From the NCBI GenBank assembly GCA_014874185.1, contig JACWAF010000039.1, positions 1 through 64,000 of the forward strand: 64,000 nt of DNA, read 5' to 3'. The notes beneath the pieces were generated by a model. It was not told the DNA's origin. It saw only the letters and a program-made list of their open reading frames with translations, and did not search any database. Positions 1 through 64,000 of this stretch are shown here, one piece after another. Each line of letters begins with the position of its first letter. The stretch's first letter is position 1. Source of the DNA: Nitrospirota bacterium (lineage in GTDB: Bacteria; Nitrospirota; Thermodesulfovibrionia; Thermodesulfovibrionales; JdFR-88). The position numbers and the translations under genes were made by a program.

Positions 1-19
1 AGAGAAAAAATTCTTACTC

Positions 20-148
20 TTTTTCCGCTTCTATAAAGCGGGAAAAGCTAAAAATTCTCTTTGCTTCTTTCTCTTACAAGAGAAAGAAGGACTTGGACTT
101 GGACTTGGACTTGGACTTGGACTTGGACTTGGACTTGGACTTGGACTT
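20..148. repeat. Hexanucleotide tandem repeat with two flanking hairpins, downstream of phoH
   Basis: Ten perfect head-to-tail copies of GGACTT fill 89-148. Immediately to the left lies an inverted repeat (CTTCTTTCTCTT at 64-75, its complement at 78-89), and before that a second hairpin near 25-45 (arms CCGCTT and AAGCGG). On the minus strand this is the region just after the PhoH gene stop, so the hairpins may end its transcript, although no clean T-run follows either one. Perfect short tandem copies are prone to slippage and are likely to vary between strains. A plus-strand frame through the repeat encodes Asp-Leu repeats but runs antisense to phoH and is not taken as a gene. Confidence 0.8.
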
Positions 149-158
149 GTCTTCTGCC

Positions 159-1412
159 TTACAGCAGTTCAGCGGCGCGCTCGGCGAGGGGGCTGCGGGC
201 GCTCCTGGTGAGGTTCAGGTAACAGAAGGACTCCTCGTTCAGAAAGCGGCTTATGAGATAGGCAAGCCCGTTAGAGTGCGAGTCCAGGTAAGGGGTGTCT
301 ATCTGGTCCAGGTCTCCGGTGAAGATGACCTTTGTGCCTTCGCCTGCGCGGGTGAGGATGGTCTTCACATCCAGGGGGCGCAGGTTCTGGGCCTCGTCTA
401 TTATCAGGTATCTGCGGGGCAGGCTTCGGCCTCTTATGTATGTAAGGGGCTCTATGTGCACCGCGCCGGATTCGACCAGGTAATTGGAGCTTCTGTATTT
501 CGATGCGGGCAGGGTGTCTTTTTTCTCCGCCGGGGTGCCCACGATTACGTCCAGGTTGTCGAATATGGGCTGCATCCAGGGGCGGAGTTTTTCCTCAACA
601 TCGCCGGGGAGAAAGCCAAGGTCCTGCCCCATGGGCACAACGGGCCGCGCCACCATCACCTGCTCGTAGCGTTTTTTTTCGAACATATGGATGCCAGCGG
701 CCAGGGCAAGGAGGGTCTTGCCCGTGCCAGCGCGCCCGGTAAGGGCGACGACATCCACCTCGTCGGCGGTGAGTGCGTCTATGGCGCATTCCTGCTCTAT
801 ATTGCGGGGGGATATGCCGGAGACGGATTTCATCCGCCTTATGAGCATCTCTTTTTCTTTGCCCCAGAGCCTGAAGATGGAGTCCTCACGGATGTGGTAC
901 CTGACGGAGGTGATGCCGTTTGCGTGCGGGTCTCCCTCGGGGAGCACCCGGCCGTAGTCACGGAAGACGGTGGTCTTGTCGTATTTATAGTCCTGGGCCT
1001 CTACGCCCTGGGCCTCGGATTTGATGCGCACGGCTGTGTCCTTGGAGACGACCACTACGGGCAAGCCGGGCACCTTGTCTTTTATATTCACGGCAGTCCT
1101 GATTATCTTGTTGTCTCCAGAGGATTTCAGGCCGGTATGCTGGTGGTCCGCCGCCCCGCTTTCGAGGACTATTTTTATCGAACCGCCGTTGGGGGCTTTT
1201 ATGCCCTGGGAGAGGTTTCCGTGCTCGCGGAAGCCGTCTATCAGGCGCAGCGCCTCGCGGGCGGCATAGGAGACCGAGCCGCTGCCCCGCTTAAGGCCGT
1301 CCAGCTCCTCGATGACCGTGATGGGGATTATCAGGTGGTTGTCGTCGAATTTCTCAATCGCATGCGGGTCGTGCACCAGCACGCTGGTGTCAAGGACGTA
1401 GATCTTCTGCAT
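159..1412 (-). CDS. PIN domain / PhoH-family ATPase (PhoH2-like)
   Basis: The 417-residue protein has an N-terminal PIN nuclease domain (about residues 4-140, opening with the acidic-site stretch VLDTSVLVHD) and a C-terminal PhoH P-loop ATPase. Walker A is GRAGTGKT at 226-233 and Walker B is YLIIDEAQNL near 335. This is the PhoH2/YlaK architecture, whose characterised relatives are RNA helicase-RNases. The substrate here is unknown. The ATG at 1412 directly follows the citramalate synthase stop, so the two genes are probably cotranscribed. The protein is full length for the family. Confidence 0.9.
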   Translation of the reverse strand: MQKIYVLDTSVLVHDPHAIEKFDDNHLIIPITVIEELDGLKRGSGSVSYAAREALRLIDGFREHGNLSQGIKAPNGGSIKIVLESGAADHQHTGLKSSGDNKIIRTAVNIKDKVPGLPVVVVSKDTAVRIKSEAQGVEAQDYKYDKTTVFRDYGRVLPEGDPHANGITSVRYHIREDSIFRLWGKEKEMLIRRMKSVSGISPRNIEQECAIDALTADEVDVVALTGRAGTGKTLLALAAGIHMFEKKRYEQVMVARPVVPMGQDLGFLPGDVEEKLRPWMQPIFDNLDVIVGTPAEKKDTLPASKYRSSNYLVESGAVHIEPLTYIRGRSLPRRYLIIDEAQNLRPLDVKTILTRAGEGTKVIFTGDLDQIDTPYLDSHSNGLAYLISRFLNEESFCYLNLTRSARSPLAERAAELL

Positions 1413-2981
1413 TTATTCCTCTTCCTTAAGGAGCTTGTATTCTATGCTGTCCACCAGGGCCTGATAGGAGGCGTCTATGATATTCTCCGAGACGCCGACC
1501 GTGCTCCATTTGCGCTTTGAGTCGCCGGACTCTATAAGGACGCGCACCTTGGCCGCCGTGCCCTTTCCGGCGGCAAGGACGCGCACCTTGTAGTCGTAAA
1601 GTTTTACATCTTTCAGTTCGGGATAAAACTTGTTCAGTGCTTTCCGGAGCGCGTTGTCCAGGGCGTTGACCGGGCCGTCGCCGGTGGCGGCCGTGTGCTC
1701 TTCCTGCCCGTTCACATTTATCATGATTGTGGCTTCGCTAACGGGCAGCTTGTCCTGTTTTCTTTTCTCCACGATCACGCGGAAGCCGATGAGGTCGAAG
1801 AACCTCTTGTGCAGTTTCAGTGTCTTCTTCATCAAAAGTTCGAAGCTGCCCTCGGCGGCCTCGAACTGGAAGCCCTGGTTTTCGAGGTCCTTTAATTTAT
1901 GCACTATCTCCTGAACAAGGGGGGAACTCTCGTCCATGTTTATGTTGAACTCCCTTGCCTTCCGCAGGATGTTGCTCTTTCCGGCAAGGTCGGAGACGAG
2001 CACGCGCCTTGAGTTGCCCACCAGCTCGGGTTTTATGTGCTCGTAGGTGCCCGGGTTTTTCATGACGGCGCTCACGTGAACGCCGGCCTTGTGGGCGAAG
2101 GCGCTGTCGCCCACGAAAGGCTGATGGCGGAACGGCCTCAGGTTGGCAAGCTCGGCCACGAAGCGCGAGGCCTCGCGCATTTTTACGAGTCCTTCGTCGG
2201 AGATGCAGTCGTATCCCATTTTGAGCTTTAGGTTTGGTATGACGGAGCAGAGGTTGGCGTTGCCGCAGCGCTCGCCGTAGCCGTTTATGGTACCGTGCAC
2301 CTGCACGGCCCCAAGCCCCGCGGCGATTACTGAATTTGCCACCGCGCAGGCCGAATCGTTATGGGCGTGGATGCCGAAAGGCGAGGTTATCTTCTTTTTT
2401 ACCTCTTTTATGATGGCCCTCAGGTCTTCGGGCAGCGTGCCCCCGTTGGTATCGCAAAGGACGAGACAGTCGGCCCCGGCCTCCTGGGCGGCAAGCAGGC
2501 ATTTTACCGCGTATTCAGAGTCGGCCTTGTAGCCGTCAAAAAAGTGCTCGGCGTCGAAAAAGACCTTCTCCATTGATTCTTTCAGGAATCCGATTGAACC
2601 GGTTATTATCTCCAGGTTCTCGGCCAGGGGTATCTTGAACGCCTCTTTAACGTGAAAGTCCCAGGTTTTGCCGAATATGGTGGCTATTTTTACGCCGGAG
2701 TCCGCCAGTGAGCGCAGGTTCACGTCGTCTTCGGGCTTGTGTTTGGGCCTGTGTGTCGCCCCGAAGACCACGAGCTTTGAGGTCTTCAGTTTCAGCTTTT
2801 GCGCCTTCCTGAAAAATTCGGCGTCTTTGGGGTTGCTGGCGGGCCAGCCGCCCTCTATGTAAGGTATGCCAAGCTCGTCCAGTTTTTCGGTTACACGGAG
2901 CTTGTCCTCGACCGAAAAGGCTATCTCTTCGGCCTGCGAGCCGTCCCTCAGGGTTGTGTCATACATCTCAATTTCATGCAT
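1413..2981 (-). CDS. cimA: (R)-citramalate synthase
   Basis: Condenses pyruvate with acetyl-CoA to citramalate, the threonine-independent entry to isoleucine. The signature MYDTTLRDG lies at the N-terminus, followed by an HMGL-like TIM barrel with [13 protein letters not shown] and a C-terminal LeuA-type allosteric domain (about residues 395-520). Length and sequence fit the CimA/LeuA2 subgroup (TIGR00977-like) rather than 2-isopropylmalate synthase LeuA proper. The ATG at 2981 is preferred because it puts [14 protein letters not shown] at the terminus as in homologues. An in-frame GTG at 2996 would add five residues. Neither start has a Shine-Dalgarno sequence. It is divergent from the aminotransferase gene and directly followed by the PhoH gene. 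ilvE lies elsewhere in the window. Confidence 0.9.
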
Positions 2982-3052
2982 AAAATAATTTAACACATTT
3001 TTGTTTTCGTATTTAATTTACTTATTAACCCATTTCCAAACCCCTCCCAATC

Positions 3053-3081
3053 TTGACCTGATAGCGGCCGCTGTGTTAATT
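3053..3081 (+). promoter_or_regulatory. Candidate sigma-70 promoter for the aminotransferase-serA-purA run
   Basis: TTGACC (3053-3058) is followed after 17 nt by TTAATT, or after 16 nt by the better -10 match GTTAAT. A GCGGCCGC palindrome sits in the spacer. A purine-rich GGGGAGG lies upstream of the ATG at 3124. The same TTGACC-N17-TTAATT pair recurs upstream of the HEAT gene that starts at 45093. Confidence 0.45.
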
Positions 3082-3123
3082 TTTATGGCTTGAGAGAAAA
3101 ACGCAGGGGAGGTTTGCCTTAAA

Positions 3124-4266
3124 ATGTTAAAGAGGTATTTGTTAGCTCCGGGACCCACCCCAGTTCCGCCGGAAGTGCTCCTCAGGATGGCGCGTCCGAT
3201 CATACACCACAGGTCGCCCGACTTCATTCCGGTGTTCGAGTCCGCGAGGACCAAACTGCAGTGGCTTTATCAGACAAAGAACGACGTCCTGATACTCACA
3301 TCGAGCGGAACGGGCGCTATGACCGCCTCGGTTGACAACTTTTTCAGCCCGGGCGACAAGGTGCTGGTCGTAAACGGCGGCAAGTTCGGCGAGAGGTGGA
3401 TGAAGATAGGCCAGGCCTACGGCCTTGAAGTAATAGAGCTGAAAGTGGAATGGGGCTATGCGGTAAAACCCGCGGATGTGGAAAAGGCCCTTGCAAAACA
3501 CCCGGACATAAAGGCCGTCTTCGTGCAGGCCACGGAGACCTCCACAGGCGTCTATCACGATATAGAGGGCCTTGGGAAAATAATTTCCAAGCACCCCGAC
3601 ACGCTTTTTATTGTTGACGCGATAAGCGCTCTTGTGGCGCACGACATAAAGACGGACGAGTGGGGAGTGGACCTCATGGTGGGGGGCTCGCAGAAAGGGC
3701 TTATGCTCCCGCCGGGGCTGGCTTTCTTGAGCGTTTCGGAGAAGGCATGGAAGAAGGCCGAGACCTCAAAGCTCCCGCACTTCTACTTCAACCTTAAAAA
3801 AGAGCGCGAGGGGCTGCACAAGAACCAGACCAACTTCACCCCTGCGGTCTCTTTGATAGAAGGCCTTGACGAGGCCCTCACGATGCTTCAGAAAGAAGGG
3901 CTGGAAAACGTGTTTGCAAGACATGAAAAACTCGCAAGGGCCATGAGGGCGGGGGTCTTGGGCATGGGGCTTCATATCTTCCCCAAAGAGAACGCAAGCA
4001 ACGCGCTTACCGCTGTCAAGGCCCCGGAAGGCGTGGACGGGCAGGCCATATACAAGACGCTCAGGGAGAAATTCGGCATAACGGCGGCCGGGGGGCAGGA
4101 CAAGCTCAAGGGCAAGGTCTTCCGCGTGGCGCACCTGGGGTACGCGGGCGTCTTCGACGTGATAACCGCCGTGGCCGCCATAGAGATGACGTTAAAGGAA
4201 CTGGGACACACCGTAAAATTCGGAAGCGGGCTTGCCGCGGCCGAGGAAGTGCTGGCGGGCAAATAA
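3124..4266 (+). CDS. Class V aminotransferase (serine-pyruvate / alanine-glyoxylate type; probable phosphoserine aminotransferase role)
   Basis: PLP-dependent fold-type I enzyme of 380 residues. The N-terminal LLAPGPTPVPPEV motif, the PLP-phosphate-binding SSGTGAM (60-66), Asp165 in IVDAIS and the Schiff-base lysine K191 in GGSQKGLMLPPG all mark the AGXT/SPT family. It lies 1 nt upstream of serA, and no SerC-type gene is visible. The likely role is therefore transamination of 3-phosphohydroxypyruvate in serine synthesis, but this is inferred from context. Serine-glyoxylate aminotransferase activity is the main alternative. Confidence 0.85.
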   Translation: MLKRYLLAPGPTPVPPEVLLRMARPIIHHRSPDFIPVFESARTKLQWLYQTKNDVLILTSSGTGAMTASVDNFFSPGDKVLVVNGGKFGERWMKIGQAYGLEVIELKVEWGYAVKPADVEKALAKHPDIKAVFVQATETSTGVYHDIEGLGKIISKHPDTLFIVDAISALVAHDIKTDEWGVDLMVGGSQKGLMLPPGLAFLSVSEKAWKKAETSKLPHFYFNLKKEREGLHKNQTNFTPAVSLIEGLDEALTMLQKEGLENVFARHEKLARAMRAGVLGMGLHIFPKENASNALTAVKAPEGVDGQAIYKTLREKFGITAAGGQDKLKGKVFRVAHLGYAGVFDVITAVAAIEMTLKELGHTVKFGSGLAAAEEVLAGK

Positions 4267-4267
4267 G

Positions 4268-7565
<3,298 letters not shown>

Positions 7566-8261
7566 AAAAGCTCTCGCCGGCGCGGGTCCTCTACCCGGCC
7601 TGGTGTCCCGTCTGCAAAAAAGAATCCACGGATGATATCCATTCCCCCTTTTGCGCAGCTTGCTGGCATGAAATTAAAAGATATGACGGCCCGGCCTGCC
7701 AGGTCTGCGCGGAGCCGCTGGTTTCGGGGCACGCCACCACCTGCGGGAATTGCCTCGCCGAAAAACCCTGGTACGAAAGGGCCTTTTTCTACGGCCTTTA
7801 TGAGGGAGTATTGAAAGAGGCGGTGCACGCGATGAAGTTCGGCAAACTGATGCGGCTTGCCCGCCTGCTGGGGGAGATGGCCTCTGAACTCCCTTTGCCA
7901 TTGGTGGACGCCGTGGCCGCCGTGCCGCTTACCAAGCGCGCCCTCCTTGACCGGGGCTTCAACCAGAGCCTTTTACTGGCCAGGTACATCTGCGGCAATA
8001 CCGGCGCGCCCCTCTACCCGCACGCCCTCCGGAAACTGCGCGAGACAGGCCCGCAGGCGATGCTTGGCCGGAAGGAGAGGCTCAAGAACCTGAGGAGGGC
8101 ATTCGGGGCGGACGCCTCGGTAGACGACAAAACAGTCTTGTTGGTGGATGACGTGATGACCACAGGCTCTACCATGAACGAGTGCGCCAGGGCATTGAAG
8201 AAGGCCGGGGCGAAAGAGGTTTACGCGGTGGCAGTGGCAAGGGCGAAATAGGTTCCGGGCT

Positions 8262-8714
8262 TCACCTTATCTCGGACTTGACGAGGACGTCGAAGACCGC
8301 CGAATCGACTGCGCCATCCTTATCAACGGTGATTTTTATCCGCCACTTGCCGGGCATGGAGAGGCGCAGTCCTTTCACCCTGTAAAGGCCGTTGGCCTCG
8401 TCCTTTACCCTGGGCATGGGGGCCTCGTGCCCGTGCTGGGGCATCGAGGCCTCCACGGTTATCCTGGCCCCTTCAACGTCCTGATCTTTTTTATTGCGGA
8501 CGACCAGCTTGATATCATTTTTCCCCGTCTTCAGCTCTTTGCCCCCCCAGAGCGTCTCTATGCCGTACTCCCCCTTTTCGGTTATCTTGAAAAGGCTGTC
8601 ATTGAAGTGCTGGGTGTACCTGCCCCCATCCTGAAAATGGACCTTCTCCGCTGAGGCAATGAAATAGAAACCGGGTGCGAGCATCAGGCAGATTATCGCG
8701 TTAAAGAGTTTCAT
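8262..8714 (-). CDS. Secreted YtkA-like domain protein
   Basis: A 150-residue protein with an N-terminal hydrophobic signal segment (MKLFNAIICLMLAPGFYFIASA) and a beta-rich body containing SMPQHGHEAPMP and a GLRLSMPGKWRI ending. This layout matches the YtkA/FixH-like family of periplasmic or outer-face proteins often linked to copper or cytochrome handling. The start at 8714 has a perfect AGGAGG five nt upstream; an upstream in-frame start at 8798 would add residues with no function. It is divergent from the PHP gene and converges on comF. Substrate unknown. Confidence 0.75.
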   Translation of the reverse strand: MKLFNAIICLMLAPGFYFIASAEKVHFQDGGRYTQHFNDSLFKITEKGEYGIETLWGGKELKTGKNDIKLVVRNKKDQDVEGARITVEASMPQHGHEAPMPRVKDEANGLYRVKGLRLSMPGKWRIKITVDKDGAVDSAVFDVLVKSEIR

Positions 8715-8724
8715 ATGGCCTCCT

Positions 8725-8755
8725 TTGAATGAGTCATATAGCCCAATTGTATAAT
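8725..8755 (+). promoter_or_regulatory. Candidate promoter for the PHP-TPR gene pair
   Basis: A perfect TATAAT (8750-8755) is preceded by TTGAAT (8725-8730) at a long 19-nt spacing. The leader to the ATG at 8839 is about 75 nt. It lies in the divergent gap that also serves the YtkA-like gene. Confidence 0.35.
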
Positions 8756-8838
8756 TCCGGCTGGAGCGGGGCAATGGAAATATATTTGTGGTCTCCAAAC
8801 TTTACAAAATCGCCGCAAATTCGTTATCTTTTAAGGAT

Positions 8839-9495
8839 ATGATCGATCTCCATACCCACACCCTTTTAAGCGATGGGGAGTTGTTGCCGTTTGAGCTGGT
8901 AAGGCGCGCCGAGGCGGCCGGCTACCGCGGGCTTGCCATAACGGACCACGTGGACGCCTCGAACATAGATTTCGCCGTGCCCCGCATCGTGAAGGCGCTG
9001 AAAAAGCTCAGGGCCCATACCAGCCTGGAAGTCGTGCCCGGGGCCGAGATAACCCATGCCCCCCCGGCCCTGATAAAGGACCTGGTGAAGGAGGCCCGCG
9101 AGCTTGGGGCCTGTGTGGTGGTAGTGCACGGCGAGACCCTGGCCGAGCCGGTGGCCCCCGGTACGAACCGGGCGGCCATAGAGGCCGGGGCGGACATACT
9201 TGCCCATCCGGGGCTTATAACCGAAGAAGACCTGTTATTCGCAAAGGAAAACGCGGTCGCCCTGGAGATAACATCCAGGAAAGGCCATTCCATATCCAAC
9301 GGCTACGTGGCCCGCATGGCGGGCAAGTTCGGCGTGCGGCTTGTAATAGACACGGACTCCCACAGCCCATCCGACCTGATAACAAGAGAGCATGCGCAGC
9401 TTATACTGATGGGCGCCGGTATCGACAGGGAGCGCCTGCAATCGGTGTTCGAGAACTCAAAAATCATACTTGAAAAATCCCTCAGGAGGATTTGA
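8839..9495 (+). CDS. PHP-domain metal-dependent hydrolase
   Basis: A 218-residue PHP protein. The metal-binding HxH is in DLHTHTLLSDGE at the N-terminus, followed by ITDHVD, VVHGE and the late DTDSHSP motif, which together make a complete PHP site. Relatives include histidinol-phosphatase-like and nucleic-acid phosphoesterases (YcdX/TrpH type), so the substrate cannot be assigned. The ATG at 8839 puts MIDLHTHT at the terminus with AAGG four nt upstream; an in-frame start at 8788 lacks support. Its stop overlaps the next ATG. Confidence 0.85.
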   Translation: MIDLHTHTLLSDGELLPFELVRRAEAAGYRGLAITDHVDASNIDFAVPRIVKALKKLRAHTSLEVVPGAEITHAPPALIKDLVKEARELGACVVVVHGETLAEPVAPGTNRAAIEAGADILAHPGLITEEDLLFAKENAVALEITSRKGHSISNGYVARMAGKFGVRLVIDTDSHSPSDLITREHAQLILMGAGIDRERLQSVFENSKIILEKSLRRI

Positions 9496-10202
9496 TGCCC
9501 AAAGCGATAAAGAAGAAAGCGGTTAAAAAACCCAGGACCGATGAGCTTAACGAGCTGGCGGTCATTCAAAAGGGCTTGCAGGAAAAAAGGAACTTCCTCG
9601 TAAAGCTTGGCGCAATAGCGCTGGCCGTGGTAATCGTCTTCGGCGGGGGTTACCTGTATGAGAAGAGCAGGATCAACAGGGCGGCCGGCCTGAACTACCA
9701 GGGCTACAAGCTCTACCACGACCTCTACACGAAAGAGCCCCTCACCGCGGCGGAGCGGATGACCAAGGCCCTGGACAGCTTCCAGAAGGCTTACAGCATC
9801 AGAAAATCCGCCTATTCTCTTTTTTACATGGGCAACGCCCAGTACGAGCTTGGCAAATACCAGGACGCGATAAAATCATTGGACGAGCTTAACAGGAAAT
9901 ACGGCGGCAACCCGGAGTACGCCCCGCTTGCCCGGTACAAGATCGCGCTGGCCTATCTGAGCCTGGGCGACAAGGCCAATGCCCTCAAATACCTGGACAT
10001 GATCTCAAAGGGCAAAACGGATTCGCTTAAGGACGTAGCCCTTTACGAGAGCGCTCGCATACTGGATTCCGAGGGGAAAACGGCTGACGCCGCAGTGAGG
10101 ATGGGCCAGCTTGGAGGAGAATTCCCAGGTTCGCCTTACGCCCAGGCAGGCGCGCTCGCGAACACCCCCTCCGTCGCGCTGTCAAACGCCCCTAAAAAAT
10201 AA
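9495..10202 (+). CDS. Membrane-anchored TPR protein
   Basis: A 235-residue protein with a basic cytoplasmic N-terminus rich in lysine, one transmembrane segment (about residues 35-58, GAIALAVVIVFGGGYLYE), then at least three TPR-like helical repeats (SLFYMGNAQYELGKYQDAI and following). The tail is rich in Ala/Pro/Lys. The architecture resembles YfgM/BamD-like envelope scaffold proteins, but no specific partner can be named. The ATG at 9495 overlaps the PHP stop (TGATG) and has GGAGGA upstream. Confidence 0.75.
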   Translation: MPKAIKKKAVKKPRTDELNELAVIQKGLQEKRNFLVKLGAIALAVVIVFGGGYLYEKSRINRAAGLNYQGYKLYHDLYTKEPLTAAERMTKALDSFQKAYSIRKSAYSLFYMGNAQYELGKYQDAIKSLDELNRKYGGNPEYAPLARYKIALAYLSLGDKANALKYLDMISKGKTDSLKDVALYESARILDSEGKTADAAVRMGQLGGEFPGSPYAQAGALANTPSVALSNAPKK

Positions 10203-10220
10203 TCGATATTTGCTCATCAG

Positions 10221-10247
10221 AAGAGGGCGGCCTGCGGCCGCCCTCTT
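10221..10247. terminator. Strong GC-rich hairpin after the TPR gene
   Basis: Perfect 12-bp arms (AAGAGGGCGGCC and its complement) enclose a 3-nt loop 19 nt after the TPR gene stop. Only a weak T-rich tail (CTATTCT) follows. Confidence 0.7.
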
Positions 10248-10257
10248 CTATTCTGCC

Positions 10258-10360
10258 CAAAAAGGGTTCCCCTCACCCTAACCATCTCCCCCAAGGGGCG
10301 AGGGATTAATAAATTCCCCTCCCTCAAGGGGTTGGGGATAGAGGGAGGGTGATATTTTCA
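10258..10360. repeat. REP-like C/G-rich inverted repeat block
   Basis: Contains CCCCTCACCC, CTCCCCCAAGGGG and a later CCCTCAAGGGG/GAGGGAGGGTGA half that folds back on it. The core (CTCCCCCAAGGGG, GAGGG, then an A/T-rich loop, then CCCCT...AGGGG) is shared with the block at 33591-33722, so this is a member of a dispersed palindromic family. Extragenic and not coding. Confidence 0.6.
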
Positions 10361-10424
10361 TGCCCCTTTGTGAGTCAATGGGGGTGACGGGTTCTTCGCG
10401 GATTACCTGTTTTGAGATAGATTC

Positions 10425-10636
10425 CAATTATTAACGGTCTCATAATAGGATGCACTTAATTATTGGAAAATCCCTCCTGACCCTTCCTTTGTCAAAGGGC
10501 ATTTGCCAAAGGGAGGAATTACCCTCTTTGGAACGGGGTCCCCGAAAAGTGGCAGACTTTTTGGGGTGCAGGTTGAGGGGAGAGGGGAGATTTTCCGGCC
10601 AAAATGTCTGTTCAATTATGAGACCCTTGATAATTG
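10425..10636. mobile_element. MITE-like element, copy 1 (212 bp, 22-bp terminal inverted repeats)
   Basis: The termini at 10425-10446 and 10615-10636 are inverted copies with two mismatches, containing the perfect 11-mer GGTCTCATAAT. An inner GGAAAATC (10465-10472) is mirrored at 10589-10596 at the same 18-nt distance. The interior is about 75-80% alike to copy 2 at 36308-36476 by eye, including CCCTCCTGAC and TTTGTCAAAGGGC. It encodes no transposase, so any mobility would need help in trans. It lies between the TPR gene terminator and the mltD stop codon. Confidence 0.75.
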
Positions 10637-10659
10637 ATGGGACGGCAGGCAATGCGGGA

Positions 10660-11823
10660 CTATTTCCGGGCCACTACCGCATAATGTTTTTTAGCCAGAT
10701 GCCTTCTCTTATGCCTGATTATATGCCGGTGTCTTATTGCGTGGGCACGACGGAGCGCCTTATTGCTTGCGATAATATAATCATCCTTGTACTTCCCGGC
10801 GGGGGGAAGATAAATCCTCTGTCCCCTCTTGAGCCTCGTCCCAAGCTTAAGGTCGTTAAGCTCGGTTATCACCCTGACCGGCAGTCTGAACCTCCTTGCC
10901 ACCTTCTTCAGGCTATCTCCCCTCCTGGCCCTGTAAACCTTAAGGGGAAAACGCTCCTGGGGAGTAAGTTTATAAAGGTTCTCGAGGAAACTCATCAGCG
11001 TGCCCCTGGGGATATTCAAGACGTATTTGTCCACATTGGGCGGGGTGCACCAGCGGGTAAGCTCCGGGTTCAGCTCCTTCATCCTCTCGAAAGTCACTCC
11101 GGCGCACTTTGCCGCCGCGTTCAGGTCCAGGGGCGAATAGATGACCGCCTCGTCGTAATCATAATCACGGTCCTCTACCTGCTTGAACCCGTATTCGGCG
11201 GGGTCGTTGGCAATCAGGCTTGCAGCCACGAACTTGGGGACGTAGTTCTTCGTCTCAGGCCTGATATGCCGGGAATAGTTCAGGTCGAAATAACTGTCCC
11301 CCCCTATCCTCTGCAGGGCGCGCCTTATGGCCCCCTCTCCGGCGTTGTAGGCGGACATCGCAAGCTCCCAGGAGCCGAACATCCTGTGCAGGTTCCCCAG
11401 GTACTCGGCCGCCGCCTGCGTGGACTTTATCGGGTCGCGGCGCTCGTCCACCCACCAGTTTATCTTGAGCCCGTATTTCTTCGCGGTCGCGTCTATGAAC
11501 TGCCAGGGCCCCACCGCCTTTGCATGCGAGTAGGCATAAGGGCTGAAACCGCTCTCTATCATCGCCACGTATACCATTTCTTCCGGTATATCGTGCTCCG
11601 TGAGGATCCCTTTCATCATGTCCATGTATTTTCCGGAGCGCTCCAGCCAGAGGGCGAAGTGGTTTTTCAGCGCTTCCGTGAATATGTTTATGTTCTTTTT
11701 TACCGCCTCGGCCGTGAACGGGTTGCCCATTACCCTGTCCAGCAAGGCCGTATCGTCCCCGGCCAGCAGGGGCCTTGGGATAATAAGTAAAACAAAAAGT
11801 ATCAAAATTGCCAACCTTTTCAT
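10660..11823 (-). CDS. mltD: Membrane-bound lytic murein transglycosylase D-like protein with LysM
   Basis: Cleaves peptidoglycan glycan strands to 1,6-anhydro ends. The 387 residues comprise a signal sequence (1-21), an SLT domain (about 80-190) with catalytic Glu90 in AMIESGFSP, AVGPWQF and AYNAGEGAI, and one LysM repeat (about 296-342). The last 35 residues form a very basic His/Arg/Lys tail, which may bind cell-wall polymer or nucleic acid. No lipobox cysteine is seen, so it may be periplasmic rather than a lipoprotein. It is divergent from bamA. The ATG at 11823 has no Shine-Dalgarno and sits 9 nt from a -10-like box. Confidence 0.88.
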   Translation of the reverse strand: MKRLAILILFVLLIIPRPLLAGDDTALLDRVMGNPFTAEAVKKNINIFTEALKNHFALWLERSGKYMDMMKGILTEHDIPEEMVYVAMIESGFSPYAYSHAKAVGPWQFIDATAKKYGLKINWWVDERRDPIKSTQAAAEYLGNLHRMFGSWELAMSAYNAGEGAIRRALQRIGGDSYFDLNYSRHIRPETKNYVPKFVAASLIANDPAEYGFKQVEDRDYDYDEAVIYSPLDLNAAAKCAGVTFERMKELNPELTRWCTPPNVDKYVLNIPRGTLMSFLENLYKLTPQERFPLKVYRARRGDSLKKVARRFRLPVRVITELNDLKLGTRLKRGQRIYLPPAGKYKDDYIIASNKALRRAHAIRHRHIIRHKRRHLAKKHYAVVARK

Positions 11824-11832
11824 AGTGTTACT

Positions 11833-11862
11833 GTTCTATCGTAAGTACCCGTCTCTTGTCAA
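11833..11862 (-). promoter_or_regulatory. Candidate promoter for mltD, near-leaderless
   Basis: On the minus strand a perfect TTGACA (11857-11862) is followed after 18 nt by TAGAAC (11833-11838), leaving only 9 nt to the ATG. Transcription would begin within about 3 nt of the start codon. Confidence 0.5.
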
Positions 11863-11882
11863 GTTTTTCAAAGCGCCAGTTG

Positions 11883-11912
11883 TTTACAGATTCCATGCGG
11901 CAAGGTTATACT
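11883..11912 (+). promoter_or_regulatory. Candidate promoter for the bamA-lpx operon
   Basis: TTTACA (11883-11888), an 18-nt spacer and TATACT (11907-11912) give five of six matches in both boxes. The leader is about 20 nt and carries GGGAG seven nt before the chosen bamA ATG. Confidence 0.6.
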
Positions 11913-11940
11913 ACATGACTTAAATTTTATGGGAGAAACG

Positions 11941-14184
11941 ATGCGCGCAAAGGCCTTGATGGCGGTTTTACTTATTGCCTTTTTGTTGCAGTTTTTTGCC
12001 CCGGTAGCGATGGCCCAGGAAAGTCAGCCGCTCATAACGGCCATTGAGATAAGGGGGCTCAAGAGGATCGAAGAGGGCTCTGTCAAGAAGCATATCACGT
12101 CCCAGGTGGGTGCGCCCCTCTCCCCCGAAAAGGTCACCCAGGACATTAAAAACATTTACCAGACCGGCTATTTCGACGACGTGAAAGTGGACGCCGAGCC
12201 CTTTGAGGGGGGCCTGAAGCTTATCTATATCGTGAAAGAGAAGCCCTCGATCCTGCGGTTCAATTTCAGCGGCAACAAAGGCATAGAGGCATCCAAGCTC
12301 AAGGAACAGGTAACCATCTCGGCCGGCTCGATAGCGGACCCCGTCCTTATAAACGACAACGCGATAAAACTAAGGGACTATTACGAGAAGGAAGGCTACG
12401 GGCTCGCCGAAGTCATCCCGGTGCTGAAGTACGAGAGGCAGGGGGTGCTGCTGACCTATTTGATAAAGGAAGGCCCCAAGGTAAAGATAAAAAAGGTCAT
12501 CATCAGGGGCAACAAGGCCATTTCATCAGGCGAGCTGAAGAAGGCCATGAAGTCCACCACGTGGGGCCTGGTGTCGTTCATAACGAAGAAGGGCTATTTC
12601 AAAAGGGCCGATGTGATGGCGGACTCTGACAGGATAAAAGAAGTCTACTTCAATCACGGCTACATCCAGGCGGCCGTCTCCGAACCGGTTATCCGGTTCT
12701 CAAAAGACAGGAAATGGGCCACGCTTGTATACCATGTCTCCGAGGGCGGCCGGTTCAGGGTCTCAAAAATCGAGTTCTCCGGCAACAAAGTATTCGCGAC
12801 GGATGAACTGAGGAAGCTCCTTGAAACCAGGACAGGCCAGCCGGTGAGCAGGGCGAAGATAAGGGACGACGTTGTGGCCATGACCGAGAAGTACTCCGAG
12901 AGGGGCTATGCCGTGGTCAGCGTCAACCCGGACGTGGTGCCCGACCTGGAAAAGAAGACCGCGGAGGTGTTTTACCAGATCGAGGAAGGGGACATCTACC
13001 ATATCGGCAGGATAGACATAAGCGGAAATATCAAGACCAGAGATTACGTGATAAGGAGGGAAATACTCCTCAACGAAGGAGACACATTCAACTCCAGGCT
13101 CCTCAAACGGAGCTATGAGAGGATCAATAACCTGAACTTCTTCGATAACGTCCAGATGCAGCCCGAACCCGTCCCGGAGAAGAAAAAGGTCAACATCGAT
13201 GTAAAGGTCCGGGAACGCCCGACCGGATTCTTAAGCGTTGGCGGTGGCTACAGCTCCGTGGACCACTTAATAGGCATGGTGGACCTCACGCAGGGCAACC
13301 TGGGGGGAAGGGGGCAGTACGTAAAGGCAAGCGCCCAGCTGGGCGGCAGGTCGAGCACTTACGAGATAACCTTCCGGGACCCCTACGTGCTGGGGACCAA
13401 TTACTCCATGTCCACCTCCGTATACAGGACCAGCAGGGATTATCTGGACTACAGCAGGAATGCAACCGGCGGGGAGATAGGCCTGGGCAGGAACCTGAAT
13501 GATTACTGGAACGCAAACGTCCTTTACCGGCTCGAGAACGCGACTATTTACGGGATCCAGAACGGCGCGTCCCCGCTGGTGCTGGACCAGGCCGGCACAA
13601 GGCTGACAAGCTCCATCTCTCCAGGCATCGTGAGGGATTCCAGGGACAATTTCCTGGACCCGCACACCGGCTCCCGCAACAGCGCATACCTCACCTTCGC
13701 CGGTATCGGCGGAGACAATAAATACCTCAAGTTCGAGGTGGATTCCTCATGGTATCTGCCCGTAACCAAAACCACCACCCTTGCCCTGAGGGGACGTTAC
13801 GGATACAGCACCGGGGTCTTCGGACAGCCGGTCCCCCTTTACGAGCGCTTTTACGTGGGCGGCATATATACCGTAAGGGGCCTCGGGTATGGCGAGGGCG
13901 GGCCGAAGGACGTAAACGGTCAGCCGATCGGGGGTAAGCAGCAGATAATATTCAATACGGACTACATATTCCCGCTTATTACTGACCTCAAACTGAAAGG
14001 GGTTGTCTTCTTCGACACGGGGACGGCATACGACACCGCCCCCGATTTCAGGTACACTAGCGGAGTGGGCATAAGATGGATATCCCCCATGGGGCCGATC
14101 AGGCTGGAGTGGGGCTACAATCTTGATAAAAGACCGGGAGAGAAGTCGAGCAGGTTTGAATTCGCGTTCGGCACTTTCTTCTGA
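11941..14184 (+). CDS. bamA: Outer membrane protein assembly factor BamA
   Basis: Central Omp85 pore of the BAM complex, which folds beta-barrel proteins into the outer membrane. It has 747 residues: a signal peptide ending near AMA (about residue 24), five POTRA repeats to about 415 (ITAIEIRGLKRIEEGSV opens the first), then a C-terminal barrel ending in aromatic Phe (FAFGTFF), the usual BAM recognition signal. VRGLGYGEGG is the conserved VRGF/Y motif of loop 6. The ATG at 11941 is preferred over an in-frame ATG at 11929 because GGGAG lies at proper spacing. Heads the lpx operon. Confidence 0.95.
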   Translation: MRAKALMAVLLIAFLLQFFAPVAMAQESQPLITAIEIRGLKRIEEGSVKKHITSQVGAPLSPEKVTQDIKNIYQTGYFDDVKVDAEPFEGGLKLIYIVKEKPSILRFNFSGNKGIEASKLKEQVTISAGSIADPVLINDNAIKLRDYYEKEGYGLAEVIPVLKYERQGVLLTYLIKEGPKVKIKKVIIRGNKAISSGELKKAMKSTTWGLVSFITKKGYFKRADVMADSDRIKEVYFNHGYIQAAVSEPVIRFSKDRKWATLVYHVSEGGRFRVSKIEFSGNKVFATDELRKLLETRTGQPVSRAKIRDDVVAMTEKYSERGYAVVSVNPDVVPDLEKKTAEVFYQIEEGDIYHIGRIDISGNIKTRDYVIRREILLNEGDTFNSRLLKRSYERINNLNFFDNVQMQPEPVPEKKKVNIDVKVRERPTGFLSVGGGYSSVDHLIGMVDLTQGNLGGRGQYVKASAQLGGRSSTYEITFRDPYVLGTNYSMSTSVYRTSRDYLDYSRNATGGEIGLGRNLNDYWNANVLYRLENATIYGIQNGASPLVLDQAGTRLTSSISPGIVRDSRDNFLDPHTGSRNSAYLTFAGIGGDNKYLKFEVDSSWYLPVTKTTTLALRGRYGYSTGVFGQPVPLYERFYVGGIYTVRGLGYGEGGPKDVNGQPIGGKQQIIFNTDYIFPLITDLKLKGVVFFDTGTAYDTAPDFRYTSGVGIRWISPMGPIRLEWGYNLDKRPGEKSSRFEFAFGTFF

Positions 14185-14202
14185 TAATAAACAGGAGGCA
14201 AG

Positions 14203-14751
14203 ATGAAAAGACTGGCAGTGATGATCCTGGCATTAACCCTGGCCCTGTCCGCGCTTCCCGCGCTGGCCAAAGCCGAAACCAAGATCGGATACGTTGACCT
14301 TCAGCGCGCCCTGAACGATTCCCTGGCGGGCAAGGAGGCCAAGACCGAACTGGAATCACAGATGAAGGTCATGCAGGCCGAGATAGACAAGAGGATAGCA
14401 AAACGGGACAAGCTGAAAGGTGACCTCGAGAAGCAGTCCTCGGCCCTGTCCCTGGACGCCCGCAGACAGAAGGCCGACCAGCTTGAAAAAATGGAAAAGG
14501 AAGTTGACCGCCTTATCTCTGACGCCAACACGGAGATGCAGAAAAGACAGCGCGATAAAGAGATGGCCATCTTGAAAGAGATAAAAGTGGTGATAGACGA
14601 CATCGGAAAGAAGGACGGCTACACGATGATAGTCCCCTCGGACGTGGTCCTGTACTCAAAGGACGGGACGGACCTGACCCAGGCCGTAATAGACCTGTAC
14701 AACGCGCAGAGGACGGCGCCCGCGGCCCCGGCCAAAAAACCCAAGAAATAA
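14203..14751 (+). CDS. skp: Periplasmic chaperone Skp (OmpH family)
   Basis: Binds unfolded outer-membrane proteins in the periplasm and passes them to BAM. It has 182 residues, a signal peptide ending at ALA (about residue 22), then [12 protein letters not shown], a long charged coiled-coil (about 50-130) and a short C-terminal beta part, as in the OmpH fold. An Ala/Pro/Lys tail is present. AGGAGG precedes the ATG. It sits between bamA and lpxD, the classic order. Confidence 0.92.
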
Positions 14752-15800
14752 TGAAGCTGTCCGGGATAGCGGCCCTGGTAGGGGGGACCGTTTCGGGGGA
14801 CCCCGAAACCCTGATAGCCGGGGCCGCCGGTCTTGAGGACGCCGGCCCGGGCCAGATAACCTATCTGCTGAAGGCCTCCTCGCTGGAGAAGGCCGTCCGC
14901 TCCGGGGCGTCCGCCGTCATAGTGCAGAAACCAGAGCCCCGCCTTGAAGAAGCAGGGAAGGCGCAGGTCGTCCATCCGGACCCGCAGTTTGCCTTTGTCC
15001 GGCTCCTTGAGCATTTTTACAGGCCTGAGCGGCCATTCAAGGGCATAAGCCCCCACGCGTTCGTCTCCGGCAGCGCGAAGACAGGGGAAGATGTTGTCAT
15101 ATATCCCGCAGCTTACGTATCGGACCGCGCACGGGTGGGAAGGGGCTCGGTGCTCTATCCCGGGGTATACGTGGGAGAGGACTCCGTAATCGGGGAAGAC
15201 TGCGTAATCTACCCCGGCGTGACCGTGCGGGAGCGGGTGCGAATAGGAAACCGGGTCATAATCCATGCCGGGACGGTGATTGGGGCCGACGGGTTCGGCT
15301 ATATCTTCCGCGAGGGCAGGCATGTGAAAATACCCCAGGTGGGCGGGGTCATAATAGAAGACGACGTTGAAATAGGCGCCTGCACAACGATAGACCGGGC
15401 TACCACGGGGGATACCGTGATCGGCAGGGGGACCAAAATAGACAACCTGGTGCAGGTGGCCCACAACGTGAAGATCGGGCAGGGCTGTCTTCTCGTCTCA
15501 CAGGTGGGGATCGCCGGAAGCAGCACGATAGGCAATTACGTGGTTATTGCCGGCCAGGCAGCGGTCGCCGACCACGCAACGCTTGATGACGGCGTGATAA
15601 TCGGGGCAAGGGGGGCGGTGATGCCGAATGTCGAGCTTAAAAAAGGCGCGTACGCGGGCACCCCGGTCATACCTCACAGGCAATGGCTCCGCTCGGTCTC
15701 CCTGTTTGAAAAGCTGCCTGAACTGGCGAAGACCATAGCGGAGATGGAGAAAAAAATAGCCGCGCTGGAAAGGAGGGTGCAGGACGATGAACGTGGTTGA
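14751..15800 (+). CDS. lpxD: UDP-3-O-(3-hydroxyacyl)glucosamine N-acyltransferase
   Basis: Third step of lipid A synthesis, adding the N-linked acyl chain from acyl-ACP. It has 349 residues: an N-terminal uridine-binding domain, a left-handed beta-helix of hexapeptide repeats and the catalytic-His stretch VAHNVKIGQ, with a C-terminal helical extension. It overlaps skp by 1 nt and fabZ by 14 nt. Confidence 0.95.
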
Positions 15801-16218
15801 TATCCAGAAGGTGCTCCCCCACAGGTACCCTTTCCTCCTTGTGGACAGGGTGCTTGAGGTGGTCCCGGACGAAAAGCTGGTGGCCGTAAAGAACGTGAGC
15901 GTGAACGAGGAGTTCTTCAACGGGCATTTCCCCAGCAATCCGATCATGCCCGGCGTCCTTATAATAGAGGCCCTTGCCCAGGCGGCGGGCATCCTGGCGT
16001 TCAAGAGCGGCGTGCAGGGCACGGCGGTGTACTTCATGACAATTGAAAAGGCCAAGTTCAGAAAGCCGGTGATACCCGGCGACCAGATCCGCCTGGAGGT
16101 AAAGGTCCTCCAGAAGAGGGGCAAGGTCTGGAAGTTCAGCGGCGAGGCCATGGTGGACGGGAAGGTGGCAAGCGAGGCCGAGTTCACGGCGATGGTGGCG
16201 GACGGGGAGCTGAAATAG
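15787..16218 (+). CDS. fabZ: 3-hydroxyacyl-ACP dehydratase FabZ
   Basis: Hot-dog fold dehydratase of fatty-acid elongation, 143 residues. The catalytic His is in [12 protein letters not shown] and the Glu in [15 protein letters not shown]. FabZ and the LPS acyltransferases compete for 3-hydroxyacyl-ACP, and the lpxD-fabZ-lpxA order is widespread. Confidence 0.96.
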
Positions 16219-16219
16219 A

Positions 16220-17020
16220 ATGCGCGCACATCCCACCGCGATCATCCACGAAGGCGCGCAAATAGCTGATAACGTAGAGATAGGGCCCTTCTGCATCATA
16301 GGGGCCGCCGCGAAGCTCTCAGACGGAGTAAAACTCCAGAGCAGCGTAATAATCGAAGGTGATACGGAGATCGGGCCGGATACGGTCATATATCCCTTCG
16401 CCTCGATAGGGCTCCCCCCGCAGGACCTGAAATATAAAAACGAGCCCACGGGAGTGAGGATAGGCGCGGGGAACATAATCCGCGAATACGCAACCGTTCA
16501 CAGGGGCTCGGTGGGCGGTGACGGCTATACGCGAATAGGCGATAATAATTTCATAATGGCCTATGCCCATATAGCGCACGACTGCAAAGTGGGCGGCAAT
16601 GTAGTGATGGCAAACGCCGCCACCCTCGGGGGACACGTGGAGGTGCACGACAGGGCGATCATAGGCGGGGTGACCGCCATCCACCAGTTCGTCCGGATAG
16701 GCACATTCGCCATGGTAGGCGGCTTCAGCGGGGTGGGCCTGGATGTGCCGCCGTTCACGACGGCTTCAGGGCCCAGGGCAAAGCTCTTCGGCCTTAACCT
16801 TGTGGGGCTTAAAAGAAGCGGTTATTCAAAAGAGGCCATTAACGGGCTGAATCAGGCCTATAAAATACTCTTCAGGAGCAAGAGCACTTTCAAGGAGGCA
16901 TTAAAGAAGGTGCAGGAAGAACTCCCCTGCACCGAGGAGCTAAGCATCTTCCTGGAGTTCATAAAGGAATCAAAGCGCGGCATAATGCGTCCCACCCGCT
17001 CGAAAGAGGCTGAATTCTAG
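16220..17020 (+). CDS. lpxA: UDP-N-acetylglucosamine acyltransferase
   Basis: First step of lipid A synthesis. The 266-residue left-handed beta-helix has the catalytic His in YAHIAHDCKVG, followed by FSGVGLDVPPF and a C-terminal helical domain (about 195-266). It starts 1 nt after fabZ and is directly followed by lpxI with no gap. Confidence 0.95.
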   Translation: MRAHPTAIIHEGAQIADNVEIGPFCIIGAAAKLSDGVKLQSSVIIEGDTEIGPDTVIYPFASIGLPPQDLKYKNEPTGVRIGAGNIIREYATVHRGSVGGDGYTRIGDNNFIMAYAHIAHDCKVGGNVVMANAATLGGHVEVHDRAIIGGVTAIHQFVRIGTFAMVGGFSGVGLDVPPFTTASGPRAKLFGLNLVGLKRSGYSKEAINGLNQAYKILFRSKSTFKEALKKVQEELPCTEELSIFLEFIKESKRGIMRPTRSKEAEF

Positions 17021-17839
17021 GTGGCAGGGACCCTGGGCCTTATAGCCGGCAACGGCAGCCTCCCCCTGGTCGTGGCGCGTGAGGCCAGGGAGAAGGGCTT
17101 CAAGGTAATCGCGGTCGCGCTGGAACCCCTGGCAGATTACGGCGCGCTCGCCCCGGCCTGCGATTCGGTCTTCAGGATAAACGTGGGCAAGCTTGGCCGC
17201 GTACTGGACACCTTGAAGCAGCACGGCATCAAGGAGGCGGTAATGGCGGGCAAGGTGCCAAAAAGCCTCATCTATAAAAGCCGGGTTACCCCGGACCTGA
17301 GAGCGATAAAGATACTGATGGGCCTGAAAGACAGAAAAGACGACACCATCCTTCTGGCCATAACCAGGGAGCTTGAAAGCGAGGGGATAAGCCTGCTGAA
17401 GACAACGGATTTCTGCGCTTCCATACTCGTCCCCGAAGGCGTGCTCTCAAAAAGGAAACCGACTAAGGACGAATTGAAGGATGTGGAGTTCGGGTTCAGG
17501 ATGGCAAAGGGCGTGGGCGGCCTGGATATCGGACAGACAGTGGTTGTGAAAGGCCGGGCCGTTATGGCGGTGGAGGCCATCGAGGGCACGGACGAGGCGA
17601 TAAGGCGCGGGGGCAGGCTTGCGGGCGGGGACGCCGTGGTCGTAAAGGTTGCAAAACCGGCGCAGGACATGCGCTTCGACGTGCCGGCGGCGGGGCCCGG
17701 CACGGTGGAAGCAGTGATAGAGGCGGAGGGTTCAGTCCTGGCGCTCGAGGCCGGGGCCACCCTTTTTCTGGAAAGGGAGAAGGCCCTCAGGGCGGCCAAC
17801 GAGGCCGGGATAAGCGTTGTCGGCGTAAAGGGCGACTGA
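17021..17839 (+). CDS. lpxI: UDP-2,3-diacylglucosamine pyrophosphatase LpxI (DUF1009)
   Basis: Hydrolyses UDP-2,3-diacylglucosamine to lipid X. LpxI replaces LpxH in many alphaproteobacteria and other lineages. The 272-residue protein has the N-terminal LGLIAGNGSLPLVVAREA and the C-terminal stretch GLDIGQTVVVKGRAVMAVEA of the DUF1009 fold. It starts at GTG 17021 immediately after the lpxA stop. lpxB is not in the window. Confidence 0.92.
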   Translation: MAGTLGLIAGNGSLPLVVAREAREKGFKVIAVALEPLADYGALAPACDSVFRINVGKLGRVLDTLKQHGIKEAVMAGKVPKSLIYKSRVTPDLRAIKILMGLKDRKDDTILLAITRELESEGISLLKTTDFCASILVPEGVLSKRKPTKDELKDVEFGFRMAKGVGGLDIGQTVVVKGRAVMAVEAIEGTDEAIRRGGRLAGGDAVVVKVAKPAQDMRFDVPAAGPGTVEAVIEAEGSVLALEAGATLFLEREKALRAANEAGISVVGVKGD

Positions 17840-17860
17840 GGCGCAGACATTGGCCTTCAC

Positions 17861-17889
17861 TTGTGATTTTTATCTTTTTCGAAGATAAT
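17861..17889 (+). promoter_or_regulatory. Candidate promoter for the FKBP gene
   Basis: TTGTGA (17861-17866), a 17-nt spacer and GATAAT (17884-17889). The leader of about 27 nt contains AAAGGAG before the ATG at 17924. Confidence 0.5.
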
Positions 17890-17923
17890 TAGATATCCAA
17901 AAACTGACCTAAAAGGAGCGGGA

Positions 17924-18691
17924 ATGAGAAGGATATTGGCGGCGGCGTTTTTATTTGTGCTCGTCATCAGCGGGACCGGGTTTGCCGGAGAGAAGAAGGC
18001 GGAAGGGAAAGCGGCGGCCCGCAATGCGGGCGCGCAGGCCGAATCCGCCCTGAAGGCGCGGAAAGAGAAGATAAGCTATGCCCTTGGGCTTAATATAGGG
18101 AGCAGCCTGAAGGCCCAGGCGGTGGATGTGGATATGAAAATGATGCAGAAGGGCATAGAGGACGCGCTCAGCGGCGCGAAGCCCGCCTACAGCAAGGAAG
18201 AGATGCAGGAGGCCATAACGAGCCTGCAAAAGGAGATGTTCGCGAAGCAGACGGCCAGGCTGAAACAGGAATCCGAAAAGAACAAAAAGGAAGGCGAGGC
18301 GTTCCTGGCCGAAAACGCCAGGAAGCCCGGCGTGGTAACCACCGCAAGCGGCCTCCAGTACAAGATAATAAAGGAAGGCACGGGCGCGAAACCGAAGGCC
18401 ACTGACACGGTCACGGTAAACTACCGCGGCACCCTGCCCGACGGTACCGAGTTCGACAGCTCTTACAAGCGCGGCGAGCCCGCCACATTCAAGGTGAACG
18501 AGGTAATACCGGGCTGGACCGAGGCCCTTCAATTGATGAAGGCCGGTTCCAAATTCCAGCTCGTCATTCCCGCCAGGCTGGCCTACGGCGAACAGAGCCC
18601 TGACCCAAAAATAGGCCCCAACCGCACCCTCATCTTCGACGTGGAGCTTATATCAATTAACGCCGAGGCGAAACGGAAGGAAAGCAAATAG
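17924..18691 (+). CDS. Exported FKBP-type peptidyl-prolyl isomerase (FkpA/Mip-like)
   Basis: Periplasmic proline isomerase/chaperone of 255 residues. A signal peptide (1-21, ending GFAGE) is followed by an FKBP N-terminal dimerisation domain (about 40-140, starting KISYALGLNIGSSLKAQ) and a C-terminal FKBP domain with VTVNYRGTLPDGTEFDSS, VIPGWTEAL and IPARLAYGE. This is the complete Mip/FkpA architecture. Monocistronic with its own promoter and terminator. Its place after the bam-lpx operon fits a role in outer-membrane protein folding. Confidence 0.9.
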   Translation: MRRILAAAFLFVLVISGTGFAGEKKAEGKAAARNAGAQAESALKARKEKISYALGLNIGSSLKAQAVDVDMKMMQKGIEDALSGAKPAYSKEEMQEAITSLQKEMFAKQTARLKQESEKNKKEGEAFLAENARKPGVVTTASGLQYKIIKEGTGAKPKATDTVTVNYRGTLPDGTEFDSSYKRGEPATFKVNEVIPGWTEALQLMKAGSKFQLVIPARLAYGEQSPDPKIGPNRTLIFDVELISINAEAKRKESK

Positions 18692-18700
18692 ATTTACTCT

Positions 18701-18736
18701 AATGGGAAATCCCCTCTGAAGAGGGGATTTCCCATT
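18701..18736. terminator. Bidirectional hairpin between the FKBP and DUF2784 genes
   Basis: Perfect 16-bp arms (AATGGGAAATCCCCTC and complement) with loop TGAA lie between two convergent genes. There is no long T-run on either side, but the stem is very stable. Confidence 0.75.
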
Positions 18737-18747
18737 TCAGGGCGGAA

Positions 18748-19104
18748 TCAGCTTTTCTTCTTTCCCGCATAGAGCCACAGGTTGAATCCGCAAAGGAGAA
18801 TGGTGCCGGACACTATTACACCCCTGGAAAGATCCAGATATATAAGCCTTTCCGCATAATGGGTAATGAACGAACCGGCATATGTCCCGGCCGGATTGTT
18901 TTTTGACCTCAGATACACCTCAAAGTAGGTGAGCGGGCAGTATAAATCAAAGACCTGTATTACCAGGGCCAGTGCAAGCCCGCCAATATGAAGGACCCTT
19001 ACGGGTCTGCTTTTTCTGCCCCATATGCCGCCAAAAAACAGGAACAGTATCCAGAAGAAATGCACAAAAACAACCGCATCCGCCAGGTAAAGCATAAGTC
19101 TCAT
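18748..19104 (-). CDS. DUF2784 family membrane protein
   Basis: A 118-residue integral membrane protein with about four hydrophobic segments. The N-terminus LADAVVFVHFFWILFLFFGG, the centre DLYCPLTYFEVYLR and the late FITHYAERLIYLDL are typical of DUF2784. Function is unknown in the family. No Shine-Dalgarno is seen; a GATAAA box ends 8 nt before the ATG. Confidence 0.85.
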   Translation of the reverse strand: MRLMLYLADAVVFVHFFWILFLFFGGIWGRKSRPVRVLHIGGLALALVIQVFDLYCPLTYFEVYLRSKNNPAGTYAGSFITHYAERLIYLDLSRGVIVSGTILLCGFNLWLYAGKKKS

Positions 19105-19112
19105 CTGTAAAC

Positions 19113-19141
19113 TTTATCATTTCTTAAAAGAAGGGTGACGA
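19113..19141 (-). promoter_or_regulatory. Candidate near-leaderless promoter for the DUF2784 gene
   Basis: On the minus strand TCGTCA, a 17-nt spacer and GATAAA, then 8 nt to the ATG. Each box matches four of six consensus positions. Confidence 0.3.
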
Positions 19142-19278
19142 AGGGCCAGCAGGTTCATCGGATTCACCATGCCAAGATAAAGCCCTCCGCCCAAGACCAT
19201 GTTCCTGACGCCTGCGCAGTCCAATTCATTATGAGAATGAAACCATGGCAATATTCGATGGGCCGCGGAGAAATCAGG
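19117..19278 (-). pseudogene. Possible gene remnant, 53 open codons without a start
   Basis: An open minus-strand frame between two TGA codons reads PDFSAAHRILPWFHSHNELD at its upstream end and continues into a Gly-rich hydrophobic part (MVLGGGLYLGMVNPMNLLAL), ending HPSFKK. It looks like the C-terminal end of a real protein but has no start codon for its first half and no recognisable family. An internal ATG would give a 27-residue hydrophobic peptide. The rest of this gap (19105-19381) holds only a hairpin near 19280-19313. Confidence 0.3.
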
Positions 19279-19279
19279 T

Positions 19280-19313
19280 CAAGTTCCGGCCTTTCGATTG
19301 AAAGGCGAACTTG
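19280..19313 (-). terminator. Hairpin downstream of the chemosensory operon
   Basis: Two perfect 7-bp blocks (CAAGTTC/GAACTTG and GCCTTTC/GAAAGGC) are separated by a 2-nt bulge, with loop GATT. The hairpin is about 70 nt beyond the CheY stop on the minus strand. No T-run follows, so termination is only likely. Confidence 0.45.
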
Positions 19314-19381
19314 AAAGGAATTCAGTTAATTATTTTTCACGAGTTTCGATTCAAGCATGAATGTAACCGGTCAACCGGCCG

Positions 19382-19747
19382 TCACTTTACGTAAGTGCCG
19401 ACCAGCTTTACCAGTTCCGCCGTCTGGATGGGTTTTGTAAGATAGGCGTTAGCGCCTATGGACAGGGCCCTGTTCTTGTCCTCTTCGGCCCCTTCCGTGG
19501 TGATTATTATGACCGGGATGTCCTTCATGGCGGGGTTGCCGCGGACGAGGCTCACCAGCTTCAGGCCGTCCATCACGGGCATGTTGATGTCCGCCAGGAT
19601 GAGGTCCACCTTTTGAGAGGAGAGCTTCTTCAGGGCGTCAACGCCGTCCGATGCCTCTATCACCCTGGCATTGGAGACCCTTCGCATGGCAAAGCTTATA
19701 AGCTGTCTCATTGTGGGCGAGTCCTCTACGACAAGTATGTTCGGCAT
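19382..19747 (-). CDS. CheY-like single-domain response regulator
   Basis: A 121-residue receiver domain with acidic pair E8/D9, phosphoacceptor D53 in LILADINMPVMDG, the switch Thr in VIIITTEG and K105 in YLTKPI. No output domain. Last gene of the chemosensory operon, 1 nt after the GAF gene. It may control a motor or act through the GAF or HEAT proteins beside it. Confidence 0.93.
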   Translation of the reverse strand: MPNILVVEDSPTMRQLISFAMRRVSNARVIEASDGVDALKKLSSQKVDLILADINMPVMDGLKLVSLVRGNPAMKDIPVIIITTEGAEEDKNRALSIGANAYLTKPIQTAELVKLVGTYVK

Positions 19748-19748
19748 C

Positions 19749-20567
19749 CTATCTCCTGGGTTTCTCCTTCAAAAGATCAAGGAAGCTCTGGATAGTCGTA
19801 AGTTTTCTCTCGGACTGCGAGTAAAGCCTGGACGAAAATATCGCCGTGGCCGCATGCCCCGCCAGGAGATTGAAAAGCTCGAAGTCCATGTGCGAGAACG
19901 CCTTTTTCTGGGTCAGGAGCGTATATATCGATAGCACCCCGATGACGTGCTCTTTTATTTTCAGCGGTATGCAGACGATCGGGCGGTCGAGGGATTCCTC
20001 CCTCCGGGAGAGGTCATCGGAGAAATAGCTCTCGCCGTCCCTGGCCACCTTGCCTATTATCCCGTCACCCAGCCTGACCCTGGGCAGATCCTCTTCGGCG
20101 ATGCCCTCGGAACCAACGGCCATCAGCTCGTTGCTTTTTTCGTCCAGCAGATAGATGCCGAAGCGCTCGGCCCCGATCAGGTTTATTATTATCTCAAGGA
20201 CTATCCGCAGGACCTCGTTGAAATCGAGCGTCGAATGGAGCTGATAGCTGGCCACGTAGAGGTTGGCAAGATTATTGTTCTCCTCCTCCACCTCGACGTA
20301 CTTGGAGGCGAAATCCTTGTTCTCCTCCTCCACGCGGCTGATGCCCTCCCGGAGAGAGCCAAGCTCATCCTCCAGCTGCTTTACACGCTCTTCGCAGAGG
20401 CGCGAGCGGGCCTCGTCGCCGCTCCTGGAGAGGGCGTCCTCAAGCTCCGCCAGCCTGAAGCGGAGGCGTTCGTTCTCCTTGAGGATCTCCTTGCTGAACT
20501 CCTCGCCTCTCCTGAACACGTTCAGGAACTCCTCGGCCTTTTTGGAGAACATGCTTTCCTTTTCCAT
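19749..20567 (-). CDS. Coiled-coil / GAF-domain protein
   Basis: A 272-residue soluble protein. Residues about 12-105 are a strongly charged heptad-type coiled coil (ENERLRFRLAELEDALSR and following), then a GAF domain (about 112-245) with FGIYLLDEKSNELMAVGSEG and RPIVCIPLKIKEHVIGVLSI. There is no kinase, cyclase or DNA-binding output, so it probably senses a ligand and works by protein contact inside the cluster. The ATG overlaps the last base of cheB. Confidence 0.85.
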   Translation of the reverse strand: MEKESMFSKKAEEFLNVFRRGEEFSKEILKENERLRFRLAELEDALSRSGDEARSRLCEERVKQLEDELGSLREGISRVEEENKDFASKYVEVEEENNNLANLYVASYQLHSTLDFNEVLRIVLEIIINLIGAERFGIYLLDEKSNELMAVGSEGIAEEDLPRVRLGDGIIGKVARDGESYFSDDLSRREESLDRPIVCIPLKIKEHVIGVLSIYTLLTQKKAFSHMDFELFNLLAGHAATAIFSSRLYSQSERKLTTIQSFLDLLKEKPRR

Positions 20568-21616
20568 TATTTCCCGCCCCTCATCAGCCTTATCATCTCG
20601 GAGGCGATCTCGGTCAGCGGCAGCACCTTCCCCGCCGCCCCGGCATTGATCGCTTCCTGCGGCATGCCGAAAACCACGGCCGATTCCTTCGATTCCGCAA
20701 TAGTATAACCGCCTTTCGATTTAATTTCCAGCAGGCCCTTGCGCCCGTCGCTGCCCATCCCGGTGAGCACTATGCCGACCGCCCGGCCTGCGTAGACCTC
20801 GGCCACGGACTCCATCATCAGGTCCACGGAGGGCACATACCTGTCGTCCTCTTCAGCGTCCCTGAGGACGATCCTGTCCTTCGAGTTTTTTCTTTTTACG
20901 GTCATATGCGCCCCGCCGGGGCAGATATAGGCCGTTCCGGGCTCGATCTCGTCGCCGCTGCCGGCCTCCTTTATCCTGATCCTGGAGATCCTGTGCAGCC
21001 TCTCGGCAAGCGGCCCGGTGAAGCCCTTCGGCATATGCTGGCTTATAAGGAGGGCCGCCGGGAAATCCTCCGGCAGCTTCGTGAGTATTATCTGGAGGGC
21101 GGCGGGGCCGCCGGTGGAAGAGCCTATGGCCACCGCGTCAAAGCTGTTTTTTACGGGCCCCGGCTTCCGTTCGGGCTCGGGCGGCTCCAGGAGCTTTATG
21201 TTCCTGCTGAGCACGTCCATATTGAGGCCCCTTATCGCGTTCACCTTCGCGACAAGGTCCCGCTCGATGTTCTTCAGCTCATTGGAGGCCCTCCTGGCGG
21301 GTTTCGCTATGAAGTCCGCGGCCCCCATCTCGAGGGCCTTGAAGACGGTATTCGTGTCCGAATAGGAGCTGACTATTATCACCGGCGTGGGGCTTTGTAT
21401 CATGAGCCACCGGAGGAAGCTGAAGCCGTCCATCTCCGGCATCTCCAAATCCAGCGTCAGGAGGTCGGGTTTCAGACGAAGGGTCTTCGCAATCGCGTCT
21501 ATCCCGTCCGAAGCCGTGCCCGCCACCTCCACCTCCGGCTGGGCCTCCAGCATCCTTTTTATCGTCTGCCTGCTGAAAGCGGAATCATCGACGACAAGGG
21601 CCCTTATCCTTCTCAT
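20567..21616 (-). CDS. cheB: Chemoreceptor glutamate methylesterase/deamidase CheB
   Basis: Removes methyl groups from chemoreceptor glutamates. The 349 residues contain an N-terminal receiver domain (phosphoacceptor D56 in LTLDLEMPEMDG) and a C-terminal esterase with the triad Ser in AIGSSTGGPAAL, His in SQHMPKGF and Asp in GMGSDG. It overlaps cheR by 4 nt. Its phosphodonor kinase, CheA, is not encoded in the window. Confidence 0.95.
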   Translation of the reverse strand: MRRIRALVVDDSAFSRQTIKRMLEAQPEVEVAGTASDGIDAIAKTLRLKPDLLTLDLEMPEMDGFSFLRWLMIQSPTPVIIVSSYSDTNTVFKALEMGAADFIAKPARRASNELKNIERDLVAKVNAIRGLNMDVLSRNIKLLEPPEPERKPGPVKNSFDAVAIGSSTGGPAALQIILTKLPEDFPAALLISQHMPKGFTGPLAERLHRISRIRIKEAGSGDEIEPGTAYICPGGAHMTVKRKNSKDRIVLRDAEEDDRYVPSVDLMMESVAEVYAGRAVGIVLTGMGSDGRKGLLEIKSKGGYTIAESKESAVVFGMPQEAINAGAAGKVLPLTEIASEMIRLMRGGK

Positions 21617-22524
21617 TTCGCCCCGCCCCTCAGCGTGCCCATGGCGCCCTCCCCGGCCTGCAATTGCCTGAGCGAGGGCTTCTGGTAAACAATGTCGTTC
21701 TTCAGGTGCTTCAGAGAGAACGCGGTGGAAATATTCATAAGCGACTCGGCATGTCCGAGGAGCAGGTACCCCTCATCCCTGAGCCTCTCGTGGTAAACGC
21801 CTATCACTTTTTTCCGCGCCTCGATATCGAAATAGATGAGCACGTTCCGGCAGAAGACCACGTCCAGCGTGCCCACGAACCTCACCTTGAAGGCGTCCAG
21901 CAGGTTCAGGCAGCTGAAGCTTACCAGCTTCTTTACGGCATCCTTTATCCTGAACCCGGTCTCCACCTCTTCGAAGTACTTCCTGATATAGTAATCGCTC
22001 GTGCTCCTGAAAGAGTTCTTCTTGTAAATGCCCTTCCGGGCCGTGGCGAGCACGCGCTGGTTTATGTCGCTTCCAAGCACCTCTATCTCCCACCCGCGGG
22101 CGGGCAGGCCCTTCTCCAGCAGCAGCATGGCTATCGTATAAGGCTCCTCGCCCGAGGAGCACCCGGCCGACCAGACGCGGAGCCGCTTTTCGGACTTAGC
22201 GTCCTGCATCTCCCCGATTATCTCTTCGGAAAAGGCGGCCAGCTGGTTCTGTTCCCTGAAGAAATAGGTCTCGTTCACCGTGAGGTTGTCCATCACGGCC
22301 GAAAGCTCCTCCTCCCGTCCTCCGCCGTAAAGGAGGAACCTGTAATAGTCCCGGAAATTGTCAAGCTGGTGTATGCCGAGCCTTCTCGAAAGCCTCCTTT
22401 CAAGGAGATACCGGGAGGCGTCGTCAAAGTAGATCCCGCAATATTCCCTTATGAAGTCCCGCAGCAGCCTGAATTCCTCCTCCGGAAGCTGCACCGGCCT
22501 TTCATTTCCGAAGGTGTTTTCCAT
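21613..22524 (-). CDS. cheR: Chemoreceptor methyltransferase CheR
   Basis: SAM-dependent methylation of receptor glutamates. It has 303 residues: an N-terminal helical domain, the SAM-binding VWSAGCSSGEEPYTIAM and VVFCRNVLIYF. No TPR extension. Neither chemoreceptor in the operon ends in a CheR-tethering pentapeptide, so CheR should act by direct binding. It overlaps the HEAT gene by 1 nt. Confidence 0.95.
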   Translation of the reverse strand: MENTFGNERPVQLPEEEFRLLRDFIREYCGIYFDDASRYLLERRLSRRLGIHQLDNFRDYYRFLLYGGGREEELSAVMDNLTVNETYFFREQNQLAAFSEEIIGEMQDAKSEKRLRVWSAGCSSGEEPYTIAMLLLEKGLPARGWEIEVLGSDINQRVLATARKGIYKKNSFRSTSDYYIRKYFEEVETGFRIKDAVKKLVSFSCLNLLDAFKVRFVGTLDVVFCRNVLIYFDIEARKKVIGVYHERLRDEGYLLLGHAESLMNISTAFSLKHLKNDIVYQKPSLRQLQAGEGAMGTLRGGAK

Positions 22525-24515
22525 CAGGCCCCAAGGACCTTTTCAATGGCCTTGCGGACGACCGCGTCTTCTTCCGAATCGAGAAGTCTTTCAAGCTCTC
22601 CCTTGCCCTCGGGGCAGGAGGCCAGCACATGCACCGCCGCCATCCTGGTGGCCCAGTCCGGGTCCGACAGGAAGGGCGAGACATGCACGCACGCGGCCGC
22701 GAACCCGGAGAGCGCCCTTATCGCGGTACGCCTTATCTCGATGTCATCAGAAGAGAGCATCCCCACGAGGGCTGATTCCGCCTCGATTCCGCCTATCTTC
22801 CCCAGGGCGTTTATGGCCGCGGCTACAACGAACCCGTTCCGGTCCGAAAGGGTTTTCAGGAGGGCGGGGATGTTTTCTTTCAATCCCAGCCTTCCAAGCG
22901 CCCTGACGGCGGCCGCCCGCACCATGTCCTCCGAATCGGCAAGCAGGAGGGACAAGGGCTCGGAGAACTCCGCCTCTGCCGCCGAGCCCATCGAGAGCGC
23001 GGCCCCGGCCCTTATCGAAGGGTCCTCGTCCGTCAGGGCAGGAAGCAGGTGCCTGAAGGCCTCTTTTGTCCCTATCGAGGAAAGCGCGGAGATGGCCGCC
23101 TTCCTGACCTCCGGCAATTCGTCCTTGAGGGCGAACCCCAGCGCCCCGGCCACTTCGGACGGCGCCTTGCCCGCCGGGAAAAGTCTCCCCAAAAGGAGCA
23201 CGGCATTTTTTCTTTTGATCCCATCCTTGCTCTCCGTCCAGCCGATCACTTCCCGCAACTCCAGCCCGCCGCCCAGCTTCTGCAGGGCCTCCACCCCGGC
23301 CTCCTGCACATCCGGGTATTCATCGGCAAGCAGTCCCTTAAGGGACTCAACCGCGGCGGTATCGCCTATGTCCGCCAGCCCGCGCGCGGCAAGTCCGCGC
23401 ACATGGCCGTCCTCGTCTTTCAGGAGCTTGATTAACTCGGCGTAATAAAGCCTGTCCGCGACGACACCGGCCACCTTCGTTATGAACCGCTTCAGATAAG
23501 GGTCCTCGTTCTTCAGAAAAGGCAGCAGCGCCTCTGGCCTTTCCTTTCCGATGAAGACAAGCGCCCTTGCCGCGTCCTCCGCGAACTCGGTCTCCTGCGA
23601 GAGTTCAAACAGGCTCTCAAGGGCCCGCTCGTCTTTCAGGAGCCCCAGCAGGAGTATGGCCGGGATCCTCACGTCCGGTTTGGGGTTCCATGCCTGGTTT
23701 ATCAGGATGAGCACCGCATCGTCCCCCAGGGCCCCTTTCAGGGCGTCAGCTATCCCGGCCTCCGATGCACCCCTGTTGTAAAGCCTCTCTATCGCCTTCA
23801 GGCTTTCCTCCTGGACAACCCTGGAAGTGTCTCTGAGGAAGGGGGCTATTTCCTTCACCGTCTGCCCGTCTCCAAGCACGGCCAGGGCCTTCAGGGCCGG
23901 CTCGCGCAGGGGTTTCCTCTCCCGAAGGGCCCTGACAAGGGCCGGTATGGCCCTCTTGTCCCCTATCCGGCCCAGGGCGTCCGTGGCCGGATAGGCCGTC
24001 CAGATATCGCCGTTTTCCACAATCTCCACCAGGGAGCGCACGACAGAGGCCTCCCCCAGTTTGCCAAGGTGCTCCACGGCCGAAGCCCTTACGTTCTCGT
24101 CTTCGTCGTTAAGGGCCCCGAGCATCACGGAAAGGGCCCTCTTGTCCCTTAGCTCACCCAGTATGTCTATGACGAATTTGCGCACGTCCGCGTTTTCGGT
24201 CTTGAATGCCTCCATCAGGCGGGGCGTGGCCTTCCTGCCCAGGCGGGTAAGCGTCTCTATGGCCGCATTCCTGGCCCCGGCATTGTGCTCCAGGTAAAGG
24301 AGTTCTATAAGCTTAGGGATGTAATCTTCCGGCCGGTAGTCCTCGAACAGTATCTCCTGGGCGGTCTTTCTAACGCGCCAGCTCCGGTCGGCAAGGCCAT
24401 TGACAAGCGGCTCCAGGCACTCGGGCCGGCAATACCCCTTCAGGGCCAGGATTGCGGCCCTCCTTTCGTCCACTCCGCCCGGCCCGAATCCCCCGCCGCG
24501 GGCGTCCTCAGGCAT
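22524..24515 (-). CDS. HEAT-repeat protein of the chemosensory operon
   Basis: The 663-residue protein is almost entirely HEAT/PBS-lyase-like helical repeats of about 31 residues (for example VRKTAQEILFEDYRPEDYIP and VRASAVEHLGKLGEASVVR), roughly twenty in all. No signal peptide, membrane segment or catalytic motif. Such superhelices serve as protein scaffolds. Translational coupling on both sides (8-nt overlap with cheW, 1-nt with cheR) suggests it is a structural or regulatory part of the array. Its partner is unknown. A second HEAT protein is at 43453-45093. Confidence 0.88.
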   Translation of the reverse strand: MPEDARGGGFGPGGVDERRAAILALKGYCRPECLEPLVNGLADRSWRVRKTAQEILFEDYRPEDYIPKLIELLYLEHNAGARNAAIETLTRLGRKATPRLMEAFKTENADVRKFVIDILGELRDKRALSVMLGALNDEDENVRASAVEHLGKLGEASVVRSLVEIVENGDIWTAYPATDALGRIGDKRAIPALVRALRERKPLREPALKALAVLGDGQTVKEIAPFLRDTSRVVQEESLKAIERLYNRGASEAGIADALKGALGDDAVLILINQAWNPKPDVRIPAILLLGLLKDERALESLFELSQETEFAEDAARALVFIGKERPEALLPFLKNEDPYLKRFITKVAGVVADRLYYAELIKLLKDEDGHVRGLAARGLADIGDTAAVESLKGLLADEYPDVQEAGVEALQKLGGGLELREVIGWTESKDGIKRKNAVLLLGRLFPAGKAPSEVAGALGFALKDELPEVRKAAISALSSIGTKEAFRHLLPALTDEDPSIRAGAALSMGSAAEAEFSEPLSLLLADSEDMVRAAAVRALGRLGLKENIPALLKTLSDRNGFVVAAAINALGKIGGIEAESALVGMLSSDDIEIRRTAIRALSGFAAACVHVSPFLSDPDWATRMAAVHVLASCPEGKGELERLLDSEEDAVVRKAIEKVLGA

Positions 24516-24981
24516 TGGTGCCCGCCTGACCCCGCTCTGGCGGGGCCGCCTGCAGGAATATCCTTTCTTCCGAGGAGAGTATCCGTTCCATGTCCAGGAG
24601 TATGGCCACTCCGCCGGTCCTCTTCCCTATCCCGCTAAGGTACTCGGTCTTCATCCCCCTGAAGATGGCAGGGGGCGAAGAGGTCTCGCCGTCAGAGAAC
24701 CCCTTTATCTCCAGGACCTCGTCCACTATGAGCCCTATCCTCTCCCGGCCGCGGCTTTTTACCACTATGATGCGCTCCTTCACGGGGACGGGAGCCAGCC
24801 CAAGCCTTTTGCGCATGTCCACCACTGGCACAACCACCCCCCTCAGGGTCATCACGCCCGCTATATACTCCGGCGTCTCGGGGATGGGGTTCGCCTTATG
24901 TGCCTTCAGTATCTCCACCACCTTGTTTATGTTCAGGCCGAAACACTCCCCGCCCAGGTTAAACAGTATGTATTTTTCCAT
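24508..24981 (-). CDS. cheW: CheW coupling protein
   Basis: A 157-residue single CheW domain ([41 protein letters not shown]), with a short C-terminal tail. It normally bridges chemoreceptors and CheA. It overlaps the upstream chemoreceptor gene by 23 nt and the HEAT gene by 8 nt. Confidence 0.93.
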
Positions 24982-27034
24982 TCGTCCTGTACTTTTCCAT
25001 CTCCCTGGTGAGGGCCTCTATCTCGCCCTGGAGGGTGCCCAGGGAGAGCGCTATCTCCTCGGTTTGCCGCATGGTGCCGATGCCTATCTGCCTTATCTGG
25101 TCCATCGAGCCCACGAATGCGGAATTCATCTCGTCCTGGTCCCCGACGAAGTCCTTTATCTCCTTTATCCGTTCGTTGGCAAGCTCAAGGTTGCCGGTTA
25201 TGTGCCTTGTGCCTTCAGCCTGCTCGCGCGTGCCCTTCTTGGTGGACTCCGCTATCTCCTTCACATCGCCCATCTTCTCCAGCATGTAACTGGAACTCTT
25301 GGACTGTTCCTCCGTTGCGCCCGCCATGGACTCTATGAGCGCCCTTATATTGTCCACCGCAGCGGAGATCTGGGCGAGCCCCTTCACCTGCTCCTCGGTC
25401 GCCTTCTGTGTCGAAAGGGCCATCGCCGCCGCGCCCTGCGAGGCCTCGACGACATTCGCCGTTATCGAGCCGGCCTTGTAAATCTCCTCCTTGTTCTGCT
25501 CCACTTTCCTCATCACATCTTCCGTAGATGTGACCACCTGGGCTATTTCGTTCTGCAGGGTCTTGACTATCTGCGCTATCTCCTTTGTTGAGGCGGCGGT
25601 CCTCTCGCTCAGGGCCCGGATCTCCTCGGCAACCACCGAAAAGCCCTTTCCGTATTCGCCCGCCTGCACGGCTAGGATGGCCGCGTTCAGGGAGAGGAGG
25701 TTGGTCTGCTCGGTAACGTCCTTTATTACCATGAGCATCTTCTCTATGTCCTTGGACTTGGCCTCGAGCCTTGTCACGCCTTCCACGGAGCCGGCAGCCA
25801 CATCGGCCGTCTTCTCCAGTTCGACGATGATGTCCGCGATGACCAGCACCCCCTGTTCAGCCGCTATGGTCTTGACCTTTTCGGCCAGCTGCGTCGATTC
25901 CCTTGCGTTGCGGTCTATCTCCTTTACCGAGGCGCTTATCTCATCCACGGAAGCCGATGTGTCCTCGATGGAGCGGAGCCCCTCCCTGGCGTTCTCGGCG
26001 ATCTTTTTTGCGCTCTGGGAGAACTGCGAGAGGGCCGAGTACGAGTCCTCCACCGCCTGGAAAAGTCTTCCCGTGCTGGATGCTATCTCGTCGGCGGTCG
26101 CCTTGACCTCGAGGAGGCTTGTGACGTTCTCCGTGGAGAATTCCGATAGCTGCTCGGTGCCCCTGGCTATCTTCTTCTGGGCCTCGGCCGCGCTCCTCAG
26201 GGCCGTGGCGATGTCGTCCACCGAGTTCGCCTGCTTTCCCATCGAGCCGCTTACGTTCTTGAATGTGAAATTCATCTGCTTGATCGCCATGCCCACGTTT
26301 GAGGCGGTGGAGTTCAGCCGGCGGACGGACTCGGAGAGGTTCCTGCGCATGAAGTCCAGACCGGCCGCGATGGCGCCTATCTCGTCATCGCCGTATTTCT
26401 CTATCTCCACAGTCAGGTCGCCCTCCGTTATGGAATCCAGTTTCGAATTAAGCTCCTCTATCGGCTTTCCTATCCTCTTCTGGAAAAAGAAGAAAACGGC
26501 GTAGATTATCAGAAGGGATATAAGGACCTGGGCAAACGGGCTTGCGGCCATGAATTTTTTCAGCTTGCTGTTGGCGCGGTCCGAGCTGAAGACCACCTCA
26601 ACGCTTCCCAATTTACTGCCGTCCTGCTCGATCCGCTGTTTATAGGAGAGCACCGGGGGCAGGAGAAAGAGCGGCCGCCCGGCGGAGTCCTCCTGGACGG
26701 CCTTCAGCGTCTTTCCGGCCACGCTGTTGCCGTCCTTGTCCGTGACCTTTACGGAGACGAGATCGGCGTCGGCGGGAAGGGCGTCCACCTGGTTCTGGAC
26801 CCCCTGGTTGTCCATCGCCGCCAGCGCCGGGGCGGATAGACTGGCCAGCAGCCCGGCGGTGTTTTGCATCTTCTCTTTGAGGAAAGAGGCCTCTTCGGAC
26901 CTCAGCCGCTGAAAGGTCCAGAGCCAGAAAGTGCCCTGCCCCAGAAAAAATATCGAAAAGACAATCAGGATAAAATTGCGGGCGAGGGTCTTTCTGGTCA
27001 CTGCCCCGCCACCCCCGTCTTCGCCTGAACGCAT
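24959..27034 (-). CDS. Methyl-accepting chemotaxis protein
   Basis: A 691-residue class I receptor: TM1 at about 20-43, a periplasmic sensor of about 120 residues ([10 protein letters not shown]-like stretch [19 protein letters not shown]/Cache-like), TM2 at about 166-185, HAMP and a long methyl-accepting coiled coil with hairpin tip [21 protein letters not shown]. No CheR-binding pentapeptide at the C-terminus. The ligand cannot be predicted. It lies 20 nt downstream of the receptor-PhnD fusion gene. Confidence 0.92.
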
Positions 27035-27054
27035 CCTCGCGCCTCCCCCCTTCT

Positions 27055-29901
27055 TCAGATCATCCCCAATTTGCTCATCATGAGCCTTATTCCGTTATAG
27101 TCCTCATCCTGCGCCTCCATGAAGCCGGTGCAGGCCGGGTCTATGCCCCTCAGTATGTCCTGCCCCTCGATGCCCGATTTTCCAAGCTCCAGAAGGGCGC
27201 CCTTCAGCCTGACGGCAAGCTCCTCGTCCCTTCCGGCGGTGCATATGTTGAACTCGGGGACCTCCGGCGAGACCTTTACGATCACAAGCCCCTGGTCCTT
27301 GTACTTGTATGCCGTCGACTCCATAAGGCCGCCCGCGTCGAACTCCCTCTTCAGGACGGCCCTGGCCACGTCGTCATGGTGGCCCAGGTAATTGTGATAC
27401 GAGAGGTCCTTGAGGTCTATGCCCTCTTCAAAGAGCATGGCCCTCGGCACCACGTGGCTGGAAGTGGAGTTCTCGTCGCCAAAGGCGAACGTCCTGCCTT
27501 TTATGTCCTTGAGCGCATTTATCTTCGCGTCCTGCCTGGCGATTATGACCGAATGGTGGAAGGGCCTTCCGTCCCGCAGGGCCTTTACGAGCACCCGCGC
27601 ATTATAAAGCTTATGGGCCTGGATATAGGTGGAAGGGGTCATATAGCAGAACTCGGTCACCCCTTCCCCAAGCTCTTTCACGGCGGACTGGAAATTGACC
27701 GCGATCTTGATGTCCACCCTTCTCCCCAGCTTCCTGGAAAGGTACCCGGCAAGCGGCCTGAACCTCTTGAACATCACCGCCGGGGATTCCAGGGGCACTA
27801 TGCCGAACCTCAGCACGCCCGCCCTGGAGAGGTCCGGCAGGCTGAACCTTTCCATTTCCATGTTCATAAGCTCGGCATCTTTCACCAGCCCCTTCATCGA
27901 GCGGTTTATCCCGAAGGAGAGGTCCCTGCTCTTTTCGGGGATCTCCTTGATCTTCTCTATCGCGTTCCATATCCGGCCGGCATCTGCCTTCTGCTCGTTC
28001 ATGGCCTTGGAGATATGCTGGCTTTTTTCGGAGATGAAATCGACGGACTGGGCTATTTGCCGGCTCGACTCGGCCTGCTGCCCGGTGGTTATCTTCATCT
28101 GCACCGAGGCGTCCTTCATCCTCTCGGCCGCGTTTATTATAAGCGCTATCCCCTTTGACTGCTCCAGGGTGGCCCCGGCCATTTTTTCGACCAGGAACCG
28201 GACCTTCTCAACGGAATCCGAGACAAGCTTTGCGGCCTTTACCTGCTCCGCGGTAGCGCGCTCTATCGAGGAGGAAACCTCGGAGGACGTTTTTGCGCTC
28301 TCCAGGATCTTCCTGAAAGACCTCCCGGCCTCTTCGGTAAGGATTATGCCCTCCTTCACGGCCTGCATGCCGCCCTTCATTGCCTCGGCCGCGCTCTTGA
28401 CCTCGAGGCGCACGGAATCTATGAGGGCCGCTATCTCCTGGGTGGAAAAGCCCGTCCTCTCCGCAAGGCTCTTTATCTCATCGGCCACAACGGAGAAGCC
28501 CTTCCCCTTCTCGCCCGCCTGCGAGGCCAGGATGGCCGCGTTCAGGGCCAGGAGCGTTGTCTGCTCGGTAATCTCGTCTATCACCGTGAGAATCTTGCCG
28601 ATCTCCTCCGAGCGCCCCCCCAGTTTTCTTATGACCTCGCCGGTCCTCTCGACCGAGTCTTTTATCTTGTCCATGCCGCTCTTGGTCCTGTCGATCGCGG
28701 TTACGCCGAGGGTGGCCGCTTCCGAGGCGACGCGCCCTGAGATCCTGGCCGACTCCTTCGCGCGCGATTCCACTTCCTTGATGGAATTGATTATCTTCTC
28801 GATGGCCGGCAGGGTGATATCCGAGACATCCGCAAGCTCTCCGGCGCCCGCGGCAACTTCCTTCAGCATGGCCGAAAGCTCCTCAATTGAAAAGCCCGTC
28901 GATTCGACAGTGGACGAGAGCTCGGTCGCCATGGACGAAAGGCTCTCTATGCTTATGGCGATCTCCTCCGTGGAGGCCGCGGTCTCCTCGACCGACGCGG
29001 CGAGGCCCTCCACGCTTTCCGCAACCTCGGCTATGCTGGCGTTCATCTCCTCGACGGAAGAGGAGATGTTCACTATGGACTCCGCCTCCACCCGGGTAAA
29101 CCCGGTGAGCTTGCCGGAATCCTTCTCCACCTTGTCCGTAACCTCGTTTATCCGCCCGGATATCTCCTTTACCCGCTGCAGGATCCCGCCGATAGAATAA
29201 AGCGATTCACGGAGCGAATTCCGCAACCTGCCGATCTCGTCCTTGGAATCATATCCCGTCCTGAATGAGAGTTCCCCCTCCGCCATCTTGCCGGTCTGTA
29301 TCTCCAGGTCCTTTACCGGGGCTATCACGAACCTGTTCAGGATGAACCAGAAGGCAAGCCCCATGAAGATTGTGCCGAAGAGCCCGCCGCCCCCTATGAT
29401 GTAGAGGAGCTGGCTGGAGACCCCCTCCTCGTCTTTCAGGCTCGCGGTCAGTTTAACCGCCCCGAGCAGCGTTTTGTCCGGATGGCACCCAGCGCACGCC
29501 TTCCTGGCCTCAATGGGCCTGTAAAGGATGAGGTTGCCGTCTTTTTTCAGGAAGACGGGCGAACCCTTTTCGGAAAGGGTGCGGAGCATCCCGGCCTCGG
29601 TGGCCTGGGTGCCGGGGGTAAAGGCGTTTTTGCCCTCCGGGTTGAATACCTCTATGGACTCTATCCCGTTCACGCTCCCATATCCGGGCAGGAGTAGGGA
29701 GACGGCATCCGGATTGTTGCTTAGCATCGCCTTTTCAATGCCGGTCTGGACAAGTTCACCGAGGGTCTGAAGCTTTCCCTCCGCAAGGCTGTCGATGTCC
29801 TTTTTTTCCTTTTCAGCCACTATGAAGGCCGAAAGCAGGATGCCTATCACCAGCAGGACAAGGCCCGACCCCAGGATCCTGAACTCGAGGTTGTTCTTCA
29901 A
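27055..29901 (-). CDS. Chemoreceptor fusion: CxxCH-bearing sensor, HAMP, signalling domain and C-terminal PhnD-like binding domain
   Basis: A 948-residue protein. TM1 is at about 9-28, followed by a periplasmic domain of about 135 residues with CAGCH at 136-140 (a c-type haem attachment motif), TM2 at about 166-188, HAMP (about 189-242) and an MCP signalling region with tip [21 protein letters not shown] near 446-466. After residue 690 comes a 255-residue substrate-binding domain of the phosphonate/phosphite-transporter PhnD type ([45 protein letters not shown]). No third membrane segment or signal precedes it, so it is predicted to be cytoplasmic, although PhnD proteins normally bind ligand in the periplasm. 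It overlaps the upstream CheW gene by 4 nt. Domain assignment is firm; function is inferred. Confidence 0.88.
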
Positions 29902-30620
29902 AAAGCCTCCTTGAAGAAGTTCAATATCTCCGCGGTGCGTATGACCGATATGAACCTGCCCCCGCGGAGAGTTATTCCGTCTATATATTTCAGTTCGTTC
30001 CCGGAGAGATGAGACGGGGCCTCGCGGACTTCTTCCAGCGGGACGCGCAGGACCTCAAGCACCCTGTCCACAAGCACCCCGACCGACCCTTTCGGGCCCC
30101 TCAGGATTATTATGCGTTCCTTGCCGGCGGGCGCGGATTCCGGCATGCAAAACCTTCTTTTCAGGTCAATAACGGGGATGATCTCTCCGCGCAGCGAGCT
30201 TACCCCAAGGAGAACCGGGTCCGTACGGGGCACGCCTGTCGTCCTCATGGGTTTAATGATCTCGCTTGTGTCGGGCACCCTGAAGGCGAAGTCCTCGCTT
30301 GCCAGCCTGAAGACCAGCAGTTCGATAAGCTCTTCAGTCTTCCGCTCCTCGCTCCAGGAATCCCCGGAGTCTTCCTCGCCGGCTGTTCCCGGCTCCACCG
30401 GAGGGGGGGCCGGAACGGCGGGCGCCTCTTCCCGGATTACTCCGGCTGCGGGCTGGACACCCACTGAGGGGATCTGCGCCTGGCTGGCGGAAATACCCGT
30501 CTCCGCCGGGGTGAGTTCGGCATCCTGGGCCGGCACAGGGCCGGGCCCGCCCTGCCCTGAACCCTCAGCTTCCTTTTCCCTGGACTCTTTTAATTTCTTC
30601 CTTATCCTGGCCAGGTCCAT
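29898..30620 (-). CDS. CheW-domain protein with disordered N-terminal extension
   Basis: A 240-residue protein. The first 90 residues are rich in Pro, Ala, Glu and Gly with no fold visible. A CheW domain follows (about 95-237: [38 protein letters not shown]). First gene of the chemosensory operon. The extension may act as a flexible tether to a receptor or a missing kinase. A divergent gap of 114 nt separates it from argS. Confidence 0.88.
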
Positions 30621-30697
30621 TGTCTCCCCTTCGCGAAAAGGCTGCTAAATTCTCACATATTGCGCTCTTAAAAGTAAAGAATTTCGGCTGGTTCCAA

Positions 30698-30726
30698 TTG
30701 ACTTTGCGGGGTGGGGAATTTAAACT
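30698..30726 (+). promoter_or_regulatory. Candidate near-leaderless promoter for argS
   Basis: TTGACT (30698-30703), a 17-nt spacer and TAAACT (30721-30726), with the ATG 8 nt later at 30735. No Shine-Dalgarno lies at usable spacing. Confidence 0.45.
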
Positions 30727-30734
30727 AAACCCTT

Positions 30735-32387
30735 ATGACCGGACTGGTTAGGAAAATCCTTGCGGCTGCTATGGGGAAGTGCCAAATAACCGCGCCCTCC
30801 CATATCGAAATAGAAGTGCCAAAGGAGGAAGCATATGGAGACCTCTCCACTCCCGTGGCGATGGGACTTGCCAAAGAACTCAGAAGGCCGCCCCGGAAGA
30901 TTGCCGAAGATATAGTGCGGTGCATCGGCGAAAAGGAACGGGATGAGTATTTCTCGCGGATAGAGATCGCCGGGGCCGGTTTCATAAATTTCACCTTCAG
31001 AGACGAGTTCATCCATCGGGAACTGAAAAGGCTCCTCGCCGAAAGGGAGAATTTCCTGAAAAGTGATATCGGGGGCGGGCTCAGGATACAGGTGGAGTTC
31101 GTGAGCGCAAACCCCACAGGCCCCCTCCATCTAGGGCACGGCAGGGGGGCGGCCGTGGGCGCGGCCCTTTCAAACCTCCTCATGAAGGCCGGTTTCCGGG
31201 TGGAAAAGGAATACTATATTAATGACGCGGGAAGACAGGTGGGCCTCCTTGGCGAGTCCGTCTTCGCCCGCTATCAGGAACTCCTCGGCATTGGCTATCC
31301 CTTCCCGGAGGACGGCTACAGGGGGGGATACATAATAGACCTGGCGAGAGAGATCATCGCCTCGGAAGGCGAAAAATATAAAAATTTTGATTACATCGCA
31401 TGCGAAAAATTCTTCAAGGAGTATTCCTGCGGCAGGATGCTGGAGCTTATAAGAAAAGACCTGGAGGCCTTCGGGGTGGTCTTCGACACCTGGCAGAGCG
31501 AGAAGGAGCTTTACGAGACCGGCGTGGTCGCGGAGATGTTCCGGTATTTGCGTGAAAAGGGCTTTGCCTACGAGAGCGAAGGGGCGATGTGGTTCAGCGC
31601 GACCCGTTTCGGGGACGAGAAGGACCGGGTCATAGAGAAGGCGAACGGGGAATACACCTACTTCGCATCGGATATCGCCTATCACAAAAAGAAAGTTGAC
31701 CGCGGCTTTGACGAACTGATAGACATCTGGGGCGCGGACCACCACGGCTATATCCCGCGCGTGAAGGCCGCGCTTCGCGCACTGGGTTATTCCGGCGACA
31801 AGCTTACGGTGGTCCTGGTGCAGATGGTGGCCCTCCTGCGGGGCGGGGTGCCGGTGCAGATGTCAAAGCGCTCCGGGGAGTTCGTCACGCTCAGGGAGGT
31901 GATGGACGAGGTGGGCGCGGACACGACCAAGTTCATATTCCTTACGAGGAGGCCGGACAGCCACCTGGAATTCGACCTTGAGACCGCGAAGGCCCAGTCT
32001 GCCGAAAACCCCGTCTTCTATGTGCAGTACGCAAACGCGCGCATAAGCAGCATCTTCCGGAACGCCAGGGAGCGCGGAATAGATGTTGATAACATTGCCG
32101 GCGAAAACATCCCCTTATTGAAGGAGCCCGAAGAGATAAGGCTGATAAAAAAACTTCTGCTTTATCCCATGGTCTTCGAAAATGCCGTGACCGCGCGCGA
32201 GCCGCACCGGATTACCTATTACCTGCAGGAGCTTGCGGGCCTCTTCCACCCCTACTACAACAGGCACCGCGTGCTTGGAGAGGAGCCGGAGCTTACTTCG
32301 GCAAGGCTGGCCCTGGCCGAGGCCGTAAGGATTGTGCTGCGGGAGGGGCTGGAGACCCTGGGTCTCACCGCCCCCGAGAGGATGTAA
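30735..32387 (+). CDS. argS: Arginyl-tRNA synthetase
   Basis: Class I synthetase of 550 residues. An N-terminal Add-1 domain precedes ANPTGPLHLGHGRG (the HIGH motif, around residue 120). The KMSKS counterpart is QMSKRSGEFVTL, and an anticodon-binding helical domain ends in the conserved GLETLGLTAPERM. Complete. Confidence 0.97.
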   Translation: MTGLVRKILAAAMGKCQITAPSHIEIEVPKEEAYGDLSTPVAMGLAKELRRPPRKIAEDIVRCIGEKERDEYFSRIEIAGAGFINFTFRDEFIHRELKRLLAERENFLKSDIGGGLRIQVEFVSANPTGPLHLGHGRGAAVGAALSNLLMKAGFRVEKEYYINDAGRQVGLLGESVFARYQELLGIGYPFPEDGYRGGYIIDLAREIIASEGEKYKNFDYIACEKFFKEYSCGRMLELIRKDLEAFGVVFDTWQSEKELYETGVVAEMFRYLREKGFAYESEGAMWFSATRFGDEKDRVIEKANGEYTYFASDIAYHKKKVDRGFDELIDIWGADHHGYIPRVKAALRALGYSGDKLTVVLVQMVALLRGGVPVQMSKRSGEFVTLREVMDEVGADTTKFIFLTRRPDSHLEFDLETAKAQSAENPVFYVQYANARISSIFRNARERGIDVDNIAGENIPLLKEPEEIRLIKKLLLYPMVFENAVTAREPHRITYYLQELAGLFHPYYNRHRVLGEEPELTSARLALAEAVRIVLREGLETLGLTAPERM

Positions 32388-32400
32388 GCCCATGAATTCA

Positions 32401-32430
32401 TTGACTCCGCTTCGGGCTAAGTTATAGAAT
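32401..32430 (+). promoter_or_regulatory. Candidate near-leaderless promoter for ilvE
   Basis: TTGACT (32401-32406), an 18-nt spacer and TAGAAT (32425-32430), then 10 nt to the ATG at 32441. Confidence 0.5.
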
Positions 32431-32440
32431 AGGTACTCGC

Positions 32441-33355
32441 ATGCTTGAAAAGACCGAAAAGATATGGATGGATGGAAAGCTCGTCCCCTGGGACGAGGCC
32501 AAGGTGCACGTGCTTACGCACTCGTTGCACTACGGCCTGGCCTTGTTCGAGGGCATAAGGTGCTATCAGACGGAGAAGGGCCCCGCCATCTTCCGGCTCC
32601 CCGAACACGTTAAAAGGCTGAAAGACTCGGCGCACATCTTCATGATAGAGATACCCTATTCCGAGGAGGAGATTGAAAAGGCCATAATCGATACGGTGCG
32701 CGCGAACGGCGGCAGGGAGTGCTACATAAGGCCGCTCGTCTATCTTGGCTACGGCGTGATGGGGATATCTTCGAAAGGCTGTCCGGTCAACCTCTCGATA
32801 GCTGTCTGGCCCTGGGGGGCATACTTTGGTGAAGACGGCATGAAGCACGGCATCCGGGCAAAGACGTCGTCCTTTATAAGGGGGCACGTGAACTCCAACA
32901 TGTCCAGGGCGAAGGTGACCGGCTCTTATGTGAACTCACAGCTCGCAAAAAAGGAGTCCGTCTCCTGCGGCTACGAGGAGGCACTTCTCCTTGACACCGA
33001 GGGGTATGTCTCGGAGGCAAGCGGCGCAAACGTGTTCATCGCCAGAAACGGCGCGCTGAAGACCACCCCGCTCACCTCGATACTGGAGGGAATAACAAGG
33101 GACACCATAATAGAGCTTGCCCGCGATCTGGGTATAGAATTAAAGGAAGAGCGCTTCACCAGGGACGAGGTCTACATCTCCGACGAGGCGTTCTTGACCG
33201 GCACGGCGGCCGAGGTGACACCCATCCGCGAGCTTGACGGCAGGGCGATAGGCACCGGGAATCCCGGCCCGATAGCGAAAAAGATCCAGGACCTCTTCTT
33301 CAGCATCGTAAAAGGCCGCGAGAAGAAGTACGACCACTGGCTGACGTACATCTGA
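32441..33355 (+). CDS. ilvE: Branched-chain amino acid aminotransferase
   Basis: Class IV PLP aminotransferase for the last step of Val/Leu/Ile synthesis, 304 residues. Motifs include HSLHYGLALFEGIRCY, the PLP-lysine region AKVTGSYVNSQLAKKE and the C-terminal FLTGTAAEVTPI. Complete. Confidence 0.95.
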   Translation: MLEKTEKIWMDGKLVPWDEAKVHVLTHSLHYGLALFEGIRCYQTEKGPAIFRLPEHVKRLKDSAHIFMIEIPYSEEEIEKAIIDTVRANGGRECYIRPLVYLGYGVMGISSKGCPVNLSIAVWPWGAYFGEDGMKHGIRAKTSSFIRGHVNSNMSRAKVTGSYVNSQLAKKESVSCGYEEALLLDTEGYVSEASGANVFIARNGALKTTPLTSILEGITRDTIIELARDLGIELKEERFTRDEVYISDEAFLTGTAAEVTPIRELDGRAIGTGNPGPIAKKIQDLFFSIVKGREKKYDHWLTYI

Positions 33356-33392
33356 TTTATTGAGAACTGCATAATTAAAGTCCGTTTTTGCA

Positions 33393-33504
33393 TGTCATTC
33401 CCGCGAAAGCGGGAATCCGGATTTAATTCAGTTAAAATCTTCCATGCTTAAAGGATTCGGATGATTTTTTCCAATCTGGATTCCGGGTCAAGCCCGGAAT
33501 GACA
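33393..33504. repeat. Composite palindromic repeat with TGTCATTCC termini (112 bp)
   Basis: The left arm starts TGTCATTCCCGCGAAAGCGG and folds on itself; the right arm ends CCCGGAATGACA and also folds on itself. The two ends are inverted relative to each other over TGTCATTCC and GGAATCC. This repeat type is common in intergenic DNA of many proteobacterial and related genomes. It follows ilvE in a 397-nt gap that otherwise holds another repeat and the cooC leader. Confidence 0.7.
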
Positions 33505-33590
33505 ACATAGGATATTAGTATTACAGGTTTCAATAGTTCAGCTCCGTTCTCCTTTCCCATACCTCTCTCCAGGTGTTAAAATAAAAAAAC

Positions 33591-33722
33591 GCAGGCTGTG
33601 AAAAACTCTTTTTACCCCTCACCCCCGCCCTCTCCCCCAAGGGGAGAGGGGTTGATATGATAGCTCCCCTTGAGGGGAGAGGTTGGGGGAAGGTGGATTT
33701 GAGGGCTTTTTCAGCAGTCTGC
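33591..33722. repeat. MITE/REP-like repeat upstream of cooC
   Basis: The ends pair imperfectly over about 45 nt: GCTGTGAAAAACTC on the left against the complement of GAGGGCTTTTTCAGCAGTC on the right. The core is CTCCCCCAAGGGGAGAGGGG followed by CTCCCCTTGAGGGGAG. Its core is shared with 10258-10360. It ends 30 nt before the cooC ATG, so it contributes to that gene's leader. Confidence 0.6.
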
Positions 33723-33752
33723 TAGACCGACTTTAAAAGGAGTTTCAAATAT

Positions 33753-34520
33753 ATGTCCTTCACCATAGCGTTCGCCGGAAAAGGCGGCACAGGCAAAACC
33801 AGCCTTGCCGCACTTACGATAAGATACCTCAAAGAGAGAAAGCACAAGCCCGTCCTTGCCGTTGACGCGGACAGCAACAGTTGCCTGAACGAGGCCCTTG
33901 GGCTTGACGTTCACGCCACCATAGGGAAACTGAGGGAGCAGTCCCTCCAGACCATCCGCGGCGGCGGCGAGCGCCCGGGCGGGATGAGCATGGAGGAGAT
34001 CTTCGACTGGCAGGTGCAGCAGTCCATCGTGGAGGCCGAGGGGTTCGACCTCATGGTGATGGGCAGGCCGGAGGGGCCGGGCTGCTACTGCGCGGCAAAC
34101 AACATCATCAGAAAATACACGGACAAATTCTCGGACAGCTATCCCTATACAGTCATCGACAACGAGGCCGGGATGGAGCACCTGAGCCGGAGGACGGCCC
34201 ACAGCGTGGACATACTCCTCGTCGTAAGCGACTCCACCCAGCGCGGCATCTACACGGCAAAGAGGATTAGCGGCCTGGTGGACGAGCTGTCATTGGACGT
34301 GAAGGAAAGGGCGCTGATAATAAACAAGGTGCCCGCCGGAGAGGAAGACACTTTGCGGAAGATCGCCGTAGAGACGGGCCTCAAGGCCCTGGGCCTCATT
34401 CCGCTTGATGAAAAAATCTTCCAGGGCGATCTGAAGGGAGAGCCCGTCTTCAAGCTCCCGGCCGATTCCGGGGCGCTGAAGGCCTTTTACACCGTCCTGG
34501 ACTCGCTCTCCATCCCGTAG
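33753..34520 (+). CDS. cooC: CooC-type carbon monoxide dehydrogenase maturation ATPase
   Basis: A MinD/ParA-like ATPase of 255 residues that in CO-metabolising organisms loads nickel into carbon monoxide dehydrogenase. The deviant Walker A is GKGGTGKTS (9-17). The CooC-specific CxC metal site is C111-Y-C113 in GPGCYCAANN, and VIDNEAGMEHLSRR is typical of CooC. No CO dehydrogenase gene is nearby, so it may serve an enzyme encoded elsewhere. AAAGGAG lies upstream of the ATG. Confidence 0.85.
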   Translation: MSFTIAFAGKGGTGKTSLAALTIRYLKERKHKPVLAVDADSNSCLNEALGLDVHATIGKLREQSLQTIRGGGERPGGMSMEEIFDWQVQQSIVEAEGFDLMVMGRPEGPGCYCAANNIIRKYTDKFSDSYPYTVIDNEAGMEHLSRRTAHSVDILLVVSDSTQRGIYTAKRISGLVDELSLDVKERALIINKVPAGEEDTLRKIAVETGLKALGLIPLDEKIFQGDLKGEPVFKLPADSGALKAFYTVLDSLSIP

Positions 34521-34556
34521 ATTTGTTCGAACCGATAACGTCCGGTTAAAAAACCC

Positions 34557-34700
34557 AATTAAAAGGCCCCTCTCCCGATGGGAGAGGGAGGAGCGAAGCG
34601 GAGGGTGAGGGAGGCGAATGTCTTTAGAAAAGAGGGACAACCCACCCCTCCCAGGAGGGGACTAAAATCCCCCTTTCCTAAAGGGGAAGGGAGGAAGATT
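34557..34700. repeat. C/G-rich inverted repeat block between cooC and nnrDE
   Basis: Contains CCCCTCTCCCGATGGGAGAGGG, which is a hairpin, followed by GGAGCGAAGCGGAGGGTGAGGG, and a second fold-back unit CCCCTCCCAGGAGGGG. Related in style to the other C/G palindromes here but not a clear copy. No coding potential. Confidence 0.5.
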
Positions 34701-34780
34701 ACCGAATGCATTTCATTTCCATTTTTTCAATGCGGCAGTGCTCTTCTGCACTTTATTCAGTCTCCCCTTTTTTCAAATGC

Positions 34781-34786
34781 TATAAT
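34781..34786 (+). promoter_or_regulatory. Perfect TATAAT box 6 nt before the nnrDE start codon
   Basis: The consensus -10 hexamer TATAAT is followed by TGAGCC and then the ATG at 34793, so transcription would start at or within a base or two of the A of the ATG. No Shine-Dalgarno sequence and no good -35 box. Confidence 0.5.
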
Positions 34787-34792
34787 TGAGCC

Positions 34793-36346
34793 ATGAAAAT
34801 CGCCTCCGCCCAAGAGATGCGCGAGATAGACCGGCGCACCATAGAGGAATACGGCATCTGCTCGCTGGTCCTGATGGAAAGGGCCGGCCTGAACGTGGCC
34901 GAAAAGGCGCGCGAAATCACAAAGCCGCAGAAGACCATCGTGCTCTGCGGTGCGGGCAACAACGGCGGAGACGGGCTTGTGGCTGCACGGCTCCTTAAAA
35001 ACCTCGACTGGAACGTGAAGGCCTTTTTCCTTGGCAGCGAAACCAAAGCCAGCGAGGACTGCAAAACTCAACTCAGGCTAGCTAGAAAATTCGGCGTGCC
35101 GGTCGTCTCGATGCATCCGGACGACAAAGACCTTCACGCGGCCCTTGTAATAGACGCCATCTTCGGCACCGGCCTCTCAAAACCCATTACGGGCCGGCTC
35201 GCGGAGACGATCAAACTTGTGAACGCCTCCGGCAACACGGTTATAGCCGTGGACATCTCATCAGGCATCTCCTCCGATACGGGCGAGGTGATGGGTGCAG
35301 CCGTCGAGGCGGATTATACGGTCACTTTCGGCCTTCCAAAAGCGGGCCATTTCCTTTTTCCCGGTCCTGCTTCAGCAGGACACACGGGGAAACTCACTAT
35401 CAGCGATATAGGATTTCCACAGGAATTATTGAAACAGGACTCTCTCAAGCTTGAACTTCCTGAAAGAGAAGACATGGCCATGCTGGTGCCGGAGAGGCCG
35501 TCCCATTCATACAAGAACACCTACGGGCACGTGCTTTCGGTCTGCGGCTCAACCGGGAAGACCGGGGCGGCGATGCTCTGCGCCAGGGCCGTCCTCCGGA
35601 CCGGGGCGGGGCTTGTGACAACGGGCATGCCGGAAGAGCTTTTAAGCGTATACGAGACCCTTGTGCTGGACGAGATGACGCTCCCCCTGCCCTCCAAGGG
35701 GGGCGGGCTCTCGGCCCAGGCATCCGGCGCTATACTCGATTTCATGCACGGGCGAGGGGACGTGCTTGCGATGGGACCGGGAATAGGCCACACGCCAGAT
35801 ACACAAAAGATCATGGCGGAACTCATATCGAAATGCGCCTCCCCGATGGTGCTGGACGCGGACGCGCTGAACTCGCTGAAAGGAAATTACAAACTCCTTC
35901 AAAAGGCGAAGGCCCCTATTGTGCTCACCCCGCATCCGGGCGAGATGGGAAGGCTGCTTGACGTTTCGGCCCCTGATGTGGAGAAGGACAGGATCGGAAA
36001 GGCGCTTTTCCTTGCGAAAGAGTCCGGCGCCTGTGTTGTGTTAAAAGGCGTGCCCACGGTGATAGCCAGCCCGGAAGGGAATGCGTATCTGAACCCTACC
36101 GGCTCACCCGCGATGGCAAAGGCCGGTATGGGAGACGTGCTCACAGGGATGATTGCCGCGCTGATGGCACAGGGGCTTCCCCCGTTGGACGCCGCGCTCC
36201 TTGGCGTCTACGCGCACGGGCTTGCCGGGGAGCTGGCCGCGGCGGAAAAGGGAGTTCATTCTGTTCTCGCCTCCGACCTGCACGATACAATCGGCCGCGC
36301 CATAAATGATTTATTAGAGGTCTCGTCCCAGGATGTACATGATTAA
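34793..36346 (+). CDS. nnrD: Bifunctional NAD(P)H-hydrate epimerase / ADP-dependent dehydratase
   Basis: Repairs hydrated NAD(P)H. The 517 residues comprise an N-terminal YjeF_N epimerase (about 1-210, GAGNNGGDGLVAARLL) and a C-terminal ribokinase-like dehydratase (about 225-505, PTGSPAMAKAGMGDVLTGM with the catalytic Asp in AGMGDV). The last nine to twelve residues (EVSSQDVHD) are encoded by the left end of a MITE-like element, so the native C-terminus was probably altered when it inserted. Known also as YjeF/Nnr. Confidence 0.93.
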   Translation: MKIASAQEMREIDRRTIEEYGICSLVLMERAGLNVAEKAREITKPQKTIVLCGAGNNGGDGLVAARLLKNLDWNVKAFFLGSETKASEDCKTQLRLARKFGVPVVSMHPDDKDLHAALVIDAIFGTGLSKPITGRLAETIKLVNASGNTVIAVDISSGISSDTGEVMGAAVEADYTVTFGLPKAGHFLFPGPASAGHTGKLTISDIGFPQELLKQDSLKLELPEREDMAMLVPERPSHSYKNTYGHVLSVCGSTGKTGAAMLCARAVLRTGAGLVTTGMPEELLSVYETLVLDEMTLPLPSKGGGLSAQASGAILDFMHGRGDVLAMGPGIGHTPDTQKIMAELISKCASPMVLDADALNSLKGNYKLLQKAKAPIVLTPHPGEMGRLLDVSAPDVEKDRIGKALFLAKESGACVVLKGVPTVIASPEGNAYLNPTGSPAMAKAGMGDVLTGMIAALMAQGLPPLDAALLGVYAHGLAGELAAAEKGVHSVLASDLHDTIGRAINDLLEVSSQDVHD

Positions 36347-36476
36347 CAAATCCCTCCTGACTTCCCTTTGTCAAAGGGCCTTTTCCAAAGGGAGGGATTA
36401 CCCCTCTTTGAAAAAGAGGGGCGAGGGGAGATTTTCCATAAAAATGTCCATTCAATTATGAGACCCTCGATAAGTG
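36308..36476. mobile_element. MITE-like element, copy 2 (169 bp), overlapping two genes
   Basis: The right end (36455-36476) matches the right end of copy 1 at 20 of 22 positions, including ATTATGAGACC. The left end (36308-36329) is more degraded but keeps GGTCTC and the following AGGATG. The interior shares CCCTCCTGAC, TTTGTCAAAGGGC, CCAAAGGGAGG and GATTTTCC with copy 1. Its left end codes for the nnrD C-terminus and stop; its last three bases are the GTG start codon of the laccase-domain gene. Confidence 0.7.
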
Positions 36477-37169
36477 TCCGCTGAGCCGGTCGTCATAGAG
36501 CCCCCGGTATTCAAAGACCTGCCCGTTAAGGCCTTCTTCACGGGAAAAGAGCCCGGCTTTGAGAGGACAAAAATAGCGAAGCTCTTCGATATAAATGATA
36601 AAAATCTTTTTTATCCGGTACAGAAGCATGCCGATGAGATCGCCGTCCTGAGGACGCCGCCTTCAGGCCCTCCGCCCGTTGCCGACGCGGTCATAACCAA
36701 CCTTACCGGAATAGCAATAGGAATCCAGGTGGCCGACTGCGTGCCCATTCTGTTATATGACAAAAAAGCCGGGGTGATAGGGGCCGTCCACGCGGGCTGG
36801 CGCGGAACGGCGGAGGGGATACTCAAAAAGACCCTATTGAAAATGGAAGGGGTTTTCTCGTCCGACATCGGCGACATCCTCATCGCCATAGGCCCGGCGA
36901 TAAGGGTTTGCTCTTATGAGGTCGGCCGGGATGTGCTGGAAAAGGTCATCTCCCGGACGGGGGAAGGCGATTATCATACCGGAAAAAACGGGAAGCCCCG
37001 GCTGGACCTGCCGCTTGCCAATATGGCCCAGGCGGTTTCCGCTGGCGTGCCGGAAGAAAAAATCTGGGTTTCACGCGAGTGCACATTCTGCGATGCGGAC
37101 ACGTTTAATTCTTATCGCAGGGACGGGCGGAGTGCGGGCAGGCAGGGCGGCTTTATAATGAAATACTGA
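36474..37169 (+). CDS. pgeF: Laccase-domain (YfiH/PgeF) purine nucleoside-type hydrolase
   Basis: A 231-residue protein of the multicopper polyphenol oxidase-like family, now known to act on purine nucleosides or on cell-wall-editing substrates. The zinc-site residues are His in QKHADE, Cys in ADCVPILLYD and His in VHAGWRGT. The late CTFCDADTFNSYRRDG has Asn where relatives often have His in FHSYRR. The GTG at 36474 is the only start that fits; it lies in the end of a MITE-like element and has no Shine-Dalgarno. The specific reaction is unconfirmed. Confidence 0.85.
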   Translation: MSAEPVVIEPPVFKDLPVKAFFTGKEPGFERTKIAKLFDINDKNLFYPVQKHADEIAVLRTPPSGPPPVADAVITNLTGIAIGIQVADCVPILLYDKKAGVIGAVHAGWRGTAEGILKKTLLKMEGVFSSDIGDILIAIGPAIRVCSYEVGRDVLEKVISRTGEGDYHTGKNGKPRLDLPLANMAQAVSAGVPEEKIWVSRECTFCDADTFNSYRRDGRSAGRQGGFIMKY

Positions 37170-37180
37170 AAGGAGCGGAT

Positions 37181-37630
37181 ATGCCCACGGCAAAAGAGAT
37201 AATGAAGAAAAAAGTCATCACGCTGTCGCCGGAGATGACGGTGGAGGAGGCCGGAAGGCTCTTCATGGAAAAAGGGATAAGCGGCGCGCCCGTTGTGGAT
37301 TCTGAAGGGAGGCTCACCGGTATTGTCACGGAAAACGATCTTATTACGAAAAACAGGCGGCTCCATATCCCGACCATACTCAGGATTTTCGACTTGTATA
37401 TCGCCGTGAGCGGCAGGGGCGAAATGGAGGACGAGATAAGGAAGATGGCCGCCTATCTTGTGCGGGACATCGCCACAAAGGACGTGATAACGATATCGGA
37501 GGAGACCGGCCTGGAAGACATCGCCACTATTATGACCGATAAAAGGATACATCTGCTGCCGGTCATGAGGGGCGGGAAGATGGTGGGCATTGTAGGCAGG
37601 CATGAAGTGCTGAAGGCCATGGCCGGATAG
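37181..37630 (+). CDS. Tandem CBS-domain protein
   Basis: A 149-residue protein made of two CBS motifs (about 6-60 and 92-147) with MKKKVITLSPEMTVEEAGRL and VTENDLI / VGRHEVLKAM ends. It probably binds an adenine nucleotide in its cleft and acts on an unknown partner. AAAGGAG precedes the ATG. Confidence 0.88.
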   Translation: MPTAKEIMKKKVITLSPEMTVEEAGRLFMEKGISGAPVVDSEGRLTGIVTENDLITKNRRLHIPTILRIFDLYIAVSGRGEMEDEIRKMAAYLVRDIATKDVITISEETGLEDIATIMTDKRIHLLPVMRGGKMVGIVGRHEVLKAMAG

Positions 37631-37641
37631 GGTTCTTCCGG

Positions 37642-38106
37642 GTGCTGACGTTAAAAAGCGCAAGTGAAAAGGAGACCAAAAAGATCGGCGAGAGGCTTGG
37701 CAGATTGCTCAGGCCGGGCGATACGGTCTATTTATACGGGGACCTGGGGGCCGGGAAGACGGTGCTTGTGAAAGGAATCGCAAAAAGTTTCGGGATACCT
37801 GAAAAAGAGGTAGCGAGCGCCAGCTTCACCATAGTGGCCGAGCACGAGGGGACATACAGAGATAAAAAAATCCCTTTTTTCCATATAGACCTCTACAGGC
37901 TTGAGGGCGGCCGGGATGCCTGGGAGATCGGGATAGAGGAATACATCGGGGGCCACGCGGTCTCGGTGATCGAGTGGGCGGAAAAACTTGGCGAGGCGCC
38001 TGACGGGATACGGGTGAATATCGAGGTTGTGCCCGGCCCGGCCAGAGAGATTATAATAGAAGGCGTAAATGAAAAGGATTGGGATAATCGGAAAAGAGGG
38101 CGCTGA
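37642..38106 (+). CDS. tsaE: tRNA threonylcarbamoyladenosine biosynthesis ATPase TsaE
   Basis: P-loop partner of TsaB/TsaD in making t6A37 of tRNA. It has 154 residues, Walker A GDLGAGKTVLVKG, the switch-like SASFTIVAEH and the late VIEWAE. It starts at GTG 37642 and overlaps nadK by 38 nt. Confidence 0.93.
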   Translation: MLTLKSASEKETKKIGERLGRLLRPGDTVYLYGDLGAGKTVLVKGIAKSFGIPEKEVASASFTIVAEHEGTYRDKKIPFFHIDLYRLEGGRDAWEIGIEEYIGGHAVSVIEWAEKLGEAPDGIRVNIEVVPGPAREIIIEGVNEKDWDNRKRGR

Positions 38107-38929
38107 AGAGCCCGCCCGCATAGTTGAAGGCCTCATCCCCTGGCTGGCTGGCAAGGGGATTGAAGCCTATGTGGACGAGGACACGGCGGCAAAACTCCCG
38201 CAGAGTTTGCCCGTTAAGGCCCATCCGCGCGCCAAGCTGCCCGAACTGGTGGAGATGATGGTCGTCCTTGGGGGCGACGGCACCATGCTTTCCGCGGCCC
38301 GGCTTGTGAGCGGGCTTGGCATCCCCATACTGGGCGTAAATCTGGGCGGCCTGGGGTTCATAACCGAGGTGGGCAGGGGCGACCTCTACAGCGCCATGGA
38401 AAGGGTGCTTGCCGGAGACTGCCCGTGCGAGGAAAGGATGATGCTGAATGCCGTCATCCGGAGGCATGGCGAGCGCATAGCCGAGTACACGGTATTGAAC
38501 GACGTGGTCGTGAACAAGGGGGCGACCGCAAAGATCATAGAGATAGAGACTTATGTGAACGGGGCCTTCATGACCACGTTCCGGGCGGACGGCCTCATCG
38601 CGTCCACGCCCACCGGCTCCACGGCGTACTGCCTTTCGGCCGGCGGCCCGGTGCTGTACCCCACTGTTGAAAGTATCGTGCTGGTCCCCATATGTTCGCA
38701 CACGCTTGCCATCCGCCCGATAGTGCTGCCGGACAGCGCCGAGGTGGAGATAAAATGCATAACTCCGGGAAGCGAGGTCTTCCTTGCCATGGACGGTCAG
38801 GTGGGGTTTTCGCTCCGGGAGCGGGACAGCGTTATAGTCAAAAAATGTCCCAACAAAACAAAGCTCCTCATACCCTTTGAGAGGGATTATTTCCAGGTGC
38901 TGAGGGAGAAGCTCAGATGGGGCAGATGA
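38069..38929 (+). CDS. nadK: NAD kinase
   Basis: ATP-dependent phosphorylation of NAD+ to NADP+. It has 286 residues with the hallmarks GGDGTML, NLGGLGFIT, the NE/D-type LNDVVV and TPTGSTAY. NADP(H) supply links loosely to the nearby nnrDE repair gene. It overlaps tsaE at the 5' end and the glycosylase gene at the 3' end. Confidence 0.96.
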   Translation: MKRIGIIGKEGAEEPARIVEGLIPWLAGKGIEAYVDEDTAAKLPQSLPVKAHPRAKLPELVEMMVVLGGDGTMLSAARLVSGLGIPILGVNLGGLGFITEVGRGDLYSAMERVLAGDCPCEERMMLNAVIRRHGERIAEYTVLNDVVVNKGATAKIIEIETYVNGAFMTTFRADGLIASTPTGSTAYCLSAGGPVLYPTVESIVLVPICSHTLAIRPIVLPDSAEVEIKCITPGSEVFLAMDGQVGFSLRERDSVIVKKCPNKTKLLIPFERDYFQVLREKLRWGR

Positions 38930-39684
38930 AGCCAGGCGGGATAAGAAAGGCCCTCGAACTGCTGGACGCGCTGGGTATAGAGAAGATCCCCGTCCCGGAG
39001 ATAAAGGCAAGACCGGTACGTAGGGGCGCTGCTTGCCGCGTCAGGAGCAGGCGGACCGTACCGGATAAAAGGGAGGCATTGGAGGCCCTGCGCGCCGAAA
39101 TGGGCGATTGCAGCCGGTGCAAGCTCTCGGCCGGCAGGACGAATATAGTATTCGGGGAGGGAAACCCGGATGCGGAGCTTATGTTCATAGGCGAGGCCCC
39201 GGGAAGGGATGAAGACATCCAGGGCAGACCCTTTGTGGGCAAGGCGGGCGTGGAACTCACAAAACTCATACAAAGGATAGGCTTCGAAAGAGAGGAAGTC
39301 TATATAGGCAATATCTGCAAATGCAGGCCGCCGGAGAACCGCAACCCGCAGCCGGACGAGATAGCCGCCTGCCTTCCCATCATAAAAGGCCAATTATCCA
39401 TAATCTCTCCGCGCGTGATCATAGCCCTTGGCAACATAGCCGTGCGGTCTCTCTTTTCAATAGAGACCCCCATCTCCCATGTGCGCGGAAAGGTGATGGA
39501 ATACGAGGGGATACCCGTAGTGCCCACGTTTCACCCGGCCTATTGGCTGCGGAACTCGTTTGGCAAATGGGACAGCCTGAGAGACGCGATCGTGGCGCTG
39601 GACATCCTGGGGAGAAAAGAAAAGAGCGCCGAGCTTAAGGAATTCATCAAGAAATACGGCAACAAAAAGGGCGGGGCGGGGTGA
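38917..39684 (+). CDS. Type-4/5 [4Fe-4S] uracil-DNA glycosylase
   Basis: Removes uracil from DNA. The 255 residues carry an N-terminal extension of about 50, then the cluster cysteines CSRC and, later, CKC, plus another Cys in AACLPII. The glycosylase motifs are GEAPGRDED near residue 90 and FHPAYWLRN. The family is also annotated as phage-SPO1 DNA polymerase-related (TIGR00758). It forms a DNA-repair neighbourhood with recN. Confidence 0.9.
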   Translation: MGQMKPGGIRKALELLDALGIEKIPVPEIKARPVRRGAACRVRSRRTVPDKREALEALRAEMGDCSRCKLSAGRTNIVFGEGNPDAELMFIGEAPGRDEDIQGRPFVGKAGVELTKLIQRIGFEREEVYIGNICKCRPPENRNPQPDEIAACLPIIKGQLSIISPRVIIALGNIAVRSLFSIETPISHVRGKVMEYEGIPVVPTFHPAYWLRNSFGKWDSLRDAIVALDILGRKEKSAELKEFIKKYGNKKGGAG

Positions 39685-40163
39685 AGGTCCTCTGGGCGCC
39701 CTGGAGGATGAGCTACATCCTCGGGGAGAAAGAGAAAGGCTGCCTGTTCTGCCTCTATCCCAAAGAGGAGAGCGACCGCGAGCGCCTGATCCTCTACCGT
39801 GCCCCTCAGACCTTTATTATCATGAATAAATATCCGTATAATAACGGCCATCTGATGGTAGTGCCTTACGTGCATACGCCCTCTTTCGAGGGGCTTCCAA
39901 AAGAGACCCTCTGTGAGATGATGGAGATGACCGCATACTCGGTAGACTGCCTTAAAGAGGCCTTCCGCCCGGAGGGGTTCAATATCGGCGTGAACATCGG
40001 CAGGGTCGCGGGCGCGGGCCTCGACGAGCACCTGCACATCCATATTGTGCCGCGCTGGGCCGGGGACACCAGCTTCATGAGCGTGCTGGGCGAGATAAAG
40101 GTCATCCCTGAGCACGTCCTTGAGACCTACGATAAACTGCATCCGGTTTTCAACAAAAGGTAA
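39681..40163 (+). CDS. HIT-family nucleotide hydrolase or phosphorylase
   Basis: A 160-residue histidine-triad protein with HLHIHIVPRW as catalytic triad and CLFCLY as an N-terminal zinc-like pair. The AP4A phosphorylase/diadenosine-type subgroup is most likely from ILGEKEKGCLFC. It starts at GTG 39681, overlapping the glycosylase stop (GTGA). Confidence 0.9.
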   Translation: MKVLWAPWRMSYILGEKEKGCLFCLYPKEESDRERLILYRAPQTFIIMNKYPYNNGHLMVVPYVHTPSFEGLPKETLCEMMEMTAYSVDCLKEAFRPEGFNIGVNIGRVAGAGLDEHLHIHIVPRWAGDTSFMSVLGEIKVIPEHVLETYDKLHPVFNKR

Positions 40164-40165
40164 AT

Positions 40166-41812
40166 ATGCTTCGGGAGCTTCGCATAAAGTCCTTCGCCAT
40201 AATCGACGGGGTCTCCATTGAATTCGGGAAGGGCTTGAACGTGCTCACCGGAGAGACGGGCGCTGGCAAGTCCATTATAGTGGACGCCCTGGGATTGGCC
40301 CTCGGCGAGAGGGCCTATCCGGAGATGATAAAGACCGGGGCGGAGGGGGCCAGCGTGGAGGCCGTATTCGAGCTTGAGAAAAACCCCATACCCGGCCAGC
40401 TCGATATCCCTTTTGAAGATACCCTCATATTGAGGCGCGTGATATCGGGAAACTCCGGCAAGAGCCGGGCATACATGAACGACACGCCCGTGAATATCCA
40501 GACCCTTATCGAGACCGGCAAGTCCCTGGTGGACATCCACGGCCAGCACGAGCACCAGAGCCTCCTGTCACAGCAAAATCAGCTTTATGTACTGGACGAG
40601 GCCGCGGGCCTTGAATCAAACAGAGAACAGGTTTCAGCCCTTTATGAAGAGACCAGGGACCTGCGCAACAAGCTTGCCGCGCTGAAGAAGGCCGAACGGG
40701 AGAGGGCGCAGAGGCAGGACCTGCTCTCGTTTCAGGTGAACGAGATAGCCGCTTCCGGGCTTGTGCCGGGCGAGGAGGAAGCCCTTGAGCGGGAGAGAAA
40801 AATACTTTCAAGCCTGACCCGGTTAAGGGAGCTTATCGAGGGGGCATATCTCCTTCTTCATGACGAGGAATCTTCCGTGCTTCCGTTATTGGGCAAGGTG
40901 AAGGCGATGCTGGCCGAGGCGGCCTTAATAGACCCCGCGCAGGCCGAAGCACTTTCGATGCTCGAATCAGCCCTGCCCCTCCTGGAAGAGACCGCATCCC
41001 TGGTCCGGTCGTTCCGTGACAGGTACGAGCCTGACCCCGGAAGGCTGAATGAGATAGAGGAGCGGCTGGACCTGATAAAAAAGCTCAAAAGGAAATACGG
41101 CGCAAGCATAGATGAGATACTTGAGTTCGGAGAAAAGGCCACAGCGGAGCTTGATGCGCTTTCAAGGCTGGAAGAGGATGCGGCCGGGCTGGAGGCGGCG
41201 GTTGCCGGAAAGGAAACCGGTCTGAAAGCGCTTGCCCGCGAACTTTCGGATAATAGAAAATCGGCCGCGCGGGAACTTGGGGAGAAAATATCGGGCGCAC
41301 TGGGTGAGCTTGCGATAGAAAAGGCGGCGTTCAGGATAGCCTTTTCGGAGGCGGAGACCGGCCCGGAGGGAATGGACAAGATAGAATTCCTGTTCTCCGC
41401 AAACCCCGGTGAGCCGCCGAAACCGCTTTCAAGGATAGCCTCGGGCGGAGAGCTTTCGCGCGTGATGCTGGCCATAAAGGGCGCGGCGAGGAGCGGGGCC
41501 GTCCCCGTCATGATATTCGACGAGGTGGACGCCGGCATCGGCGGCAAGACGGCGGCGAGCGTCGCGTCGAAGCTGAAAGAGATCGCGAAGACAAACCAGG
41601 TGCTGTGCATCACACATCTGCCCCAGATAGCCTCGCGGGCGGACGCGCATTTCATGGTTGAAAAAAACTCCGAAAACGGTGCCACCTCTGTTAAAATCAG
41701 GAAGATAACCGGCAGGGAGCGCGAAGAGGAGATAGCCAGGATGCTGGCCGGAAAGATAACCGGGGTCTCCCTGACCCACGCGAAAGAACTGATAAAGGGG
41801 GCCGGGAAATGA
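40166..41812 (+). CDS. recN: DNA repair protein RecN
   Basis: SMC-like ATPase in double-strand-break repair, 548 residues. Walker A GETGAGKSIIVDAL near residue 31, VDIHGQHEHQ, a central coiled coil (about 150-360), the ABC signature LSRIASGGELSRVML and Walker B MIFDEVDAGIGG. Complete. Confidence 0.96.
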   Translation: MLRELRIKSFAIIDGVSIEFGKGLNVLTGETGAGKSIIVDALGLALGERAYPEMIKTGAEGASVEAVFELEKNPIPGQLDIPFEDTLILRRVISGNSGKSRAYMNDTPVNIQTLIETGKSLVDIHGQHEHQSLLSQQNQLYVLDEAAGLESNREQVSALYEETRDLRNKLAALKKAERERAQRQDLLSFQVNEIAASGLVPGEEEALERERKILSSLTRLRELIEGAYLLLHDEESSVLPLLGKVKAMLAEAALIDPAQAEALSMLESALPLLEETASLVRSFRDRYEPDPGRLNEIEERLDLIKKLKRKYGASIDEILEFGEKATAELDALSRLEEDAAGLEAAVAGKETGLKALARELSDNRKSAARELGEKISGALGELAIEKAAFRIAFSEAETGPEGMDKIEFLFSANPGEPPKPLSRIASGGELSRVMLAIKGAARSGAVPVMIFDEVDAGIGGKTAASVASKLKEIAKTNQVLCITHLPQIASRADAHFMVEKNSENGATSVKIRKITGREREEEIARMLAGKITGVSLTHAKELIKGAGK

Positions 41813-42027
41813 GCGCAAAGGGAAAAGTGGAGATCAATCGCGAGCTTTGCAAGGGCTGCCGCTACTGCGTTATCGCGTGCCCCAAAGGGGTGCTTGAGAT
41901 AGAGGATTCATTGAACGGGATGGGGTATTTCCCCGCCAGGGCCGCAAAGAAAGAGCTTTGCACCGGATGCGCCCTCTGCGCCCGGATGTGCCCGGAGGTC
42001 TCGATAGAGGTCTGGGCCCCGGATTAG
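41809..42027 (+). CDS. 2[4Fe-4S] ferredoxin (KorD-like)
   Basis: A 72-residue protein with two cluster motifs, CKGCRYCVIACP and CTGCALCARMCP. It resembles the delta subunit of 2-oxoacid:ferredoxin oxidoreductases, but no alpha, beta or gamma subunit gene is adjacent. It overlaps the recN stop (ATGA) and ends the plus-strand run, so it may be an orphan electron carrier. Confidence 0.88.
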   Translation: MSAKGKVEINRELCKGCRYCVIACPKGVLEIEDSLNGMGYFPARAAKKELCTGCALCARMCPEVSIEVWAPD

Positions 42028-42041
42028 GAAAAGCCAAATGC

Positions 42042-42058
42042 GGCGGATTACATCCGCC
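42042..42058. terminator. Hairpin between convergent ferredoxin and HD-GYP genes
   Basis: GGCGGAT and ATCCGCC with loop TAC. It lies 14 nt after the ferredoxin stop and 7 nt from the HD-GYP stop, so it could serve both strands. No T-run. Confidence 0.5.
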
Positions 42059-42065
42059 CTGGGCC

Positions 42066-43463
42066 CTAAAGCAGGTACTCCGCTATATTCACCTTGTACT
42101 TCGCTGGATCCAGCGCCTTTACGATGCTCCTTAAATGCTTTCCGCCCGGGTCTTTTTCCGTCAGGTCCACGGTCCGGGGCCCCGCTTTTATCCCCGTATC
42201 ATCCGTTATCATAACCACCCTGGGGCGCAGGTGCTCGGAGGGGCTGGCGCTGCACACAATCGCAAGCTCGCGCGTGTCCAGCATGACAAGGCTTCCCACC
42301 GGATAAATGCCGACCAGATTGACAAAAAACTTGAACAGCAGCGCATCCAGCTGCGCCCCTGCCCGCTTCATCATAAGGCTCAGGGCCCTGTCCGGGGCCA
42401 GGGGCACCCTGGCATAGACCCGGGACGAGGTCATGCCGTCATACTGGTCCGCTATGCCCACGATGCGGGAATAAAAATCCAGGTCGGAGAGTTTCTGCAC
42501 CTTGGGATAGCCCGTCTTGTCATGATGTATATGGTGCTCGTAGCAGGCGATAGCGGCCCTTATCGACGAACTGTCAAACCCTTTCATCCTGAATATCACG
42601 CTCACCCCCAGAAGGGTATGCCCTTTCATCATCTCCCATTCCTCTCCGGTGAAGCTGGTGGGCTTGTTTAGTATTTCGGATGGTATCTCGGTCTTGCCGA
42701 TGTCATGGAAGAGGGCAACCAGCCCAAGCTCCATGAGGGCCTTCTTGCCAAGCCCCAGCCTCTGGCCCAGCGCTACAGAGAGGATGCTCACGTTCACGGA
42801 GTGATGGTAGGTGTATTCGTCGTAGTTCTTTATGGCGGTCATCCCCAGGAGCAGTTCTTCCTTTTCAAGCAGCAGGTCCACCATGGACTCAATCACCCTT
42901 TTTGCCCTTTTTATGCTCACCCGCTCGCCTGCCTTTATCTTGTTCATGACGCCCCTGGTATAGGAGACGGCATTGAAGTAGGTCCTCTTGACCGCCTTCC
43001 GGAGGTCGTAATTGTCGTCCTCCACTATGCGCCTTATCCGCCCGCATTCGATGCAGTTCGCAGCACTCATGCCAAGGGTGAGATCGTCGAAGGGATCGGG
43101 GCTGTACTGCGAGTTCAAAAAGGCGGAGAGGAATGTCTGCATCTCCCCGGCGTTGACCTCGCAGGCGAACCGCAGGCTCCCCAGCGAGCGCCTCTTGAAC
43201 TCCCTCTGGAGGAAATCGAAGTTCAGGAGGTACTCCATCGAGAACTTTATGCGCTCTTCGTTCAGGTAAAAATACTCGCCCACAAGCTCCAGCGTGACCG
43301 GGCCGTCCTCCCTGGCAAGGGTGTTCACCAGCGAGACGAACTTTTCCACCGAGCTTACCACGGCGACATTGGCGGGGTTATGGATTTGCGCCGTGCGCAC
43401 GATCACGGCGATCTGGTTCACCAGGTCCTTGGCGAACCGCTGGGTAAGCTCGTTACTTTCCAT
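42066..43463 (-). CDS. HD-GYP-type phosphodiesterase with shared N-terminal module
   Basis: A 465-residue soluble protein. Residues about 10-120 form a module also found at the start of the neighbouring HEAT protein. An HD-GYP domain follows with H220-H221, HD253-254 in FHDIGKTEIP, HHIHH and the GYP residues 318-320 in HHDKTGYPK, and a C-terminal part of about 90 residues. The site is complete enough for c-di-GMP hydrolysis, though the DKTGYPK variant departs from the usual DGTGYP. It overlaps the HEAT gene by 11 nt. Confidence 0.85.
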   Translation of the reverse strand: MESNELTQRFAKDLVNQIAVIVRTAQIHNPANVAVVSSVEKFVSLVNTLAREDGPVTLELVGEYFYLNEERIKFSMEYLLNFDFLQREFKRRSLGSLRFACEVNAGEMQTFLSAFLNSQYSPDPFDDLTLGMSAANCIECGRIRRIVEDDNYDLRKAVKRTYFNAVSYTRGVMNKIKAGERVSIKRAKRVIESMVDLLLEKEELLLGMTAIKNYDEYTYHHSVNVSILSVALGQRLGLGKKALMELGLVALFHDIGKTEIPSEILNKPTSFTGEEWEMMKGHTLLGVSVIFRMKGFDSSSIRAAIACYEHHIHHDKTGYPKVQKLSDLDFYSRIVGIADQYDGMTSSRVYARVPLAPDRALSLMMKRAGAQLDALLFKFFVNLVGIYPVGSLVMLDTRELAIVCSASPSEHLRPRVVMITDDTGIKAGPRTVDLTEKDPGGKHLRSIVKALDPAKYKVNIAEYLL

Positions 43464-45093
43464 ATTCTATCCGTTTGATGGCCGTATAGGCGTATTCGCT
43501 AAGGAGCCTGTTCTTCGACTCGCGCAGCCTGTGCAGGCTGGGCAGGGCCTCCTTGCATCCCATCAGCCCAAGGCTGTACGCCGCGCACGCCTTGATCTCG
43601 TCATATCTGCCCTTCCTGAAAAATGAACTGACCCTCAGGTTCCTTAGGAGAAACTCCACAACGCCGGACTCGTTCCAGGATGAGAGCACCTCGAAGAACT
43701 CTTTTTTCTCGTTGAAGTCCAGGTCCACAAACTCCTTCGCTGTCAGCCTGTTCATTATTATCTTTTTTGCGGCCTCGGATTTTATCTGCCCGAGCGCCCT
43801 GGCCGCGGCCGTCCGAACGGACTGCTCCGGGTCGTCCAGGGCGTCTCTTATGGTCTGGATTACACCCTGGCCTCCAAGCTCGCCGAAGGCCTTGATGACC
43901 TCCATCCTCACCCGCACGTCGCTGTGGCGGGCGGCCCTTATCAGGAAGTCCACCGCCCTGCGGTCGCCTATCTTCCTGAATATGTAAATGATGTTCCTCA
44001 CCACATACCACCGGGGGTCCGAGAGGCCCTTTGCCAAAGCGTTTATGTCCTTTTCACCAAGGAGCGCGAGCGCGTCTATGACCGTTTTTCTGGCCTCTAT
44101 GGTCTTCAGCTCGCCCAGTATGGTTATGAACGAGGATATCGCCTCCCTGCCCAGATGGCGGACATAATCCATCAGGATGCCCAAATCCCCCATATTGCCG
44201 GAGTCCAGTTCTTCCCCAAGGCGTTTGATTACCGGCGGCGAGGAGGCAAAGAGGAACACCTGTTCCATCTCTCTCCTCAGGGTCTCCGGGACGTTCGGGT
44301 CCTCCGAGGTCTTCCTGGCCGACTGAAGGATATGGACGGCGGAATAGATCAACCCGTTCTGGACGGCATACTCCAGGGCGCCGCATATAAGCTTCAGGTT
44401 CTCCCTGGCGGCCTCGCCGTCCGAGCAGACCAGCATGTCAATGAGTATCGCGGTAAGCCGGGGTATTTTGTCCCCGGAATCCTTTTCAATCTCCTTTACA
44501 AGCTGGTCGAGGTCGGACCTCGTGATGGGCACTATATCCAGGACCCTGGCCTCGGCCTGCTCTTTCAGGGCCTCCTCATATGCCCTCCTCAGTTCCCCCT
44601 CGTCCGTCTCCTCTTCCCGGGCGCGCATGGTGGCGCTCGCCTCGTATGTCTCGTCCTCAAGCAGGAAATTCTCGTCCACTATGTATTTGACGTGATCGAA
44701 ATCCCGCTCCCAGAAGAGCGTCACCACGTCCTCGTCGTCGCCCTTGTCGAAATCGTAGGATATGGCCTCCAGAAAGCCTTTCATCTCATTCTGGGCAAGC
44801 CCTTTCTGCAATGAAAGCTCCCTTACGCCGTCCTTGAAGAGGATGAAGGCGAGGTTGTCCTCCTTCTCCACGCTCTGGAACACGGGCTTGTCCCCAAGCA
44901 GTATCTCGTTCTGCCTGAGTTTCAAATCGAGGTCGCCGTAAAGGTCAAGGTACTCGATAACTTTTCTGTAGGCGTCCTCCACCGTTTTCCCGTAGACCGG
45001 GTTGTTGGCGGGGTAGATCCTCAGGTTCTTCCTGGCCCGGAGGAAAGACTGCATAAGCTCCTGTCCGAGCTTTATCTCTTCGGCCTGCGGCAT
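43453..45093 (-). CDS. HEAT-repeat protein paired with HD-GYP
   Basis: A 546-residue protein. The N-terminal 110 residues (IYPANNPVYGK; LKLRQNEILLGD; LAFILFKDGVRELSL; NEMKGFLEA) align with the HD-GYP protein encoded next to it. The middle has no obvious fold, and the C-terminal half holds HEAT repeats (PRWYVVRNIIYIFRKIGDRR; VRMEVIKAFGELGGQ; VRTAAARALGQI). No signal or membrane segment. The translation-coupled pairing suggests a complex or fusion-like unit, with the HEAT part as a scaffold. Start is ATG 45093, 6 nt from a -10-like box. Confidence 0.85.
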   Translation of the reverse strand: MPQAEEIKLGQELMQSFLRARKNLRIYPANNPVYGKTVEDAYRKVIEYLDLYGDLDLKLRQNEILLGDKPVFQSVEKEDNLAFILFKDGVRELSLQKGLAQNEMKGFLEAISYDFDKGDDEDVVTLFWERDFDHVKYIVDENFLLEDETYEASATMRAREEETDEGELRRAYEEALKEQAEARVLDIVPITRSDLDQLVKEIEKDSGDKIPRLTAILIDMLVCSDGEAARENLKLICGALEYAVQNGLIYSAVHILQSARKTSEDPNVPETLRREMEQVFLFASSPPVIKRLGEELDSGNMGDLGILMDYVRHLGREAISSFITILGELKTIEARKTVIDALALLGEKDINALAKGLSDPRWYVVRNIIYIFRKIGDRRAVDFLIRAARHSDVRVRMEVIKAFGELGGQGVIQTIRDALDDPEQSVRTAAARALGQIKSEAAKKIIMNRLTAKEFVDLDFNEKKEFFEVLSSWNESGVVEFLLRNLRVSSFFRKGRYDEIKACAAYSLGLMGCKEALPSLHRLRESKNRLLSEYAYTAIKRIEYGK

Positions 45094-45099
45094 TGCCTA

Positions 45100-45128
45100 A
45101 ATTAACACAGGGGCAAAAAGACGGTCAA
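45100..45128 (-). promoter_or_regulatory. Candidate near-leaderless promoter for the HEAT/HD-GYP pair
   Basis: On the minus strand TTGACC (45123-45128), 17 nt and TTAATT (45100-45105), or GTTAAT at 16 nt. The ATG lies 6 nt downstream. The boxes are identical in sequence and spacing to those at 3053-3081. Confidence 0.45.
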
Positions 45129-45410
45129 TTAATAAAGGATTATTTTCTTTGACTTGGCGTAATTGGCTATGACCATGGTGGAGGTGTGCAGCCTCTGAAG
45201 CCGCGTGTTCCTCATCCTGATGGCCTGCATGTCGTTATAGGGGAATTTTTCGGCCCTGATCTCTATCTGGCACTTCCTTATCTCCTGGAAGATGGCCTTA
45301 AGGGCCTCGTTGTCCAGTGGTTTTAAAAAGAGCGGGTTCACGGTTACATAGCCTTCGGCTATGTCATAGGCGATTGCCTTGTAGCCCTTGCCCCTGACGC
45401 TACCCGGCAT
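45129..45410 (-). CDS. Small conserved-looking protein downstream of tatC
   Basis: A 93-residue protein, not recognised. It has KAIAYDIAEGYVTVNPLFLK at the front and ends HTSTMVIANYAKSKKIILY. No signal, membrane segment or cysteine. Rich in Lys/Arg with a predicted mixed alpha/beta pattern. The ATG overlaps the tatC 3' end by 11 nt, suggesting translation coupling. Given its strand, overlap and codon use it is probably real. Confidence 0.55.
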   Translation of the reverse strand: MPGSVRGKGYKAIAYDIAEGYVTVNPLFLKPLDNEALKAIFQEIRKCQIEIRAEKFPYNDMQAIRMRNTRLQRLHTSTMVIANYAKSKKIILY

Positions 45411-46263
45411 CCGGTGCCTTCTTCCTGACCATAAGCCTTGCGGCCAGTATGCCCACCTCGTAAAGGATCAGGATGGGCAGGGCCATCAGTATCTGGTTGA
45501 AGGCGTCGGGGGTGGGGGTGAGGAACGCCGCCGCTATGAAGGCAAAGAGAACGGCGTACTTCCTCTTCTTGGCCAGGGTCTCCGGCTTCACTATGCCCAT
45601 TCGGGCGAGGATGACGATAATTATGGGCAGCTCGAATATGATGCCGAAGGCAAGCAGGAATTTCATGCAGAAGTCCGCGTAATTGCCTATCGATATGAGC
45701 GGCACCAGCGAGGCCGTCCTGTAAGTAAGCAGAAAGTGCAGGGCGAACGGCAGTATCACGACAAAGCAGAAAGACGCGCCAACAAAGAACAGCCCCGTCC
45801 CGGCCAGGACGAAGGTGGCCGCATACCTCTTCTCTTTCGTGAAGAGCCCCGGCGCTATGAAGCGCCATACCTGATAGAGGATGAAAGGAAGCGAGATAAT
45901 GAGGCCCGCTATCATGGCGAGCTTCATCTGCATCCAGAAGGCCTCCGTGGGCGAGAGGAAGACCAGCGAAGGCGCTTTCTTGATCGCCGTGAACGCTATA
46001 TAAGGGTTGTGCATCTGGATAACGGGATAATATTTCATCGGGATGGTAAGAAAATCCATGAGCTGTTCGCTGAAGATGAAGGCAACGAGGAACCCGGCCC
46101 CGAAGCTTATCATGGAATAGAGCAGCCTTTTTCTCAGCTCTTCCAGGTGCTCGGTGAAGGACAACATCCTGCTTTTCTCCGGCGAAGCAGGTTTTACACT
46201 GGGTATTTCCGTTTGGGGCTGTCCGGGTGCCGGTTCAGGCACCGGAGGGTTTATCTCCGCCAT
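45400..46263 (-). CDS. tatC: Sec-independent protein translocase subunit TatC
   Basis: Core receptor of the twin-arginine export system. It has 287 residues with an unusual 35-residue Pro-rich N-terminal extension before FTEHLEELRKRLLYSM, then six hydrophobic segments with YQVWRFIAPGLFTKEKRY and the conserved PDAFNQILMALP. It overlaps tatB by 29 nt. Confidence 0.95.
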   Translation of the reverse strand: MAEINPPVPEPAPGQPQTEIPSVKPASPEKSRMLSFTEHLEELRKRLLYSMISFGAGFLVAFIFSEQLMDFLTIPMKYYPVIQMHNPYIAFTAIKKAPSLVFLSPTEAFWMQMKLAMIAGLIISLPFILYQVWRFIAPGLFTKEKRYAATFVLAGTGLFFVGASFCFVVILPFALHFLLTYRTASLVPLISIGNYADFCMKFLLAFGIIFELPIIIVILARMGIVKPETLAKKRKYAVLFAFIAAAFLTPTPDAFNQILMALPILILYEVGILAARLMVRKKAPDAG

Positions 46264-46555
46264 CTATTGCTCCGTCCATTTCTTTTCCTGTTGATTTGTC
46301 CGAGGGTCCCGCTTCCGCCTGATTTGCCGGTTCCGGCCTGGCCTCCGGTGTTTCCGGAGGGGTGAGGCCCATATTTTTCAGTTCGGCCTGGCGCATCTCC
46401 CGGTCGAATTCGCTTTTCACCCCGGTCATCGCCCTCCGCAACTCGCCCATTATCTTGCCCAGGTTCTGGGCAAGCTCGGGAAGCCTGCGGGGACCGAACA
46501 CCAGGAGGGCCACTACAAAAATCACCAGGATTTCCTGGAACCCGATATCGAACAT
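46235..46555 (-). CDS. tatB: Twin-arginine translocase subunit TatB
   Basis: A 106-residue protein with one N-terminal membrane helix (GFQEILVIFVVALLVFGPRRLPELAQ), an amphipathic helix and a Pro/Glu-rich tail. The FGPRRLPELA and MFDIGFQE features distinguish TatB from TatA. AAGGAT precedes the ATG. Confidence 0.9.
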   Translation of the reverse strand: MFDIGFQEILVIFVVALLVFGPRRLPELAQNLGKIMGELRRAMTGVKSEFDREMRQAELKNMGLTPPETPEARPEPANQAEAGPSDKSTGKEMDGAIDGGDKPSGA

Positions 46556-46587
46556 ATCCTTTATAGTATCAAGAAACCGGAAAAAAA

Positions 46588-47394
46588 TCAGTGAGACGGG
46601 TTGCCCCTGTTCGGAAACAGCGTGGACAGGGAGATGAAAAGCCTGTAATCCGGCGTGTTATCCGCAAAGTTCACTCCCGCGCCAATGGTGCTGAAAAAGT
46701 TATCGTTGAAAAGCCTGTAGCCCAGCCTTAATTCGGAAAGGTCTATGCCGCCGCCGTACGGGCCCTTGCGCAATTCGTACTCGGCAAGCAGTTTCATGTT
46801 GTTTGCCGCCGGGAATTCGAGCGCCCCCAGGAAATCCCATTCGCTGTTCAGGTGCGACTTCTGCGGACTGAGGAGGATTGCGTTCAGGTGCCCCATGAAA
46901 GGGCCAAGCTTCTTGCTGAGGATGACCCCCGCGCCAGCCCCCCCGCCCATGCTCAACCGGTCTTTCCCGGTATCGGCGAACCCCGTCACGAGGAGGGCCG
47001 CCGACGGCCCGTACCTGCCCTCGTCCAGGAACCTGTACTTGCCCGCCAGGGCGAAGTCCTCAAGCCCGCTCGTGTCCTGAAATCCGTCCACATAAGGCAG
47101 AGTGAGCATCACCTCCACCCTGTTCGTCACTCCATAGGCCGCCCCCATTATGTACTTTATCGAATCCGGGGTCCGCGCGACCTCCACGTTAAGGCCGAAG
47201 GAGACCGCGTTCCTGGGCGGCGACTGCGCGCTGAAGGCGGAGAACACACCGTAGGGGGCAAGCGGCCTCACGCCGGTGAACTCGAAATTCGCGGGCCAGG
47301 CATGACCGGGGAAGACAAGAAGGACAAGGAGAACCAGAACGAAAAGACCAGCATGGGACTTCCCTGACCGGAACCAAGCAGGCCTTTTAAACAT
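46588..47394 (-). CDS. Predicted outer-membrane beta-barrel protein
   Basis: A 268-residue protein with an N-terminal signal (residues 1-35, ending GHAWPA) and a body of alternating beta strands (VEVMLTLPYVDGFQDTSGLE, LAGKYRFLDEGRYGP, LRLGYRLFNDNFFS) with short Gly/Asp turns. The C-terminus is not a clean BAM signal (LFPNRGNPSH). It resembles transporter-like/MetA-pathway outer-membrane proteins. Function unknown. It ends the minus-strand run from mfd, 1 nt after the mfd stop. Confidence 0.7.
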   Translation of the reverse strand: MFKRPAWFRSGKSHAGLFVLVLLVLLVFPGHAWPANFEFTGVRPLAPYGVFSAFSAQSPPRNAVSFGLNVEVARTPDSIKYIMGAAYGVTNRVEVMLTLPYVDGFQDTSGLEDFALAGKYRFLDEGRYGPSAALLVTGFADTGKDRLSMGGGAGAGVILSKKLGPFMGHLNAILLSPQKSHLNSEWDFLGALEFPAANNMKLLAEYELRKGPYGGGIDLSELRLGYRLFNDNFFSTIGAGVNFADNTPDYRLFISLSTLFPNRGNPSH

Positions 47395-47395
47395 C

Positions 47396-50300
47396 CTACA
47401 AAATACCAGAACCGCTTCCGGGTGTCAAATGCGCAAGCACGCTGGAGACCTCATCAAGCGGGGCCGCGCCAGCGAGTTTCACCTCGAACCCGTCCTCAAG
47501 GAATTTGAGCCTGGCGGCCAGTTCCCTGTCCTCAAGCAGAAGCTGAACGGGCGGCGGCACACCTTCGGCCACCTTGAACCTTATCCTCCCGTTTATCTGC
47601 CGCACCAGGGCGATATTGGCCCGCTCTGAGGCGTGCCGCAAAGACATTACCGTGATCAGATTATTTACTTCCTCCGGGAGCGGCCCGAAGCGCTCATAGA
47701 GCTCGTCCGATATCTTCTTCAGGGTCTCCACATCCGCGGAAGAAGCTATCCTCCTGTAGAAGCTCAGCCTTAACGCTATATCTTCTATATAGGTTTCCGG
47801 GACAAGGGCATCCACGTTCAATTCCAGCGAGGGCGGCGCCTTCTCCTTCACCTCCTCGCCTTTCAGTTCGGCCACGGCGGTCTCCAGGATGTCCAGGTAC
47901 ATCTCGAACCCCAGGTCGTTTATGCAGCCCGACTGCTCGGCCCCGAGCATGTTGCCCGCGCCCCTTATCTCCAGGTCCTTGAGGGCCACACGGAACCCCG
48001 CGCCCAGATAGCTAAGCTCCTCCAGCGCCTGCAGTCTCTTTCTGGCGTCCTCGGTAAGGATGTCGTAACCGGGGACCAGGAACCATGCATAGGCCCGCCT
48101 GTTTCCCCTGCCCACCCTGCCCCTCAGCTGATACAGGTCCGCAAGGCCCATCATGTCCGCCCTGTCCACGATCATGGTATTGGCATTGGGTATGTCCAGG
48201 CCGGAGCCGATTATCGCGGTCGACAGCAGTATGTCCAGTTCGCCGTCCAGGAACCGGAGCATGGTCTTTTCAAGCGGGGCCTCGGGCATCCTGCCGTGGG
48301 CAAGCCCGATCCTGGCGGTCGGCAGCAGGTCCCTCAGCATCATGCCGTACTTTTCTATGTCCTCTATCCTGTTGTGGACGAAGAACGCCTGTCCTCCCCT
48401 TGAAAGCTCTTTTTCAAGCGCGTCTTTTATTATCTGTTTGCCGAATACCGAGACCGTGCTCTTAACGGCAAGCCTCTCCTCCGGCGGGGTCTCTATGACG
48501 CTCATGTCCCTGATGCCGGAGAGCGCCATCTGCAGCGTGCGCGGTATGGGGGTTGCCGTCAGCAGGAGCACGTCCACGTTCTTCCTGAATTCCTTTATCC
48601 TCTCCTTATGGGCCACGCCGAACCGGTGCTCCTCGTCTATTATCAGGAGGCCCGCGTTTGCAAACGAAAGCTCCGCTTTCAGAAGCGCGTGTGTGCCGAT
48701 AAGTATGTCTATTTCGCCCTTCTCGAAGGCCTGAAGGGTTTTCACCTTCTCTTTTTTGTCCTTGAACCGGCTAACGTAATCGACCTTTACGGGGAAGGCG
48801 GAGAACCGCTCGCTGAAGGTGCGGAAGTGCTGTTCGCAGAGGAGAGTGGTCGGCACAAGCACCACGGCCTGTTTCGCGTCATAGACGCACTTGAAGGCCG
48901 CCCTCATCGCAACTTCCGTCTTCCCGTAGCCCACGTCTCCGCAGAGGAGCCTCTCCATGGGCCTCGCGGATTCCATGTCCTTTGTGACCTCGGCTATCGA
49001 CCGGAGCTGGTCGGGGGTCTCCTCATAGGGGAAGAAGCTCGCGAACTCGCGGTGCGCGTCAGTATCCGGGCTGAAGGCGAACCCCTTTGAGGCCTCCCTT
49101 TCGGCGTATATCTTCACCAGCTTGTCCGCAATATCTTTCAGGCGCTTCTTCGCCCTCGCCTTCCTCTTCTCCCAGCCCTTGCCGCCCAGTTTGTCCAGGG
49201 GGGGCGTGGTCTCGGCGGGGCTCCTGTATTTGTGCACCTTTTCTATGCCGTAAAGGGGGACATAAAGCCTGCTGCCCTCGGCGTACTCGATAAGCATGAA
49301 ATCGGCCGTGTGCCCATCCGTGGTCTCTTTCAGGAAGCCCATGAACCTGCCGATGCCGTGGTCCGCGTGGACCACCAGGTCGCCGTCCGAGAGGTCGTCC
49401 AGGTTCTGGATGAGCCCGGAGAGCCTGGACTTCTTCATCGGCTTCCAGGCGGGCTTCTCTCCGAAGAGGTCCTTGTCCGTGAATATGAAAAATCCCGGCA
49501 GCGCCATTCCCGCGGAAAGCGGATGCACCGTGAGCGCGACCCTCCCGGCATAGTCAGCCAGTTCCGGAGGGGCGAGTATCGGGGCATGGACATCATCTTC
49601 AGCGAGGATGTCTTTTATCCTTTTGGCCTGGGCCTCCGAGGAGAGCGCGAAGAGGACGTCAGACGTGCTCCGCAGCCTTTTCACCGCGATGGCAAGCTCG
49701 GTTATGTCGCGCCGCTCGTTCTGGAGCACCCCGTACCCGGCAAGGGGCAGCACGCCCGCGTCCCCGCCTTCACCCTTGATGGGCGCGCGGGAGAGGACGA
49801 CGGCGTCTTCGGGCAGCCCCTCCCTGCCCTCAATCCCGAAGACCCAGTAGTTGCCAAGGCCAAGCCCCTCGCCCGCTTCCGGCTCCTTCGCCGGCAGGAC
49901 AAGGGCCGAGGGCAGATCGCTTGTATGCAGCTGGGTCTCCACGTCGAAGTGCCTTATCGTGTCTATCTCGTCGCCGAAGAACTCCACCCTCACGGGCTCG
50001 TCCATTCCCACCGGGAAGAGGTCCAGTATCCAGCCCTTCATCTTGAACTGGCCCGGTTCGGTCACAAGCGGGGCGGGTCTGTATCCCATGCCAAAGAGCT
50101 TTTCTTCAAGCTCTTCCCTTTTATACTCGATATTCCGCGTGAGATCCACGACCAGACGGTTTATGTCCTCTTCAGGCCATAAAGGGGCCGATATGGCGCT
50201 TTTTGATGAGATTACAGAGAGCCCGGCGCGCGAGGACCTCAGGACGAACTCCGCCCTTCGTCCCGCGGCATCGGGGCTTTCTGGGTCTGGAAGGAGATAA

Positions 50301-50515
50301 ACACCTTCAGGGTCCTTGTTCAGGAGGCGGAGATAAAAATCCAGGTCGCGGAAGAGTTTTAGCGCGTTCTCCTCGGTGTCGGTTATGGCCGCGAACGGGC
50401 CGTCCTCGATCAGGGCCAGAAAAAGCGCGGGCGAGGAGCCGCGGAGGGTATGGATCCGGCCTTCCGGGAGGGTGGCAAGTTTGCGGAGCCCGTCCAGGCG
50501 CTCAAGGATATTCAC
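47396..50515 (-). CDS. mfd: Transcription-repair coupling factor
   Basis: Displaces stalled RNA polymerase and recruits UvrA. The 1039 residues comprise a UvrB-like N-terminal part, the RNAP-interaction domain (DLVVHADHGIGRFMGFL), an SF2 motor (Walker A GDVGYGKTEVAMR and DEEH box in IIDEEHRFGVAHKE) and a C-terminal TRCF domain. It is shorter than the E. coli protein, mostly by a reduced N-terminal region. Confidence 0.96.
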   Translation of the reverse strand: MNILERLDGLRKLATLPEGRIHTLRGSSPALFLALIEDGPFAAITDTEENALKLFRDLDFYLRLLNKDPEGVYLLPDPESPDAAGRRAEFVLRSSRAGLSVISSKSAISAPLWPEEDINRLVVDLTRNIEYKREELEEKLFGMGYRPAPLVTEPGQFKMKGWILDLFPVGMDEPVRVEFFGDEIDTIRHFDVETQLHTSDLPSALVLPAKEPEAGEGLGLGNYWVFGIEGREGLPEDAVVLSRAPIKGEGGDAGVLPLAGYGVLQNERRDITELAIAVKRLRSTSDVLFALSSEAQAKRIKDILAEDDVHAPILAPPELADYAGRVALTVHPLSAGMALPGFFIFTDKDLFGEKPAWKPMKKSRLSGLIQNLDDLSDGDLVVHADHGIGRFMGFLKETTDGHTADFMLIEYAEGSRLYVPLYGIEKVHKYRSPAETTPPLDKLGGKGWEKRKARAKKRLKDIADKLVKIYAEREASKGFAFSPDTDAHREFASFFPYEETPDQLRSIAEVTKDMESARPMERLLCGDVGYGKTEVAMRAAFKCVYDAKQAVVLVPTTLLCEQHFRTFSERFSAFPVKVDYVSRFKDKKEKVKTLQAFEKGEIDILIGTHALLKAELSFANAGLLIIDEEHRFGVAHKERIKEFRKNVDVLLLTATPIPRTLQMALSGIRDMSVIETPPEERLAVKSTVSVFGKQIIKDALEKELSRGGQAFFVHNRIEDIEKYGMMLRDLLPTARIGLAHGRMPEAPLEKTMLRFLDGELDILLSTAIIGSGLDIPNANTMIVDRADMMGLADLYQLRGRVGRGNRRAYAWFLVPGYDILTEDARKRLQALEELSYLGAGFRVALKDLEIRGAGNMLGAEQSGCINDLGFEMYLDILETAVAELKGEEVKEKAPPSLELNVDALVPETYIEDIALRLSFYRRIASSADVETLKKISDELYERFGPLPEEVNNLITVMSLRHASERANIALVRQINGRIRFKVAEGVPPPVQLLLEDRELAARLKFLEDGFEVKLAGAAPLDEVSSVLAHLTPGSGSGIL

Positions 50516-50516
50516 T

Positions 50517-50972
50517 TCAACTCTTCTTTATCCTGTTTATGATCTCTGTCGTGGAGATGCCTTCCAGGTAAGGCAGCGAAAGAGTGCGCCCGGCGAGGTC
50601 CGAGCCCACTATGTCCTCGGTCTTCCAGTCGCCCCCCTTCACCAGCACATCGGGCATTATGGATTTTATAAGCTCGTAAGGCGTGCTCTCGTTAAAGAGC
50701 GCAACGTAATCCACCATCTCCAGTGCGGCGAGCACCACGGCCCTTTCGGCCTCGGGGTTCACGGGCCTTCCGGGCTTTATCGCGCGCACCGAGCGGTCCG
50801 TGTTCACGCCCACCACGAGCACGTCGCCAAGGGACTTCGCCTCTTTCAGATACCGCACGTGCCCGGCATGAATGATATCGAAGCACCCATTCGTAAATAC
50901 TATCTTCCTGCCCTCCCTTTTAAGCGCTTCAACTTCGCGCGAAAGCTCATCGCGCCCAACCACCCTGCCCAT
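50517..50972 (-). CDS. rfaE2: D-glycero-beta-D-manno-heptose 1-phosphate adenylyltransferase
   Basis: Makes ADP-heptose precursor for LPS core. It has 151 residues, the nucleotidyltransferase motif [16 protein letters not shown] near the N-terminus and [13 protein letters not shown] later. It equals the C-terminal domain of HldE. The ATG at 50972 just after the Nudix stop (TAGCATG) is chosen; a TTG upstream at 50993 would add seven residues. Confidence 0.93.
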
Positions 50973-50973
50973 G

Positions 50974-51423
50974 CTAATACCCGGCCTCCTCAAGCATCTT
51001 CCTGGCTTTCAAAAGGGTCTCCTTGTCGCCCTTGTATAAAACCTTTTCGAGGGCGGTCTCTATGGGGAACCATTCGGAGGCGTCCACCTCGTAATCGTGC
51101 CCCTCGGTGGAGCCGCTCAAGTACCGCATCAGGTAGAAATGGACGGTTTTTTTATACTTGGCGTTTTCGTCGCTGGAGTAGTACCAGTAGGAGACGGACC
51201 CTATCTTGTCCACGATACCGGCCTTAAGCCCCGTCTCCTCGGCCACTTCCCGGAGGGCCGCGTCTTCCACCTTCTCACCGCCGGCCACAACCCCCTTGGG
51301 GAGTGTCCAGACGGTGCCGCCCTTGACGGAGATCAGGGCCACCTCGAAACCCGGCCGGCCATGCCTTTTCCTGTAGACCACCCCGCCCGCCGAGGTCTGC
51401 ATCTTTATCGAAGGCGGGTTCAT
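50974..51423 (-). CDS. Nudix hydrolase
   Basis: A 149-residue protein with the Nudix box [19 protein letters not shown] and the N-terminal AGGVVYRK. It resembles bis(5'-nucleosyl)-tetraphosphatase-like enzymes. The ATG follows the rseP stop directly. Confidence 0.9.
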
Positions 51424-52518
51424 CTACTGGCCCCTTATAAGCCTCACAATGTCGTTATGGAGCGCGAAGACCATGATGAAGATAAGTATCATAAGCCCGG
51501 CCCTTTGAAGGATCATCTGTGTCGACTCGCTGAGGGGTTTTTTTCTTACGCCCTCGATTGCAAGAAACATCAGATGCCCCCCGTCCAGAATGGGGATGGG
51601 CAGCAGGTTCAGCACGGCGAGGTTCGCGCTTATTATGGCCATGAACATCAGATAAGAGAACACGCCCATTGCGGCCGCCTTGCCGGACTCCTGAACGATA
51701 GCTATCGGCCCGCCAAGCGTATTAAGAGAAAACGAGCCGGAGACCAGCTTCACTATGGTGTCCCAGATAAAATAGGCCATTCGTCCGGTGCCCTCCGCCG
51801 CCTTATAGACCGCCTGAAAGGGGTTTTTGGCCTCCACCACGTGGAAGGGCATTGCGTCCCCCATCCGCTGTATGCCTATGCGCCCTATAGTTACCTCTTT
51901 GCCATCCGGGCCCATCTCTTTCACGGCTTCCGGCGTGACCGCTATCTTGAACACCCCGGAGTCCCTCTTTATCTTCATGGAGACGGGCTGGTTGGGTTTC
52001 GCGCTTATGATCCCCACCACGTCGAACCAGGTGGCTATCGGCTTCCCGTCCACCTCCAGTATGGTGTCGCCCGGCTTGAGGCCGGCCTTCTGGCCCGGCG
52101 AGCCTGGGAGCGTGCTGCCCACCACCGGGGTCATGTCGGCCAGTTTGGGGATGTTTACCGGAAACCCCACGGAAAGGAAATACGCGAATATGACGTATGT
52201 CAAAAGCAGGTTGAAGAACGGCCCGGCAAATGCTATCAAGGCCCTCTTCCAGACGGGCTGCCCCCCGAACGAATAGGCCATCTCCTCCGCCGGAAGCTCC
52301 TCATCAGGGTCTTCCCCAAGGAGCTTTACATATCCGCCAAGCGGAATGGCCGATATCATGTACTCGGTGCCGCCCTTCCTGAAGCCGGCTATCCTCGGGC
52401 CGAACCCCAGCGAGAACTTCAGCACCTTTACCCGCGAGAGTTTGGCCGTTATGAAGTGTCCGAATTCATGGACGAAGACCAGAACGCCAAGAAGGACAAT
52501 GGCCCAGATTATGGTCAA
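51424..52518 (-). CDS. rseP: Intramembrane zinc metalloprotease RseP
   Basis: Site-2 protease that cleaves membrane-bound anti-sigma factors or signal peptides. It has 364 residues, the HEFGH zinc site at 17-21, a PDZ domain (LPGSPGQKAGLKPGDTILEV) and the LDG motif in PIPILDGGHL. A single PDZ is seen. The start is TTG at 52518, with GGGAGC a few nt upstream. Pairs with dxr as in many bacteria. Confidence 0.94.
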   Translation of the reverse strand: MTIIWAIVLLGVLVFVHEFGHFITAKLSRVKVLKFSLGFGPRIAGFRKGGTEYMISAIPLGGYVKLLGEDPDEELPAEEMAYSFGGQPVWKRALIAFAGPFFNLLLTYVIFAYFLSVGFPVNIPKLADMTPVVGSTLPGSPGQKAGLKPGDTILEVDGKPIATWFDVVGIISAKPNQPVSMKIKRDSGVFKIAVTPEAVKEMGPDGKEVTIGRIGIQRMGDAMPFHVVEAKNPFQAVYKAAEGTGRMAYFIWDTIVKLVSGSFSLNTLGGPIAIVQESGKAAAMGVFSYLMFMAIISANLAVLNLLPIPILDGGHLMFLAIEGVRKKPLSESTQMILQRAGLMILIFIMVFALHNDIVRLIRGQ

Positions 52519-52543
52519 TTGCAGCTCCCTTTTAGATTCTTTT

Positions 52544-53701
52544 CTACTTTTTCCCGGATTTCATGAGGCCGGCGGCCGTTTCCCGGGCCCATCTGTCCGC
52601 CTCGATAACGGCGGACACGCCCGAAAGGGCCTTTTTTTCATGCAGCCGCATGGTCTTTTTTATTATAGCAGGAATGCCGGTGAACCCAATCGAACCGGCG
52701 AGGAAAGCCTCCACGGCGGTCTCGTTGGCCGCGTTCAGCACGGCGGACATCGTGCCCCCTTCCGCCAGCGCCTCGTATGCGTATGAGAGGCATGGGAAAT
52801 TCTTCGTATCGGGCTCCATGAAGGTGAGGGTCTCCATTCGATCGAGGACAAGAGGGGTGATCACGTCCGGAAGCCTCTCGGGCCATGAAAGGGCGTATGC
52901 TATGGGCGCCTTCATGTCCGGCACGGAAAGCTGCGCCAAAAGCGAGCCGTCCACGAACTCCGCCATCGAGTGCACTATGCTCTGCGGATGGATGAACACG
53001 TTAATCCTCTCAGCCCCCACGCCGAAGAGGTGATGGGCCTCTATCACCTCCAGCCCCTTGTTCATGAGCGTGGCGGAGTCTATGGTTATCTTCTTCCCCA
53101 TGCTCCAGTTGGGGTGGCAGAGGGCGTCCTCAATACGCACGGCGGCAAGCTCTTTTTTCTTCTTCCCGATGAACGGCCCGCCGGATGCGGTGAGGATGAT
53201 GCTCTTCAGGAACTGGTACCCCCTGCCCTCTATGCACTGGAAGACGGCGCTGTGCTCGCTGTCCACAGGCAGTATCTTCACCTTCCTTTTTCTGGCCTCT
53301 TTCATCACGAGTTCGCCGGCCGTGACCAGGGCCTCCTTGTTGGCGAGCCCGATTGTTTTTCCGGCCTTTATGGCCGCAAGCGTGGGGGCAAGCCCGGCAA
53401 ACCCCACTATGGCTGAAAGGACGAAATCGCTGGCGGGATGCGCTGCAACCCTCAGAAGCCCCTCTTCGCCATCGTAAACGGGGATGTCCGTCTTTTTACG
53501 GAGCCTTTCGGCCGCTTCCGGGTCCCTGAGGGCGCAGATATCGGGCTTGAACTTTTTTATCTGTGAGAGGAGTTCTTTATCGCTGCGGCAGGCGGCAAGC
53601 GCCGCCACCCTGAAGCGCTTGGGGAATTTCTCTATCACCTGCAGGGCGCTCTTGCCGATGGAGCCGGTAGAGCCCAGGATTGTTATCTTCTTTATAGGCA
53701 C
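52544..53701 (-). CDS. dxr: 1-deoxy-D-xylulose 5-phosphate reductoisomerase
   Basis: NADPH-dependent second step of the MEP isoprenoid pathway. It has 385 residues, NADPH motif ILGSTGSIGKSAL, LANKEALV, PVDSEHSAVFQC and the substrate/metal stretch SGGPFIG, all complete. Starts at GTG 53701, without a Shine-Dalgarno. Confidence 0.96.
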   Translation of the reverse strand: MPIKKITILGSTGSIGKSALQVIEKFPKRFRVAALAACRSDKELLSQIKKFKPDICALRDPEAAERLRKKTDIPVYDGEEGLLRVAAHPASDFVLSAIVGFAGLAPTLAAIKAGKTIGLANKEALVTAGELVMKEARKRKVKILPVDSEHSAVFQCIEGRGYQFLKSIILTASGGPFIGKKKKELAAVRIEDALCHPNWSMGKKITIDSATLMNKGLEVIEAHHLFGVGAERINVFIHPQSIVHSMAEFVDGSLLAQLSVPDMKAPIAYALSWPERLPDVITPLVLDRMETLTFMEPDTKNFPCLSYAYEALAEGGTMSAVLNAANETAVEAFLAGSIGFTGIPAIIKKTMRLHEKKALSGVSAVIEADRWARETAAGLMKSGKK

Positions 53702-53708
53702 AATAAAA

Positions 53709-53717
53709 AATATACCA
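53709..53717 (-). promoter_or_regulatory. Extended -10 box just upstream of the dxr GTG
   Basis: TGGTATATT on the minus strand (a TGn extended -10 with TATATT) ends 7 nt before the GTG start. There is no -35 box, as expected for extended -10 promoters. Transcripts would be leaderless. Confidence 0.45.
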
Positions 53718-53802
53718 TAGAACGGGTTTTGGGGGGGTTTTTACAGATTAAAAATGCCGCTCGGCAGTCCTTTTCAGGAGACTCCGCCGGGGTTAAAAAT
53801 TT

Positions 53803-54324
53803 TTAAAACCACCGCCATTTTTTGCGCCATTTTTCCTGTTTTAGTAAAAAGTAGCCCAGGATTATTCTTATCACTACGAGCATGAAGAGGGCGCCAATGC
53901 GTGATAATAGAACCTGAGTGTCTTTAAAGGGCACCAGGAAAAAAAAGACAGTGCTTATGACCTCGGCGGCGATAAGGAATTCAAGGCCAATTAGTATCCT
54001 CTCTCCAAGATATTTGAGTACCTCCTGTTTTCTAATAAGTTTATACGTCGCCATGACCGCGCCACAGAATATGACCAGAGTGCCTATGAAGCTTATCACG
54101 AAAGAAAAGGCTTCAAAAATCCCATGAGCAGAGTATCTGGCAACGTTATGGTCTTTCTTTTGGATATCTTCCTGCTTGTGGCAAAGTGTGCACAACTTCC
54201 TTACGTGAATGGACTCTACATTGGTTCTTTGTCCCTTTTCCGCCGCGCACTTATCCAGAAGGATGACAGTGGACGTAAAGAGCAACACAGAAAAAAAAAT
54301 AAAAACAATGGCGGCACTCTTCAT
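53803..54324 (-). CDS. DUF1622 membrane protein with N-terminal CxxCH motif
   Basis: A 173-residue protein: membrane anchor or signal (4-23), a short soluble part carrying CTLCH at 45-49, then three membrane segments that match DUF1622 (FSFVISFIGTLVIFCGAV; GERILIGLEFLIAAEVIS; IGALFMLVVIRIILGYFL). The CxxCH in the non-cytoplasmic part suggests covalent haem c, and a His at 66 could ligate it. Function unknown. TATACT and AAAAGG lie upstream of the ATG. Confidence 0.75.
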   Translation of the reverse strand: MKSAAIVFIFFSVLLFTSTVILLDKCAAEKGQRTNVESIHVRKLCTLCHKQEDIQKKDHNVARYSAHGIFEAFSFVISFIGTLVIFCGAVMATYKLIRKQEVLKYLGERILIGLEFLIAAEVISTVFFFLVPFKDTQVLLSRIGALFMLVVIRIILGYFLLKQEKWRKKWRWF

Positions 54325-54404
54325 TTCAGACCTTTTTTAAAGTATAGGACAGAAAGAGGAGATTAATAATCTCTAATTAAGCTGGCGTAACCAGCCGATG
54401 GATT

Positions 54405-54440
54405 CTCCCCGCCGGGGACTCCGCCGGGGTTAATTGCAGT
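54405..54440. repeat. Short GC-rich repeat CTCCGCCGGGGTTAA
   Basis: The motif CTCCGCCGGGGTTAA occurs twice, near 53780-53794 and near 54419-54433, flanking the DUF1622 gene. Its origin is unclear. The 168-nt gap 54325-54492 holds nothing else. Confidence 0.4.
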
Positions 54441-54492
54441 AAAGTTAAGCGGAATCAGCCCCTGGGCGGGCGGCCCTCACGGAAATTTCCTT

Positions 54493-54885
54493 TCATATTT
54501 CCAGGTACTCCCGCAGACTGATTATTTTCACGGACTCGAATTTTCCAAGCTGGAGCATTCCTTTGTCGCCCGTCACTATAACATCGGCATTGCCGGCGGA
54601 TGCGCATTCAAGAATCCTGTTATCAGGACCGTCCGTTAATGCGTTCACCTTTTTTACGGGTACAACAAGTTCGCCCATTTCCGACAGATTTACGGCAACA
54701 CGGCTGAGATCTTCCGCCTCCCGGCTGAATTTGGCGGAAAGGACTGACAATACCTCACCGATAATTTCCCTTGAGATCAGGAGGAGATCATTTCCCTGGA
54801 TAACTTTCAGAACCGCCTTTTCAGCCTGGCCGCCTGGAAAAACCAGGGCGGAAATGAAGATGTTCGTATCAAACACTGCCCTCAT
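54493..54885 (-). CDS. PIN-domain toxin (COG1569 / VapC-like)
   Basis: A 130-residue PIN-fold ribonuclease candidate. Acidic-site residues include D6 in VFDTN, a Glu in ISREIIGEVL, and DNRILECA then VTGDKGML. It overlaps the RHH gene start/stop (ATGA). Confidence 0.85.
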   Translation of the reverse strand: MRAVFDTNIFISALVFPGGQAEKAVLKVIQGNDLLLISREIIGEVLSVLSAKFSREAEDLSRVAVNLSEMGELVVPVKKVNALTDGPDNRILECASAGNADVIVTGDKGMLQLGKFESVKIISLREYLEI

Positions 54886-55118
54886 TTTCCGAGGTATTTT
54901 TCCAGGTCTTTTTCAGTCAGGATCCCCTTCTCTTTTGCCTTTTGGCTCCAGTAACCCTGCATCTGATAAAATTCCCTTTTAAGCCTCCCTTTTCTTGCCA
55001 GCCGCAGGGCGTCCTGCACTACGGCGCTAAGGGTCTTCCCCTGTTCACGGGCCAATTCTTCCGCCTCCTTTGCGAGTTCGGGAGGAAGCGATATTGTTTT
55101 TTTGACCGCGGTCCCCAT
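54882..55118 (-). CDS. Ribbon-helix-helix antitoxin
   Basis: A 78-residue protein with an RHH motif at the N-terminus (KKTISLPPELAKEAEELARE) and a C-terminal tail that could clamp the PIN toxin. GAGGTG lies before the ATG. Probably an autoregulated module with the PIN gene. Confidence 0.8.
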   Translation of the reverse strand: MGTAVKKTISLPPELAKEAEELAREQGKTLSAVVQDALRLARKGRLKREFYQMQGYWSQKAKEKGILTEKDLEKYLGK

Positions 55119-55159
55119 TTTTTCACCTCGTGTTTCCGGTATGAATAAATACTACCATA

Positions 55160-55225
55160 TTTCATTCCCGCTTGCCGGGAAACTCCTTCATTAAGGGGGG
55201 GCAGAGGGAACGGAGGGGAATGAAA
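55160..55225. repeat. Small inverted repeat with TTTCATTCCC termini
   Basis: TTTCATTCCC at 55160-55169 is mirrored by GGGAATGAAA at 55216-55225; a TTCCCG-loop-CGGGAA hairpin sits inside the left end. It resembles a decayed member of the TGTCATTCC family. Extragenic. Confidence 0.35.
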
Positions 55226-55256
55226 CGGCTTTCAGGCCATCGGGTTCAATCCAAAA

Positions 55257-55293
55257 GCGGATGCCCTCCGTAATTGGACGGAGGGGCATCCGC
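55257..55293 (-). terminator. Intrinsic terminator downstream of DsrE gene
   Basis: Stem of 15-16 bp (GCGGATGCCCTCCGT against its complement with one bulged base), loop of six. On the minus strand it is followed directly by TTTT. Confidence 0.8.
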
Positions 55294-55297
55294 GCAA

Positions 55298-55384
55298 TTA
55301 AAACGTCAGGGCCTGCCCTTTTCATTAGAACGAGAGACTTTGCCTCAAAAGTTATTAAAACGAAAGGCTCTGCCTTTCTAAAAG
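55298..55384 (-). repeat. Three degenerate tandem units across the DsrE 3' end
   Basis: On the plus strand ATTAAAACG or ATTAGAACG recurs at about 55298, 55324 and 55354, each followed by a short GGC/GCC-type hairpin (for example AAAGGC-TCT-GCCTTT) and CTTTT- or AAAAG-like ends. The third unit encodes the last residues and stop of the DsrE protein. Units are about 30 nt. Confidence 0.45.
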
Positions 55385-55726
55385 CATCTCGGCCAGAAAG
55401 GAGCCGGGCTTCGCCTCGGAGTTTGGTATCTTCTCCGCCTTGTCCAGGCCGTAGTGCTTCACGCAGGAGGCGCAGATGTAGAACTTCGCGCCCAGGTCGG
55501 TGAGGGTCTTTATAAGCTCGGCAACCGGAGAGAACTCGTCCTTCTTCTGCCATTCAAGCGTCTCGGCAAAGCCCTTCTTGGCAAGCAGCACGCCCTTGTC
55601 CATCAGGAAGAAATCGAGCTCGATGTCGAAGGCCTTCATGTTGGTGGCAAGCTGCATGGCCCCGGCAACCACGTCGGGGTTGTCGTAGGATTTCGTAATG
55701 ATAAAGACGAATTTCTTGTTCTCCAT
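55355..55726 (-). CDS. DsrE/DsrF-like sulfur-relay family protein
   Basis: A 123-residue protein of the DsrE-like fold (KFVFIITKSYDNPDVVAGAM; LDFFLMDKGVLLAKKG). CASCVKHYGL carries candidate active cysteines. DsrE proteins move persulfide sulfur or regulate sulfur metabolism; the partner here is unknown. GGGGGAG lies before the ATG. The final MLLERQSLSF is within repeated DNA. Confidence 0.85.
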   Translation of the reverse strand: MENKKFVFIITKSYDNPDVVAGAMQLATNMKAFDIELDFFLMDKGVLLAKKGFAETLEWQKKDEFSPVAELIKTLTDLGAKFYICASCVKHYGLDKAEKIPNSEAKPGSFLAEMLLERQSLSF

Positions 55727-55864
55727 ATCTCCCCCTCTTAAAGGATATTGTTAAAGATATATTAAACTATTTAACTATTGTCCGCCACGGGCTCATTGCC
55801 CTCTGGCCGGAGGGCATCTATGATATCTTCCATTTCGCGTAATCCGGATTTTAGCAAAAAAAAA

Positions 55865-55883
55865 GGGGGCCTGTACGGCCCCC
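55865..55883 (-). terminator. Intrinsic terminator after the cytochrome c gene
   Basis: GGGGGCC and GGCCCCC with a 5-nt loop, followed on the minus strand by a run of nine T residues. A classic strong terminator. Confidence 0.9.
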
Positions 55884-55903
55884 GAAAAAAAACGAGAGAT
55901 GAA

Positions 55904-56263
55904 TTAGCAGCCTTCGATGGCTCTCCTCTTTTTAGGCGCCGGTGCTGCCGCTCCGGTCTTCTGGCCGCCCGCTATGGATTTCACATAGGCTTCGAGGTTG
56001 GCCAACTCCGCCCCTTTGATGGCTTTACCTTTCAGCTTGGTGGTGATCATCCTGTTGATGGTGGCCGGAAGGTTCTTGTCCGTAGCCGCCGCCGCCAGCA
56101 TCTTGCCGCCGCTGTGGCAGGTATTGCAGGCCATTCCGGTCTTCCCAAGCTTGGTGTTGTTGAAGAGGGCCTTGCCCTTCTCCACGTTGCCAGCCGCAAA
56201 TGCAAAGGAAACCATGAGTCCGAGGGCAATCATTGCTGCCAGGGTTATCTTCAGTGTCTTCAA
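55904..56263 (-). CDS. Small periplasmic cytochrome c
   Basis: A 119-residue protein with a signal peptide (MKTLKITLAAMIALGLMVSF and ending AFA), then a class I-like haem c domain with CNTCH near residue 46 and a distal Met in KMLAAAA or INRMI. The C-terminus APAPKKRRAIEGC is basic and ends in a lone Cys. A TTG start at 56263 is chosen since AGGAGG lies 8 nt upstream and the signal peptide begins there; an upstream GTG (56272) overlaps that same AGGAGG. Confidence 0.85.
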   Translation of the reverse strand: MKTLKITLAAMIALGLMVSFAFAAGNVEKGKALFNNTKLGKTGMACNTCHSGGKMLAAAATDKNLPATINRMITTKLKGKAIKGAELANLEAYVKSIAGGQKTGAAAPAPKKRRAIEGC

Positions 56264-56344
56264 ATCGTTCACCTCCTTTCTTATCCGAAATAAGTTATAA
56301 ATTGTAATTTAATCCCGCCTGGTCTTTCAAGTGGAAGATTGGCT

Positions 56345-56350
56345 TATAAT
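56345..56350 (+). promoter_or_regulatory. Perfect TATAAT box 10 nt before the rsmB start
   Basis: TATAAT is followed by CTGAGTCAGC and the ATG at 56361, predicting a leader of only a few nt. No clear -35 box or Shine-Dalgarno. Confidence 0.4.
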
Positions 56351-56360
56351 CTGAGTCAGC

Positions 56361-57719
56361 ATGGACCAGACCGCAAGAGGAGCAGCAATCCGGGCTTTGT
56401 ACCGGATTTGGATGAAGGGCCGCCTGCCGAAAGAGACGATAGAGAGCCTCTCCGGCGGCCTCCCAGACAGGGAACGCGCCTTCTTCATGGAGCTTACCTA
56501 CGGGGTTTTACGTCAAAGAGACCTGCTGGACAGGGCCATCTCCCTTTTCGTGACCCGTCCGCCCAAGGGCCCAACCCGCGATAACCTGCGTCTTGCCGCT
56601 TACCAGCTCCTCTTCACCCGCGTTCCGGAAAGGGCCGCCGTGCACGAGGCCGTGGAGATGGAAAAATCATTTCCCTCCGGCAAGCCGGCCCTTGTGAACG
56701 CGGTGCTGAGGAGCTTCCTCAGGAAGAGGGATTCGGTGGACGGGCTTATCGGTTCCCTGGGGAAGGCCGCCGCGGACCCTTCCCTTTCGGCAAAAGAACG
56801 GACAAGGGCCATTAGCGCCCTTACATCTCATCCGGAATGGCTTGTGAAGAGGTGGGCCGGAAGGCTGGGGATTGAAGAGGCATCCGCCCTGTGCGAGGCA
56901 AACAACCGCATTCCCCCCTTCACCTTGCGTGTAAACACGATGCGGGCCGCAAGAGAAGAAGTGCTCTCCATGCTGAGTGAAAGGGACATCCAGGCCGAAA
57001 CCACCCGGTTCAGCCCCTCCGGAATAAAAATCCTCTCGCTTAAAAGGACATTCAGGGGGATGGATTTTCTGGCCCGTTTCTGCACGCCGCAGGACGAGGC
57101 CGCCCAGCTTGTGGGTTTTCTGGCAGACCCGAAACCGGGTGAAAAGGTGCTGGACGCCTGCGCCGCGCCGGGAGGAAAGACAACCCATATGGCGGAGCTT
57201 ATGCGGGATACCGGCAGGATACTTGCCATTGACGTGGACGAGGGCCGCATAAAGAGAATGGAAGAGAACATAGAGCGGCTCGGCCTGGAATCCGTACAGG
57301 TGCTCCGGGCGGACATGATTGAGGAATCGAAGCGGCTTGCGGCTGAGTTCGACAGGGTATTGGTGGACGCGCCGTGCTCCTCGCTGGGGGTGATGCGGAG
57401 GAACCCGGACGTGAGATACAGGCATACCGAAAGGGATTTGCCAGCGTTCAAAAGAAAACAGCTTGCCCTGCTGCGGGCCGCATCCGAAACGGTAAGGCCC
57501 GGCGGCTTCCTTGTATACTCAACCTGCTCCACTGAGCCCGAAGAGGGTGAAGATGTGATAAGGGAGTTCCTGGAATCGGAAGAAGGGTTCGTCTCGATAA
57601 GGCCGGAGGCCCCTTTTTTCAAAGGGCTTTCTTTCGACATGGGGTTCCACTTTGTCCGGACATGGCCGCAAAGGCAGGACATGGATGGATTTTTTGCCGC
57701 AAAATTGCGGAAAATATAG
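56361..57719 (+). CDS. rsmB: 16S rRNA (cytosine-967) C5-methyltransferase
   Basis: A 452-residue enzyme: an N-terminal NusB-like RNA-binding domain (about 5-140) and a C-terminal SAM methyltransferase with LDACAAPGGKTTHMAE, VDAPCSSLGVMRRNPD and the catalytic Cys in STCSTEPEEGED. PCSS replaces the more usual PCSG. Heads a long plus-strand operon to the window end. Confidence 0.94.
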   Translation: MDQTARGAAIRALYRIWMKGRLPKETIESLSGGLPDRERAFFMELTYGVLRQRDLLDRAISLFVTRPPKGPTRDNLRLAAYQLLFTRVPERAAVHEAVEMEKSFPSGKPALVNAVLRSFLRKRDSVDGLIGSLGKAAADPSLSAKERTRAISALTSHPEWLVKRWAGRLGIEEASALCEANNRIPPFTLRVNTMRAAREEVLSMLSERDIQAETTRFSPSGIKILSLKRTFRGMDFLARFCTPQDEAAQLVGFLADPKPGEKVLDACAAPGGKTTHMAELMRDTGRILAIDVDEGRIKRMEENIERLGLESVQVLRADMIEESKRLAAEFDRVLVDAPCSSLGVMRRNPDVRYRHTERDLPAFKRKQLALLRAASETVRPGGFLVYSTCSTEPEEGEDVIREFLESEEGFVSIRPEAPFFKGLSFDMGFHFVRTWPQRQDMDGFFAAKLRKI

Positions 57720-57722
57720 CGG

Positions 57723-58418
57723 ATGAAGAAAATACTGCTTACGCTTTTTTTCGTGGCCCTGGGCATAGCGGCCGGGGTGGTCAGCTTCCGGTCCTTCATC
57801 TCGGTGAAAGAAGTGGAGGTGCCCGAGCTGGCGGGCCTGAGCCCTGATGACGCAAGAGCGGCCCTGGGCCGGCGCGGTCTTGAGTTCGAAGTGCAGGGAA
57901 GCGAATACAGCGCCACTGTCCCGCAAGGGCTTATAACCAGTCAGAGCCCCGCGTCCGGACAGCCTGTAAAGCAGAGGGAAACGGTTCAAGTGGTGATAAG
58001 CAGGGGGCCGGAGGGGCAGTCGATGCCAAACATCCTGGGCAAGACCATTCAGGAAGCCGGGATGATATTGTCAAAAGATGAACTGGGCATAACCAAGGTA
58101 ATCAGCGTGCACTCGCCAAGCGTCCCGCCTGGCCTGATCATCGCGCAGACCCCGCAGCCGGACCGCGACACGGGCTCCCCCATAAGTGTTATTGTAAGCG
58201 CGGGTCCTGCTGATGTAAGCTACTACTGCCCCGATTTCAGGGGCATGAGCCCTGATGAGGCGGGCAAACTGGCCAATAGCGTTGGCGTGAACCTCGCCTT
58301 CACGGGCGTGGGCAACAGTGTCGCCTCACAAAACCCCTCGCCGGGGGCGAGGATAGAAAAGGGCCAGAATATCGAACTGGACCTGGATTATACAGGAGGA
58401 GGGCAATGGCCAAGATAG
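57723..58418 (+). CDS. Membrane-anchored PASTA-repeat protein
   Basis: A 231-residue protein with one N-terminal membrane segment (residues 3-25) and three PASTA domains (about 32-98, 99-166, 167-231; each with the VPxLxGxxxxxA-type start, such as VPELAGLSPDDARAAL). PASTA domains bind peptidoglycan or beta-lactam-like ligands and usually sit on Ser/Thr kinases or PBPs, but no kinase is here. Overlaps rpe by 13 nt. Confidence 0.88.
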   Translation: MKKILLTLFFVALGIAAGVVSFRSFISVKEVEVPELAGLSPDDARAALGRRGLEFEVQGSEYSATVPQGLITSQSPASGQPVKQRETVQVVISRGPEGQSMPNILGKTIQEAGMILSKDELGITKVISVHSPSVPPGLIIAQTPQPDRDTGSPISVIVSAGPADVSYYCPDFRGMSPDEAGKLANSVGVNLAFTGVGNSVASQNPSPGARIEKGQNIELDLDYTGGGQWPR

Positions 58419-59062
58419 CGCCTTCGCTGCTCTCCGCGGATTTCCTGAAGCTCAAAGACGAGCTTGGGGCCACGGAAGAGGCAGGGGCGGACATCCTTCA
58501 CGTGGACGTGATGGACGGGCGGTTCGTCCCCAACATAACAATAGGCCCGTTCATAGTGGAATTCATCCGGAAGGCCACCAGGCTGCCTCTTGACGTGCAC
58601 CTCATGATAATGGAGCCGGAACGCTATGCGGCCGATTTTGTGAAGGCCGGGGCGGACTACCTCACGGTGCATTACGAGGCCTGCACGCACCTGCACCGGA
58701 CGGTGCAGATGATAAGGGAGCTTGGCGCAAAACCGGGCGTCGCCATCAACCCGGCCACACCCGCCGTGATGCTGGAAACCATAGTGAACGATATAGACCT
58801 CGCCCTTGTCATGTCCGTGGAGCCGGGCTTCGGGGGGCAGGAGTTCATCCCCTGGTCGGTGCAGAAGATAGAGCAGCTGAAATCCATCATAGACGACCGC
58901 GGGCTTCCCGCGATAATAGAGGTGGACGGCGGGATAAAGCCCGACAACGCATGGCTGGTGGCAAATGCGGGGGCGGAGATGCTGGTTATGGGTTCCGCCT
59001 TCTATAAATCCGGCAATTACAAAAGTCTGGTTGAGGACGTAAGGAAGAGGCTTCAGGCATGA
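58406..59062 (+). CDS. rpe: Ribulose-phosphate 3-epimerase
   Basis: TIM-barrel enzyme of the pentose phosphate pathway. It has 218 residues, PSLLSADFLKL, the metal-site HVDVMDGRFVPN, VHLMI and VDGGIKPDN. Complete. Confidence 0.97.
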   Translation: MAKIAPSLLSADFLKLKDELGATEEAGADILHVDVMDGRFVPNITIGPFIVEFIRKATRLPLDVHLMIMEPERYAADFVKAGADYLTVHYEACTHLHRTVQMIRELGAKPGVAINPATPAVMLETIVNDIDLALVMSVEPGFGGQEFIPWSVQKIEQLKSIIDDRGLPAIIEVDGGIKPDNAWLVANAGAEMLVMGSAFYKSGNYKSLVEDVRKRLQA

Positions 59063-60126
59063 TCAGGGAAGACCTGGAAAAAGCGGACAAGCTGAGAGAC
59101 AAGTCCCGCTACAGGGAGGCGCTTAAAATCCTGACCCGCGTCCTTGAGAAGGGCTGCGAAAGCCGGGAAGACCTTTTTCAGTGCAGGCTGCTGGCGGGGC
59201 ACACATACCGTATGCTGGGGGACTTCGAGGCCGCCGCGGCCAATTACGAACAGGCGATAACGATAGCCAGGGAACTGAAAGACCCCGTGAAAGGGGCGGA
59301 CGCCAAGGTCAGCCTTGCCCTGTCTGTGAGGGGCATGGGGGACTGGGCCGCGGCCCTGCGGCTCCTGGGCTCCGCCGAAAGGGTCTACTTAAGGAGGGAC
59401 GACGAAGGGGCGCTTGCCTTCCTCAACTGGGCCAAGGGCGGCACCTGCCGGATAAAAGGCGACATAGACGAAGCGATTAAATATTTCAAAACGGCCTACG
59501 GGGAATTCACGAGGCTTGGAGACGAACACGCAGCCGGTTTCTGCCTGAACGGCCTGGGCGGGGCCTCGCGCGTAAAAGGCCTTTACGGCAGGTCGCTGGA
59601 TTATTACACGAGGGCCAACGGGCTGTTCAAAAAACTCCGCGACCCGTTCGGGCTCGCGTATTCATACTGCGGCATAGGCAACGCGCTCCGGATGAAGGGC
59701 GAGTGGGACCCCGCGGCCGCAAGCTTCAAAAAGGCCCTCAAGGTTTACGCGAAGATAGGGGACATCGTAAGCTCCTCGTACACCCTCTGGAGCCTGTCCA
59801 AGACTTACGTCATGCTTGGCAGATACGAGACGGCCAAAAAATACCTGAAAGAGGCGGAGAAATTCTTCAGGAAGACGAAGGACCCCAGGGGGATGATCTA
59901 CTGCCTCCTGAGCGAGGCGGAGCTGAAGGCCCTGGCCGGAAGGAAAAAGAGCGCCCGCGCCGTGGTCTCAGGGGCGCTGGAACTTGCCCGAGCACAGGGG
60001 TTCGCCGTGGAGGCCTGCCATGCCGAAGCGATGCTTTCCGTGCTGGAGGGCGCCCCTTCCTTCGCCTGCTACGACGACCTGGGACTAAAGCAGAAATACA
60101 AAGAACTGCCTTTCAACCTTCCCTAA
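59059..60126 (+). CDS. Tetratricopeptide-repeat protein
   Basis: A 355-residue soluble protein of about seven TPR units (CRLLAGHTYRMLGDFEAAAA; FCLNGLGGASRVKGLYGRSL; YSYCGIGNALRMKGEWDPAA) without a signal peptide. The helical repeats suggest a protein-binding scaffold or regulator. It overlaps rpe by 4 nt and is followed by a phosphatidyltransferase gene; partner not known. Confidence 0.87.
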   Translation: MIREDLEKADKLRDKSRYREALKILTRVLEKGCESREDLFQCRLLAGHTYRMLGDFEAAAANYEQAITIARELKDPVKGADAKVSLALSVRGMGDWAAALRLLGSAERVYLRRDDEGALAFLNWAKGGTCRIKGDIDEAIKYFKTAYGEFTRLGDEHAAGFCLNGLGGASRVKGLYGRSLDYYTRANGLFKKLRDPFGLAYSYCGIGNALRMKGEWDPAAASFKKALKVYAKIGDIVSSSYTLWSLSKTYVMLGRYETAKKYLKEAEKFFRKTKDPRGMIYCLLSEAELKALAGRKKSARAVVSGALELARAQGFAVEACHAEAMLSVLEGAPSFACYDDLGLKQKYKELPFNLP

Positions 60127-60134
60127 AAGCCCCG

Positions 60135-60680
60135 ATGCTGAACATCCCCAATACGCTTACCATATTCAGGATTATTCTTATTCCGGTATTCCTGACCGCC
60201 GTGGTCTACAGGAGGTTTGATTACGCCTTTTATGTCTTCGTGGCCGCGGCAATAACGGACAAGCTTGACGGCGCGATAGCGCGCCTTACGAAAAAGAGCA
60301 CTCCCCTGGGCAGGTTCCTGGACCCGATGGCCGACAAGTTCATGCTGGTCACCTCGTTCATTGTATTTCTCATCGTGAAGCTCATACCCGTCTGGCTTGC
60401 AATACTGGTCATCAGCCGGGATATAATAATTGTAGCGGGCTGGCTCCTCCTGTATCTTACGGGACACGCCATCCGGGTGGAGCCGTCCAGGCTCGGGAAG
60501 TTCGCGATAGCCTCGCAGTTCGTGCTCTTCACGGTCATCCTGATAGAGCTGAATTATGGCTCGATGGGCTTTTTGAGGGAACTGTTCATATGGCTCACGG
60601 CGGTCTTCACGGCCGCCTCCGGCCTGCAATATATCCAGAGAGGTCTGGTTTTCGCGAATGAGAAAAAATCCGGGAGTTGA
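60135..60680 (+). CDS. pgsA: CDP-alcohol phosphatidyltransferase, probable phosphatidylglycerophosphate synthase
   Basis: A 181-residue integral membrane enzyme. The CDP-OH-P signature DKLDGAIARLTKKSTPLGRF followed by LDPMADK is complete. It makes PGP from CDP-diacylglycerol and glycerol-3-phosphate, as inferred from the NTLTIFRIILIPVFL start. The ATG at 60135 is 8 nt after the TPR stop; a longer frame upstream is inside the TPR gene. It overlaps the next gene by 23 nt. Confidence 0.9.
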   Translation: MLNIPNTLTIFRIILIPVFLTAVVYRRFDYAFYVFVAAAITDKLDGAIARLTKKSTPLGRFLDPMADKFMLVTSFIVFLIVKLIPVWLAILVISRDIIIVAGWLLLYLTGHAIRVEPSRLGKFAIASQFVLFTVILIELNYGSMGFLRELFIWLTAVFTAASGLQYIQRGLVFANEKKSGS

Positions 60681-61950
60681 AATAGAGCGCATAGCCGGCG
60701 GGAGCGCGGCGGCCCGGGCCGGCCTGTCCGCCGGCCAGAGGCTTCTTTCCGTGAACGGCCACCCGGTGGCGGACATAATAGACTACCTCTTCTACAAGGG
60801 CGATGAAAAGCTGGAGATGGAGGTCGCCTCCGCACAGGGGAACAAGGCCGTTTTGCTGGATTCCGCGCCCCCCGAAGACCCCGGCATAGAGCTTGCGCAT
60901 TTCCCCGTCAGGCGCTGCCGGAACAAGTGCCTCTTCTGCTTCGTCGAACAGCTCCCGAAAGGGCTTAGGAGGCCCCTTTATGTAAAGGACGAGGACTACC
61001 GCCTGTCATTCCTCTACGGCAGTTACATAACCATGACGAACCTCTCGGAAAAGGACAGGGAGCGCATCGCCGCCCAGAGGCTCTCGCCCCTTTACATCTC
61101 CGTCCACAGCACGCAGGCCCGGACAAGGAAAAAACTCCTCGGCACGGAAGCGGCCGAGGGCGTTATGGACGACCTCAAATTCCTCAAAAAAAACAGAATA
61201 CGGATGCATACCCAGATAGTCCTCTGCCCCGGCATCAACGACGGGGAGGACCTGAAAAAGACCATACGGGACCTCTGCTCCCTTTATCCCTGGGTGGCAT
61301 CCATCGCCGTAGTGCCCGTTGGGCTTACCGGCCATAGAAGGCAGAAGATGCGGCCCGTCCTGAAAGAGGACGCCCTGGACGCCCTGAAGACAGTAGGGTC
61401 CTTTCAAAGGCGTTTTTTGAAAAAGCACGGCGACGCCGTCGTCTACGGGGCGGACGAGCTTTATATCAAGGCGGATGCCGAGTTCCCGCCGCTGTCAGCG
61501 TATGGCGAGCTGCCGCAGATGGAAAACGGCGTGGGGCTGGTCCCCTCGTTTCTAAGCGAGGCCAGGAGGATAAAGCCGAAGAACGTCAACGCCGGCCTCA
61601 AATATCTCACCTTCACCGGGACGTCTTTCTATCCCATATTGAAGAAGAATTTGATAGACAAGCTGAACAGGCATGGGGTGAGCATTACGGCAGTCCCGGT
61701 GGAAAACCGGCTCTTCGGCGAATCCGTAACCGTTGCCGGGCTACTTTCGGGCAGGGACGTGCTGAAGACGCTTTCCGGCCACGCAAGCTCGCATGATATA
61801 CTACTGGTGCCGGATTGCGTCATAAGGGAAGGCGGGGACCTCTTCCTTGACGACGTGAAAATCTCTGATATAGAGAACGCCCTGGGCATACGGACGGCCG
61901 TGTTCAAGTCCGATGCGCGGGGGCTCATGGAGGCGCTGGCCGCAATATGA
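60658..61950 (+). CDS. DUF512 radical-SAM-like PDZ protein
   Basis: A 430-residue protein with an N-terminal PDZ-like domain (VEIERIAGGSAAARAGLSAG), a CRNKCLFCF cluster (C87, C91, C94) of the CxxxCxxC type and the DUF512 C-terminal region ending with DCVIREGGDLFLDD. It is widespread in anaerobes; its substrate is unknown. Shares an end with aroE (4-nt overlap). Confidence 0.9.
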   Translation: MRKNPGVEIERIAGGSAAARAGLSAGQRLLSVNGHPVADIIDYLFYKGDEKLEMEVASAQGNKAVLLDSAPPEDPGIELAHFPVRRCRNKCLFCFVEQLPKGLRRPLYVKDEDYRLSFLYGSYITMTNLSEKDRERIAAQRLSPLYISVHSTQARTRKKLLGTEAAEGVMDDLKFLKKNRIRMHTQIVLCPGINDGEDLKKTIRDLCSLYPWVASIAVVPVGLTGHRRQKMRPVLKEDALDALKTVGSFQRRFLKKHGDAVVYGADELYIKADAEFPPLSAYGELPQMENGVGLVPSFLSEARRIKPKNVNAGLKYLTFTGTSFYPILKKNLIDKLNRHGVSITAVPVENRLFGESVTVAGLLSGRDVLKTLSGHASSHDILLVPDCVIREGGDLFLDDVKISDIENALGIRTAVFKSDARGLMEALAAI

Positions 61951-62777
61951 AGATAAACGCGAAGACGAAACTCCTTGGCCTCTTCGGGTGGCCTGTGGAG
62001 CACAGCCTCTCCCCCGACATGCACAACGATGCGTTCGGTGAGATGGGCCTTAATTTGTGCTATGTGGCGCTCCCGGTCCCGCCGGAGGCGCTTGGAGACG
62101 CCGTGCGCGCAATCAGGGCCTTCGATATGCCGGGCGTAAACGTCACCGTCCCCCACAAGGAGAAGGTCATTCAATATCTGGACGGGATAGACGAGGAGGC
62201 CCGGTTCATAGGCGCCGTGAACACCATTGTGAACAGGGACGGAAGGCTGAAGGGCTACAACACCGACGGGCGCGGGTTCATCCAATCTCTAATCGAGCAG
62301 GGGACAGACTACGCCGGCAAGAACATCCTCGTCCTGGGGGCCGGAGGCGGCTCCAGGGCGATAAGCTTTTACCTCTCGGAGAAGGCCAAAAGCCTGCTAC
62401 TGTTCGATCTGGACAGGCCGAAACTGGAAACGCTAACGGCCGACCTCTCAAGGATCAGAGGCAATGTGAACGCGCTTGATGGAGTGGATTCGCTTGAAGG
62501 AGTGGACATCCTTGTAAACGCGACACCCTTGGGACTGAAGGAGGGCGATCCGATGCCCATAAAGCCGGAACTTTTAAAGCCCCCGCTCATAGTGGGTGAC
62601 CTCATCTACAGGGAGACGCCCCTCCTTGGGGCGGCACGGCGCCTGGGTTTAAAGACGTTCAACGGGCTTGGGATGCTCCTCTGGCAGGGGGTGCTCGCCT
62701 CGGAGCTTTGGACCGGCAGGAGGCCTTCGCACGAGACGATGCGCCGCGCCCTTCTGCGGGGACTGGGGATAGAGTGA
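61947..62777 (+). CDS. aroE: Shikimate dehydrogenase
   Basis: NADPH-linked reduction of 3-dehydroshikimate. It has 276 residues, GWPVEHSLSPDMHN, the catalytic Lys in VTVPHKEKV, NTDGRGF and a Rossmann GAGGGSRA. It shares a start/stop (GTGA) with lptC. Confidence 0.95.
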   Translation: MKINAKTKLLGLFGWPVEHSLSPDMHNDAFGEMGLNLCYVALPVPPEALGDAVRAIRAFDMPGVNVTVPHKEKVIQYLDGIDEEARFIGAVNTIVNRDGRLKGYNTDGRGFIQSLIEQGTDYAGKNILVLGAGGGSRAISFYLSEKAKSLLLFDLDRPKLETLTADLSRIRGNVNALDGVDSLEGVDILVNATPLGLKEGDPMPIKPELLKPPLIVGDLIYRETPLLGAARRLGLKTFNGLGMLLWQGVLASELWTGRRPSHETMRRALLRGLGIE

Positions 62778-63298
62778 GAAGGGCCATTTTCAAAGAGAGG
62801 ACTTTTATAACGGCCCTGGCCCTTTTGGCCCTTGCCGCGCTTTTTCTTTCGGGCACTGGCCGGAAGGCCGGGGACGCAAAGGCCCAGGCCGCCACGGACG
62901 CCTCTTATCTGGAGGACGTAAAGGTGCTCAACATCCAGCACGGCAAGACGAACTGGGAGGTCCGCTCCAACAGGGTCAACCTCTCCGCTGATGGAAAGGA
63001 CGCCCGCATGGAGGACGTTACGATCTCCGTACCCGATGAGAATCTCACCATGAAGGCCCCCGAGGGCCGTTTCGATATGGAAAAGGACACCCTGGACCTT
63101 TCGGGGCAGATAGTTACCGAGGCGAAGGGGTTTTCTATGGAAACAGGGCAGATGAAGGTGGTGCCCGGGGGCAAGGTGGACGCCGGCAGCAAGGTAGTGC
63201 TCAAGGGCAAGGGGATGCGCATCGAAGGCACCGGCATGGAGGCCGGCGAGGAAAGGACACTGAGGTTACGGAGCAATGTCAAAGCTATTTTCGAGTAG
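62774..63298 (+). CDS. lptC: LPS export protein LptC
   Basis: A 174-residue bitopic protein, membrane segment at about 10-27 (FITALALLALAALFLS), then the periplasmic beta-jellyroll typical of LptC (DVKVLNIQHGKTNWEVRSNR; LTMKAPEGRFD). It links LptBFG to LptA. GTG start at 62774 overlaps the aroE stop. Overlaps lptA by 23 nt. Confidence 0.88.
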   Translation: MRRAIFKERTFITALALLALAALFLSGTGRKAGDAKAQAATDASYLEDVKVLNIQHGKTNWEVRSNRVNLSADGKDARMEDVTISVPDENLTMKAPEGRFDMEKDTLDLSGQIVTEAKGFSMETGQMKVVPGGKVDAGSKVVLKGKGMRIEGTGMEAGEERTLRLRSNVKAIFE

Positions 63299-63800
63299 CA
63301 TAGCAATTTTATTTGCGTTTTCATTTTTATTTATCGCGGCCGCTTCAGGACAGGGACCCACCCCTTCACCCCTCCCGAGAGGGGAAAAAGGACAGCCCCA
63401 GGCCGGACAGCAGCTCATGAAGAAGCCCTCCGGGCCTATTACCATAACGGCCGACAGCCTGCAGGCGGATTCCAAGGCGGGGCGCGCTCTCTTCCAGGGC
63501 CACGTTGTAGCCAAATCGAGTGACATGACCCTCTACGCGGACAAGATGCTGGTCCTTTACGGCTCACAGGGCGGCATAGATGAGATCGACGCTGAGGGCG
63601 GGATAAAACTCATCAAGGCCGGGAAGATCATTACGTCCGACAAGGCCCGGTACGTGAAAGCCGAGGACAAGGTCGTCTTCACCGGCTCGCCCAAGGTGGC
63701 CGAGGGCAAAACCGTAATCAACGGGAGCAGGATAACCTATTACGTGGCTGCCGACCGCATGGCCGTATCGGACAGCAAGGTCTTCATTGAGAGCAAATGA
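63276..63800 (+). CDS. lptA: LPS periplasmic bridge protein LptA
   Basis: A 174-residue protein: signal peptide (1-23), then a repeat-containing linker ([12 protein letters not shown]) and an OstA-like beta-jellyroll ([30 protein letters not shown]-like stretch). Bridges the periplasm for LPS transport. Residues about 30-40 come from a palindromic repeat inside the gene. Confidence 0.88.
63358..63396 (+). repeat. Palindromic repeat fragment within the lptA coding sequence
   Basis: CCCCTCCCGAGAGGGG (63369-63384) is a perfect 6-bp stem with a CCGA loop, in an ACCCCTTCACCCC...AAAAAGGACA context similar to the extragenic C/G palindromes here. It is read in frame as [12 protein letters not shown], between the signal peptide and jellyroll. 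Confidence 0.6.
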
Positions 63801-64000
63801 TGCATGAGCTTAAAGCCGTGGACCTCACGAAGGTGTACGGCAGGAAGACTGTGGTGAACAGCCTCAGCCTGAGCGTGCGATCGGGGGAGACAGTGGGTCT
63901 TCTGGGCCCCAACGGGGCCGGAAAGACCACCACTTTTTATATGATGGCCGGGCTTTTGAAGCCGGAGTCCGGGAGCATTTCGCTTGACGGCGAGGACATA
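63797..64000 (+). CDS. lptB: LPS export ABC transporter ATPase LptB (partial, cut by window end)
   Basis: The first 68 residues show an ABC ATPase with Walker [10 protein letters not shown] and the Lpt-like opening [15 protein letters not shown]. The signature and Walker B lie beyond the window. ATG at 63797 overlaps the lptA stop (ATGATG gives two starts three nt apart). Confidence 0.92.

Follow-up and report, generated by a model that had tools for sequence, protein, structure and literature searches.

Can a single chemoreceptor read one chemical signal outside the cell and another inside it? This question is raised by a gene on the minus strand of the window, the whole stretch of 64,000 nucleotides from a Nitrospirota bacterium that was analysed here, whose product joins a periplasmic domain with a haem c attachment motif to a C-terminal domain of the PhnD type. 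The receptor is real and conserved, and its new element is the cytoplasmic PhnD-like domain. We conclude that this one protein probably integrates two chemical signals, the first from outside the cell and the second from within it.

Receptor architecture

The domain order proposed in the initial annotation, namely TM1, a periplasmic domain with CAGCH, TM2, HAMP, a signalling hairpin and a PhnD-type domain, was confirmed by Pfam matches and hydropathy (Table 1, in which one has been added to the Pfam coordinates on the receptor, as the query lacked the first codon). The receptor is a member of the methyl-accepting chemotaxis proteins (MCPs), as evidenced by its HAMP and MCPsignal domains, its Che partners and a conserved hairpin tip of 24 residues starting at residue 446. 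The arms flanking the tip are nearly matched in length, at about 224 and 234 residues, which places the exit of the PhnD-like domain close to HAMP, at the end of the hairpin nearest the membrane. In MCP2, the second receptor of the operon, the arms are comparably long, and the protein stops at the point where the first receptor continues into its PhnD domain. At its start, the receptor gene shares four bases with the cheW gene ahead of it. A frameshifted or chimeric reading frame was considered and dropped, since more than 80 relatives have the same architecture.

Table 1. Features of the predicted dual-sensor receptor, its operon and its probable CheA partner
Feature	Position	Strand	Evidence or remark
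Dual-sensor MCP CDS (predicted), 948 aa, TTG start	27055..29901	minus	AAGGAGG just upstream of start
TM1, residues 9-27	29821..29877	minus	KD19 = 2.68
Periplasmic Cache-type domain, putative haem c, residues about 31-165	29407..29811	minus	Profile and AF2/Foldseek homology
Met59, predicted second axial haem ligand	29725..29727	minus	Invariant in 28/28; aligns with GSU0935 Met60
CAGCH haem c attachment motif, residues 136-140	29482..29496	minus	His140 is the predicted proximal ligand
TM2, residues about 166-196	29332..29406 (residues 166-190)	minus	KD19 peak 1.86 at 178-196; no D/E in 166-190
HAMP domain, residues 188-231	29209..29340	minus	PF00672, 26.5 bits vs cut-off 25
MCP signalling domain match, residues 389-568	28198..28737	minus	PF00015, E=3.7e-39
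PhnD-like (Phosphonate-bd) domain, residues 699-935	27097..27807	minus	PF12974, E=2e-58
STSSH, residues 812-816, predicted oxyanion-binding loop	27454..27468	minus	Equals PtxB S130-T131-S132
His842, PtxB His160 equivalent	27376..27378	minus	Conserved in 71/73
Phe884, at PtxB capping Tyr208 position	27250..27252	minus	F in 72/73
CheW1	29898..30620	minus	PF01584; overlaps receptor start; conserved neighbour
MCP2, second receptor, CHASE8-like periplasmic domain	24959..27034	minus	
CheW2	24508..24981	minus	
HEAT-repeat protein, 663 aa	22524..24515	minus	
CheR methyltransferase	21613..22524	minus	
CheB methylesterase	20567..21616	minus	
GAF-domain protein	19749..20567	minus	
CheY-like receiver protein	19382..19747	minus	
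CheA cluster on contig C39, DUF4388-CheY-CheA-AAA	L142 5665-9947		

Identity and likely ligand of the C-terminal domain

A PhnD-type domain had been proposed to start at about residue 695, and this assignment was borne out by structure prediction, Foldseek and two family profiles. The C-terminal domain scored 198 bits with PF12974 (cut-off 27) and 136.7 bits with TIGR01098 (cut-off 112.05), and its sequence matched that of PtxB (5o2j) with an E value of 5e-28. The predicted structure is a complete two-lobed fold with a mean pLDDT of 90, rising to about 95 over the domain itself, and its nearest solved structures in Foldseek were PtxB (1.8e-27) and ArrX (1.8e-26). The score with the PhnD equivalog TIGR03431 fell far under its cut-off (112.7 vs 261.1 bits). 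Features of a transport-type protein were also absent: there is no hydrophobic segment ahead of the domain, the operon is chemosensory, and PhnE stayed under cut-off in the host genome. Judged by its sequence, the domain is a member of the PF12974 family that is distinct from PhnD, PtxB and the transport-type binding proteins.

Three further loci with PF12974 proteins were examined in the host genome (L059 4471-9085 on C14, L060 3962-8459 on C2 and L061 3664-6089 on C17), and two of these proteins carry tandem PF12974 domains in one chain. Each of these genes adjoins a histidine kinase gene, and two also adjoin a gene for a sigma-54-type response regulator, with no transporter evident beside any of the three. 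Their products resemble two-component-system sensors for oxyanions. The kinase neighbours, together with PhnE being under cut-off, suggest that the PhnD family serves sensing in this host, as do AioX and ArrX.

To examine the pocket, conservation was scored over 74 unique fusions with PtxB as the reference for positions (PMC5700983). The predicted oxyanion-binding loop is well kept (S812 in 73/73, T813 in 66/73 and S814 in 67/73), and at S812, S814, H842, D855, E861 and F884 conservation reaches about 92-100% across the 74 sequences, whose identity falls as low as about 40%. The positions that differ from PtxB are the cap, where Tyr208 is replaced by Phe884, and the D22 position, where Leu704 has a Leu counterpart in 67/74 fusions. 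In PtxB, the Y208F substitution raises the Kd for phosphite from 0.17 to 295 uM, about three orders of magnitude, and that for methylphosphonate to over 60 mM (PMC5700983).

These observations bear on the strongest alternative to an oxyanion sensor of another kind, namely that the C-terminal domain senses phosphite, phosphonate or phosphate and reports the phosphorus status of the cell. PtxB proteins are indeed nearest to it among solved sequences and folds, and the STS and His positions that bind phosphate oxygens are retained, but both the cap Tyr and D22 have been replaced in most fusions, and the former exchange alone strongly lowers phosphite affinity in PtxB. The low score with the PhnD equivalog, and the neighbouring ArrX/AioX branch, which binds arsenic oxyanions and signals, further weaken a phosphorus sensor, which we regard as unlikely; a PtxB-type phosphite sensor was dropped outright because of the changed cap residues. 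As the cap Tyr is replaced by Phe in nearly all fusions, a phosphorus ligand is not supported and an oxyanion is likelier. The ligand is most likely an oxyanion or a phosphorylated compound. The initial annotation had suggested an inside phosphorus or anion signal: the anion part is supported as a prediction by the retained STS-His oxyanion cradle, whereas the phosphorus part found no support in view of Phe884 and Leu704, the equivalog score and the kinase neighbours of the other family members.

Less probable still is that the domain has given up binding a small ligand and instead plays a structural part or docks a partner, such as the HEAT-repeat protein or the second receptor. In favour of this, the domain has been lost in some relatives whose operon persists, but a surface role would not need the high conservation seen in the pocket.

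Membrane topology

The inner position of the PhnD-like domain depends on the number of membrane segments. No third transmembrane segment was found in the receptor by hydropathy, the best 19-residue window past residue 200 reaching 1.03, and a membrane-like segment past residue 300 is likewise absent from 72 of the 74 unique fusions. The two exceptions are an open reading frame whose upstream end lies several hundred residues ahead of the aligned start, and a marginal segment within the PhnD fold. With only two membrane segments, the C-terminal domain is cytoplasmic, as had been expected on the grounds that no third segment precedes it.

Well-studied relatives in PF12974 are extracytoplasmic, and this family background would favour a periplasmic PhnD domain working as an ordinary binding protein by way of an overlooked membrane segment or translation as a product of its own, but we consider that extremely improbable given a single open frame with no hydrophobic segment past residue 200, the same result in 72/74 homologues, and more than 80 relatives with this architecture, almost always encoded without a break in the frame. 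Substrate-binding proteins are described as extracytosolic (PMC9602780).

The putative periplasmic haem c sensor

High levels of conservation were found around the haem motif of the outer domain. None of the 29 closest homologues from other genomes departs from the CXXCH motif, and its chance occurrence was dropped as an explanation, as only 0.00025 such motifs are expected in a protein of the receptor's composition. The closest-homologue alignment contains seven invariant columns (M59, G90, F94, C136, C139, H140 and G147 in receptor numbering), and the profile built from it matches the Geobacter sensors GSU0582 (3b47) and GSU0935 (3b42) with E values of 1.3e-13 and 2e-10, respectively. PF21563 matches 28/28 homologues (best 5.8e-14), with 19.2 bits against a cut-off of 27 for the window's own domain. 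PF11845 gave a weak match in 18/28 homologues and none in the window's own domain.

The AF2 model of the periplasmic domain (pLDDT 81) has a Cache fold with strands at 54-60, 90-94, 97-105 and 119-128 and a short helix with CXXCH lying between strands; the motif is inserted between strands 3 and 4 of the fold, as in sCache_heme. The best PDB match of this model in Foldseek was 3b42 (6e-7), and Tll0287 (4.4e-4) and WalK were matched too. Met59, at profile position 33, pairs with position 26 of the 3b42 chain, which corresponds to Met60 because the published Cys140 is chain position 106. In GSU0935, Met60 is a switchable axial ligand that is displaced by NO, CO and oxidation (PMC8396549).

The host genome encodes three Cytochrom_C_asm proteins. 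Combined with the invariant CXXCH and Met59 and the homology to GSU0582 and GSU0935, this makes covalent attachment of haem c to the periplasmic domain likely. By homology, the outer haem half is a known type of sensor, and the receptor probably belongs among the haem c Cache sensors. The outside haem-linked signal of the initial annotation is therefore supported, both by this homology and by a conserved Met that aligns with an axial ligand.

Signalling partners and distribution

The order CheW1, MCP::PhnD, MCP2, CheW2, HEAT-repeat protein and CheR is kept in most of about 38 relatives, down to 40% identity. MCP2 is absent from the operon in several of them (e.g., L068, L079 and L081). Across the phylum, the HEAT-repeat protein is consistently part of this chemosensory operon. 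In the window, CheR is followed by CheB, a GAF-domain protein and a CheY-like receiver protein. Within the window, no CheA is encoded in the receptor's operon. The host genome has two, one with its own MCP and CheR and the other on contig C39 (Table 1). In 65 of 79 loci, an orthologue of the latter is encoded no more than 10 kb away from the MCP::PhnD gene, which makes the C39 CheA the probable signalling partner of the receptor.

A full-length search identified the HAMP-MCP-PhnD architecture in at least 86 of 396 sampled genomes of the phylum, among the matches listed. A scan of one genome per species returned 51 loci, all with titles of Nitrospirota, Nitrospirae, Thermodesulfovibrionales or similar except for two 'Bacterium BMS3Bbin' bins; both scan patterns are family-specific, so divergent fusions may exist in other phyla. 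The earlier view that the arrangement is unusual thus holds across bacteria as far as they could be searched, but not within Nitrospirota, where it is common. Among the matches listed from plasmids there was no fusion, only ordinary PhnD-type binding proteins; the best-covering one, from Methylorubrum H1, was rejected as a plain secreted PtxB-like protein encoded between transporter genes. Our literature search, which was incomplete, found no description of the haem-MCP-PhnD architecture, although domain databases may hold one; a Corallococcus receptor that came up (PMC6194562) is a PAS-globin MCP and a different system.

Some genomes have a divergent second haem-MCP-PhnD copy outside the operon (L057 7852-10713 and L084 8124-11057), in which the cradle is partly altered, with SATG in place of STSS.

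A probable receptor with two inputs

Comparison of relatives encoded in the same operon revealed that the two sensory domains occur separately. One relative has the haem motif without PhnD (L049), four have PhnD and two membrane segments with almost no periplasmic loop between them (L053-L056), and three have neither (L050-L052). In addition, the same cytoplasmic half is joined to other periplasmic domains, or to none that aligns, in relatives at a greater distance (L040-L048 and one member of the L039 pair). The outer and inner domains have therefore been lost independently, which fits two separable inputs to one output. We consider it likely that the protein is a transmembrane chemoreceptor with two independent inputs, an outer haem and an inner oxyanion, and an output through CheA.

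In this model, the outer Cache-type domain should hold one covalent haem c that is bound by His140 and, switchably, by Met59. A redox change, or NO or CO, would displace Met59 and cause TM2 and HAMP to shift, as proposed for GSU0582 and GSU0935, while the PhnD-like domain at the base of the hairpin would close in clam fashion on a cytoplasmic oxyanion and bias the same helix bundle. Both inputs would tune the activity of the CheA orthologue, whose gene neighbours that of the receptor in most relatives and sits on a different contig in the host, with adaptation provided by CheR and CheB. In the host, the output would more probably be type IV pilus activity than flagellar rotation.

Neither flagellin nor FlhA was found in the host genome, which is rated 100% complete, and three PilT-family proteins scored above cut-off. 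Pilus control is for that reason the likelier output and probably the one that the receptor serves in this host. The host has two CheA proteins and several receptors despite lacking flagellin and FlhA. FlhA is present in 26 of 86 carriers of the fusion versus 211 of 310 non-carriers, counts that are uncorrected for shared ancestry, and a flagellar output is possible in those 26 carriers.

A bolder reading, which we advance tentatively, is that a substrate-binding-protein fold, which ordinarily captures oxyanions outside the membrane, has been relocated to the cytoplasmic base of a chemoreceptor, where its ligand is an oxyanion of the cell interior, perhaps an intermediate of respiration or assimilation, and where it, joined with a periplasmic haem sensor of redox state or NO, steers pilus motility in the largely non-flagellated Nitrospirota. 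If this is true, one receptor weighs an outer signal of the electron-acceptor type against an inner anion signal, a well-studied extracellular binding fold has been put to cytoplasmic use, and there is a molecular handle on how uncultured Nitrospirota of groundwater and sediment choose where to settle. The relatives with each input alone, both or neither represent a natural test bed for the integration of two inputs by one hairpin.

Comparison with known systems

The closest counterparts of the outer half are GSU0582 and GSU0935 of Geobacter sulfurreducens (3B47 and 3B42, PF21563), which share with the receptor a CXXCH near the C-terminal side of the periplasmic domain, a Met at the aligned position of the axial ligand, HAMP and the hairpin. 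As described, they stop after the MCP domain, with no binding domain in the cytoplasm (PMC8396549); Pfam places the GSU0582/GSU0935 sensor under class 40H, whereas the arms here are about 224-234 residues long. A preprint (PMC12889525) includes both in the sCache_heme family (DUF3365/Tll0287, PF11845), which it reports to be enriched in Nitrospirota and to have signalling-linked members that behave like NO sensors. The likeness to sCache_heme lies in the Cache fold with its CXXCH insert; the preprint makes no mention of PhnD or phosphonate domains.

For the inner half, PtxB, PhnD and HtxB have the fold and the oxyanion cradle in common with the C-terminal domain, but they are secreted parts of transporters, whereas the domain here is cytoplasmic, fused to a receptor and changed in its cap residues. 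The arsenic sensors ArrX and AioX likewise use a PhnD-family fold for signalling rather than transport, although they are periplasmic and work with a separate histidine kinase, in contrast to an intracellular domain fused to an MCP. The overall layout of a periplasmic region, HAMP, MCP and a cytoplasmic C-terminal sensor is that of DcrH from Desulfovibrio vulgaris (PMC9388753), in which the C-terminal sensor is a hemerythrin with an oxygen-binding di-iron site; in the Nitrospirota receptor the same place is taken, in lieu of a hemerythrin, by a substrate-binding-protein fold.

Follow-up and report, generated by a model that had tools for sequence, protein, structure and literature searches.

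A shared N-terminal module on neighbouring HD-GYP and HEAT-repeat proteins of Nitrospirota, with a possible role in c-di-GMP signalling

Two overlapping genes from a member of the Nitrospirota code for an HD-GYP protein and a HEAT-repeat protein that begin with similar motifs. Whether this likeness is one of descent, and what such a common beginning might do, are the questions raised by this locus. The window (the whole stretch of 64,000 nucleotides that was analysed) lies on contig C35 of its own 2.43-Mb genome (G000). The HEAT-repeat gene (P0002, 43453-45093, 546 amino acids) and the HD-GYP gene (P0001, 42066-43463, 465 amino acids) are both open reading frames of the minus strand. The HEAT stop codon TAA occupies 43453-43455 and the HD-GYP start codon ATG 43461-43463, and the overlap of 11 nt (43453-43463) reported by an earlier, sequence-only reading of this DNA is borne out. 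Upstream of the pair, also on the minus strand, lie a tatA/B-like gene (46235-46555), tatC (45400-46263), and a small ORF (45129-45410) that belongs to no known family. All three are conserved neighbours in the order, where tatA/B, tatC, the small ORF, HEAT, and HD-GYP form a single gene string. Names of the genes beside the pairs, here and below, come from Pfam for some and were otherwise read from the sequence.

The sequence-only reading had noticed four pairs of motifs, in the same order and at near-equal spacing, and had proposed that one module, which might dimerise or bind a signal, is joined to the HD-GYP protein and to the adjoining HEAT protein. N-terminal profiles were built from 74 HD-GYP rows and 78 HEAT rows, which remained of 97 and 92, respectively, after thinning at 85% identity. 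Aligned with hhalign, the two profiles (HD-N and HEAT-N) matched with a probability of 98.9% and a P of 3.8e-17; a second profile-profile comparison, covering 135 columns with 16% identity, gave a P of 3.3e-17, and the motif pairs were found aligned in register. The check that the earlier reading had suggested thus returned a significant match (P about 3e-17). As controls, the reversed HEAT profile reached a P of 0.029, the best of 100 column shuffles 0.042, and windows placed elsewhere in either protein at least 0.043, except where they still contained half the module (4e-7 and 6e-7). In searches of the whole own genome, the HD-N profile matched both HEAT N-termini (E 7.7e-10 and 1.3e-8) and the HEAT-N profile matched the HD-GYP N-terminus of the second pair of that genome (E 2.5e-8); neither profile matched anything there beyond the module-bearing proteins of the two gene pairs. 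BLASTP of the two protein sequences alone gave nothing significant (E 1.2), and the likeness, though real, shows up in profiles only. The loop between helices 1 and 2 holds an asparagine common to both sides, N32 in 63 of 74 HD-GYP rows and N31 in 69 of 78 HEAT rows. On these profile comparisons the two N-terminal modules are homologous.

The shared module is real, as the earlier reading had it, but its length is about 130 residues instead of the 115 first proposed. It covers residues ~8-139 of the HD-GYP protein (43047-43442, minus strand) and residues ~7-136 of the HEAT protein (44686-45075, minus strand). AlphaFold2, run on each module with its own alignment, gave models with pLDDT 86.6 (HD-GYP) and 88.5 (HEAT). 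The predicted module consists of two long helices, with the short asparagine-bearing loop between them, and then a small alpha/beta part. Both models show two long helices, two strands (in HEAT also a third), a helix, a strand, two helices, and a strand, and end in a long helix of low confidence running towards the output domain. Compared by element order, the two predicted N-termini agree, and the one-module proposal is thus upheld by the controlled profiles, the genome searches, and the predicted models.

No family of Pfam or NCBIfam covers either module, and neither library therefore describes the domain. Weak hits were scattered over various families (E of at least 0.001, in no more than 6 of 74 or 3 of 76 members), and none was accepted as a known domain. 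Neither module profile had a convincing solved relative by sequence. The only row below 0.001 came from the HEAT-N profile (9l08, 1.4e-4); it was rejected, being a cytochrome c555 trimer construct of which no stretch passes alone. Foldseek searches gave a best E of 0.64 for the HD-N model and of 0.054 (PelD) for the HEAT-N model, with query TM-scores below 0.3 in the rows shown for both, and second looks at the fold matches gave best Z values of 5.7 and 3.9. Fold matches with such weak E, TM below 0.3, and Z below 6 were not accepted as relatives. A missing fold match does not make the fold new, and a new fold is not claimed. Among plasmids, the HEAT-N module had no match; the best 20 of 530 plasmid matches of the HD-GYP protein all start at residue 119 or later and are thus matches to the catalytic domain. 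Similar N-termini may occur in other phyla.

The output end of the HD-GYP protein is better known. Pfam HD_5 matches residues 210-374 (42342-42836, minus strand) with 67.9 bits against a cut-off of 27.2, and the closest solved chain is PmGH (E 1e-24, residues 203-382). The HDxGK motif is present as H253, D254, I, G, and K257, with H, D, and K kept in 73, 73, and 70 of 74 rows, and each residue of the GYP motif (G318, Y319, P320) is kept in 72. The metal ligands of PmGH are E185, H189, H221, D222, H250, H276, H277, and D305 (PMC4159591). Seven of these eight are kept here (H221, H253, D254, H282, H310, H311, and D339), in nearly all 74 rows. The position of E185 is taken by Tyr217, within a Y-T-Y triplet, and is Tyr in 72 of 74 rows; the same paper describes a Y/F subfamily, with Y-T-Y among its motifs, predicted to be binuclear, with two metals instead of three (PMC4159591). 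The long motif HHExxDGxGYP, given for HD-GYP domains in PMC3749722, reads HHIHHDKTGYP in this protein, with M, L, or I at position 312 in 63 of 74 rows. Since the long motif is a consensus, the protein is still classed as HD-GYP, its departure (HHI and DK for HHE and DG) being noted. Catalysis as a c-di-GMP phosphodiesterase is likely from these residues, but activity and substrate are not certain because of Tyr217 at the eighth ligand position and of the HHI/DK departure. The own genome has 11 GGDEF and 4 PilZ matches, so that c-di-GMP signalling is in use there. Beyond the catalytic domain, the protein ends in a C-terminal tail of about 80 residues (386-465; 42069-42308, minus strand), a trait of subtype 1 that is missing from shorter paralogues.

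The partner protein carries HEAT repeats over residues ~315-540 (43474-44151, minus strand), with Pfam HEAT_2 matching in three stretches at 115.9 bits against a cut-off of 27.7. Loci with either gene were gathered across Nitrospirota by searches with either protein or profile, and were partly hand-picked, some for looking unpaired. A module-bearing HEAT gene was found directly upstream of 102 of the 106 testable, distinct module-bearing HD-GYP copies; three more copies, at the end of a contig or locus, stand outside these 106. Two of the four exceptions (L156, L157) adjoin HEAT coding sequence that is split or cut, and the other two (L150, L151, from two genomes) are true orphans. Seen from the other side, 131 HEAT copies were paired, 3 unpaired, and 4 at an end, some of them counted twice because loci cut them. 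The HEAT gene occurs without HD-GYP in three genomes of the same family (L024, L026, and L027, two of which are also covered by the longer stretches L175 and L176). The median gap between the two genes is -8 nt, with overlap or abutment in 78 of 104 pairs and a gap within 60 nt in 102, start codons being guessed and some pairs lying on two loci (98 pairs by HEAT C-terminus). The HD-N module is present in 46 of 61 genomes of the order and in 18 of 22 genomes chosen from across the phylum. A HEAT gene followed by an HD-GYP gene is thus a conserved two-gene unit in Nitrospirota, although the pair is not obligate.

Duplication has multiplied this unit, both genes together, into at least three subtypes, and the histories of the partners match. 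The main kinds combine a HEAT protein of ~550 residues with a tailed HD-GYP protein of ~470 (the window), a HEAT protein of ~555 with an HD-GYP protein of ~390-450 that lacks the tail (the second pair of the own genome, on contig C37), and a HEAT protein of ~700-770 with an HD-GYP protein of ~365-410. Pairs of the other subtypes adjoin unrelated genes, among them obg-proB/clpC and prepilin peptidase as read from the sequence. In a tree of 196 modules from 98 pairs, HEAT and HD copies separate except for one stray long branch (two changes). Without three long-branched pairs (190 rows), a single branch divides HEAT from HD copies in 92% of 200 bootstrap trees, and the support of this branch is 92/58. 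HEAT-N and HD-N distances were correlated over 95 pairs (r = 0.836), a value that none of 2000 swaps of partners within the 15 multi-pair genomes reached (maximum 0.811). For 34 loci with tatC upstream, a partial correlation of 0.41 persisted after removal of the TatC distance, and none of 2000 permutations reached it. The HEAT and HD-GYP proteins are therefore inherited as matched pairs, which does not alone establish contact, co-duplication and matching trees being expected also from shared inheritance of an operon without physical contact. Adjacency, duplication as pairs, and matching histories give indirect support for a functional link between the two proteins.

The module was also looked for on other outputs, as the earlier reading had suggested, and it was found on histidine kinases, standing alone, and in GGDEF-AAA proteins. 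It heads PAS-HisKA-HATPase kinases in four genomes (G037, G046, G017, and G027). Directly upstream of the G037 kinase lies a sigma factor that has regions 2-4 and was taken to be FliA, and beside it stands a MinD/ParA-type ATPase, identified as FlhG by its start and its place; the gene upstream of the G046 and G017 kinases resembles the same sigma factor, as read from its start only. At the same place in G080, after the ATPase and the sigma factor, a stand-alone module of 155 amino acids is followed by a HEAT protein and by CheR. GGDEF-AAA_16 proteins of G071 and G152 (1307 and 857 amino acids) contain the module within them, followed by HEAT repeats in the former. A profile of these seven modules matched HEAT-N with a P of 1e-19 and HD-N with a P of 3e-14, the best of 60 shuffles being 0.029 and 0.0062, respectively. 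The module is thus not peculiar to the HEAT/HD-GYP pair and need not accompany either protein, and its outputs include one that makes c-di-GMP (GGDEF) and another that breaks it (HD-GYP). Recurring on kinases and on a c-di-GMP-making protein, it has the look of a new element for input or assembly in bacterial signalling.

The best reading of the module is that of an undescribed N-terminal domain for signal input and assembly, standing where other HD-GYP proteins have GAF, PAS, or REC domains. The HEAT-borne and HD-borne copies would have been parted by one old duplication and would have travelled together since. The two paralogues probably form a dimer by which the HEAT protein controls the phosphodiesterase, their association with each other being the simplest mechanism. 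The HEAT repeats would bind a further partner or cue, and the HEAT protein could then hold or release the phosphodiesterase through the helix that runs from the module into the HD-GYP domain, setting its activity or its place. In PmGH, according to PMC4159591, dimerisation relies solely on the N-terminal GAF domain and the linking helix, which provides a precedent for a control part of this kind. For the pair as a two-protein c-di-GMP unit, in which the input/assembly modules would associate and the HEAT protein would control the phosphodiesterase, the chances appear evenly balanced. A wider version, in which the module is a common plug for GGDEF-AAA, HD-GYP, PAS kinase, and HEAT proteins and the module-bearing HEAT protein is the regulatory member of a two-subunit phosphodiesterase, is plausible but leans towards the doubtful side.

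The proteins may instead never touch. The module could homodimerise as an input domain for small-molecule, redox, or membrane-linked sensing, with HEAT and HD-GYP as co-transcribed, parallel outputs, an explanation with a real if minority claim. It accounts for modules on kinases, alone, or in GGDEF-AAA proteins without an adjoining HD-GYP partner, it suits the orphan copies of HEAT and HD-GYP better than hetero-association does, and PmGH itself homodimerises through its N-terminal domain (PMC4159591). Yet adjacency across the phylum and duplication by pairs ask for more than a shared cue, the partner histories match beyond the TatC background, and fold searches of the module models found no ligand-binding likeness. 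It is unlikely that the shared module is an evolutionary relic, with the HEAT protein serving another process (protein export, for example) and HD-GYP merely sharing its transcript: subtypes beside unrelated genes still hold HEAT and HD-GYP together, and partner histories match within genomes that have several pairs, although the tat genes do belong to the gene string of the order and the HEAT gene does persist without HD-GYP in three genomes. Chance or convergence of two unrelated helical N-termini, which the empty BLASTP and the 16% identity might suggest, is extremely improbable, being ruled out by a P of 3e-17 against shuffles no better than 0.04, by the reversed profile, by reciprocal matches in the whole own genome, and by the third group, of kinase and GGDEF-AAA modules, that matches both (P 1e-19 and 3e-14).

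What a c-di-GMP enzyme responds to is set by its input domain, and HD-GYP proteins often bear a name taken from the catalytic part only. The domain described here, absent from Pfam and NCBIfam, is carried by signalling outputs of four kinds within a single phylum and singles out a constant partner for an HD-GYP enzyme, and its profile helps to annotate proteins now labelled only as HEAT repeat or HD domain. If the proposed partnership holds, the regulatory subunit of a two-protein phosphodiesterase could be named from sequence, and c-di-GMP control in Nitrospirota could be tested directly in a laboratory host. Searches of the open-licence literature for HD-GYP with HEAT repeat in Nitrospirota, with HEAT domain, or with PBS lyase returned nothing. 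HD-GYP and HEAT repeat with operon, c-di-GMP, or adjacent led to Xanthomonas genomes and jumbo phages, unrelated by title, and HD-GYP with Nitrospirota to gut-microbiota work only. HEAT repeat with c-di-GMP, phosphodiesterase, and scaffold gave only work unrelated by title, and HD-GYP with domain of unknown function gave nothing on this module by title. HEAT or degenerate HD-GYP partners were also sought in a DvhD study of 2026 (PMC13090378), the accessible part of which holds nothing like the pair.

Among known systems, GAF domains resemble the module in likewise preceding an HD-GYP domain and in having long helices beside a small sheet, and GAF-containing entries appear in several of the weak Foldseek rows obtained with the HEAT-N model (E 0.05 to 2). 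They differ in that the predicted strands of the module are interrupted by helices, the TM-scores of those rows are at most 0.21, and no GAF profile was among the matches up to E 0.1 of 74 and 76 members. With PmGH (GAF-HD-GYP) and RpfG (REC-HD-GYP), the protein shares the HD_5 domain, HDxGK, GYP, seven metal ligands, most equivalents of D183, K225, and D308, and an N-terminal domain connected to the enzyme by a helix. It differs in that Pfam recognises no GAF, PAS, or REC domain in its module, Tyr217 stands for the metal ligand E185, HHI and DK replace HHE and DG, and a paralogous N-terminal copy is borne by the adjoining HEAT protein. RpfG of Xanthomonas acts with GGDEF and PilZ partners bound through the GYP motif, according to PMC3749722. 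That system offers the likeness of an HD-GYP protein working with partner proteins, as is proposed here; the difference is that the candidate partner in Nitrospirota is a HEAT protein that carries a copy of the same N-terminal domain.

In the order Thermodesulfovibrionales, tatA/B and tatC (45400-46555, minus strand, in the window) lie directly upstream of the overlapping HEAT and HD-GYP genes whose proteins are both headed by the module, a homologous N-terminal domain, and this places export and c-di-GMP genes in one gene string. A small ORF of 93 aa (45129-45410, minus strand) sits between tatC and the HEAT gene and occupies the same position in loci of the order, with a conservation of 49-66% (43 locus rows, the window's own row and repeated places included); it had no family matches in Pfam or NCBIfam. 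A further HEAT-type protein in the window, about 700 aa long (22617-24302, minus strand), matches in the repeat part only and lacks the module. In the plasmid collection, NZ_CP154629.1 and NZ_AP026896.1, of 2.6 and 4.9 Mb, are entered as plasmids and are probably mislabelled chromosomes.

The paralogous second pair is flanked by obg-proB on one side and clpC on the other, gene names read from sequence (L103:5948-8817). Three genomes of the same family have kept the HEAT gene and lack the HD-GYP gene, and in two of the three (L175:3464-5080; L176:5281-7062) the HEAT gene was seen at this obg-proB/clpC place. At L092:1483-3518 in genome G101, the HD-GYP partner is shortened to 181 aa: it retains the C-terminal tail and some of the module, lacks the catalytic domain and has one TAA inside the module match. 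This would be a decaying or enzyme-free partner.

The module also occurs in other architectures. One gene string (L213:228-5425) encodes a ParA/MinD-type ATPase, a sigma factor, a stand-alone module, a HEAT protein and CheR, and relatives carry a module-kinase fusion at the position of the stand-alone module. The module is internal in GGDEF-AAA_16 proteins (L208:748-4668; L209:3296-5866), of which that of genome G071 also contains HEAT repeats. These proteins would join a predicted cyclase, an ATPase and, in G071, a scaffold, an unusual architecture.
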